Under the pieces are notes generated by a model. The model saw nothing but the letters and a program-made list of their open reading frames with translations, was not told where the DNA came from and did not search any database. Shown here piece by piece: positions 1 to 40,643 of a stretch of 40,643 nucleotides of DNA (within the stretch, counting starts at the first letter, position 1; every line of letters starts with the position of its first letter). Position numbers and translations under genes: made by a program. The DNA lies in the NCBI GenBank assembly GCA_028280485.1, contig JANQLS010000013.1, positions 1 through 40,643 on the forward strand, read 5' to 3'. Source of the DNA: Planctomycetota bacterium (GTDB lineage Bacteria > Planctomycetota > UBA8108 > JACQVS01).

Positions 1-145
1 AACAGGAACTAAGCCGAGTTGGGATCAACTCGGCCGCGAACGTAGGCTCGTAGAGCCTATGTTTAGCGGAGTGCAGACAATTCGAAGAATTGTCGAAACG
101 GTTGAAACGCACTCCGAAGGAGTTTGTTTCAACAGAAACTAATTA
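1..145. repeat. Multi-hairpin repeat array (left copy)
   Basis: Four consecutive perfect or near-perfect hairpins are joined by short linkers. Hairpin A is 13-21/26-34 (9 bp, loop GGAT). Hairpin B is 43-49/53-59 (7 bp, loop GTA). Hairpin C is 76-83/87-94 (8 bp, loop GAA). Hairpin D is 101-108/126-133 plus 111-115/119-123 (8+5 bp, loop GAA). The array ends in CAACAGAAACTAATTA at 130-145, and a variant of that linker (AACAGGAACTAA) opens the window at 1-12, so the array probably continues to the left. The same order of linkers and hairpins with different arm sequences occurs inverted at 40526-40631. It lies just beyond the 3' end of lpxR. Function is unknown; it is seen directly as repeat structure. 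Confidence 0.8.
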
Positions 146-160
146 ATATCGATTCGCTTC

Positions 161-187
161 GTACGGCTCGCGGAGCGAGCCTACTAC
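161..187 (-). repeat. REP-like hairpin with GTAG foot, after lpxR
   Basis: On the minus strand a GTAGTAG foot (187-181) leads into a perfect 7-bp hairpin GGCTCGC/GCGAGCC (165-171/175-181) with a 3-nt loop. A 5' GTAG foot before an imperfect palindrome is the known hallmark of REP sequences mobilised by RAYT transposases. It begins one nucleotide after the TAG stop codon of lpxR (191-189). A close relative is at 16034-16060. Confidence 0.7.
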
Positions 188-188
188 C

Positions 189-1295
189 CTAAAACTTAAG
201 GGCCACGTGCAACGATCCAAAAATCTGCGGATCGCTCGAGCGTCTGAACTCGGGGGTTCGAATGTATTGAGTATACCCAAATTCAATTTGTTCAAATTCG
301 ATGGCTGCACCCAACTTGAAGTCTGCAACAAATCTTTCCTTCGAGACTTCGTGAGAACTCTTAAAGTTGTTTCCATCCAAAAAGATATTCTGAATCACTG
401 CGCGGCCATCGATCCCGAAGAAGACGTGACACGAAAATCGCCGGTTCTGCTTGACGATGGGATCATCCACTTTGGAACCGAGGATTTCATCGGTATCTAA
501 ATCGGGATTACTGGAATCGATTCCGAAATCCCTTCTCAGTCGATACCCAAAACGCATCAAGGCTCCCACTTGAAAATAGGTATGAATGTTTCCCGCTGAA
601 CCCGTGATATTGGAAATAAAGTCGTGCCCGAAGTCTTTTGCAATTTGAGTATAGTTGTGACGCAATAAGCGTCTATAAACGAGATTGACTCCCAGCTCAT
701 CGTGAAGTTGATTGTCCCAGCCCCGAGGATCGGTAGCTTTGATAATTTTATGGAACTCGACTTGAATATCCTTCGCGAGAGAGGAAGGACCTACCATTCC
801 CACTTCTAAGGCAAAGGTGTCTAAGCGGTCGATGTAACTGTCGACCTTTTGGGGTTCAGCATCGGGGTCTTCATCGATGATTTTAAATTGAGGTTGGTAG
901 GCCAACGATAATTTATGGTACTGAAAGGAACCGTAGAGCCAACCAGCGTAAGGACGATCGTCAACGATGAGATCCGAACGAGAAAGATCTTCCGGAGTAT
1001 AGATTTGATGTCCGATCGCAGCTCCCAGATACTGCCCATCCCAAAGATAAAGATCTTCCTTAGGATGCAAATAAGCAAAACGAGCTGGCTTTGAAAGCCA
1101 ATCCAGTTCACTCTCGATAGGCTCGGTATACTCGATCTTTAAGCCTTGGCTGTAGTAGCGGTCTGTTCCTCCACCCAATCCACTCACATCGTTTTCTTCG
1201 TAAACTCGTAGGGTTCTTCCCGCTCCACATCCCGTACCGGCGATGACAATAAGTATCCCTAGTAAACCCAACAAGGACTGCTTCAACTTCTTCAT
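189..1295 (-). CDS. lpxR: LpxR-family (DUF2219) lipid A 3'-O-deacylase
   Basis: Predicted outer-membrane beta-barrel enzyme that removes the 3'-acyloxyacyl chain of lipid A in the LpxR family. The 368-aa protein has a hydrophobic N-terminal export signal with a possible lipobox Cys at residue 23. Family signatures are the N35-D36 pair in EENDVSG, TDRYYSQG at 44-51, DRPYAGWLY at 113-121, and GWDNQLHDE at 192-200, whose His198 matches the family's catalytic His. The C-terminus ends in Phe, as outer-membrane barrels usually do. An AGGGG ribosome site precedes the ATG by about 6 nt. It stands alone, and a REP hairpin abuts its stop codon. Family assignment is firm; activity on this organism's own lipid A is inferred. 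Confidence 0.85.
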   Translation of the reverse strand: MKKLKQSLLGLLGILIVIAGTGCGAGRTLRVYEENDVSGLGGGTDRYYSQGLKIEYTEPIESELDWLSKPARFAYLHPKEDLYLWDGQYLGAAIGHQIYTPEDLSRSDLIVDDRPYAGWLYGSFQYHKLSLAYQPQFKIIDEDPDAEPQKVDSYIDRLDTFALEVGMVGPSSLAKDIQVEFHKIIKATDPRGWDNQLHDELGVNLVYRRLLRHNYTQIAKDFGHDFISNITGSAGNIHTYFQVGALMRFGYRLRRDFGIDSSNPDLDTDEILGSKVDDPIVKQNRRFSCHVFFGIDGRAVIQNIFLDGNNFKSSHEVSKERFVADFKLGAAIEFEQIEFGYTQYIRTPEFRRSSDPQIFGSLHVALKF

Positions 1296-1777
1296 CTAAT
1301 CCCCTTACCTTTCTCTTCATTTACCCAATCGAGGGACCCAACCATCGCTGTGAATCTATAAATCAGTAAAGCCCAATTTGAATCAATAGTGTCAAACGAT
1401 AAGAAAAAGTTCCATAAAAAACTGCCTTCTTAGAGAATGTTCAATTTGAAGCATCTTCTTCAAACCCCAAGCGTAAACACCTATTTTTACAGTCCCAAAT
1501 GAATATATGTTTCGCGGCCAAACTTAATAATCATTAATATTTTCTAAGTCCCCCATTCCCTTCTTTCCCAAATTTCTGTAAAACGTTGAATTCGATACAT
1601 ACCGAGCGGACATCCACACCCACACCATCCGCTCACAACCGTTGGGATTAGAAGTCATCATTTCTCGATATTGAACTTAGGGTAGCCGTGAGAGTTCAAC
1701 CGGGTCTTCGTGAATATTTCGTTCACTTTTTTATTTTGAAATGAGCGACTTCAACATACATCGAGAAAGAGGTTGTC
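1296..1777. other. Intergenic region between lpxR and amt
   Basis: This 482-bp AT-rich stretch separates divergently transcribed genes and should hold both promoters. I see no convincing ORF, RNA gene or sigma-54 (GG-N10-GC) promoter. The only structure found is a 7-bp inverted repeat, TTGAACT at 1671-1677 and AGTTCAA at 1693-1699, about 80 bp before the amt start. It could be an operator or a leader hairpin, with low confidence. Confidence 0.4.
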
Positions 1778-3112
1778 ATGAATTCTTTACTCAAACGACT
1801 TCTAGTCGCCGTTCCGGTTGCACTAGTAGCGTTTCTACTTGCGGAACCCGCTTGGGCTCAAGACGCTAAACCGACCTTAAATAAAGGTGATACCGCCTGG
1901 ATTATCGTAGCGACGGCCTTAGTTTTGTTCATGAACATTCCCGCCCTCGCTTTTTTCTACGGCGGATTGGTTCGAACTAAAAACGTGCTTTCGGTTCTGA
2001 TGCAATGCTTAGCATTGACGGCAGCCATGACGGTGATTTGGCTCCTATTCGGTTACAGTCTTTCTTTCGATGCAGAGGGCATGGTGAAAGATGAAGTCAA
2101 TCTCAATTCCTTCATCGGAGGATTTGGGAAAGCCATGTTAAGCGGAGTCACCCCCGACACCATCACGGGTACCATCCCTGAAATTCTGTTCTTCGCCTTC
2201 CAAATGACGTTCGCCATCATCACTCCTGGACTCATCATCGGTGCCTTCGCCGAACGGATGAAATTCTCCGCCATGATGATCTTCTCGATCCTCTGGTTGA
2301 TCTTAGTCTATTGCCCCATCTGTCACATGACCTGGGGTGGACCCGGAGGATACTTTGCTGACATGGGTGTCATGGATCACGCGGGTGGAATCGTCGTTCA
2401 CATCACCGCTGGTGTCGCCGCATTAGTTGCCTGTATTATCATCGGCAAGAGAAAAGGTTATCCCGAACTCCCCATGCCTCCCCACAACTTGACCATGACC
2501 TTCGCAGGCACTGCGATGCTTTGGGTCGGTTGGTACGGCTTCAATGCCGGTAGTGGGTTGAAGGCCGACGGCGGCGCTGCGATGGCCTTGTTGGTGACTC
2601 ACATCTCAGCATCGGTGGCGACTCTTGTTTGGATCGTCATCGAATGGGTTAAAAATGGTAAACCCAGTCTTTTGGGAGCAGCAACGGGTGCGATCGCCGG
2701 TTTAGCTGCGGTCACTCCCGCCTCAGGATTCATCGGCCCCCTCGGTGCTTTGGTGATCGGAATGGTTTCTGGAGTCGTCTGTTACGTCTTCGCGACCGCG
2801 ATTAAATTCAAATTCCGTTACGACGATTCCTTGGATGTCTTCGGCGTTCACGGCATCGGAGGAATTGTAGGGACTTTACTAGTAGCGGTCTTCGCAGCCG
2901 AAGCTTATGGTGGTAACGCTGGAGAGGTCAATATCGCCAGCCAACTTGGCGTTCAATCTCTCGCCGTCGTCATTTCAGTTGTTTACACGGCCATCGTCAG
3001 TGCAATCCTTTTGATTGCCATCGACAAAACCATCGGCTTGCGTACCACGGAAGACAGTGAATCTGAAGGCCTCGACACGAGTCTCCACGGTGAGACCGGT
3101 TACAACTATTGA
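1778..3112 (+). CDS. amt: Ammonium transporter (Amt family)
   Basis: Integral inner-membrane ammonium channel/transporter of 444 aa. An N-terminal cleavable signal (about residues 1-27, ending AWA-Q) precedes a typical 11-helix core. Signatures include FFYGGLVRTKNVLS (about 59-72), FAERMKFSA (157-165), HMTWGGPGGYFADMG (183-197), and D200-H201-AGGIVVH with twin pore His208 and His358 (FGVHGIGG). The next gene, 13 bp downstream, encodes a PII protein, the standard partner that blocks Amt under nitrogen sufficiency. The two are very likely co-transcribed and end at the terminator at 3508-3538. Nitrogen control is inferred from this pairing; I could not identify the promoter class. Confidence 0.97.
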   Translation: MNSLLKRLLVAVPVALVAFLLAEPAWAQDAKPTLNKGDTAWIIVATALVLFMNIPALAFFYGGLVRTKNVLSVLMQCLALTAAMTVIWLLFGYSLSFDAEGMVKDEVNLNSFIGGFGKAMLSGVTPDTITGTIPEILFFAFQMTFAIITPGLIIGAFAERMKFSAMMIFSILWLILVYCPICHMTWGGPGGYFADMGVMDHAGGIVVHITAGVAALVACIIIGKRKGYPELPMPPHNLTMTFAGTAMLWVGWYGFNAGSGLKADGGAAMALLVTHISASVATLVWIVIEWVKNGKPSLLGAATGAIAGLAAVTPASGFIGPLGALVIGMVSGVVCYVFATAIKFKFRYDDSLDVFGVHGIGGIVGTLLVAVFAAEAYGGNAGEVNIASQLGVQSLAVVISVVYTAIVSAILLIAIDKTIGLRTTEDSESEGLDTSLHGETGYNY

Positions 3113-3125
3113 TTGGAGATCCATT

Positions 3126-3473
3126 ATGAAATATGTCATCGCCGTCATACAGCCCGCAAGACTCGAAGCGGTCAAAGAAGCTTTGAGTAAAGTGGAGGTG
3201 TTCCGCCTCACGGTCGGAGACGTTCAAGGCTTAGGCCGGCAGCGCGGACACACCGAGATCTATCGTGGTCATGAGTACCACGTCAATCTCATTCGAAAAG
3301 TGAAACTTGAAATAGCCGTCAACGACGAGTTCTTAGAACCCACGATCAACGCCATCGAAACCGCCGGAAGAAGCGGAGAAGAAGGTAAGATCGGAGACGG
3401 CAAAATCTTCGTCCTCCCCCTCGAAGAAGTCGTTCGCGTAAGAACGGGTGAACGAGGTAAGGATGCGATTTAA
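3126..3473 (+). CDS. glnK: Nitrogen regulatory protein PII (GlnB/GlnK)
   Basis: Small trimeric signal protein of 115 aa that senses 2-oxoglutarate and ATP/ADP and, as the amt partner, probably gates the transporter. The ATG at 3126 is chosen because it gives the canonical PII N-terminus (MKYVIAVIQP) and follows a GGAG ribosome site; the frame is open further upstream but overlaps amt. The T-loop keeps Tyr51 (YRGHEYHV), the uridylylation site in proteobacteria. The C-terminal signature GKIGDGKIFV and the VRTGERG segment are intact. GlnK rather than GlnB is preferred from the amt linkage. Whether Tyr51 is modified in this lineage is not known from the sequence. Confidence 0.96.
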   Translation: MKYVIAVIQPARLEAVKEALSKVEVFRLTVGDVQGLGRQRGHTEIYRGHEYHVNLIRKVKLEIAVNDEFLEPTINAIETAGRSGEEGKIGDGKIFVLPLEEVVRVRTGERGKDAI

Positions 3474-3507
3474 GGTTTTGAATTTTGCTTGTTGAAATTT
3501 GAACGAT

Positions 3508-3538
3508 AAAAAAGGCGCCCGCATGGGCGCCTTTTTTT
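3508..3538 (+). terminator. Intrinsic terminator of amt-glnK
   Basis: GGCGCCC (3514-3520), a GCAT loop (3521-3524) and GGGCGCC (3525-3531) form a GC-rich hairpin followed by TTTTTTT. The A-tract before it pairs with the T-tract, making a 13-bp stem. It starts 34 nt after the glnK stop. Confidence 0.95.
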
Positions 3539-3666
3539 ATGAAAAAATCAAATTCAAAGGAGTTAACAAAAAACAGAATGTTTAAGTTAGAATCAATCCC
3601 ACTGACACTAAGAGATTTAAATCCTTCTACACTTCGATCATTGAAACATTTCAGGGTGGCGGCCAA

Positions 3667-4659
3667 ATGAAAAGAGTGATTTGTGAGTTTGAAAATACTG
3701 AAAAATGGCAAGAGTTCGTTTATTCCATAGAATCAGAAAATGATCCTACTGGTACACATTTTGATTATCAATTTGTTAATGACAATGATCATTTGATTAA
3801 CTTTTACACATGGAACTTGGCATCCCTCGACTCCGCCCTAAAGTTTTATGTCGACTATTTCAGCTTAAATTTAATCAAACAAACTGTAGAGGAGCTTCCC
3901 GATAAAGAATGGAAGAAAATCAAAAAGAAAATCTATAGTGACCTCGAAGAACCTCAATCCATAAAAAAAATATCGAAAAATCTAACCTCTGGTAAACCAA
4001 GAAAGATTCAAAAAGCGGTCGACAGCATGATTCAATTAAGGGAAGCGGCAAGCGCCTGCTTACAAGAGCTTATTCAAGTATTAGAGGATTGTGAAATTGA
4101 AGAACTTAAAATTGATATTCTTATCGCAATTAAACTCATGAAAGAGTCGGCGGCGCCAGCAGTTCCCTCATTACTCAAAATCATTTCTGGGTTTGATCCT
4201 AATTCTAAATCTGAAGTTCGGAGTTATGCCCTAAGAGCTCTAAAAGAAACAAAAGTTTTCGACAAAAAAGCTGAGGAAGTTGTCCTTAAAGCATTCTCGA
4301 ATCTAATTATTGAAGCCGAATATTATGCCTGCTCGGAATATCTACAACTCATGGAAACAGATGGCAGGAAAATCTTACCTGCTTTATTAAAGTCACTCGA
4401 GAATCCCGATGAAGAGATTAAAAGACACGCGCTCTACGATTTATCAGAGTTAGGTGAACTTGCAGCTCCCCATTTGGAGAAGGCATTTCCTTTCTTACAT
4501 TCTGACTCCATTGCGCTGAGAGAATCTGGACTTCTATTTTTAAAAGCACTGGGTCATTCAAATCCTAAAGATACGAAAACCGAGATAATAAAATTATTGG
4601 AAACTGAAACGGATAATGACAATATTGAATTAGCCAATGAGATCATAGAAAATCTTTAA
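3667..4659 (+). CDS. HEAT-like repeat protein
   Basis: Cytosolic 330-aa protein without signal or membrane segment. Residues 1 to about 90 form an acidic N-terminal domain that I do not recognise. From about residue 100 onward, paired amphipathic helices follow each other in the pattern of HEAT/armadillo-like repeats (for example AAPAVPSLLKII, GRKILPALLKSLENPDEEIKRHALYDL, AAPHLEKAFPFL). Such solenoids are usually protein-interaction scaffolds; no catalytic motif is visible. Codon usage is clearly more AT-rich than that of the amt operon or the lactonase gene, so recent acquisition is possible. The ribosome site (GGGTGG) is weak. The family is not assigned beyond the repeat fold. Confidence 0.75.
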   Translation: MKRVICEFENTEKWQEFVYSIESENDPTGTHFDYQFVNDNDHLINFYTWNLASLDSALKFYVDYFSLNLIKQTVEELPDKEWKKIKKKIYSDLEEPQSIKKISKNLTSGKPRKIQKAVDSMIQLREAASACLQELIQVLEDCEIEELKIDILIAIKLMKESAAPAVPSLLKIISGFDPNSKSEVRSYALRALKETKVFDKKAEEVVLKAFSNLIIEAEYYACSEYLQLMETDGRKILPALLKSLENPDEEIKRHALYDLSELGELAAPHLEKAFPFLHSDSIALRESGLLFLKALGHSNPKDTKTEIIKLLETETDNDNIELANEIIENL

Positions 4660-4728
4660 GTGAACTTACGGAGACTAAAAGTTCTAGGCTCGTAATATAA
4701 AGTTTAAATTCTTGCCAGAGGCTCACCC

Positions 4729-5178
4729 ATGCCCCGAAAAAAAACTACCTGGAAAGAAAAGCTCCACGACGCTAAAGGTCACCCCACCGTTAAGCCGGTT
4801 ACGGGGAAGATGACGAAGAAGTGGGGTGAGGGGAATCTGGTGATTCCCGCCCCGATCGAAGTGGATGAGATTATGCGGAAGGTGAGGAAGGGGAAACTCA
4901 TCACGATCAATGAGATTCGAGAGAAACTCGCCGAAAAGCACAACGCTGATTTCGCTTGCCCGATTACGACGGGGATCTTTGCTTGGATCGCCGCGTATGC
5001 GGCTGAAGAGGCAGAGCAAGAAGGCAAGAAGCGCATCACTCCTTACTGGCGAACGCTTAAGGCGAATTACGAATTGAATCCGAAATACCCGGGTGGCATC
5101 GAGAACTTAATTGAGAGGTTAGAAGAAGAGGGGCATACCGTGATTCAGAAGAGGAAGCGTTATTTTGTGGATAAGTGA
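4729..5178 (+). CDS. MGMT-family-like protein (alkyltransferase-like)
   Basis: 149-aa soluble protein resembling the small family annotated as 'MGMT family protein'. The core 'VIPAPIEVDEIMRKVRKGKLITINEIR' region and the later ITPYWRTLK and KYPGGIENL segments are typical of that group. The putative reactive Cys77 sits in ACPITTGIFAWIAA rather than the PCHR motif of true O6-methylguanine methyltransferases, so suicide alkyl transfer cannot be assumed. Known relatives contain a winged-helix-like DNA-binding fold, and the basic N-terminus (RKKTTWKEK) and C-terminus (QKRKRYF) are compatible with nucleic-acid binding. An AGAGG ribosome site precedes the ATG. It appears monocistronic. Function is inferred from family resemblance only. 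Confidence 0.7.
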   Translation: MPRKKTTWKEKLHDAKGHPTVKPVTGKMTKKWGEGNLVIPAPIEVDEIMRKVRKGKLITINEIREKLAEKHNADFACPITTGIFAWIAAYAAEEAEQEGKKRITPYWRTLKANYELNPKYPGGIENLIERLEEEGHTVIQKRKRYFVDK

Positions 5179-5236
5179 TGCTTCGATCCGGTTGGAATCA
5201 AGAATTTATAACACACCCTACATTGAAATCATCCAC

Positions 5237-5262
5237 ATCACTCGCTTACGCTTCGCGCTTGA
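5237..5262 (-). repeat. CCCGAAGC-type repeat, variant copy
   Basis: Read on the minus strand this is AAGCGCGAAGCGTAAGCGAG followed by TGATG, a variant of the AGCCCGAAGCG(T)NAGCGAGGGAT element found at 15827, 24134 and 40502. It lies in a 3' flank between convergent genes. Confidence 0.55.
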
Positions 5263-5315
5263 AATGCTGAACACAAATTGACATTTATTATTTAATCAAG
5301 ACGATACGCCCAGGA

Positions 5316-5338
5316 AACCTGAAGCTTTAGCGAGAGAT
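5316..5338 (+). repeat. CCCGAAGC-type repeat, degenerate copy
   Basis: AACCTGAAGCTTTAGCGAGA matches the family core (GAAGC...AGCGAG), with substitutions in the outer CCC/GGG stem. It is a probable decayed copy. Confidence 0.4.
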
Positions 5339-5384
5339 CACCAGCGAACTCATCTTTTCCAATCATCCCCAAAGAAGAATTTAA

Positions 5385-5452
5385 GCAAGAAAATGGGGGC
5401 AAGAAAATAAGAGGTTTATCTGGCAAAAATATTCTTGCCCCCATTTTCTTGC
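5385..5452. repeat. 21-bp inverted repeat of the CAAGAAAA family
   Basis: GCAAGAAAATGGGGGCAAGA followed by A at 5385-5405 is matched by its exact reverse complement at 5432-5452, with a 26-bp spacer. Each arm holds two direct CAAGAAAA-like sub-units around a G-run. Related arms recur in the tandem repeats at 23051-24085, so this is a dispersed family. It could act as a bidirectional terminator between the convergent genes, but no T-tract fits well. Confidence 0.8.
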
Positions 5453-5497
5453 CTACTCTTCTTATCTTAGAACTACCAACAAGTTACTATTTCCAAA

Positions 5498-6022
5498 CTA
5501 GTTTTTATCGAAATATAGCCGAACTAAAAAATCTTTCTTATAACGATAGACTTCGACATGAAGCCAATCGAAAGGCTCGGCTACATCACAAAAATAACAA
5601 CTCACGGGCCTCACCTTCATCTCATCAGGAAGTTTAAAATCTTCTAAATCCCCCGGTACGGGGGAATCACACCCTGAGAAATAATCTAAATAACCCACTT
5701 TTAACACCTCAATAAAAAGTGACTCCCCTTCATAGTAAATCGTCTCTTGAACTTCGAGCTGTCTCTTGAAAGAATCCCACTCCTGCACGGGAATGATGAC
5801 CACCACTGAATCAGCATAATCCAAGGGATACTTAATTCTACTCAGAGATTGCCAATCTAAGATCTTAGCGTTCTCTGAAATCTTGATCCCATAAATGGAT
5901 TTCCCTGCCGGTAGAAGGTAAGGAATGAATTGAACGATGATGAATAAAAGACCCACAAAGAGGATCCATCCAAATTTCTTCCATATCTTTACCGAGATGA
6001 ACTTTATTGACATTCGCTCCAT
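5498..6022 (-). CDS. Small membrane-anchored hypothetical protein
   Basis: 174-aa protein with one N-terminal transmembrane segment at about residues 18-37 (FGWILFVGLLFIIVQFIPYLL) preceded by basic residues, so most of the chain should lie outside the cytoplasmic membrane. The remainder contains a hydrophobic strand (SVVVIIPV) and four cysteines, including a CYFC pair near residue 145 that might bind metal or form a disulfide. I do not recognise the family. The ATG could also be Met4. It is transcribed divergently from the VCBS protein at 6161 and ends near the 21-bp inverted repeat. Confidence 0.6.
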   Translation of the reverse strand: MERMSIKFISVKIWKKFGWILFVGLLFIIVQFIPYLLPAGKSIYGIKISENAKILDWQSLSRIKYPLDYADSVVVIIPVQEWDSFKRQLEVQETIYYEGESLFIEVLKVGYLDYFSGCDSPVPGDLEDFKLPDEMKVRPVSCYFCDVAEPFDWLHVEVYRYKKDFLVRLYFDKN

Positions 6023-6160
6023 TACGATTTCCGGGCTTAGGTTCGGCCGTTAATTTTAATCGATAACCAAATTATAGCTCCAAGATGACTTGAATTCAGG
6101 GGATCCTTCTTAGTACTCTGAACTTGGTAATTCACTTACGATTTTAATGAGGCAAAACGG

Positions 6161-7336
6161 ATGTCCCCTAAAAAAATTACTTCCATTCTATCTCTATTCA
6201 TTTTCGTTCTTTCGATCAGCTCTCCCCTCTTCGCCAACGAAGAAGGAGTGAAGTTCAAAGTTAAACTTCTCGCCGTCGACGCGAATGAAGGTTGCGATAT
6301 CGCCGACTTTGATGGCGATGGCAAACTCGATGTCGTAGCCGGTCGTAACTGGTATCGCAATGGCGATTGGATTCCCCGACCCGTTCGAACGATCAACGAC
6401 AACCGCGGTTACATCCACTCCAATGGTGATTTCGCTATCGACATCAATAAGGATGGAAAAATCGATGTCCTCGCTGGGGACTTCTTTCAGGGAAAAATCT
6501 ACTGGTACGAGAATCCTGGCAAACAGAAACTTCACCAAGGCTATCTTTGGAAACCACACCTATTGATCGACAGCGGCTTGACGACAAACGAAATCTCTTG
6601 CCTTCGAGATATCGACAAGGATGGTCAATTAGAATGGATTAGCAATCAGTGGAACGCTAATAAACCCCTCATCGCTTTCACGCTTTCCTACAAGCAAAAT
6701 CCTAAACTTCCAACGGTTGAGAAACACATGATCGGTAAGGTCAACGGTCACGGTATCGGTTTCGGCGATCTCAACATGGATGGCAAAGAAGATATCATCG
6801 TGGGTAAAGGCTGGTACGAACATCCCCAAGGCGATTCCTGGGGCAAAGAGTGGAAGTTTCACGCAGACTGGAACCTCCCCCTCAGCTGCCCCGTCATCGT
6901 TCGCGATATCGACGGCGATAAGAAAAACGATGTGGTATGGGGAAATCCCCACAACTTCGGTCTGTTCGTTTGGAAATCTAAAGGCATGGGAGCAGACGGT
7001 AAGTGGAAATACGACACGATCACCGTCGATAAAAGTTACTCTCAACTTCACTGTCTTCATTTAGCCGATATCGATAACGATGGCCGCGATGAACTCATCA
7101 CCGGCAAACGTGTCCGCGCTCATAATGGGGGTGATCCGGGCGGGAAAGACCTTCCTATCGTTTGTTACTACAAACTTTCACCTAAAGGTGAATTCAAACG
7201 GTTTGTTATCGTAAAAGACACCGTTGGCATCGGCCTTCAAATTCGAACCGCGGATATCGACGGGGATGGGGATATTGACATTGTTGTTCCTGGTAAAGAG
7301 GGAACGCAAATTCTTTTTAATCAGTTGAAGAAGTAA
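6161..7336 (+). CDS. Secreted FG-GAP/VCBS repeat protein
   Basis: 391-aa exported protein: signal peptide about residues 1-25 (SLFIFVLSISSPLFA-N) followed by a beta-propeller of FG-GAP/VCBS blades. Calcium-loop-like DxDxDGxxD motifs recur (DFDGDGKLDVV, DINKDGKIDVL, DIDKDGQLEW, DLNMDGKEDII, DIDGDKKNDVV, DIDNDGRDELI, DIDGDGDIDIV), giving about seven blades, a closed propeller. Proteins of this type are common in planctomycetes; they are extracellular and bind ligands, with catalysis not generally shown. GAGG precedes the ATG. The next gene starts 7 bp after the stop, so the two are likely one operon. The exact role is unknown. Confidence 0.85.
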   Translation: MSPKKITSILSLFIFVLSISSPLFANEEGVKFKVKLLAVDANEGCDIADFDGDGKLDVVAGRNWYRNGDWIPRPVRTINDNRGYIHSNGDFAIDINKDGKIDVLAGDFFQGKIYWYENPGKQKLHQGYLWKPHLLIDSGLTTNEISCLRDIDKDGQLEWISNQWNANKPLIAFTLSYKQNPKLPTVEKHMIGKVNGHGIGFGDLNMDGKEDIIVGKGWYEHPQGDSWGKEWKFHADWNLPLSCPVIVRDIDGDKKNDVVWGNPHNFGLFVWKSKGMGADGKWKYDTITVDKSYSQLHCLHLADIDNDGRDELITGKRVRAHNGGDPGGKDLPIVCYYKLSPKGEFKRFVIVKDTVGIGLQIRTADIDGDGDIDIVVPGKEGTQILFNQLKK

Positions 7337-7343
7337 GCACTCC

Positions 7344-8603
7344 ATGACTAAGAAACAACCTTCGAGACGTCACTTCATCAAGTCATCTATCGTTGCGGCC
7401 GGTTCCAGTTCACTCTTAGCTTCTTCTACGGCACTTGGAAGGGGTCAACGCAAACCTCTGATGGCTTACGTGGGAACGTTTAGCGCCCCTCTTCAGGATG
7501 TTCTTCCTACTCAAGTTGATCTCCCCCCCGGAAATGGTCGTGGAATTCACATCTTTGAAGTGAATCGAGAAACGGGCGAACTCATTCCCAAGGGACACTT
7601 TGAACTAGGAACGAGCCCCAGCCGCCTCGCCATCAATGCCTCTGGTACGCGAATGTACTCAGCTAATGAGACGGATAAGGTCGGGGATACTAAAGAAGGA
7701 ACCGTGAGTTCCTTTGCTATCGACCCAGAGAACGGTCAACTCAAACGCCTCAACACTGTTCCTTCAGGAGGAGATGGCCCCACTTACGTCAGTATCCACC
7801 CCTCGAAAAAGTTTCTCTTGGTGGCAAACTACTTCGGAGGAACGATCGCCGTGCTTCCCATCCATGCCGACGGAACATTGGGGAAAGCCACTGATGTTAA
7901 AGTGGATGAAGGAAAGATCGGCCCCACTCGCGCAACGAACGCCCCTCCCGGAAGTTTCGCCTTCAGTGGCCACGATCGCACTCACGCTCACATGATTCAA
8001 CCGGATCCGTCCGGCCGCTTCGTTCTTCATGTCGACTTGGGCTTAGACAAGATCTTCATCTGGAAGTTCGATGAAAAAACGGGAACTCTGAGCCCTACGA
8101 AGCAAGGCTTCGTTTCTCTCCCTCCCGGGGATGGGCCACGCCACTTCAATTTCCATCCTCATGGTCATTGGTTGTACTCTCTTCAAGAAGAAGGCTCTAC
8201 AATTGCTCTTTTCGATTACGAGGACCATACGGGTAAACTCACTCACCGAAAGACGGTTTCCTCTTTGCCTCCAGGTTACAAGGGAAGCAACTTCTGCTCT
8301 GAGATTTTAATTTCAGCGGATGGAAACTATGTCTACGTGGGAAACCGACTTCACGACGGTGTCGGCATCTTTAAAGTCGGAACAAAAGGCGAGCTCACCT
8401 ACGTCGGCGAGGAGTGGACCCGAGGCAATTACCCACGCTGCTTCAACTTTGATCCTACGGGTAATTTCTTTTATACCTGCAACCAACGAGCAGATAACTT
8501 AGCCACATTTAGAGTGAATAAAAAGACAGGCCTGCTCGACTTCACCGGGAATTACACAGCGGTGGGAAATCCGTCTTGTATCGAGTTTTTGGATTTAGGG
8601 TAA
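7344..8603 (+). CDS. Tat-exported lactonase family protein (6-phosphogluconolactonase-like)
   Basis: 419-aa member of the Pgl-type seven-bladed propeller lactonase family (Lactonase, 7-bladed; PF10282). The N-terminus carries a twin-arginine signal (SRRHFIKSSIVAAGSSS), so the folded protein is probably exported. Family features include MAYVGTFS at the first blade, GDGPTYVSIHPS, HAHMIQPDPSGRFVLHVDLG, GDGPRHFNFHPHG and GNYPRCFNFDPTG. True cytoplasmic phosphogluconolactonases lack Tat signals, so the substrate is more likely an extracellular sugar lactone. It directly follows the VCBS gene (7-bp gap). A REP-like element starts two bases after its TAA stop. Confidence 0.85.
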   Translation: MTKKQPSRRHFIKSSIVAAGSSSLLASSTALGRGQRKPLMAYVGTFSAPLQDVLPTQVDLPPGNGRGIHIFEVNRETGELIPKGHFELGTSPSRLAINASGTRMYSANETDKVGDTKEGTVSSFAIDPENGQLKRLNTVPSGGDGPTYVSIHPSKKFLLVANYFGGTIAVLPIHADGTLGKATDVKVDEGKIGPTRATNAPPGSFAFSGHDRTHAHMIQPDPSGRFVLHVDLGLDKIFIWKFDEKTGTLSPTKQGFVSLPPGDGPRHFNFHPHGHWLYSLQEEGSTIALFDYEDHTGKLTHRKTVSSLPPGYKGSNFCSEILISADGNYVYVGNRLHDGVGIFKVGTKGELTYVGEEWTRGNYPRCFNFDPTGNFFYTCNQRADNLATFRVNKKTGLLDFTGNYTAVGNPSCIEFLDLG

Positions 8604-8605
8604 AC

Positions 8606-8758
8606 GTAGTCCGCACGTTCCACGTGCGGCCTTCCCCAACTTCCCCATTTAATTTATGAATCGAATGACTCCTTAAATGGGAGACTCGATTCGGCAATAA
8701 AGATCCAAAAGTTGGTCCTCGTCGTTTGGGAAATCCGCACGTGGAACATGCGGACTAC
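8606..8758. repeat. Inverted pair of REP-like hairpins (BIME-like element)
   Basis: The left REP is 8606-8629: GTAG foot, then CCGCACGT/ACGTGCGG with loop TCC. The right REP is 8735-8758, the same unit inverted, with one wobble pair and ending in GACTAC. Between them, inner inverted repeats nest or interlock: CCAACTT 8636-8642 with AAGTTGG 8709-8715, CCCATTTAA 8644-8652 with TTAAATGGG 8673-8681, and GAATCGA 8658-8664 with TCGATTC 8686-8692. It fills the whole gap between the convergent lactonase and sulfatase genes; the sulfatase stop codon (8757-8755) is the TAG of the right GTAG foot. Confidence 0.85.
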
Positions 8759-10497
8759 CGATCCAAGCGCTCCAAAAAGACGTGATAAGGAATAGTAGGT
8801 TTGTCTGACGCGGTAAAGACGACTTTCAAATTTTTGTCACCAGGACCAATGGTAATCTTCTTAAAGACCACTTCATCGGCCAGCGCGGGATTATCGACAG
8901 TAAACTTCTCTTTACCGATCTCAAGGTGAACAGGGCCCGCATGGATTTTTGATTTAGCAAGAACCCTGACGCGGAACGAACGAGTCCCTTCAAACCGTAA
9001 CCACCACTCTCCCTGAGTTCCCCAGCCTCGCCCAGCCAACCTCCGCCAATCTTGTTGAGTGAGGTAGGTCACCGTCTCTTTGTCATTCCCGACCACGATC
9101 CGAGGTGGATCGTAGTTGTTAGGCCGGGTTGAACCGACATCTTTAAACCAGGCAACGTATTGAGCTTTCAGATCGTTCGTAATTTGAGGGTGCTGTTCAA
9201 CTAAATTCTTTTGTTCTTTCGGGTCGTTGATGAGATCGAATAACTCAAAAGGAACATCGGGTGAAGGTTGTTGTTTCCCAAATCCGGTAGCCCGGCGAAG
9301 CTTCCATCGAGGGCCGATCACGGCGATGTGATGGTAAAGGATCGGTCGGTCCCCGCGATGAGATTGAATGAAGATCGTTCGATCCTTCCAAGCGGGATTT
9401 CTGCCTTCCAAGTAAGGAAGCAAACTTCTGCCATCAATTTTTACACCCTTAGGCATCTCCAAACCAGCAGCTTCAATGAGCGTCGGCATGATATCGATAT
9501 GAGCACCGATCTTCTTAACGACAGTTCCGGCTTGAAGGCGTTGAGGCCAGCGTACGTAGAATGGAGAGCGAATCCCCCCTTCATGAACTTGAGTTTTTGT
9601 ACCCACCATCGGACCGACGAACCGAGCCATCTGCGGACCGTTATCGTGCAAATAAATCACGATTGTTTTTTTATCGAGTCCCGTTGCTTTTAAATGCTGA
9701 GTCACTTTCCCTACGTTCTCATCGATGTTTTCCACCATCGCAAACACTCGAACGATGTTCTCGTAGTGACGGGGGTTCGCTTTGAGAGGAGCTAAATCCT
9801 TCGATTTATACTTTTGGTAGAGCTTCTCGGGGACATCGTGAAAGGGTCCATGAGGAGCATTCGTGGGTAAAAAGATGAAGAAGGGCTTTTTATCTTTTTG
9901 ACTTTTTTTAATGAACTCAATCGAAGCATCAAAATAAACGTCTGTACAGTAACCCTTCGTTTTCACCGGTTTGCCATTTTTAAAGAGGATGGCATCGGTA
10001 TAGCGACGTTCATTTTCTTTCGGTTCCGATGGTTGAGCTAAGCCTCCACCGAGGTGAATAAGAGATTCATCGAAACCCTGGTCGATGGGTCGTAAGGGAT
10101 AGCAATCTCCTAAGTGCCACTTTCCGAAAATACCCGTGGCGTAACCATCCTTATGAAGCACTTCGGCGAGTGTAATCTCTTCGGTATCCATCATGGCCCG
10201 CCCCACCCAAGTATCGATCGCACGCGTACGGAAGTTATACCTTCCCGTCATCAGGGCGGCTCGAGTGGGAGCACAAACAGGGTTCACATAGAATCTTTCA
10301 ACGGAAGCACTTTCGCGTGCAAGTTGATCGATGTGGGGTGTTTCTAAGACCGGATTCCCAGTGATGCCCAAATCTCCGTAGCCTTGGTCATCGGTGATGA
10401 TCACGATAATATTGGGGCGTGATTCAACCGAATCCAACCGTGAAGAAATAAAGAGCAAAAACACCATGCAACAGGAGAGAGAGCGAGAGAAAGTCAT
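8755..10497 (-). CDS. Secreted sulfatase (type I, formylglycine-dependent)
   Basis: 580-aa arylsulfatase-A-like S1 sulfatase that hydrolyses sulfate esters, probably on glycans, in the periplasm or outside the cell. A signal peptide (about 1-26) precedes the metal-binding IVIITDDQGYGD (Asp36, Asp37) and the C75-A-P-T-R79 motif (CxPxR), whose Cys is matured to formylglycine by a sulfatase-modifying enzyme not seen here. GKWHLGD, a histidine-containing TNAPHGPF, LHDNGPQ and HEGGIRSPFYVRWP are further family motifs. About 110 residues beyond the catalytic domain form a beta-rich C-terminal extension. The ribosome site is weak. The stop codon is contributed by a REP foot. The substrate cannot be read from the sequence; a fucose-rich sulfated glycan is a guess from the nearby fucD. 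Confidence 0.93.
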   Translation of the reverse strand: MTFSRSLSCCMVFLLFISSRLDSVESRPNIIVIITDDQGYGDLGITGNPVLETPHIDQLARESASVERFYVNPVCAPTRAALMTGRYNFRTRAIDTWVGRAMMDTEEITLAEVLHKDGYATGIFGKWHLGDCYPLRPIDQGFDESLIHLGGGLAQPSEPKENERRYTDAILFKNGKPVKTKGYCTDVYFDASIEFIKKSQKDKKPFFIFLPTNAPHGPFHDVPEKLYQKYKSKDLAPLKANPRHYENIVRVFAMVENIDENVGKVTQHLKATGLDKKTIVIYLHDNGPQMARFVGPMVGTKTQVHEGGIRSPFYVRWPQRLQAGTVVKKIGAHIDIMPTLIEAAGLEMPKGVKIDGRSLLPYLEGRNPAWKDRTIFIQSHRGDRPILYHHIAVIGPRWKLRRATGFGKQQPSPDVPFELFDLINDPKEQKNLVEQHPQITNDLKAQYVAWFKDVGSTRPNNYDPPRIVVGNDKETVTYLTQQDWRRLAGRGWGTQGEWWLRFEGTRSFRVRVLAKSKIHAGPVHLEIGKEKFTVDNPALADEVVFKKITIGPGDKNLKVVFTASDKPTIPYHVFLERLDR

Positions 10498-10591
10498 TTC
10501 TAAGATCTACCTGAATGAAGATAAATTGAGCTGGAACCAAGAACATAGATGCAAAACAGTAAATGAATTAAATTCGATATACCGACATAAA

Positions 10592-10629
10592 AACAAGCCC
10601 ATTCTTAATAACTTAAGAATGGGCTTGTT
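10592..10629 (-). terminator. Intrinsic terminator of the discoidin/dockerin gene
   Basis: A perfect 17-bp inverted repeat (10592-10608 with 10613-10629, loop TAAC) lies about 58 nt past the stop at 10687. On the minus strand it is followed by TTTTTAT. The arms are AACAAGCCCATTCTTAA and its complement. Confidence 0.85.
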
Positions 10630-10686
10630 CTAAGTTAGCAGTAAGCAATTATCAATTCGTAAGAAAAGGCTTACTCCTATCGCTCA

Positions 10687-13600
10687 TTAAGCATCGCAGT
10701 TATCTGGAGGCGTTTCGCAACCGAGTTCGCCTCCCACATCGGCATGGTCCTCAGTAGGATCAACACCACAGGTGTCTTTACCAGGAGCCGGTGGAGCGGG
10801 ATCGCCCAAGAATTGATGCGACAAGTTACCGATTGGATCGGTCAGTTCGATCTTTCCATTATCATCGAAATCACAGGCATCGAAACATGGAGGATCGTAG
10901 GTTCCTAAGAATTGGAACGAGAGATTGTTGACGCAGTCAGTGATCTCTAACCGACCATTACCATCGACATCCCCTCGGCGGAACTTAGCACCGGTTTCAA
11001 CGACAACAACTTCAGAACAGGTGGCGTCATCAGCTTCATCGTCACACGTCGTAACATCGTCAACTGAAACGGAGATCGTCCATGAACCTTCTCCGAGTTC
11101 GAAGGAAGCTTCCGGATTGCCAATTTGAGGACCGACGGTGACGGAATCACCACCTTCATTTTCAGCCGTGAAGGTGTAGATAATCGAATCGTTACTATCG
11201 TCACTAGCATCGGCAACAACACCATAAGTTCCGACTCCACCCTCTTCTGGAGGAGTGATGGTCAAACCTGAACAATGAGTATCACCTTCTTCAGGACAGA
11301 TGCGTTCGCTTTGATTAACGATGACTTCACCGAGTGAAAGCACCGTGGCTTCATCATCATTCCCTTGTCCATCAGAGCCAGAGAAATCATCATCGGGAGT
11401 TCGCTCGATCCGAACGGCATGCCCGAAGAAGGTTTGACCAAATTCTGAAACAAGATCGAGAGTGACAAGTTCAACTCCCAAGGGGAATCGATTGCCATTG
11501 ACTTCAAAACCGAGATCGTTCTCAGGATTGAGGAGAGGTGAAGTAAAGACGACATCTCCATTTTCATCCAGAATGAATACGGTGAGATCCCTCATTCGAG
11601 ACCCACAACAGTTGTCGCGGTTATGAATAATAATACTCGCGATATCGTAACCCTGGTCGAGATCCACTTGCCACCATGAAGGATCAGGGAAGACGTCATT
11701 GGCTTCAGTATGTGTGAAGTTGGCGGTGTTGCCATCGATTGCGATTTCAGCGGGGAAGCCAAAACCAATCGAGCTTTGAGTAGCCGTTCCACCCAGAGCA
11801 ACGTTTTCACCGAGCTCAACGGTATAGGTATCAGAACATGTGGCATCATCAGCAACATCTTCACAGATAGGACTGTCGTCGGTGGTGACACTGATCGTCC
11901 ACGTTCCTAAGCCTAAGTTCATGCTGGCTTCACTGATTAAATCTTGGGGGCCAACGGTAATCACTGTACCTTCTTCATTTTCAGCGGTGAAGGTGTAACT
12001 GATGACATCTTCAGAGTCATCCACTCCCTCAACTGAAATGAGGTGCAAGCCGGGTCCTCCACCTTCAGGAGGAGTGATCGTCAAACCTGAACAGTGAGTG
12101 TCCCCTTCTTCGGGGCAGGAAACAGCTTCGAAGACTTCAACCTCACCGATGGAAAGAACGGTGGCTTCATCGTCGTTACCCACTCCGTCAGAACCGGAAA
12201 GGTCTTCATCGGGGATTCTCGTGATCCGAACGATTTTACCGTTCACATTTCCACCCGTCAGGGCGAAGAGATCTAAGGTAATCGAAGGAGGGCCAAGAGG
12301 CTGGCGATTTCCGTGAATGTCAAATCCAAGATCGTTTTCTGGATTCAATAAATCAGAGACGTAGACCTCATTACGATCTCCATCCATGATCGTCACCATG
12401 ATGTCTCTCAGACGAGATCCACAACAGTTGCCTCGATTGTGGATGACAATTCTAGAAATATCGTCGGCTTCGCCCAATTCCACTTCCCACCAAGATGGAT
12501 CAGGAAGCTCAGCGGCAGCTTGAGTGTGAGTGAAGTTTGCGAGGTTGCCATCGATGGCGAGGCCGGCATTGAATCCACCCAAGGTTGAACTTTGAGTTGC
12601 AACCGCACCGGGACGCTTGGTGAGATCTGGATCAGGAGGAGGCAGGGGGCCACTTCCAAAAGCTTGAACTTCAGCTAATGAAAGGAAGAACTGACCGGGG
12701 AAATCGGCTTCGACTCCTAAGCGTTCAACTCGAATGACTGAAACATTAAGTAGAGTTTCACCAGGATCGACGAGGATAGGATTCGTCGTAGGCGCTGATC
12801 CGTCTTCAAGTAAAACTTGGCTGAAGATTTCAACTCGATTGTCATCTCCATCCAGTTCAAAAGCCGTCACCTTGAAATTGGTCAAGCGGTTAGAGCAACA
12901 ATCCGTCCTATTCCAGATCGAGATCAAATTGATTTCGCTGGGACCGACGAGATTCACTTCCCAGGAAGGTGCAGCATCTCCCGTATTCGTGTGGGAAACG
13001 GATCCTTGAGGGTAGACACCATTCGTGTTTCCATCGTTAGCTCTTGAAGCTACACCACCGAAGCCTTCTGACGATGCTACGGCAACTCCAAAGCGAGCCA
13101 TATTGAGACCAGGAACAATCAGATCGACGGGATCGGTTTGAACATCGGGACTCGCGCCACCATTTGAAATCAAGACGCTGTAAGCACCTTCATCTTCAAC
13201 TTGAATATCCGTTAACTCGAGAGAGGCACCCGTTGCTCCGGGGATATCATCTCCATCGACACTCCACTGGTAAGTTAACTCACCGGGACCCGAAGCATCG
13301 ACGCTGAAGGTGTAACTGGATCCAACTTCGACGATGGCTCCTTGAGGAGCTCCTAATACAGCAATCTCTTGGAGCTGTGCGAAGACTTCAACTTCACCGA
13401 GAGAGAGAACTCCTCCATTGGCATCACCTTCCAAGGGAATACGGCTGACCTGAACGGTTTGACCGGTGATGGGGCCTCCCTCTAAAGCAACGAGATCAAT
13501 CTCAAGGAATTCAGGATTCGGAATTCCGTTCGCTTCATTGAGAATCGCTGAGGTGTAAACTGCAGTACCTCCATCATCGAGAATCGTGATGACGATATCA

Positions 13601-13893
13601 CGCAATCGTTCTCCACAACAACTATCACGGTTATGGGCAACGACTCTTTCGATATCATAGAGCTGACCTAAGTCGACTTCCCAAGTAGGATCAGCATCAT
13701 CGGGTAAGGTATGTGTGAAGTTACCTAAATTTCCATCGATACCATTCCCAGGGGGACCGGCGGGGTGACTCGTCGTTTGGCTAGCTGTTCCCCCGAGGGC
13801 AACATTGACAGCTTGAGCGTTGAGCTCAGCTAATGAAAAAGCGGTGATCGCTACTGCGACCAAGAAGCTTTTAAAAAATGCAGATCGTCTCAT
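10687..13893 (-). CDS. Secreted multidomain F5/8 type C (discoidin), Ig-like, dockerin-like protein
   Basis: 1068-aa extracellular protein. The ATG at 13893 is preferred over 13899 because AGGAGGT lies 8 nt from it but only 2 nt from the earlier ATG. Residues (numbered from the upstream Met): signal to 29; discoidin domains at about 31-176, 265-415, 428-592 and 698-863; an Ig-like domain at about 178-262; two near-identical 100-aa modules at about 594-697 and 867-971, each opening CPEEGDTHCSGLTITPPE; and a dockerin-like domain at 973-1070 with calcium loops DVDGNGRLEITD and DFDDNGKIELTD and a Cys-containing tail. Discoidin domains usually bind carbohydrate. Each carries a vicinal Cys-Cys (CCGERLRD-type). 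It is likely cell-surface or secreted and glycan-binding; no catalytic domain is visible. Confidence 0.88.
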   Translation of the reverse strand: MRRSAFFKSFLVAVAITAFSLAELNAQAVNVALGGTASQTTSHPAGPPGNGIDGNLGNFTHTLPDDADPTWEVDLGQLYDIERVVAHNRDSCCGERLRDIVITILDDGGTAVYTSAILNEANGIPNPEFLEIDLVALEGGPITGQTVQVSRIPLEGDANGGVLSLGEVEVFAQLQEIAVLGAPQGAIVEVGSSYTFSVDASGPGELTYQWSVDGDDIPGATGASLELTDIQVEDEGAYSVLISNGGASPDVQTDPVDLIVPGLNMARFGVAVASSEGFGGVASRANDGNTNGVYPQGSVSHTNTGDAAPSWEVNLVGPSEINLISIWNRTDCCSNRLTNFKVTAFELDGDDNRVEIFSQVLLEDGSAPTTNPILVDPGETLLNVSVIRVERLGVEADFPGQFFLSLAEVQAFGSGPLPPPDPDLTKRPGAVATQSSTLGGFNAGLAIDGNLANFTHTQAAAELPDPSWWEVELGEADDISRIVIHNRGNCCGSRLRDIMVTIMDGDRNEVYVSDLLNPENDLGFDIHGNRQPLGPPSITLDLFALTGGNVNGKIVRITRIPDEDLSGSDGVGNDDEATVLSIGEVEVFEAVSCPEEGDTHCSGLTITPPEGGGPGLHLISVEGVDDSEDVISYTFTAENEEGTVITVGPQDLISEASMNLGLGTWTISVTTDDSPICEDVADDATCSDTYTVELGENVALGGTATQSSIGFGFPAEIAIDGNTANFTHTEANDVFPDPSWWQVDLDQGYDIASIIIHNRDNCCGSRMRDLTVFILDENGDVVFTSPLLNPENDLGFEVNGNRFPLGVELVTLDLVSEFGQTFFGHAVRIERTPDDDFSGSDGQGNDDEATVLSLGEVIVNQSERICPEEGDTHCSGLTITPPEEGGVGTYGVVADASDDSNDSIIYTFTAENEGGDSVTVGPQIGNPEASFELGEGSWTISVSVDDVTTCDDEADDATCSEVVVVETGAKFRRGDVDGNGRLEITDCVNNLSFQFLGTYDPPCFDACDFDDNGKIELTDPIGNLSHQFLGDPAPPAPGKDTCGVDPTEDHADVGGELGCETPPDNCDA

Positions 13894-14371
13894 ACCCATT
13901 TACCTCCTGAGTAATGTTGTGTTGTATTCTGCAAGACCATTTATTCCAGAACCTTCAGCCTACCAGATTTATCCTCTACGCCTGCCGATGAAATGCTTAA
14001 ACTTGTAAGATGAAATGCCTCTTAAGAAGTGGAGTTTCACCTCTTTTGATCTCTTAGTTGAATTCAGGGTTCAAGAGGAGAAATGAATCAGAAAATTCAA
14101 CTTTGAAAAGTAAGTTGATGGGGCTCACCAATTGAATAAGAATTCAGCTCAGAGGTTTAAAAAAACACTTAAATCCTTTTAAATAAAAGCCTTAAAAATA
14201 TCTCGGCAAACTTAGCTTTGCCTTAAAGGTTACTCTGGATAGCAAAGTATTTTTATAGTAAGCTACTTCACTTAAATTCTTAGATTAGAAACGCCTAGTC
14301 GAACTAACGTGATTTAGTATAGACAAGAGTTCATATTATCAATTTAGGTTAATAAGAAAGCTGGGTCTTTA
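13894..14371. other. Intergenic region between divergent genes
   Basis: This AT-rich stretch of about 478 bp holds the ribosome site of the discoidin gene (AGGAGGT at about 13902-13908, minus strand) and presumably both promoters. No ORF, RNA gene or strong repeat was found in it. Confidence 0.4.
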
Positions 14372-15145
14372 ATGGGTATTTTCAAAGACATCGATAATCT
14401 CCTCCGGGGAAAAACGCTAAGCCAGGAAGGCTTAAAGGAAGGGCGGATTCAAATCCCGCTCTCGAATTTGATCATCGCAGCCGTATTGATGGGAGCGATC
14501 TACGGAGTTTGTATGGGAGTCTTCTCAGCCGCTCATCATAAACCCGCCGAATTTAATCAAATTTGGGCAAGCGCGATCAAAGTTCCCCTCCTCTTTTGCT
14601 TTACCTTGATGATCACCTTTCCATCCCTCTATGTCTTTTCAGCCCTGGCCGGCTCACGATTGGGGTTTGTTGATACGATTAAACTTTTAGTGGGTTGCAT
14701 CGCCGTCAATCTCGCCATCCTCGCAAGCTTCGGCTTGATTACAGTGTTCTTTACCTTCAGTACGGAGAGTTATCCTTTCATGATCACTCTCAATACATTC
14801 TTCTTCACTCTGTCGGGGATCATCAGCCTGGGCTTTCTGTGGAAAGTACTGATTAAAGTTTTCCTCAATCCGGCTTTCCCCCCCGTTCTTAATCCCGAAA
14901 AAGAAAACGAAGATTCTGAAGGCAAGCGAATCATCCCGCCCCCAATCGTCGAGAGTCAAAACGGAAAAGCCACTTCAGTTTTTTATATTTGGATGCTGAT
15001 CTACGGTATCATCGGTGCGCAAATGGGTTGGCTATTACGCCCCTTTATCGGTAAACCAGAATCGGAATTTTCCTTCTTCCGAGCGAAAGAATCCAATTTC
15101 TTTGAAGCCATCTTCAAAACTCTTCAAACTCTCCTCGAAAGTTAG
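14372..15145 (+). CDS. Multi-pass membrane protein, paralogue 1
   Basis: 257-aa inner-membrane protein with about five transmembrane helices (roughly 30-51, 68-92, 100-125, 133-160, 205-222) and a hydrophilic loop of about 40 residues before the last helix. It shares with the next gene a YGxxMGxFS motif in helix 1, a KVPxLL start to helix 2, and a GxQMGWxLRPFIGKP motif just after the last helix, followed by a FFR segment. These mark a family I do not recognise with certainty; similar sequences occur as conserved hypothetical membrane proteins in planctomycetes. The ribosome site is weak. The next gene starts on the very base after its TAG stop, so translation is probably coupled. Confidence 0.75.
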   Translation: MGIFKDIDNLLRGKTLSQEGLKEGRIQIPLSNLIIAAVLMGAIYGVCMGVFSAAHHKPAEFNQIWASAIKVPLLFCFTLMITFPSLYVFSALAGSRLGFVDTIKLLVGCIAVNLAILASFGLITVFFTFSTESYPFMITLNTFFFTLSGIISLGFLWKVLIKVFLNPAFPPVLNPEKENEDSEGKRIIPPPIVESQNGKATSVFYIWMLIYGIIGAQMGWLLRPFIGKPESEFSFFRAKESNFFEAIFKTLQTLLES

Positions 15146-15799
15146 TTGAAGCCAGTGGCCGTTCGCGACCTCCTTTATCAATCGGGGAAACACGACCTCG
15201 AACGTTCCCAAACCCCCTGGTTAGAACTCGTCCTGATTCTCTCAGTGGGTGGATTTATCTACGGTTGTGTGATGGGAGCTTTTAGCATCCGTTTCACTCA
15301 GATGCTTTATTCAGGACTCAAGGTCCCCTTTTTACTTCTGACGACGAGCTTCCTCTGCGTGCCGAGTTTCTTCGTGATCAACACGATCTTAGGCCTAAGA
15401 GATGACTTTGTTTTAGCCTGCCGAGGAATCGTTGCCGCTCAAGCCACGCTCGCTTTATGCTTGAGCTCTTTAGCCCCCATCACTTTGGTTCTTTATTTCT
15501 CAAGTGATAATTACTATTTAGCTCAACTCTTCAATGGGTTGCAATTTGCCATTGCCACCATCGGCGCTCAAATTGTGATCCACCGCCACTACCGTCGGTT
15601 AGTTCAAAAGAATCCGCGCCATCGTATCGCTCGTATCGCTTGGGGGATGACCTATATCTTTGTGGGAATACAAATGGGTTGGGTCCTGCGGCCCTTTATC
15701 GGTAAACCCGACATGGCTTCTCAGTTCTTCAGAGAAAAGGCCTGGAGCAACGCTTACATCGAACTCTACAAAATCGCACAGCGGTTTTTAGATTCCTGA
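15146..15799 (+). CDS. Multi-pass membrane protein, paralogue 2
   Basis: 217-aa paralogue of the preceding protein with about five membrane helices (roughly 25-45, 58-80, 90-117, 128-145, 170-190). It lacks the long hydrophilic loop of its neighbour. Shared motifs are YGCVMGAFS, KVPFLL and GIQMGWVLRPFIGKP. The start is set as TTG at 15146, directly after the upstream TAG; GTG at 15155 is an alternative. The tandem arrangement suggests duplication and perhaps a heteromeric complex. No transport or enzymatic motif is visible, so no function is proposed. Confidence 0.72.
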   Translation: MKPVAVRDLLYQSGKHDLERSQTPWLELVLILSVGGFIYGCVMGAFSIRFTQMLYSGLKVPFLLLTTSFLCVPSFFVINTILGLRDDFVLACRGIVAAQATLALCLSSLAPITLVLYFSSDNYYLAQLFNGLQFAIATIGAQIVIHRHYRRLVQKNPRHRIARIAWGMTYIFVGIQMGWVLRPFIGKPDMASQFFREKAWSNAYIELYKIAQRFLDS

Positions 15800-15826
15800 G
15801 TTGCCGTTCCGCTAATCCCCTTAACT

Positions 15827-15848
15827 AGCCCGAAGCGTCAGCGAGGGG
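15827..15848 (+). repeat. CCCGAAGC-type repeat
   Basis: AGCCCGAAGCGTCAGCGAGG followed by GG. The outer CCC/GGG and inner GC/GC pairs enclose a GAA/GA internal loop and a short apical loop. It lies 28 nt past the stop of the 15146-15799 gene. Relatives are at 5237, 5316, 24134 and 40502. Confidence 0.65.
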
Positions 15849-16033
15849 ATGAAACGTTGAATTGATATTAATTAGCTTGAATCTACGTTATGTGGATCTG
15901 ATTCAATCTCACCTATAAACAATTTTAATGCCGTCTTATTCTTTCATTCTTCAGGGCGTTCAATAAGTTTTCGATCTAGACCCAGCATGCATCTTTATTT
16001 AAACCTCTACGGACAGAATCATGTACCTGCTTC

Positions 16034-16060
16034 GTACGGCTCGAAGATCGGGCCTACTAC
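16034..16060 (-). repeat. Solitary REP-like hairpin
   Basis: On the minus strand GTAGTAG is followed by GGCCCGATCTTCGAGCC, a palindrome with one mismatch. It resembles the REP beside lpxR in foot, arm start and the GTAC that follows. It is not paired with a second copy nearby. Confidence 0.6.
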
Positions 16061-16098
16061 TGCAAGAGCCCAAATTATGGTGACTTTGGTTATAAAAA

Positions 16099-16132
16099 AA
16101 CGCGACTCACACTCTCTGGCATGAGTCGCGTT
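16099..16132 (-). terminator. Intrinsic terminator of the phytase-like gene
   Basis: AACGCGACTCA (16099-16109) and TGAGTCGCGTT (16122-16132) form an 11-bp stem with a 12-nt loop. On the minus strand it runs into TTTTTTTAT. It lies about 42 nt past the stop at 16175. Confidence 0.9.
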
Positions 16133-16174
16133 CGGCTTAAAGGTAGGTAGGGAGGTTAAGAAATTAATCGTCGA

Positions 16175-18484
16175 TCAGTCGACTTTCACGAATCGTGATT
16201 CCAACTCACCACCATCGTTGTCTAGGAGAGCCCAGAGATCGCCAGCGATCGTCTTAGTTAAACCTTCAATTTTTTCGAAGGGGCTGAAGTCTTCGAGAAG
16301 GTCCGCCACTTCGGTCTTCGAGATGACCTTGCCGGTGAGATCAGAAGTATCTTCCAAGACACCATTGAAGGCAGAGACCCCAGAGAGACTGAAGGAGTAG
16401 ACTTTCTTCACGGTAGCGGCAGCACCAAATTGCTTGTCTCTTTCGATGACGGCGTAGACATCACCACCCAAGTTGGTGATTTCGGATAGGCCTATCCAGT
16501 CGCCGTCAATCACGGTTTCTTCTAATGGATAAAGGAAAAAATCCCAAACGTTATCGACGAGATCGTAACGACCGATTCGAGTGTACTTCACTCCATCGAC
16601 CTCGGGCTCTCCATTATATCCACGTTGGATTGCAGCTAAGAGATAGCGACCGTCTGAAGAAACAGTAACTCCCTCGAAACCATTTCCACGAACGGTTCCA
16701 GTGTTATCAGCAGGGGCCTCCAAAGGTTCAACTTCTACGGGAAGAGCAATTTCGAGAAGAACTTCACCCGAGGCGTTGACTTGAACAAGCAGATTGGGGT
16801 TGTGATCGGGTTCACCGAAATCCCCGTCACCTTCATTGGCTAACCAATAGCCGGCATCAGCAGGAGCGATAATGGAAGTATCGATAGCGATACCTTCTAA
16901 ATCGTAAGCCGCTTTTTCTCCACTTTTGGTGACATCAGCAACCTTGGTTAATGGAGCAATGCCAGCGCCGACTTCGATCTTGTAGATTTCAGAGAGAAGG
17001 GCATTGTCGGGAACGGAGTAAAGAACCGAAGCATTCGTGGTACTCGCAGCGAGACCACTCAAGGCACTCCAAGAGGTCGTTGAAGACATAATAGTAGGTT
17101 GATCGGCACTCGGGACGTACATCCCTGACATGCCTTCAAAGAACGAGATCGAACCATTTCCATCATCACCTTCGTCTGCAGTCATGAAGAGGTTTCGACT
17201 GGGTAAGGCTTTGACGCCCTCAGGAGCGATGCCGGTAGGAAGCACTTGAACAAACACGGGTGCCGTAGGATCGGTGATATCGTAAACAACGATAAAGGAA
17301 CCTCGCTCAGAACAAACAAAGGCAAATTCTTTGCTTCCGTAGATTCCAGTATCGACACCTTCCATCTCGACGCCCTTGTTTTCGGAGCGACCTTCAGGAT
17401 AGTGACCTAATGCGACCGCGTAAGATTCGATTTCTCCCCCGTCATCCCAGAGGAAGTCACCATCGGGGCTCCAAAGACTGAATCCTCGGCCACCTGAAAA
17501 GTTCATCTCTCCTTCGTCTGCAGAGACGATAGCAGTTCCATCGGAATTCCATGCGATGGCGTCAGGGAACCGGGCTCCGGCAAAATCTTCAGAGGCAACA
17601 TCTAAAGGATAAGTCTCAGTTAATGCGATCTGCTCGTCTTCGGAGAGGTCTGCGAGGCGGTCACCGACTGTTCCGAGTGAGAATACTTTTGTGACGACAG
17701 GATTCATGGGGTCGTTAATATCAATGATGGCCATACCATTGTTTTCTTGAAGAGAAACAACCACCATGCCATTAGAAGTGATGTCAACAAACTCTGGCTG
17801 AGGATCATCGGGAAAGAGAAGGCCGAGGCTTTCTAAAGTAGCCTTATCGGGCATCATTACAGTCTTAACAACTGATTTTCTAAAAAAGCGACTGTCTACA
17901 GTGATGACTTGAACGTAACCGACATCACTGATGTCACCAGGATTTCCAGGTTCATCGTCATCGGTCAATTTACCTTTCTCATCGACAACAATGGGTTCGT
18001 TTTCGATCGCAACGACGACGACTGTTTTGCCGTTAATCTCAGTAGCAGCAACCGAATCGGGCCCAGGACCGATTCGGATGTCCCCCACTCTTCGACCATC
18101 TCTGGCGCGTAGAACTAATAGATTTCCCGGATAAACGAAGGGACGTTCATCCTCTTCTAAGTAAGACTTTTGTACACCTACGAAGATGAATTTTCCATCG
18201 GGTGAATAAACGGCACTCGTCGGTTCACCTTCATCTTCGACATCGACCTCATCGCCAATTAAGATTGGAGCCGTTGGTACTGAGATATCTACAATACCGA
18301 CAGTCCCAGTTTCTGCATTGGAGTAAACAACCCTATTTCCATCGGGAGAGACAGAGATAATTTCAGCAGATCCACCGCCCGGAACTAAAAATCGGCCTAA
18401 AGGTTTAAAGGAATCCACTTGAGCCCAAGTCGTATTCATAAAGGATAGCAGAACGAAGCAGGTAAAAAGAATTCTATGCGGCAT
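16175..18484 (-). CDS. Secreted choice-of-anchor I-like / esterase-like phytase fusion
   Basis: 769-aa exported protein. The ATG at 18484 is chosen over the upstream one because GAGGAGG lies about 6 nt before it and it begins a clear signal peptide (MPHRILFTCFVLLSFMNTTWA-Q). The N-terminal part (to about residue 470) is a propeller with SPDGN/YSPDGKF blades, resembling choice-of-anchor I proteins. The C-terminal part (about 475-769) resembles the 'esterase-like activity of phytase' domain, with YDLEGIAID, YWLANEGDGDFGEPDHNPN and GNGFEGVTVSSDGRYLLAA. Related proteins may act on phosphate esters at the cell surface, but activity is unproven. It is single-gene and ends in a strong terminator. 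The chain is very acidic, as expected for a calcium-binding secreted propeller. Confidence 0.82.
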   Translation of the reverse strand: MPHRILFTCFVLLSFMNTTWAQVDSFKPLGRFLVPGGGSAEIISVSPDGNRVVYSNAETGTVGIVDISVPTAPILIGDEVDVEDEGEPTSAVYSPDGKFIFVGVQKSYLEEDERPFVYPGNLLVLRARDGRRVGDIRIGPGPDSVAATEINGKTVVVVAIENEPIVVDEKGKLTDDDEPGNPGDISDVGYVQVITVDSRFFRKSVVKTVMMPDKATLESLGLLFPDDPQPEFVDITSNGMVVVSLQENNGMAIIDINDPMNPVVTKVFSLGTVGDRLADLSEDEQIALTETYPLDVASEDFAGARFPDAIAWNSDGTAIVSADEGEMNFSGGRGFSLWSPDGDFLWDDGGEIESYAVALGHYPEGRSENKGVEMEGVDTGIYGSKEFAFVCSERGSFIVVYDITDPTAPVFVQVLPTGIAPEGVKALPSRNLFMTADEGDDGNGSISFFEGMSGMYVPSADQPTIMSSTTSWSALSGLAASTTNASVLYSVPDNALLSEIYKIEVGAGIAPLTKVADVTKSGEKAAYDLEGIAIDTSIIAPADAGYWLANEGDGDFGEPDHNPNLLVQVNASGEVLLEIALPVEVEPLEAPADNTGTVRGNGFEGVTVSSDGRYLLAAIQRGYNGEPEVDGVKYTRIGRYDLVDNVWDFFLYPLEETVIDGDWIGLSEITNLGGDVYAVIERDKQFGAAATVKKVYSFSLSGVSAFNGVLEDTSDLTGKVISKTEVADLLEDFSPFEKIEGLTKTIAGDLWALLDNDGGELESRFVKVD

Positions 18485-18930
18485 ATTATCCTCCTCGATG
18501 GGTGCCGAGAATATTAAAAGTGTTCGCATTCAAAGCCAACACGAAACTATTAAGTTAAAACGAACCTTTGTTAGGCATGCTGCTGTTAGCAACGGTTAAA
18601 CAACAACAGTTGTTCTAACTTAGACACCCTTATTAAAATGATTTCTGTTGCCTTAGAATTAAGGATGAAAAAATATTGGAATCGTTTTGTTGCACTAAAG
18701 AGATGCCAGATGGAGACAAGGTTTAGGATTTGCTAAAGAAAGCTCAACTCAAGTTAACGGTGTTTAAAGAAACTTATATTTTTAGTTGTTCGAAAACTGA
18801 GTTTTTAATCCGTGAAAACTTCTTCATATTAAGTTTAAAATAAGGCTACAAGCCTTGTTGAATTTTTGCTGACCACAAGGCAATTCAACAATTCCATCAA
18901 TTCATTAAACTGAAATCCTAGAAGATCATT
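18485..18930. promoter_or_regulatory. Divergent intergenic region with paired alternative hairpins
   Basis: The gap carries the GAGGAGG site of the minus-strand gene and the leader of the DUF1080 gene. Near its right end, GCCTTG 18852-18857 can pair with CAAGGC 18876-18881, while TTGTTGAATT 18855-18864 can pair with AATTCAACAA 18882-18891. The two pairings share three bases and cannot both form fully. This might be a leader-RNA switch or an operator; promoter boxes could not be assigned. Confidence 0.35.
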
Positions 18931-20145
18931 ATGAGAACGAATAAATACATCCTATCTTTCTTGGTGTTGCTCTTTCTTTGCCTTGTAAATCCAGATGCAT
19001 GGACTGAAAACTCGACAAAGACGAACGTACCGAGCAAAGATCAAAGCAAAAAGTCTGAAGACGGTTTCATTCCTCTTTTTAATGGTAAAGACTTCTCCGG
19101 TTGGAAACCGATCAACACCGCCCCGAGTACCTGGTCGATAAAAGACAGCATGATTCACTGTACCGGGAAACCCATCGGTGAACTGCGAACCGTTCGCATG
19201 TACCAAAACTTCATTATGGAGGTGGAGTGGCGTCACTTAAAACCGAGAGGGAACGCGGGCATTTTTATCTGGGCGGATGACATCACCGCTAAAGGTCAAC
19301 CCTTTCATCGTGGCATCGAAGTGCAAGTCTTAGAAAACGCCTACGGTAACACCCGTTCTTATACGACTCACGGAGACATCTTCCCCATTCATGGTGCCAA
19401 GATGACTCCCACAAATGGGCGAGGCGGCAGTCGATCGTTTCCCACCGAGAATCGATCCAATCCCAGCCCTAAATGGAATCACTATCGCATCACTTGTATC
19501 GATGGCACGATCAAGCTTGAAGTGAATGGAAAGCTCGTTAACGAAGGAAGAAACTGCTCTCCGAGGAAAGGCTACATCTGCTTAGAGTCTGAGGGAGGCA
19601 TCGTCGACTACCGAAATCTTCGAATCAAAGAGCTCCCCGGTAAGCCCGTCCCCAAAGAACACGTGGCAATTGCAGACCGTGGTTACAAGTGCCTGTATAC
19701 GGGAGTGGATCTATCAGGCTGGAAAGTTGCACAGGGAAACAAAAAGAATTGGCAGGTTCGAGATTGGGTCTTAGGAGTCCATGCCAGTCAAGGTACTTCC
19801 ACGATCCTCGAATCAGAAAAGTCTTTCGGTAACTTTGGCTTTATCGTCGATTTCAAAATCAAAGACAAAACCCAACTCTTAAATTTAGGTCTTCGAGGTG
19901 GCCAAAATGCCATCATCGAACTTTTCCCCATCACTTCCCCCAATGATAAAGCGATCGCCAATAAGAATCGTTGGAATCGTATCGAAGGCAAAGTCATCGG
20001 TGATGAATTAAGCTATTCCATCAACGGGAAAGAAGTCGCTAAGGGCTTATCGTTCACCCGCAATCAAACCAAAGGTGCAATCTTCATCGAGGCTCAAGGA
20101 CAGCTAGATCTATCGAATATCTACGTACGTAAGATTAAAAAGTAG
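18931..20145 (+). CDS. Secreted tandem DUF1080 (3-keto-disaccharide hydrolase-like) protein
   Basis: 404-aa exported protein, signal about 1-24. The first DUF1080 module (about 44-233) shows the standard opening FIPLFNGKDFSGWK, then WSIKDSMIHCTG, MEVEWRHLKPRGNAGIFIWAD, GIEVQVLEN and WNHYRITCIDGTIKLEVNGK. A shorter, more diverged second module (about 250-402) begins LYTGVDLSGWK and ends NRWNRIEGKVIGDELSYSINGK. The DUF1080 fold is a concanavalin-like jelly roll; some members hydrolyse 3-keto-glycosides, others are of unknown activity. The stop codon TAG (20143-20145) is the last three bases of a REP GTAG foot. Transcription probably continues into that REP pair. Substrate is unknown. Confidence 0.88.
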   Translation: MRTNKYILSFLVLLFLCLVNPDAWTENSTKTNVPSKDQSKKSEDGFIPLFNGKDFSGWKPINTAPSTWSIKDSMIHCTGKPIGELRTVRMYQNFIMEVEWRHLKPRGNAGIFIWADDITAKGQPFHRGIEVQVLENAYGNTRSYTTHGDIFPIHGAKMTPTNGRGGSRSFPTENRSNPSPKWNHYRITCIDGTIKLEVNGKLVNEGRNCSPRKGYICLESEGGIVDYRNLRIKELPGKPVPKEHVAIADRGYKCLYTGVDLSGWKVAQGNKKNWQVRDWVLGVHASQGTSTILESEKSFGNFGFIVDFKIKDKTQLLNLGLRGGQNAIIELFPITSPNDKAIANKNRWNRIEGKVIGDELSYSINGKEVAKGLSFTRNQTKGAIFIEAQGQLDLSNIYVRKIKK

Positions 20146-20281
20146 TCGGCTCAGCCTCTGAGCCGGTTTTTAGCAACAGATTCGATAGTCAAAGAGCAAG
20201 AAAACACGACTTCCAAGAAAGCCTTTTAGTTGCCTAAGACGTGATCAAATTTCATACCGGCTCACGGGGTGAGCCGACTAC
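20142..20281. repeat. Inverted pair of REP-like hairpins (BIME-like element)
   Basis: Left unit: GTAG at 20142-20145, then CGGCTCA/TGAGCCG with loop GCCTC. Right unit, inverted, 20257-20281: CGGCTCAC/GTGAGCCG with loop GGG, ending ACTAC. Inside, TTAGCAAC 20170-20177 pairs with GTTGCCTAA 20229-20237 with one bulged base. The layout matches the element at 8606-8758, although the arm sequences differ. Confidence 0.82.
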
Positions 20282-20314
20282 TATTGGCTGAGTCGACGAA
20301 ACTTTACCATCAAA

Positions 20315-20340
20315 ACCACCAGCACAAAGGGCTGGGTGGT
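20315..20340 (-). terminator. Possible intrinsic terminator of fucD
   Basis: ACCACCAGC (20315-20323) and GCTGGGTGGT (20331-20340) pair with one bulged G around a 7-nt loop. On the minus strand it is followed by TTTTGATGG, a short T-run, about 80 nt past the fucD stop. Confidence 0.4.
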
Positions 20341-20419
20341 CTTTGGGAGTGCGTGAGCTGAAGGCGAACTTGCACGATAGAGCGGCGTCCAGCCGCGACC
20401 ATGATTGCTGAGCCGACCA

Positions 20420-21646
20420 CTAGTGCAAATCCGTTGAACACCCCGGCTCTTGCGGCGTCACGTAAACTCCATCCTTAACTTGTGCGGGATGGACGAAGTG
20501 TTCTTTTAAATGCGGGATCGCTTCTAAGAACAATTTTTGGTGCTCTAAGGCGATGTGATTGAAGAGAACTAAATGCTGGTGGATCTGCCCCATATCCCCT
20601 ACGTGAGGAACAACCTTCACGGGGAATCGCGTAGCTAAAATTGAAACCGCTAAGTACTCACTGATCCCCGCCAAGCGTGTACAATCAGCTTGAACGATGC
20701 CTACCGCTCCGGCTTGGAGGAAGTTTTTCCAAAGAACTCGATTCGATATGGCTTCGCCTACTGCTACCGGAACAGGAGCGATTTCTTGAGCGATCGATCG
20801 ATGCGCCAGGACATCATCCGGTTGGGTGGGCTCCTCTAACCAATAGGGCTTATAGGCGTTCAGTCTTTTTCCTCGTTCGATGGCTTGGGGTAAAGACCAA
20901 ATCTGATTCGCATCGAGCATGATTTCGATGCCATGCCCTACGGCCAATCTTACGGCGTTGACCCTTCGATAATCTTTATCCGGATCTTTAGCCCCCACTT
21001 TGAGCTTCACCGCTTTGAAGCCCTGGCCGATGGCTTTTTTGGCATTCTCGACGATTTTATCTTCATCGTAACCCAACCAACCGACAGAAGTGTCGTAGCC
21101 GGGATAACCGATATCCACAACGACTCCTCTCCGCTCTCGGCCGCTCTTTCGGTCTTTTAGAATCTGAACGGCTTGTTGTTTGGTTAAGACTTCATCTAAA
21201 TAACTAAAATCGATGAGTTCAGCCACATCTTCCGGGGAGAGATCTAATAAGAGTTTCCACAACGGTACTCCTCGAGCTTTCGCCCATAAATCGAAACAAG
21301 CATTGGTAATCGAAGCCAAGGCAAGGTGGATGACTCCCTTGTGAGGGCCCAACCACCGAAGTCGTGAATGCTCAGCGAGTTTCTTTTGAAACGCTCCAAA
21401 GTGAGCCATCAATTCTTCGATCTCTTGTCCCACCAATGGTTCAGCCAAAATGTCGATCGCCCGACAAACGAGGTCAGTACCCTCCCCGAGGGTGTAGGCA
21501 ATCCCCGTTCCCGAAAGACCGTCATCGGTTGATAAGAGGGTGACGCCGTAACCATACTGAGGATCGACGTGAATGGAATCGGATCCCGCACCATCGGGTA
21601 AATCGAAACGGGCATCTCGGGTTTGAACTTTTGAAATAGTGGTCAT
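20420..21646 (-). CDS. fucD: L-fuconate dehydratase (enolase superfamily)
   Basis: 408-aa cytosolic Mg-dependent enzyme that converts L-fuconate to 2-keto-3-deoxy-L-fuconate in non-phosphorylating L-fucose catabolism. The opening RFDLPDGAGSDSIHVDP and the QPDDVLAH segment are diagnostic of the FucD subgroup. Catalytic and metal residues are in place: KLK at 214-216, Asp245 (LDANQIW), Glu271 (WLEEPTQP), Glu298 (AVGEAIS) and His348 (VVPHVG), with spacing like characterised FucD enzymes. It is slightly shorter than the usual 430-440 aa. Other fucose genes (dehydrogenase, aldolase, transporter) are absent from the window, so the pathway must be completed elsewhere. A degenerate REP (GTGG foot) overlaps the end of its stop codon. 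Confidence 0.92.
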   Translation of the reverse strand: MTTISKVQTRDARFDLPDGAGSDSIHVDPQYGYGVTLLSTDDGLSGTGIAYTLGEGTDLVCRAIDILAEPLVGQEIEELMAHFGAFQKKLAEHSRLRWLGPHKGVIHLALASITNACFDLWAKARGVPLWKLLLDLSPEDVAELIDFSYLDEVLTKQQAVQILKDRKSGRERRGVVVDIGYPGYDTSVGWLGYDEDKIVENAKKAIGQGFKAVKLKVGAKDPDKDYRRVNAVRLAVGHGIEIMLDANQIWSLPQAIERGKRLNAYKPYWLEEPTQPDDVLAHRSIAQEIAPVPVAVGEAISNRVLWKNFLQAGAVGIVQADCTRLAGISEYLAVSILATRFPVKVVPHVGDMGQIHQHLVLFNHIALEHQKLFLEAIPHLKEHFVHPAQVKDGVYVTPQEPGCSTDLH

Positions 21647-21921
21647 GTTAGACTCAAAGGGTCTTCTCTTTTACTGTTCTCTTCAGTGATTAAAGTATTC
21701 GTTCCTATCTTACCTGAAATTTAAACTTCGTTCTACGGCCTGATCTCCCTTCCTTAAAACTCTTGTGAATGGGGGAGACATTCCTGATTTTACTTCGATT
21801 TCAATGGTTCTCTGCACAGTCTATCGAGTTCAATAATATGGAACGTTTCTCTAAAATGGACTCGATACTAAAATCGGTAAAAGAACGACCTCAAACCCTT
21901 CACTTATCGAAGAGCCTTTCC

Positions 21922-23010
21922 ATGTTAAAATTCTTAAGAATTCCCCTGATCGCAACAACGGCTTCTCTCTTGGTTTTCAGCCTCTTCCTTCACTTGGCTG
22001 CTCCCAATACGATTCGGTTCGCCGCTGCCTCTCCCTTAGATTCCAAATCTAAAACTTTGGACGTCTACTGGATCGATGTTGAAGGGGGAGCCGCAACTTT
22101 GTTTGTGACTCCAGCAGGAGAATCATTACTGGTCGACACGGGCCTACCGGGCAAACGTGATCCCGGTAGAATCCATCATGCGATCACAAAAGTGGCGGGA
22201 CTCAAGAAACTTAATTACCTAGTGGTCACTCATTTCGATCGGGATCACTACGGCGGTACAGCTGACCTTATGAAACTCTTACCCATCGATCACATTTATG
22301 ACCCTGGGCTTCCCGAAGACAATCCTCGAGTCATGAAACGAATTCAAAAATATATTGAGGCGACGAAAGGTAAACGGAAGGTATTAAAACCCGGCGATCG
22401 ATTACCACTTAAAAGCCTTGGAAAAACTCCATTGACGATCGATTGCTTAGCCGCGGCTCAAAAATTCATTAAACCCTCGACGAATGAACATAAAAAATCA
22501 TTCTCCGAAGGTAAAAATTATCCTCTGAAGAATAAAGACTTATCCCAGAATGCCAACAGCACCGTCCTCTTGATCAAGTTCGGAGAGTTCGATCTTTTAG
22601 ATGCCGCAGACTTGACCTGGAACTTAGAGCACCAACTGGTTTTCCCCTACAACTTAGTAGGCATCGTCGATGTTTATCAAAGTGACCATCATGGATTAGA
22701 TTCAAGTAACAATCCGGCACTGATTCACCGGATTGAGCCCACGGTCGCGATTATCAATAACGGTTCGAGAAAGGGTTGCGAGCCGGGTATGTTTAAAACG
22801 TTAAAAGAAACAAAATCGATACAAGCAATCTTTCAAGTGCACCGAAATGTTCGCGTAGGCGATGAAGGAAATACGACTTCATCCCGAATCGCCAACGATA
22901 AAGAAAAATGTTCGGCAGAGCTGGTTAAGTTATCTGTCGATCCTTCGGGGAAAAGCTATACAGTGTCTATTCCTTCTAAGGGAAATATGGAGTTGTTTCG
23001 ATCGAAGTAA
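21922..23010 (+). CDS. MBL-fold metallo-hydrolase (ComEC/Rec2-like), membrane-anchored or exported
   Basis: 362-aa protein from ATG 21922, chosen because it opens a signal or anchor sequence (FLRIPLIATTASLLVFSLFLHLAA). The frame is open up to 21769, with ATGs at 21769, 21838 and 21856, so a longer form is possible. The metallo-beta-lactamase core carries VDTGLPG and THFDRDHYGG (His104, Asp106, Asp108, His109), the HxDxDH variant seen in ComEC-like hydrolases. LLDAADLTWNLE and DVYQSDHHGLD supply later metal ligands, and GDEGNTTSSRIA is a family tail. The location should be periplasmic. A hydrolase of a phosphodiester or sugar derivative is possible; the substrate is unknown. It faces the tandem repeat array at its 3' end. 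Confidence 0.85.
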   Translation: MLKFLRIPLIATTASLLVFSLFLHLAAPNTIRFAAASPLDSKSKTLDVYWIDVEGGAATLFVTPAGESLLVDTGLPGKRDPGRIHHAITKVAGLKKLNYLVVTHFDRDHYGGTADLMKLLPIDHIYDPGLPEDNPRVMKRIQKYIEATKGKRKVLKPGDRLPLKSLGKTPLTIDCLAAAQKFIKPSTNEHKKSFSEGKNYPLKNKDLSQNANSTVLLIKFGEFDLLDAADLTWNLEHQLVFPYNLVGIVDVYQSDHHGLDSSNNPALIHRIEPTVAIINNGSRKGCEPGMFKTLKETKSIQAIFQVHRNVRVGDEGNTTSSRIANDKEKCSAELVKLSVDPSGKSYTVSIPSKGNMELFRSK

Positions 23011-23050
23011 AAGAGAAAAAACTTGGGGACAAGAAAATGTGAACCTATTC

Positions 23051-24085
23051 AATTTCTTATTTTCTTGCCCCCATTTTCTTTCTGAATTGGCACTCAGATA
23101 AAATTGATTTTTTTTGAACAAGCACTTAAAAGCTGATGATTTTTAAGCGCAAAACTTCATGAAAATTCTCTATTACAGAAAATCAGAGGAGGAAACAATT
23201 CATAGTAATTCTACCTTCTGCTTTAAAAATTTAAGTGGTGAGTGGAGCTTGAATGAATAGGTGTTTTTAGATTTCTCGTCTTTAAGATTCAGGCAAGAAA
23301 ATAGGGGCAAGAATATGCTTGCTTGTTGAATCTCTTTATTTCTTTTCCACACTTCTCTGCGAGAAAAATCAATCGTGGCAATTATTGGAGGCAAAAAAGC
23401 AGATCAATTGAATCTCTTATTTTCTTGCCTCCATTTTCTTGCCTAATTGGCATTCAGATAAAATTTAAATTTCAGATTGAGCCTTAAAGCAGAATCTTTT
23501 TTAAGCCTAAAACTAATTGAAGGTCCTCGATTCAGAAATAGCTGAGGAGGAAACGATCATTAATGTTTTAATTTTCTTCGCTAAAAATTCGCGCTGAGAT
23601 TAACGCTGAATTAAATTAGTGCTTTTAAATTGCTCGTCATTAAGATTCAGGCAAGAAAATAGGGGCAAGAATATTTTTGCCTGTTGAATTTCTTTATTTC
23701 TTTTCCACTTTTTCCTACGAGAAAAATCAATCGTGGCAATTATTGAAGGCAAAAAAGCAGATCAATTGAATCTCTTATTTTCTTGCCTCCATTTTCTTGC
23801 CTAATTGGCATCTAGATAAAATTTAAATCTTTGATGGAGCCCGTAAAGGCGGATCATTTTTAAGCCTAAAACTAATTGAAAATTCTCAATAGCGGAATAT
23901 CGAAAGAGGAAGCGATTATTAATCTTTCTACTTTCTTCGATAGAAATTCGCGCTGAGAGTAACGCTGAATTGAATCAGTGCTTTTAAATTGTTCGTCATT
24001 AAGATAAGAGCAAGAAAATAGGGGCAAGAATATGTTTGCCTGTTGAATCACTTTATTTTTTTCCGCACTTCCCTGTGAGAAGAAT
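23051..24085. repeat. Three tandem non-coding repeats of about 360 bp
   Basis: Copy 1 is 23051-23410 (360 bp), copy 2 is 23411-23768 (358 bp), and copy 3 is 23769 to about 24085 (incomplete). Each starts with TTATTTTCTTGCC-type sequence, has a second CCATTTTCTTGCC, then TTGGCA and CAGATAAAA or a variant. It ends with GCAAGAAAATAGGGGCAAGA (23293, 23651, 24010), the inverted partner of the opening arm. The interior is diverged but keeps islands (TTTTTAAGC, CCTAAAACTAATTGAA, GAGGAAAC or GAGGAAGC, CGTC(A/T)TTAAGAT). No conserved ORF spans the copies. It occupies the gap between convergent genes, and a shorter relative is at 5385-5452. Confidence 0.88.
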
Positions 24086-24133
24086 CTACCGGTGAAAATA
24101 CTGCGATTATTATTTAATTTATCTGATCTAAAT

Positions 24134-24158
24134 ATCCCTCGCTAAAGCTTCGGGCTTG
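24134..24158 (-). repeat. CCCGAAGC-type repeat
   Basis: On the minus strand it reads CAAGCCCGAAGCTTTAGCGA followed by GGGAT. It lies 27 nt past the stop of the 24185-28708 gene, downstream of its transcript like the other copies. Confidence 0.65.
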
Positions 24159-24184
24159 CTAGGATTGCACCTTGAGCAACACGA

Positions 24185-27100
24185 TCATTTTGTTACCACC
24201 ATCTCACCATTCATCACTCGCCAATGCCCAGGGAAGGTACATAAATAAGGATAGCGACCGGGGACTTTTGGAGCTTCGAAGTAGATCGTAAAGCGCCCCT
24301 TGGGATCTACGATGTCGGTGTAAGCTAAAACATCATCCGAAGCAGGAATGTACTGTTTCAATCCGGCTTCTGGATCGGAAATAAGCTTATTAGTGAGTTC
24401 CCCAATTCGCTCTAAGGTGCCCGGTTTAATCAAAGCCCAATTGTGAGGAACGGCATCGGGATTTATAAAAGTTAACGCGATGCGCTCTCCCGCCTTCACT
24501 TCCAACCGTGAAGTTTTAAAAGTGAGACTACTTCCAGCCTCGATCTCTACGACTCGCGCGCCATCCAGCTTTTTTACAAACGGGTTGGGATAACTTTTAG
24601 TTAACGATAGAAGATCGTTCTCCATCGGATGGGCTTGAATGGTCTTGTTGCTGGGCTGATAATTAGGAATTTGGGTAAAAGCCTGATCCAAACGATGCAC
24701 CGTAATAAAAAGTTCGTGTTCGTTCTGAGCACTCGATTGAACCACTAAATGTAATTGGTTCACCGGCTGAAGGTCTGGAATCTCTAAAAACAGCGATTTG
24801 CCGTCAGCAAGGACGTAAGAACTTTTTATCCTCCAAGCATCGTGCCCCTGAACTCGAGGATGCCGAGGGGAGTACTCCTGAGAACCGTAAGCTGAGCTGT
24901 ACCGATAGTTCCACGCCTGAGCAAAATGCCTTTTTGCCTGGGAAGCAATGGTAGTATCGACCGGCCTCGAAAATTGGATAAACACTCCATTTTCATGAAC
25001 TCTAAAACGAATGGGGAGCTGAACCCGATCTTGGGTGTATCGCACTCTTTGGAAACAACCATCGTTCGGAGTGTAACTCCCCCAACCTTGCATACCCGTC
25101 ACGTAGAGTTGTCCATCTAAAGGATGAAACCGCCCCCGATGCGCTCCCGACAAAAACTCACCTTTAAGGGGGACGACCGCCCCCTGTCTTTGCCCCTTCA
25201 CCTTATCCTGAAGAATCAAAAAATGAGTTCCACGCCCAAATGAAAAGTGAATCAGTTGATCTTTCAGGGGCCCCCAGCGCTCACTCGAAACTTGAACTTG
25301 GCCTCCACTTGAGTTGTCGATTCCGCGTGGAAAATAAACTAAAGGCAAGGCGGGCGCTTTACCATTCTTAGGACCTCGGTAGCCAAAAAACGAAGGCTCA
25401 TCTTGCTCCTTAGGCTGAATCGCGCAAACCATCGAAGCGGGAGTCCAACCGCCTTCAGAACAAGGAACCGTAAGCGTTCCATCTTTTTGTAGACCGATGC
25501 CGTCTGGATTCCTAAATCCGGTGGCTAAAACCTCAACGGATTGCCCATCTTTGGAAATCTTGATTAAGCCTTGATTCCCGGAAGCGGTGTAAAAATTTCC
25601 ATCGGCATCGCGCTCTAAGCCACAGATGTAATCATGACCCGATGTCGAAGTTTTATAAGCATTAGAAAAGCAGCGATAATAATCAGCTTCACCATCTTGA
25701 TTGCGATCTTCAAGCAGGGTGATTTGGTCTCGACCTAAGACATAAACTTGATCGTCATGAACCACAAGGCCCAAGGCCTGATGGAGCCCGGAGGCAAAAC
25801 GTTTCCAACGCACTTTTTTCGAAGGGTATTTAAATCCTGAGACATGCCAAACATCTCCTGTCATCGAAGAGACCAGAGCGGAGCCATCAGAAAGGAAGCC
25901 ATGCCCCGAAAGAAACAGCAAGGCTTTCCAAGGATTTTCGAAAGGGAGTTCAATCGAATCGACAGAATAGGGCTTGGATTTTCCCAATTTGATCTGAGTT
26001 TCAAACTCTTGATCCCACTGACCTTTCGGATGATCGATGAGAGCCTTCAGAGGAAAAGTATCAACGGGCTTAACGATACGTTTAAACTTTCCATCTTCAA
26101 TCCAAGGAGTATCGTAGTACTCTTGGCTTCCCACTCGGTAATGAAAGATAACTCGATTAGAGCTGCGAATCAGTCCTAAGTATTTAATATCACCGTTGAA
26201 TTTCAACACATTCGGCTTTTCGACAACTTCCCCCTCCATCAATAATCCGTTGATGAATCCATGTCTAAAGGGAGAAAACTTAAGGAAGCCCCCCTTCCAA
26301 ACCAACTCATAATTTAATGTTTCGGGATTGAAGCAAGTGGCTAATTCCCCTACTTCACCGAAACGCACGCAGATCCCCTTAGCAACAGTGATCCCCCCGC
26401 CCCGGAAAACTCCACTCTGTAAGGAACCGAGATCCGTCTCATTCCAACGTCCATCCTCCCAATCTTTATCTGACTGATTTCCCCAGTGACCTTGCTGCCC
26501 TCCATCCATTCCTGGATAGGCCATCAACAAGCCGTGATGGTTTTGCGCCGCGCGAAAATGTTGGGCCTCCTTGAGGTAAAAATCATAAACGCGCTCTCGA
26601 TTGATGTGATGTTGCCAGTTCGGCCAAGAGGGAGGATCTAAAGGGTCTCGCTTGTAAGTAAAGGTTTTCGGTCCTGACAGATGAGCTTTCGCGTGATGCA
26701 CCATCGAGTGGACCTCATCGGCTTGGACTCCTTTTTCCGTTCCTAAAGTCAGCAAAAAGCTCAACAAGTTTTCTTTCTGCTGTGCCTTCAACGAAGCGAG
26801 TAAATTGTCGGGCATCAAGCTGCCGATTTTACGCTCTAAAACAATATCCTTAAGCGGGATGACTTGCTTAATCCGAGTCACTGAATCGATCACATGAATC
26901 GATTCAGTGTCACGTTTTTGAATGTAAACCTGATGCGTTTCTCCCGATGATAAAACGATTTGACTGGCGACGTACTCTGGAGGAACCACCTTTTGGGGTT
27001 CGAGCACGGCTTGAAGAATTTCTTCAGGACGACGTTCTAAGGCGAGCTTAGACAGATCGGGCCCGACCTTCCCTCCATGACCTTGAATTTGATGGCAAGA

Positions 27101-28708
27101 AAGGCAAGCTAGTTGATCGGAACTAAAAAGCATCAATCCCCGATGAGGATTTCCCTTCTCTTGAGCGTTTAGAATCCACTGAGAGCTTTTTTGTATCTCT
27201 TTTGAATCATTTATTTTCAACTCAGGGGTGTTTGTCGAAGTTTTCGTTTCAACTCGCTTATTCTTGGCATGAGTCCAATAAAAAGCAGGCTTCACCGAAT
27301 CCGTTTTCTGACTCAAATCTTTCACGAATTCCTCGTGAATCCCCTGATACAAAACAACTTGTTCAATCGTTCCTCGATGGCTCAATCCTTCCTCTACCAA
27401 GCGACCCACCCCCAATTTTCCAGGTCGAGAGGATTTGTTTAAAAATGAAACCTTACTTTCACCCACCTTCTTGCCATCGACATACAATCGCACTCGATCC
27501 TCTTCGTAAATCATCCCGAGAAGATGGGACTTTCCATCACAGACATTGGCTTGACTCCGAACATGGTCCGGTTGATAGCCTGGTAAATAAGCCGTCAACG
27601 TACCCGTTCCATTCATCGAGAACAATTCCCAGTGCTCGCCTGAGGGCTTGGTATCACTGGCAACTAAGATGTTATAACCCTTGGAATCTTTTAATTTCGC
27701 TTTGACGATGAGGGTTAAAGGGGGTGTTCGATATTTGGGATCACCCTTGAAGAGTTCACCTGTTCCTTGAACCTCAGGTTGCTTTTTTTTGGGTTTTAAA
27801 GTGCGTGGAACTTTTTTCTCACCGGGAGGAAGGCCCTTTAATTGAGGTAAAATCCAATCCAAACCATCGAGGTTATCTTGCAAACGCTCTCGCACATCAT
27901 CTTGAGTATGGCCGATGATACCGATCGGCCCCTGATAACCCGAATCTTGAATGATCTTTAAAAGCCTCACATCGTGCTCCCCCTCGCCCAAAGGAAGAAT
28001 TTTTTGCCCCTTGCGATCTCCCTCGGTATTCATGCCGTTTAAATTCAAGCACAAGAGGTGAGGCATCATTAATTTTAAATGTTTCTTAAACTCGGTGATG
28101 TGAGCGTGACCGTGATGCTGGTTGTATACAATACCCACGTGAGGAGCATTGTGATGCTTTTTTAGATACTCACAAACGGCAATTAAATTTTGGGGCTCTC
28201 CTCCCCAGCCGCCGTGATTGTAGAGCCCTAAGCGACTCCCCAATTTTCGAGTTTTTTCAACTAAAGGAAGAAATCGCTCTGCTGCTAAACGCACTCTCTC
28301 TTCCTGAGTTTTTGCCTGAGGAGAACTCAGAGTTTTCCAAATCTGGGGCTTGAGTCCGTACTTCTTAAAGAGCTGAAAGGCTTTTTCGTGAGCATCCCAA
28401 AACGCAAAGTACTCGATACCCTTCCTTTTATACTGAAGAATTTCTTCTTCGAAGCTCGCGACGTGATGCTGCCGCCAATCATAAGCCACCCGTCGAAGGC
28501 CAAGCTCTCTCACCATTTTCGCTCGCTCTTCAGGCCCTCTCTTTTTGCCATCGAAAGGCACGATGCACCAAGCGACGAGATTAGAGCGCCTAAAGGGAGA
28601 GAGGTTTTCTTTCTGACTTCCGGCGGTGTGAGATTGAAATTGACCGACGGTACAAGAGGTGAGCGAGGTCGTTAAAAGAACAAAACTCGCAAGAATTTGA
28701 TGCTTCAT
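24185..28708 (-). CDS. Exported TIM-barrel/LamG/cytochrome c/propeller/cupredoxin fusion
   Basis: 1507-aa exported protein. The ATG at 28708 is chosen; a TTG at 28720 lies among repeats. A lipoprotein-like signal (SLTSC) is followed by: a xylose-isomerase-like TIM barrel (about 40-295, WCIVPFDGKKRGPEER, YNHGGWGGEP); a LamG/concanavalin domain (about 325-460); a TIGR02603-like haem domain with C535-LS-C538-H539 (CxxCH) and SLMPDNLL; a DUF6797-like region (about 665-890); a sorbosone-dehydrogenase-like propeller (about 915-1230, ATGFRNPDGIG); and a C-terminal azurin/plastocyanin-like domain with ligands His1422, Cys1490, His1495 and Met1499 (VPHNW...YLCTFPGHWRVM). Known planctomycete and verrucomicrobial relatives combine several of these. 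Electron flow from a sugar through haem to copper is my inference. Confidence 0.85.
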   Translation of the reverse strand: MKHQILASFVLLTTSLTSCTVGQFQSHTAGSQKENLSPFRRSNLVAWCIVPFDGKKRGPEERAKMVRELGLRRVAYDWRQHHVASFEEEILQYKRKGIEYFAFWDAHEKAFQLFKKYGLKPQIWKTLSSPQAKTQEERVRLAAERFLPLVEKTRKLGSRLGLYNHGGWGGEPQNLIAVCEYLKKHHNAPHVGIVYNQHHGHAHITEFKKHLKLMMPHLLCLNLNGMNTEGDRKGQKILPLGEGEHDVRLLKIIQDSGYQGPIGIIGHTQDDVRERLQDNLDGLDWILPQLKGLPPGEKKVPRTLKPKKKQPEVQGTGELFKGDPKYRTPPLTLIVKAKLKDSKGYNILVASDTKPSGEHWELFSMNGTGTLTAYLPGYQPDHVRSQANVCDGKSHLLGMIYEEDRVRLYVDGKKVGESKVSFLNKSSRPGKLGVGRLVEEGLSHRGTIEQVVLYQGIHEEFVKDLSQKTDSVKPAFYWTHAKNKRVETKTSTNTPELKINDSKEIQKSSQWILNAQEKGNPHRGLMLFSSDQLACLSCHQIQGHGGKVGPDLSKLALERRPEEILQAVLEPQKVVPPEYVASQIVLSSGETHQVYIQKRDTESIHVIDSVTRIKQVIPLKDIVLERKIGSLMPDNLLASLKAQQKENLLSFLLTLGTEKGVQADEVHSMVHHAKAHLSGPKTFTYKRDPLDPPSWPNWQHHINRERVYDFYLKEAQHFRAAQNHHGLLMAYPGMDGGQQGHWGNQSDKDWEDGRWNETDLGSLQSGVFRGGGITVAKGICVRFGEVGELATCFNPETLNYELVWKGGFLKFSPFRHGFINGLLMEGEVVEKPNVLKFNGDIKYLGLIRSSNRVIFHYRVGSQEYYDTPWIEDGKFKRIVKPVDTFPLKALIDHPKGQWDQEFETQIKLGKSKPYSVDSIELPFENPWKALLFLSGHGFLSDGSALVSSMTGDVWHVSGFKYPSKKVRWKRFASGLHQALGLVVHDDQVYVLGRDQITLLEDRNQDGEADYYRCFSNAYKTSTSGHDYICGLERDADGNFYTASGNQGLIKISKDGQSVEVLATGFRNPDGIGLQKDGTLTVPCSEGGWTPASMVCAIQPKEQDEPSFFGYRGPKNGKAPALPLVYFPRGIDNSSGGQVQVSSERWGPLKDQLIHFSFGRGTHFLILQDKVKGQRQGAVVPLKGEFLSGAHRGRFHPLDGQLYVTGMQGWGSYTPNDGCFQRVRYTQDRVQLPIRFRVHENGVFIQFSRPVDTTIASQAKRHFAQAWNYRYSSAYGSQEYSPRHPRVQGHDAWRIKSSYVLADGKSLFLEIPDLQPVNQLHLVVQSSAQNEHELFITVHRLDQAFTQIPNYQPSNKTIQAHPMENDLLSLTKSYPNPFVKKLDGARVVEIEAGSSLTFKTSRLEVKAGERIALTFINPDAVPHNWALIKPGTLERIGELTNKLISDPEAGLKQYIPASDDVLAYTDIVDPKGRFTIYFEAPKVPGRYPYLCTFPGHWRVMNGEMVVTK

Positions 28709-28732
28709 AGTGATAGCCAATCTCGGCTTTTT

Positions 28733-28808
28733 GTAGCCAATCTCGCCAGAGATTGGGTGGATTACGCTTTAAAATTGTTAGGTACAAAATTCTGGCGAAT
28801 TTGGTTAT
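28733..28808. repeat. Inverted pair of REP-like hairpins with GCCA loops
   Basis: Left: GTAG at 28733-28736, CCAATCTC/GAGATTGG with loop GCCA (28737-28756). Right, inverted (28785-28804): CAAAATTC and GAATTTGG around TGGC (GCCA on the minus strand), with one mismatch. A third partial copy, ATAGCCAATCTCGGC, lies at 28714-28728, next to the ATG of the 24185-28708 gene. Loops are identical while the arms differ and remain paired. Confidence 0.65.
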
Positions 28809-28816
28809 GGGGGTGG

Positions 28817-31800
28817 TTATAAGCTGATCGTAATACCTTTTTCCCCATCGGATTCCCGGATCATGATCGTTCTTCGAAAGTAAACGGGAGAACTATCTGA
28901 AATGAGCCGATAGCGTACAGACAAACGATATTCTCCCTTTCCCAACCCTCCGATTTCAAATCGCCCCTGAGGATTGAGCTTAGCCTCTTTGCTTCGAAAC
29001 AAAGGGATGGGACTCGAGGCACTCCTGGAGGACGAACGAGAGCTTAAACTCATCCTCAATGAGCCGGATTCGACCTTTCGGTCGTTCCTTAAACTGATGA
29101 GGAGTGTCGTCCCTGAAGCCATGAATAATTTTATGTTTTGAGAACGGGAGGTCGCAAGTCCTTCTTGAAGGGTGAACTCTCCCACATCTCGCCCAACAAA
29201 CTCATCGTGCCGCACGGCTAAGCGGTAAATCCCATCCGGTAAGCCCTTCAAGGCAAAACTCCCAAATTCGGAGGATGTGGCTCGACCCGATCCCCAATCC
29301 GTTTTGACTCCAGGAGGTCGAGAAATGGGAACGTAACGAATCCTTCCTCGAGTGGGTTCTTGCACTTGCTTTAAAGCATAGATACGTGCACCTGAAATTC
29401 CGTTGCCTCTACCATCCTGAACCATTCCGTAAAGGGCTCCCTTTTCTTCCAGGAAGAGCTCTAATTCTCCTTCTCTCTCGGACTCTAAAGGAATCTGAAA
29501 TTTAACCGGCTCTGCCTCTAAATGATTTTCAGCAGAAACATGGGCGATGTAATCTCCGGGAGGTAAGCCAGACAAATCAAATCGACCATCTTCAGTTTCA
29601 AATTTTTTACCTTTTAACAACTTCTTAAGTTGAGCACTCGATAGCTGATCGGCGAGAGAGTATTCGAGTCTCAAGGTGAAGTGTTGAACGGGATCTCCGC
29701 TAAATGCCCCTAAGACAATCCCTTTGATATCGAGCAAGGGTTCTAAGGGAATTCGAAGGTCCCGCTCCCCCGCTTCGACGCCGTAGAGGGTCGTCGTGGC
29801 AAATCCATCCGCTGAAACCTTCAGGTTATACTTCGTATTGGCGAGGCGATTCAAAACAAAGAAACCACGAATATCACTCTTAGCCGATTCCGAATACCAA
29901 TAATCTTTGACTTGAGTTTGAGTGGGGAGCTTCGCTTCGATGTCAGCTAACTCTAAACCAAATCCTTGATCATCGGTGATTTCTCCTGAGATCACTTTTT
30001 CCGATTCGAGAACGATTTCTAAAACTTGCTGCGAGTTGGGCTCCAACCAAAAGGGTTCCGTGAGCTTGGAGAGATGACCCTTTGCATGGGCAATCAACTG
30101 CCATTCCCCTCGAGAGGCTTTGGAAAAGAAAAACTTCCCGTCAGCTCGGGAACGAGTTGAAAATTGTCCTTCGTACCGAGAATTCGAGTTTTCGGTTTTT
30201 GCTTGTTTCTTCACTCCTTCTGCAGGAGAGCTTAGATCCATTTTTCGTAGATAAAGCTTCGCCTCCGGAAGAACAGTTCCATTCTCATTTAAAACGATAC
30301 CTTCAAATGGAATGGAAGATTCAAGCTCGATATCGAAGCTTTCCAAGGGATGGAGATCTTCAGTGATTTCAAACGACTCCGTTAGCTTTCGTGCGTATCC
30401 GGCTCCTTCGACTAAAAGTTTGTAGACACCTTGATTTTGAATTCCTAATTTATAAGCACCATCGGTATCCGAGTAAGTAAAGCGTTGAGCATCAACCAGC
30501 TTTCCTTCTGAGTCTTCGCTCGTTCCAATCCATTTGAATAAAGAGATTTTCATGCGCTGGGAGACCGGTGATTTTTGATCTTTCAATTCTCCTTGAACAA
30601 AGCCGGAGGGCTCGAGTTCAACCGTTTGTTGACGAGTTTCGGAATCTTCAGAAGAAATAAGAAGCGGCCCAACTTCTAAAGACTTGTACATCGGTGCTTC
30701 GATAAAAAGCTGATGCTCCCCTTTACCGATTTGTTTGGATCGGTAACTTCCTTCTGAAAATCGAGCCAGCTTAAATCGAAGTTCATGCCCTCCATTTTCC
30801 TGAGTGAGCGAAAGAGAGTAAGAGCCTTTATAAGCTTGAGGAATGAGAAAGGCAGTAGCTGTGGTAACAGGCTCTTTAGTTTGTTGATCTACAACCTGAA
30901 CTTCAAAGTCTAAATAAGTACCGAGTTCAATTTTCAAATCGAGAGTGCCAACCTCGACTTGCCCTACTAACTTTCGTTCGTAACCTTCTCCCCAGGCTTC
31001 AAGCCAATAGGATCCCTCATCGAGTTGATTGAACTCAAATTGCCCGGCGGAATCAGTAGTCGCTCTAAAGTTTTCGAATCCCAATTTCCGGGGAGTGATT
31101 TCTACACTTGATGAGGAAGAATTTAATGAAGGTTCCTTAGACGAAGAACTCGATTTATCTAAATAGAGCTCTCCCCCGGGGAGCTTAAAGGCCTCGATCC
31201 CAATTAAATTCAAGGGTTGGCCTTGGTCGTCGACCACCTGCCCTCGAATCAATCCACCCGCTTCAAGCTCGACCGTAATTTCATTGTCCTGAGGTCGTGA
31301 ACCAGATCGAAGTGAGACCAGAGGAAGGAAAAGGGATTGATATCCTGAAGCATGAACTTCTAATCGATAATCTCCTTCAACCAAGTTAGAGAGAATACAA
31401 AATCCCTCCGAGTTGGATTTAAAAATTTCCGTTCCCTGTGAATTTTGAGGCACTTGATAGAGAGCGATTGCCGCGGGATCTTCTTCAGTTTGAGAAATCA
31501 ATGAAAATTGAATATTGGCTCCCTCGATGGGACGCGAGTTCTCATCGACGACCTTCACCTTGAAGGTCACTTCCTCTTTAAGGATCACTTTAAAACCATC
31601 GAGGCCCGGTGGGATTTGATCTAAAACAACGGTTCCAAATCCCTCAGCTTGTGCTTTTAAAGAGTAGAACCCGGAATAGAGTTTTGAAAATTTGAAAGAA
31701 CCATCTGAAGCAGATTCAGTATTAAAAGTTCGCGACACCGTCAAGATTTCAAGGAGCGCTGAACTTGAGATCCAACCGAACTCTGAACGATCGTTGAGAG

Positions 31801-32428
31801 GCTGCTCAAATTGGAGGGAAAGTTGAGCCTTTGGTACAACTTGACTCTGTTCATTTAAAACTCGCCCTTGGATGGATACCCAGGGAAAAATTTGAATCTC
31901 AGTTTCGTAACGGGAACTTTCCTCGGTAAGTTCGAAGGGATCTGTTGCTTTCACTCCCTGCCTGCGACTCCAGGCAACGAGTGAATAAGTTCCGCTCCCG
32001 ATCTGAGCAAAGCGGAACTCCCCCTTGGAATTCGTTTTCGTCACTTTAGGCTGACCGAAGATCGAGGAGAGTTCTTCCCATCGGCTCGTTGCTTCTTCTC
32101 GCAAGTTCAAATGGGAGCGAGGTACAGCGTAGAGCCTCACTTCTACTTGAGCTAATACCTGCTGATCTGCTGCGAGAACTCGCCCCACGATCTCTTGTTG
32201 CCCGTCGTTGACTTGGAGGGGGGTGAGGGCGGAAGAAAAATCTCCTTCTACCCAGCTTTCATCCTGGGAAGAAGGAGAGTGAGTTATCGAATTCGAGTCG
32301 CTCTTTGACGCAGAAGGAACACGAAGCTCCGGAGCGAGTTTCCAATCATGAAAAATGACTAAAGCTAAAGCCAATACAAGAAGTAAGCCCCCCAGCGACA
32401 AACTTAATGCGACCCAAACTTTCTTCAT
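28817..32428 (-). CDS. Membrane-anchored protein with many carboxypeptidase-regulatory-like modules
   Basis: 1203-aa protein. One N-terminal transmembrane segment (about 5-27, VALSLSLGGLLLVLALALVIF) anchors a Ser/Glu-rich linker and then ten or eleven beta-sandwich modules of the carboxypeptidase-regulatory-like/Cna-B type. Each module opens with a G-x-V strand such as VGRVLAADQQVL, QGRVLNEQSQVV, RGQVVDDQGQPL, EGIVLNENGTVL, SGEITDDQGFGL or YGMVQDGRGNGI, and closes with YxLxxxAxGF-type strands. Such arrays are structural or adhesive; no enzyme is seen. The gene starts 8 bp after the selenoprotein-like gene and has no clear ribosome site, so it probably depends on coupled translation. Its role next to a redox protein is unexplained. 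Confidence 0.85.
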   Translation of the reverse strand: MKKVWVALSLSLGGLLLVLALALVIFHDWKLAPELRVPSASKSDSNSITHSPSSQDESWVEGDFSSALTPLQVNDGQQEIVGRVLAADQQVLAQVEVRLYAVPRSHLNLREEATSRWEELSSIFGQPKVTKTNSKGEFRFAQIGSGTYSLVAWSRRQGVKATDPFELTEESSRYETEIQIFPWVSIQGRVLNEQSQVVPKAQLSLQFEQPLNDRSEFGWISSSALLEILTVSRTFNTESASDGSFKFSKLYSGFYSLKAQAEGFGTVVLDQIPPGLDGFKVILKEEVTFKVKVVDENSRPIEGANIQFSLISQTEEDPAAIALYQVPQNSQGTEIFKSNSEGFCILSNLVEGDYRLEVHASGYQSLFLPLVSLRSGSRPQDNEITVELEAGGLIRGQVVDDQGQPLNLIGIEAFKLPGGELYLDKSSSSSKEPSLNSSSSSVEITPRKLGFENFRATTDSAGQFEFNQLDEGSYWLEAWGEGYERKLVGQVEVGTLDLKIELGTYLDFEVQVVDQQTKEPVTTATAFLIPQAYKGSYSLSLTQENGGHELRFKLARFSEGSYRSKQIGKGEHQLFIEAPMYKSLEVGPLLISSEDSETRQQTVELEPSGFVQGELKDQKSPVSQRMKISLFKWIGTSEDSEGKLVDAQRFTYSDTDGAYKLGIQNQGVYKLLVEGAGYARKLTESFEITEDLHPLESFDIELESSIPFEGIVLNENGTVLPEAKLYLRKMDLSSPAEGVKKQAKTENSNSRYEGQFSTRSRADGKFFFSKASRGEWQLIAHAKGHLSKLTEPFWLEPNSQQVLEIVLESEKVISGEITDDQGFGLELADIEAKLPTQTQVKDYWYSESAKSDIRGFFVLNRLANTKYNLKVSADGFATTTLYGVEAGERDLRIPLEPLLDIKGIVLGAFSGDPVQHFTLRLEYSLADQLSSAQLKKLLKGKKFETEDGRFDLSGLPPGDYIAHVSAENHLEAEPVKFQIPLESEREGELELFLEEKGALYGMVQDGRGNGISGARIYALKQVQEPTRGRIRYVPISRPPGVKTDWGSGRATSSEFGSFALKGLPDGIYRLAVRHDEFVGRDVGEFTLQEGLATSRSQNIKLFMASGTTLLISLRNDRKVESGSLRMSLSSRSSSRSASSPIPLFRSKEAKLNPQGRFEIGGLGKGEYRLSVRYRLISDSSPVYFRRTIMIRESDGEKGITISL

Positions 32429-32436
32429 GCGTTATT

Positions 32437-33609
32437 TCAATTATTTAAATAACCTGGCACCCAGCCCCTGGATCCTTGGGGAGGAACGGCGTCCGCGACA
32501 TCTTTTCCATCGGCGAGCTCAAAACTCACCACCAGAGGAAATTTTCCCTTCGGCGCATTTCGGGTGTAAGTCCCCTCCCCCCAGAACAAACCTTTGGCGA
32601 CGATATCGAGCCGAGTAACTTTCCCGCCTTTAGTTTCGACAACCCCGAGAAGATCCGCTTGGTAGCCACGATTTTTTTTCTCAGTTTCTAAGTGAGCTTT
32701 CCCCGTCAATCGTCCCTTCTTAAGGTCTATCTTTATGTTCTTAATTTCTTTCTTACGCCACATTGGAGGCTCCCCCCTCGTATTATCGACGAGATGGAAT
32801 CGGGCGAGTCTCTGGGCTAACTTTTCGGGGAACTCACCCTTCACGAGCTGTGAGTGTTCTTTTTGGGTCAGCCAAAGATTGTCTCGTGAAATAGAGGATT
32901 GGAAGATTTTCTTCCACTTGTTTTCAGTGGGTTCATATCCACTGAGAATCTTTGCCCTCACTCTCAAAACTAAACCACCGGTTGGAGGCTTAGGATTGTA
33001 GCGTTGATCGGGGTCACCTTTTTTGATGGCCTTCACTTTTTTGGGCTTAAATTTCTTCAATGCCCTTTGCATCAAATTGATGACGCGCTGAGGATCCCGG
33101 TTGTTGGTATAACCCAAAAATGTTCCATCGGATGCAGCAATGTAAAGCCCTTGAGTGGTTCCCTTAAAATTATTACGAGGGCCGCTACCAGCGATCTTTC
33201 GATAGAACTCTCCCTCGGCATCTTTCTGGCGGCGTTGGTAAGCTTGATCGATGGCGATGGGAATGAATTGGGTCTTGAGTACTTTAACGATTTTTGGATG
33301 GGCGAAGGTCGACTCACGGTCGAGAACACCATTGTTTCATGTACAACCTAAGGGGTGACCATCCATCGCCCAGATAAAGAGGGGCTTCTTTTCTTCGCCC
33401 GCAACTTTTTGCCCATCAAGAAGAGAAATCTTCCAGGGAATGGAAAGCCAAGCTTCCTTACCCGTGGGCTGAAGTTCCTTGTGGTATTTTTTGAATTCCT
33501 CAACCGTCAAGCCCGACGGCGATGAAGGCTCTGCATGAAGGAAAACTGAAATGCAACCGATTGCCAAAAGAATGATCGAATACTTCTTAAATAAGGCAAG
33601 AGCGTTCAT
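32437..33609 (-). CDS. Probable thioredoxin-fold selenoprotein (in-frame TGA = Sec91)
   Basis: 390-aa exported protein if the TGA at 33339-33337 is read as selenocysteine; the TGA splits the frame into 90 + 299 codons with no other stop and no frame change. Signal about 1-26 (LLAIGCISVFLHA-E). The thioredoxin-like region (about 52-165) has KKPLFIWAMDGHPLGCT before the TGA and NNGVLDRESTFAHP after it, giving a C89-T90-U91 redox centre, then FIPIAIDQ and GLYIAASDGTFLG strands typical of the fold. Residues 166-390 form a second, lysine-rich, beta-rich domain of unknown type. It is followed after 8 bp by the 28817-32428 gene. The alternative is a pseudogene with one nonsense mutation, judged less likely because the 299 codons after TGA remain intact. 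The Sec machinery is not in the window. Confidence 0.75.
33307..33330 (-). promoter_or_regulatory. Candidate bacterial SECIS hairpin
   Basis: In the mRNA, TCGAC and GTCGA form a 5-bp stem (33319-33323 with 33309-33313) around the loop CGTGA. A lower GG/CC pair lies beyond a 5-nt 5' bulge. The loop begins 18 nt after the TGA and has a G in its first two positions, in line with the general bacterial SECIS layout. The stem is short, so support is moderate. Confidence 0.45.
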
Positions 33610-33699
33610 TTTTCACCTTGAATAAACGAAAGAGTAACTGAAGAGAATCAGCTTGAACTGAGTATAAAGTAACAGACCGCCTATTCTATGCGAGTCGGC

Positions 33700-35007
33700 C
33701 TAGGGATGCACGCCAGGAGTTCCACTCTCACGCTTTCTTTTTTGTGCAACTAAGAACCAGATCGTCCCCAAAGCGATCATTCCGAGGCCCACCCCCCAAA
33801 TGATCGGTTCCACCCAAAAGGCCAAGAAACTGCATCCGATCAGTCCGAGAACGGAAAAGATTCTGGGATACAACCGCTGTTCTTTAGCCAATCGCAGACA
33901 AGCCAGGTTGGTGAGCGCGTAGTAAATCAACACCGTAAACGCGCTAAAACTCCAGGCAATCTCTAACTTGCCGTAAAGAGTTAAGCAAAAAATAAAGGCC
34001 CCAATAACCAGAACGGCGGTACGAGGTGTGGCTTTTCCTTCGTGAACTTTTCCTACTATCGACGGCATGTCTCCCCTGCGTCCCATCGCAAATAAAACTC
34101 GAGACAATCCTAGCAGCAGGTTGAGTAAGACCCCGAGCATCGCTGCCATCGCCCCCAGAGTAACAAATTTGGCTAATTCGGGTTGATCTATCAAGATTGA
34201 AATCGCTTCAAGAGGAGCAGAGTAAGACTGAGCGAATTCGTAAAATTTTTCAGCTCCAACGACATCTACGGCTGAACCAGAAACAATTAGATAAAGAATG
34301 AGAGAAATGCCTAAGGTAGATAAGATCGCTATTGGTATCGTTTGACGAGGGTTTTTAACTTCTTCGCCCAAAGTGGCCACTCTTCCGTAGCCAGTATAAG
34401 CTACGAACATCAAGGCGATGCCCTGAAACCAGGCTGACATGGATGGTTTATCATCTAAAAATAATGTCTCAGACCAATTGGAATCCGAACTCAACGAGCA
34501 GGCAATTGTAAACGCAAAGAGAGAACACACGGTGAGAATCACGATGACCGTATTGACAGCATTACTTCTTTTCAGCCCCCCGGCTACCAAGAATGTGAGA
34601 ACGATGACAGCCAACAAAGCGATGCTGATACCTTGCCACTCCCCTTCGATTTGAAACTGTATTGATAAATAAAATGCGAATCCCAATGCAGCCGTTGCGG
34701 CGGATGCACTTTTAGCCAGTAAGAACATCCACCCGGCAGTAAATCCAAGATAGGGAGTTAAGACTCGATAACCATATTCGTAAGTCCCTCCACTTCGTGG
34801 ATAGGCCGCAGCCAATTGAGCACTACTCATAGCATTACAAAAAGCTAAGAAGGCTGCGCAAACAATGACGGGCAGAATCCACGAGCCAACCACTCCAGCA
34901 ACAATGCCGGTAGAGACGAAAACCCCAGTTCCTAAAATGGAGCCGAGACCTAAAAGAACTGCACTGAAGATTCCCAGCTCTCTTTTTAATTCTTGTGATT
35001 CAGTCAT
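33700..35007 (-). CDS. APC-superfamily amino acid permease
   Basis: 435-aa inner-membrane transporter with about 12 helices. The first helix carries the APC signature LGLGSILGTGVFVSTGIVAG, followed by AAYPRSGGTYEYGYRVL in helix 2-3 and FVAYTGYGRVATLGEEVKNPRQTIP in helix 6, where the family's substrate-gating segment and the EEVKNP(R) motif lie. These place it among amino acid-polyamine-organocation permeases (YhdG/SteT-like); the substrate cannot be predicted. It lies 90 bp upstream of the selenoprotein-like gene on the same strand and may be co-transcribed with it, though that gap leaves room for a separate promoter. There is a short basic cytoplasmic C-terminus. Confidence 0.9.
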   Translation of the reverse strand: MTESQELKRELGIFSAVLLGLGSILGTGVFVSTGIVAGVVGSWILPVIVCAAFLAFCNAMSSAQLAAAYPRSGGTYEYGYRVLTPYLGFTAGWMFLLAKSASAATAALGFAFYLSIQFQIEGEWQGISIALLAVIVLTFLVAGGLKRSNAVNTVIVILTVCSLFAFTIACSLSSDSNWSETLFLDDKPSMSAWFQGIALMFVAYTGYGRVATLGEEVKNPRQTIPIAILSTLGISLILYLIVSGSAVDVVGAEKFYEFAQSYSAPLEAISILIDQPELAKFVTLGAMAAMLGVLLNLLLGLSRVLFAMGRRGDMPSIVGKVHEGKATPRTAVLVIGAFIFCLTLYGKLEIAWSFSAFTVLIYYALTNLACLRLAKEQRLYPRIFSVLGLIGCSFLAFWVEPIIWGVGLGMIALGTIWFLVAQKRKRESGTPGVHP

Positions 35008-35366
35008 AGCAGTGAGGAAGTAGTTTGTGCTTAAAAGAATTTATAACTAAAACCATCAACTTTATCTCTAATGAGGCTTCGTTAAATTTATTTGCCGATC
35101 CACCAAGCATAAGTATAGTTTATTTTAAAAATTGCAACTCCCAATTAATGTTAAGATTGAGTAAAATCTGAGGGTCGAAAGTAGGGATTCTCAAGCTCAC
35201 TAACAAGTGAGAAAAAAACGCTTATAACTCACTTATTTACTCATCTCAATTCGCTTTTAAAACCATGACCAATTCCTCTATACACTTATTTGGTTTTAGA
35301 TATGCGGAGGGCCATCAAGGGTAATTCAACATAATGAATTATCGTCTTTAAGATTAGGGGATTCTG
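35008..35366. other. Divergent intergenic region
   Basis: 359 bp of AT-rich sequence between the permease and the 1708-aa protein. It contains a small hairpin CTCACT/AGTGAG (35196-35201/35206-35211) and an AGGGG ribosome site at about 35356 for the plus-strand gene. No further gene or assignable promoter is visible. Confidence 0.4.
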
Positions 35367-38300
35367 ATGAGCAAGCTCTCAATCGAAATAAAAAATAAGC
35401 TTCGTCAACGGTCTCAATCTCATTATTCAATTCTTCATTTCATACTCCTCTTCCTATCCGCTACTATTTTCACCTTCCTTCCTTCTCAAGCCCAGGGAGA
35501 AGAGATAACAAGGGAAATCGAAATCCCATGGGGAGGCCACGAGCTTGTTTACAGCCCCATAAATGCGAAAATATATATTCGTCAAACTACTACTGCATTT
35601 TCATCCTATTCCACAAACACCCTGACTCAAGGCCCAACGATTGCATTGGATGAAGGGATTCAAACTCTATTTCTTTCATCGGATGAAACAAGGCTCTACG
35701 CCAAGTTATTCCGCGCTGGAGCCATCGCCACAATCGACCTCGAGACGGAGGAAGTGGCTTACCACGATTTTTCAGAAGACCTGGGCGATGCGGCTTTAAT
35801 TTGGAGTACCGTGGAATTAGAACCACATGTTCTATTGGCGTCCATACGAAATAACTCGATCCCCGAATCCTATAGTTTTGCAAAATTAACTTTTCCTCCT
35901 CTGGTTGAATCACCTCAAGTAGAAAAAATATTAGAGGATTACGATACCTCCTCCTGCGGTGCCGTACTCACCAAAAGTCCGCAGGGAGATGTGCTCTACC
36001 TAACAACTTGCGAGACTGAAACGAATATCTTTAAACTGGATCTCACCCAACCTGATTTCCCTCTGATCTCTTCTTCCTTTATACCTTCACTTACGTTTCG
36101 CGGCCAACAGGGTCTCACGATTCATCCTGAGGGCAGTCGTCTCTATACCTCTGGAAGAATCGTCGATCCAACAACCTTTGAAACTCTAGACTTTCTTCCT
36201 AGCCGAGGTATTAGATTTGGGGATAATCCCGATATCTACTATTCAATATCCAATGAATCCAGAGATAAAATCGATGTCTACAGTAGTACCACCTACAAAA
36301 AAGTAGCTCAAATCGATTCACCCTGTAACAGCATTGAGAGAATCGAGGCGTATGTGGTCTTAAATGAAAATCGAGGAGTCATAGTCAAAGAACACAGAAC
36401 TTTATGTGGAACGATCCAAGTTCAAGAGTGTACCGAGCCTCCTCCTACACCAACCTTGACATTTCCTAACGCGGAAAGCATCGTCGATGGTTTCGCCCCT
36501 GGTACTTTTACCTGGTCGCTTCCTGAACTAACCTGCCCTTATACCTTCGATGTGATCCTCGATCAAAACAACCCTCCAACCTCCATCTTCGCACGAGATC
36601 TTGAAGATCTTAGATACAACCCAGGACAATTAAGCTCAGGGACTTATTATTTAAAAATCGTCGCGAAGAACTCGCAGGGAGAAACTGAAAGTGAAGTCGT
36701 CAGCTTTGAAGCCACAGGAGTCTCACCTTCCCCCTCAGATTACGTGATGAGCTTGATTGGATTCTCTAGATCACCCTCCGTTTCCACTGACCTGGTTTAC
36801 GACTCTCTCAGAAACATAGTTTACGTATCGATGCCCATACTAGATGAAATTTGGCGCATCTCACTTGATGGGGATGGAGTGTTTCTTTCGAGGATCATCA
36901 ATTTAGACTCTCCCAGAGGAATCGAGCTTTCTAGTACTGGAGATAGCCTCTACGTAGCTTTAGGCCACGAGCTAACGATCGCCGAAATCGATTTAGATTC
37001 GCTCGAGATCACGCGGCATAGCCTCTCGAACGAATCCAGTATTTTAGAAGGTATCGATGGAGGCGTTTTAGATGTCGTCGAAGGCAATCCCGGTGAACTC
37101 TATGTCACTGTGACCTCCGGCAGTAGCCCAAGCTCAAATGGGGTTTATAAATTCAACGAGGCTCAAGACAACCAGGTAACGAGAATCGGGGAAGACCTTC
37201 TCGCCAGCTGTAGACCTGAAATTGAAATCGACCGGGCTCAAAATCTTTTATACCTCTATCAATGCTCTTCGGTGGGAGGTTTAAAGGTGTTGGATCTCAA
37301 CACTCCAACTGGGGAGGTAGTGAGAGAGAAAGCGATGCAATTGCCAACGATTACAGAAACTCGCTTCTCTATAAGCCCCGATGGGGCCCGCGTATTTTTA
37401 CCCGATGGACAAGTTTTAAACTCCACGACATTAGAGTTAGAAAAGTCAATTGAGGGAAGGTTTGCGAAAGCGGATGAGGCAAACGGAAGAATCCTCACCT
37501 TCATCGAACCCGATACGGTAAAGATCTACAATAACCAGGATCTCAGCTTCCAATCGGACTTCAAGCTTACTACTGAAATACGCTCTCTTCGCAGCTTCTT
37601 TCTCATTCCAGAAATTGATGAGTGGATCTTCTTAGATCACCGGGGAATGCACCGAGTGAGCCCCGTCCCAGATTGCACGTCACCCTTCCCAAACTTGAAC
37701 GTCCATACTCCAGCCGATGGTGCTCACCTTGAATTACCCAACTCCGGAACTCTTTCGTGGAGTTTAACGGAAGACCCCACTTGCCCGGTGACTTTCGATG
37801 TGTTCTGGGGCTCTCAAAGCCCCCCTCAGTACCTTCTTTGTAGGAATAGCTCTGAACTTTCTTGTGAGCTTGAAGATTTAAGTGAAGGAAGCTACTTCTG
37901 GCAAGTGGTGATGAATACCCATGAAGGAACCATCGAAGGGCCTATCTGGAGTTTTGAAGTTTCTGAGCCTTACAATACTCCCTCAGTTTCACCTCAATTT
38001 AATTTTGAAGCCGATACCTTTGATTTCGCAGTCGATCAAACTCGACAACGCGTCTACGTCAGTACTCCCAATCTAAATGAAGTTCAAATTCTTGAGCTTC
38101 CCTACTTCCAGGCTCTCGATCCCATTAAAGTTGATCACAAACCCAATGGACTCGAATTGAGCTCCAATGGCTCCTACTTGTACGTGGCTCAAAAAGACGC
38201 GGCTTCATTTGCCATCATCCATCTGGAGGATAACTCCATTTCAGAAATTGATCTGGCCGAAGATTTAGATGGGAGCTTTGCCTATGATGTTTCAGAAGGT

Positions 38301-40493
38301 CTCCCCGGCCAGCTGATCGTTACCAGCCATGGAAACGCCTTCCATCAAACCCGATTTGTAGTTGTGGATCTCGATGGAGACCAAGTCTTAAACACCACGA
38401 GAAGCGCCAACACTCTTCGGAACTATGCCACGGTTCAAATCAGCCCGGATGGTCATTTCGCCTATGCCTATGCTTGTGACGATCAAAAAGTGGCCTATAA
38501 ACTCGACCTTCAACAAGAAGGGGCTCCCATCGATCGAATTAGTCCAATCAATGATTTCGTTAATTGCAGCGAACAAAGCCCTCATTTTGCTCTGAGTGGA
38601 GATGGAAGTTTCCTTTCATTGCCTTCAGGCTTTGCTTTAAATACCGATGATTTTTCATCGATTCACCGTCAGGCAACCGGAGCAAAATCATTTGGCCTTA
38701 GAAACGATATCTACTGGTGGTCCCCCACTTCAGAAATTATCTATTCCGTCGCAATCCCTATGGAGACGATCTCGATCGTTGATGCCAATCCTTACTCACA
38801 ACAAGTAAGGCCTTCGTTCACTCACAAGATAGAAGTTTTGGCTGATGCCCAAGGTTGGATCCTAATAGCTGGAAATACAATTCGAGGGATCATTCACGGT
38901 GAATCTTGCCCCGACTTGCCGGAAGAACCTTATCAACCTGATCCACCTCACCCCTCAACCGAAATTAGCTTGACTCATGTCAACCTCAGCTGGGAAGGCT
39001 CCCCCGATTACTGCGCGAGTCGTTATTCTGTTTACTTGGACACCTTCGATCCCCCAGAATCGATTATCTCTTACAATCGCCCCCTGACCGAAGCCTTTGT
39101 GGGAGGCCTAGAACCAGATACGACTTACTACTGGCAAGTTCGCTCTCAACGAGGTGGCAGGGAAATTGAAAGCCCGGTTTGGTCGTTTACAACTCGCTCT
39201 GATTCTTCCCGAATCACTCAACCGATCAACTTCGATTTGGGATCTATAGGTGGGAAGATGGTTTTTGCTGATTCACGTAAAACGCTTTTCATCAGCCTTC
39301 CTTCAGAGAATTCCATCTTGTTGTATTCTACTTTCAAATTAGATGCCATCGATCAAATCCAGTTACAAAATCGACCTGCAGGAATCTGTTTGAGCCACGA
39401 TGAAAATGCGTTGTACGTCGCCCTAAGCGATGAGCTCAGCATCCTGAAGATCCAACTCGACAGCCAAGAGATTCAAAGATTAGATATCGGCTCTGAAAGC
39501 GGCTCAGGATACCCACATGGCTTGATAGAGGTATCACCTAATAAGGTCGCCATTTCATTCGAACCTGAAAGAGACGAGGAAAGTCATCTCCTCCTCTTCG
39601 ATGTGAATACCCGAGAAACTCAAATCATCGCCGAAGGAAGAAAATTCCTCGATCCCGCTTCCTTCGTGCAATCGGGTGATCTGCGATTCTTGTTTGTTGG
39701 ATTCCCCAACGAAATATTGAAACTCGATATTTCGCAAGAGGGATTACCCATCGTTGATTCAGAAACTGAAAGTGTCTTCTTCGGAGATCAGTTTTCGATC
39801 TCTGCAGATAGCGCTCAGCTTTACCTCGCTAATGGAGCCATCCATGAAACTTCGAGCTTAGAGGAATGGTCACCAGCTCGGAAACGAGGGATTCCCAGTT
39901 TCGGGGATCGTTCCGCTGTCGCTTACATTGCTACAAACGATGAAATACAAGTCATCCATCTCCCCGAACAGGAGGTCGTGGGAAGCATGCCTTTGGAATG
40001 TAGTGAAGGTAGCCCCGATGAGTATCTGACCCACGACTTTATCGCTCTCCCCACTGAACAAGGATTTTTAGCTTTGAAGGGGCCCTACCTTTGTGGGTAT
40101 TTGAGCAAAAACCCAGAAGACTGCAATTCGAATGGGATTTCCGACGCTGAAGAAATTGCCGAAGGCCTCGTTCAGGATGAAAATCTAAATTCGATCCCCG
40201 ATTCCTGTGAGCGTCCCATTTTCCGCCGTGCCGATGTCAACAGCGATGGCAAAATCGAAATTACCGATGTTGTGAACGGCCTTTCTTATCTCTTCATCGG
40301 CTTGTCGCCCGAACCCACCTGCTTGAAGAGTCTCGATGTCAACGACGATGCTCTGATAGACGTGTCCGACCCCATCTATCTGCTATCATATATGTTCTTA
40401 GGTAAAGACGCCCCACCTGCTCCCTTCATTGAGTGTGGGCACGATCCAAGCTTGGATCACTTGGGTTGTCCTTTGACTCATGAGTGTTTTTAA
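35367..40493 (+). CDS. Giant secreted propeller/Fn3-like protein with dockerin-like C-terminus
   Basis: 1708-aa exported protein; AGGGG precedes the ATG and a signal peptide (about 22-43) ends near SQAQG-E. Four internal repeats of about 415 aa start near residues 45, 452, 866 and 1285. Each has a propeller of about 330 aa (blades such as DLVYDSLRNIVYVSMP, FDFAVDQTRQRVYVSTP, GKMVFADSRKTLFISLP, SSTGDSLYVALG). The first three end in an Fn3-like domain (FTWSLPELTCPYTFDV, LSWSLTEDPTCPVTFDV, LSWEGSPDYCASRYSV). The fourth ends in a calcium-binding NSNGISDAEEI...LNSIPDSC segment and a dockerin-like domain (about 1617-1708) with loops DVNSDGKIEITD and DVNDDALIDVSD and a Cys tail. Likely cell-surface or matrix; binding target unknown. 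Confidence 0.85.
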   Translation: MSKLSIEIKNKLRQRSQSHYSILHFILLFLSATIFTFLPSQAQGEEITREIEIPWGGHELVYSPINAKIYIRQTTTAFSSYSTNTLTQGPTIALDEGIQTLFLSSDETRLYAKLFRAGAIATIDLETEEVAYHDFSEDLGDAALIWSTVELEPHVLLASIRNNSIPESYSFAKLTFPPLVESPQVEKILEDYDTSSCGAVLTKSPQGDVLYLTTCETETNIFKLDLTQPDFPLISSSFIPSLTFRGQQGLTIHPEGSRLYTSGRIVDPTTFETLDFLPSRGIRFGDNPDIYYSISNESRDKIDVYSSTTYKKVAQIDSPCNSIERIEAYVVLNENRGVIVKEHRTLCGTIQVQECTEPPPTPTLTFPNAESIVDGFAPGTFTWSLPELTCPYTFDVILDQNNPPTSIFARDLEDLRYNPGQLSSGTYYLKIVAKNSQGETESEVVSFEATGVSPSPSDYVMSLIGFSRSPSVSTDLVYDSLRNIVYVSMPILDEIWRISLDGDGVFLSRIINLDSPRGIELSSTGDSLYVALGHELTIAEIDLDSLEITRHSLSNESSILEGIDGGVLDVVEGNPGELYVTVTSGSSPSSNGVYKFNEAQDNQVTRIGEDLLASCRPEIEIDRAQNLLYLYQCSSVGGLKVLDLNTPTGEVVREKAMQLPTITETRFSISPDGARVFLPDGQVLNSTTLELEKSIEGRFAKADEANGRILTFIEPDTVKIYNNQDLSFQSDFKLTTEIRSLRSFFLIPEIDEWIFLDHRGMHRVSPVPDCTSPFPNLNVHTPADGAHLELPNSGTLSWSLTEDPTCPVTFDVFWGSQSPPQYLLCRNSSELSCELEDLSEGSYFWQVVMNTHEGTIEGPIWSFEVSEPYNTPSVSPQFNFEADTFDFAVDQTRQRVYVSTPNLNEVQILELPYFQALDPIKVDHKPNGLELSSNGSYLYVAQKDAASFAIIHLEDNSISEIDLAEDLDGSFAYDVSEGLPGQLIVTSHGNAFHQTRFVVVDLDGDQVLNTTRSANTLRNYATVQISPDGHFAYAYACDDQKVAYKLDLQQEGAPIDRISPINDFVNCSEQSPHFALSGDGSFLSLPSGFALNTDDFSSIHRQATGAKSFGLRNDIYWWSPTSEIIYSVAIPMETISIVDANPYSQQVRPSFTHKIEVLADAQGWILIAGNTIRGIIHGESCPDLPEEPYQPDPPHPSTEISLTHVNLSWEGSPDYCASRYSVYLDTFDPPESIISYNRPLTEAFVGGLEPDTTYYWQVRSQRGGREIESPVWSFTTRSDSSRITQPINFDLGSIGGKMVFADSRKTLFISLPSENSILLYSTFKLDAIDQIQLQNRPAGICLSHDENALYVALSDELSILKIQLDSQEIQRLDIGSESGSGYPHGLIEVSPNKVAISFEPERDEESHLLLFDVNTRETQIIAEGRKFLDPASFVQSGDLRFLFVGFPNEILKLDISQEGLPIVDSETESVFFGDQFSISADSAQLYLANGAIHETSSLEEWSPARKRGIPSFGDRSAVAYIATNDEIQVIHLPEQEVVGSMPLECSEGSPDEYLTHDFIALPTEQGFLALKGPYLCGYLSKNPEDCNSNGISDAEEIAEGLVQDENLNSIPDSCERPIFRRADVNSDGKIEITDVVNGLSYLFIGLSPEPTCLKSLDVNDDALIDVSDPIYLLSYMFLGKDAPPAPFIECGHDPSLDHLGCPLTHECF

Positions 40494-40501
40494 AGATATT
40501 T

Positions 40502-40527
40502 CAAGCCCGAAGCGTTAGCGAGGGATA
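40502..40527 (+). repeat. CCCGAAGC-type repeat
   Basis: CAAGCCCGAAGCGTTAGCGA followed by GGGATA, starting 8 nt after the stop of the 1708-aa gene and running straight into the hairpin array. It is the best-preserved copy of the family in this window. Confidence 0.7.
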
Positions 40528-40643
40528 ATTAGTTTCTGTTGAAAATAGGTCGTTCCGACCTACTTTCAAACGCTCCAAGCAGTTCTTCGAACTGCGTCGC
40601 TCCACTAAAAATAGGCTAAAAGCCTATTTTTGTGATTTGCGTG
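40526..40643. repeat. Multi-hairpin repeat array (right copy, inverted)
   Basis: TAATTAGTTTCTGTTGAAA (40526-40544) is the inverse of the terminal linker at 127-145. Hairpins follow in mirrored order. D' is TTGAAA/TTTCAA around TAGGTCG/CGACCTA (40539-40569, loop TTC). C' is GCAGTTC/GAACTGC (40579-40595, loop TTC). B' is a long AT-ended hairpin around TAGGCT/AGCCTA (40607-40631, loop AAA). Linkers match the left copy, while the arms differ but still pair. The array probably extends beyond the window. Confidence 0.78.

What the first reader, a model, noticed from the sequence alone, without database searches (positions are those of the whole stretch)
32437..33609. Candidate selenoprotein: thioredoxin-like protein with a Cys-Thr-Sec centre
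One TGA (33339-33337) interrupts an otherwise continuous 391-codon frame. I translated every codon from the TGA to the downstream part: no second stop and no frame slip. The TGA falls exactly where a thioredoxin-fold redox centre is expected (GHPLGC-T-U-NNG), next to a Cys, the classic Sec position. A conventional gene caller would report two fragments and lose the protein.
Basis: partly seen in the sequence, partly recalled or inferred. Interest (0 to 1): 0.87.

Follow-up and report, generated by a model that had tools for sequence, protein, structure and literature searches.

The report
A selenium-only thioredoxin-like protein family
This gene carries an internal TGA codon followed by a conserved RNA hairpin and is predicted to make a secreted thioredoxin-like protein with selenocysteine at its active site; every member of the family that we could read at this position keeps TGA or has some residue other than cysteine, so a widespread bacterial family of selenium proteins has likely been overlooked because databases cut it in two.

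The parts
32440..33609 (-). Coding sequence, 390 codons with predicted Sec at codon 91 (stop TGA at 32437-32439)
   Evidence: homologues
33337..33339 (-). In-frame TGA, predicted Sec codon (U91)
   Evidence: conserved TGA in relatives
33343..33345 (-). Cys89 codon, predicted resolving partner of Sec (CxU)
   Evidence: Cys at -2 in 109 of 115 Sec rows
33309..33323 (-). Core of the predicted SECIS hairpin: 5-bp stem UCGAC/GUCGA, loop CGUGA at 33314-33318; an outer 4-bp stem is predicted in the window's sequence
   Evidence: model criteria from PMC13188914
33532..33609 (-). Predicted signal peptide (residues 1-26, hydrophobic, cut near LHA/EP)
   Evidence: read by eye from the sequence and predicted helix 5-23 of low confidence; no signal-peptide program was run
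33037..33462 (-). Thioredoxin-like domain, residues 50-191
32440..33000 (-). C-terminal domain, residues 204-390, strands and helices, function unknown
   Evidence: model mean pLDDT 92.9; no clear structural match

Best explanation
The gene has an in-frame TGA that is predicted to be read as selenocysteine with the help of a hairpin just downstream, giving a protein that is likely exported and likely works as a thiol-redox enzyme in which Sec91 would attack an oxidised substrate and Cys89 would resolve the intermediate. Shown by sequence: the conserved TGA, the set of sel genes, the covarying hairpin of the window's branch, the CxU motif, and the absence of Cys at the site in every family member read. 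Predicted: thioredoxin fold, export, Sec insertion. Inferred: the catalytic cycle, with Sec91 as nucleophile just before helix 92-99 and Cys89 forming a selenenylsulfide with it, to be reduced again by an unidentified thiol donor. The C-terminal domain probably binds the substrate or a partner. Because the non-Sec members have Ser, Asp, Ala, Trp or another residue and not Cys, this chemistry likely needs selenium.
For: Frame and TGA. Conservation: 40 of 98 genomes match, 60 of 62 matches with TGA; 123 of 392 genomes of the phylum match the profile. Site census: 115 of 123 rows read from fetched loci are TGA: 80 of 80 named loci, 30 of 30 rows, 5 of 13 rows from loci picked because they lacked a stop or were distant (some records occur twice, 103 distinct 48-nt stretches among the 115). 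Machinery. Co-occurrence: selA over cut-off in 39 of 40 genomes with the family and 36 of 58 without, Fisher p 2e-5; the exception G024 has tRNA-Sec over cut-off. SECIS: 83 distinct sequences of the window's branch, 99.3% of cells paired (5 to 41% when slid), 15 cells changed on both sides against 1.0 in shuffles (0 of 500 as high); pair 18-30 (C-G 71, U-A 5, G-C 5, G-U 2) and pair 21-27 (C-G 80, U-A 3), both between third codon positions; loop 5 nt, stem 5 bp, G second in the loop, spacing 18 nt, MFE -9.9 for 48 nt, inside the four constraints quoted in PMC13188914. CxU: 109 of 115 Sec rows. Fold. Third-position divergence on both sides of the TGA.
Against: No protein or selenium measurement exists here. 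The window's hairpin alone is not unusually stable: z -1.34, 20 of 200 shuffles fold as well; the 15-nt core alone gives -4.2 and with the outer stem -9.1 kcal/mol, so the energy limit is met only with the outer stem. Two coarser covariation measures did not exceed shuffles (43 and 123 of 500), and shuffles do not allow for relatedness. Relatives of the other branch (23 of 115 Sec rows) have hairpins of another shape, and RNAalifold gave no common fold for them. The -2 Cys is absent in 6 of 115 Sec rows: three have Cys at -1 and three at neither place; one of these, the window genome's own paralogue L145, has UxxC instead, so the CxU cycle cannot hold for all. Cys89 and Sec91 are two residues apart, a strained ring. 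One metagenome member has Trp at the site, which a UGA-as-Trp reading would predict, and one has Ala with the -2 Cys kept. Foldseek by itself gave no match at E 0.001 or better (best 7tkv_A, 4.2e-3). No conserved gene neighbour points to a substrate.
Confidence: 0.75

Rival explanations
1. The same selenoprotein, but working as a peroxidase: Sec91 would reduce peroxides, as in glutathione peroxidase, and Cys89 would resolve the selenenic acid, with no disulfide substrate.
Confidence: 0.25
2. UGA is read as Trp or by near-cognate read-through, not as Sec.
For: P0013 has Trp at the site.
Against: The gene itself ends in TGA; full Sec machinery, selA co-occurrence and a covarying SECIS-like hairpin; Trp is 1 of 10 non-Sec members read, the others have Ser, Asp, Ala or another residue.
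Confidence: 0.02
3. A true stop: two separate genes, a pseudogene or a sequencing error.
For: Gene callers report it this way: 119 of 120 listed database hits begin after the TGA and three others end just before it.
Against: The motif with TGA is found in 48 of 267 genera of the phylum while third positions change freely on both sides; in the 30 rows the frame continues past the TGA, and the predicted fold spans it.
Confidence: 0.01

Closest known systems
VPGUxxT family thioredoxin-like selenoprotein, type 2 (NCBIfam NF041383, OS_HP5)
   Same: Thioredoxin-like domain with Sec near the start of helix 1; profile-profile match over residues 56-188, probability 89.5, E 2e-6; over its cut-off in 7 of the same 98 genomes.
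   Different: 13.7 bits for this protein against a cut-off of 275; UxxC centre in the members read, other C-terminal part, and members with Cys at the site (L148, L153). The register is unsure: read without gaps, Sec lies on Sec, but hhalign pairs our Cys89 with their Sec and our Sec with their second Cys.
Thioredoxin_7 / DsbD-gamma / AGR and ERp19 folds (Pfam PF13899 and solved structures)
   Different: No CxxC; the best Pfam match, in the Trp form P0013, stays under the gathering score (22.9 of 27 bits), and 2 of 21 members match at best E 0.0011; extra GHPLG loop and a C-terminal domain.
SELENOF (Sep15), eukaryotic ER selenoprotein with a CxU centre
   Same: CxU redox motif in a thioredoxin-like domain of a secretory compartment; suggested to reduce disulfides of misfolded proteins (PMC9304195, abstract).
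   Different: Eukaryotic; no sequence relation was tested; works-like comparison only.
Thioredoxin-like selenoprotein Sec.1 (Thioredoxin_3, CxU)
   Same: Bacterial CxU thioredoxin-like selenoprotein (table of PMC9312934).
   Different: PF13192 was not among the matches; it comes from a work whose screen asked for three or more TGA/Cys pairs (PMC5330540, passage), which would miss the present family.

Membership tests
Bacterial selenoprotein | In-frame TGA inside a conserved coding frame | tested here: met
Bacterial selenoprotein | selA, selB, selC, selD in the genome | tested here: met
Bacterial selenoprotein | Sec present in the purified protein | not testable with these tools
   needs mass spectrometry or 75Se labelling
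Bacterial selenoprotein | Cys-containing homologues (said to exist for all known selenoproteins in PMC12013277, passage) | tested here: not met
   none among the 123 site rows, P0013 and P0126; two protein searches restricted to the site gave 4 and 1 hits, none Cys. Limits: those searches need shared 5-letter words, the genome searches covered one phylum, and only the best 80 of 310 named loci were kept. More distant thioredoxin-like families do have Cys. A usual trait, not a condition of membership.
bSECIS model (as quoted in PMC13188914) | Loop 3-9 nt, stem 4-16 bp, G in first two loop positions, 16-37 nt from UGA, MFE <= -7.5 | tested here: met
   5 nt, 5 bp core, loop CGUGA, 18 nt, -9.9 kcal/mol for 48 nt with an outer stem; the core alone is -4.2; bSECISearch itself was not run
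bSECIS model (as quoted in PMC13188914) | Compensatory changes in the stem | tested here: met
   for the window's branch; not established for the second branch
Thioredoxin fold | Fold similarity over the whole domain | tested here: met
Thioredoxin_7 (PF13899) | Reaches the gathering score of 27 bits | tested here: not met
   no match for the window protein; 22.9 bits for P0013; best E 0.0011 among 21 members
CxxC/UxxC thiol oxidoreductases | Second redox residue at +3 | tested here: not met
   Gly at +3 in 113 of 115 Sec rows, Val in L125, Cys only in L145
VPGUxxT type 2 (NF041383) | Reaches the curated cut-off of 275 bits | tested here: not met
   13.7 bits for the window protein, 18.7 for P0013

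The most novel reading that the evidence does not exclude
A selenium-obligate protein family: a secreted, widespread thioredoxin-fold enzyme of Planctomycetota and Verrucomicrobiota whose catalytic position tolerates Sec or loss (Ser, Asp, Ala, Trp) but not Cys, the first known selenoprotein family without Cys homologues, missed because SECIS-independent screens pair TGA with Cys and gene callers cut the protein at the TGA.
Probability: 0.55. Interest if true: 0.85.

Novelty: new variant of a known kind. Interest (0 to 1): 0.72.

Why it matters
The deep-Sep paper states that all known selenoproteins now appear to have Cys-containing homologues (PMC12013277, passage), and SECIS-independent screens rest on Cys/TGA pairs (PMC13188914, passage). 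A large family without any would show what such screens miss, likely correct many truncated database entries (1788 hits; the 120 listed were viewed, 119 of them truncated), and make an old question testable: whether some chemistry needs selenium rather than sulfur.

Tried and rejected
Gene neighbourhood: 81 loci clustered (80 named plus the window; many contigs are short, so flanks are partial). Apart from pieces of the gene itself and antisense ORFs, no neighbour cluster is in more than 13 loci, so context gives no substrate.

Common SECIS fold for the second branch: none from RNAalifold (20 distinct sequences), though single hairpins of 6-8 bp appear in many of them. Stability of the window's hairpin alone is unremarkable.

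Profile search of solved structures by sequence: 0 hits. NCBIfam on 21 members at E 0.01: 0 families.

VPGUxxT comparison: my first two scripts printed nothing useful; the third read the proteins.

Early script read minus-strand loci in the wrong orientation; one search replaced it. The script printed only two alignments; one search replaced it.

Literature: 7 searches showed no report of this family. Seen: PMC9312934 passages and section 13; PMC13188914 passages and parts 1-2 of 3 of section 7 (the whole Table 1); PMC4807772 passages and section 17; PMC12013277, PMC2398784, PMC5330540, PMC1242214 and PMC5029168 passages; PMC9304195 abstract. Supplementary tables could not be opened; Table S9 of PMC4807772 lists selenoprotein candidates of two planctomycetes and may hold a member. 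Table 1 entries without a Pfam or NCBIfam model were not compared by sequence.

Full report
What is there. The minus-strand frame 33609-32440 codes 390 residues with a single in-frame TGA at codon 91 and a TGA stop. The motif is GHPLGC-T-U-NNG. The other five frames of the stretch have 10 to 24 stops each. The N-terminus reads, by eye, as a signal peptide.

It is conserved as TGA. In 98 genomes (own and 97 relatives) the read-through protein matches 40; 60 of 62 matches contain an in-frame TGA and the two others are C-terminal pieces. A profile of 21 members (A1) matches 123 of 392 genomes of the phylum. In the collection of 84,980 species 310 stretches encode relatives; the best 80 were kept, labelled mostly Planctomycetota and Verrucomicrobiota, and all 80 have TGA at the site. 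The phylum of the window's genome is inferred as Planctomycetota from named records whose contig lengths equal those of its relatives' contigs. Divergence falls on third codon positions after the TGA as before it.

Database blindness. The protein search returned 1788 hits. Of the 120 listed, 116 begin a few codons after the TGA, 3 a little later, and one is full length. Searches limited to the site in the window's protein and in a member of the other branch gave 4 and 1 hits: three fragments that end at GCT, a Trp form and an Ala form.

Machinery. selA, selB, tRNA-Sec and selD are all over cut-off in the genome. Across 98 genomes selA is over its cut-off in 39 of 40 with the family and 36 of 58 without (p 2e-5). 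The one exception, G024, has tRNA-Sec.

SECIS. From 13 nt after the TGA runs a 5-bp stem with loop CGUGN. In 83 distinct sequences 99.3% of cells pair, 15 cells change on both sides (shuffles 1.0), and sliding the partner leaves 5 to 41% paired. Two coarser measures did not exceed shuffles (43 and 123 of 500). The two covarying pairs join third codon positions of different codons, which protein selection does not readily explain. The four published constraints are met, the energy limit with the outer stem included. The second branch (23 of 115 Sec rows) has hairpins of another shape.

No Cys. Of 123 site rows from 122 loci, 115 are Sec; 8 are not, none Cys. Of the 8, three have Ser and one Asp; in four the loop itself has changed, and the profile places Ser (three) or Pro (one) at the column. 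All 8 come from loci picked because they lacked a stop, so the ratio is no prevalence. With P0013 (Trp) and P0126 (Ala) that makes 10 non-Sec forms; on a tree they need 6 changes, at least 4 by well-supported branches, with some long branches whose place is unsure and a root that is not known. G121, G193 and G304 (61% complete), with altered loops, lack selA and tRNA-Sec over cut-off; G181, G189, G315, G133 and G374 have both, so lack of Sec in the protein does not simply follow lack of the machinery. All 8 DNA-read non-Sec forms also lack the -2 Cys, which fits a Cys/Sec pair that is lost together; P0013 and P0126 keep it.

Known or new. The nearest named family, VPGUxxT (NF041383), is a distant relative. 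The 119-family Table 1 of PMC13188914 has CxU entries for other domains only; none of the NCBIfam models matches 21 members at E 0.01. I conclude: a real, probably unreported selenoprotein family, notable for the absence of Cys homologues within the limits of these searches.

Noticed in passing
G000:C10:24257-25174 (L048) and G000:C65:12221-13141 (L049): Two selD genes in the genome; one carries an in-frame TGA, so SelD is likely itself a selenoprotein here.
   Followed up: no
L145 (G000:C52) and L146 (G000:C203): Two distant paralogues in the same genome, each with TGA at the site but other motifs: GRTUGAC (a UxxC centre) and GVCUAAG; neither has the -2 Cys.
   Followed up: partly
P0124, P0123: N-terminal fragments that end at GCT carry an extra N-terminal part, in P0124 with a weak cupredoxin-like match, so some members are likely fusions.
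   Followed up: no
L151 and L152: VPGUxxT type 2 proteins hold a second in-frame TGA in a GMTUYWxGE stretch that recalls the MsrA active site (recalled), so likely double selenoproteins.
   Followed up: no
window 28817-32428, minus strand: The next gene, 1203 aa with six CarboxypepD_reg stretches, starts 8 nt after the selenoprotein's stop; likely one transcript in this genome; it is in none of the 25 largest neighbour clusters.
   Followed up: partly
Sec rows of the second branch, e.g. L022, L035: Hairpins after the TGA have 7-8 bp and a 3-nt loop in another register than in the window's branch.
   Followed up: partly
window 24185-28720, minus strand: 1511-aa ORF that joins AP_endonuc_2, DUF6797, DUF7133 and a plastocyanin-like copper domain.
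   Followed up: no
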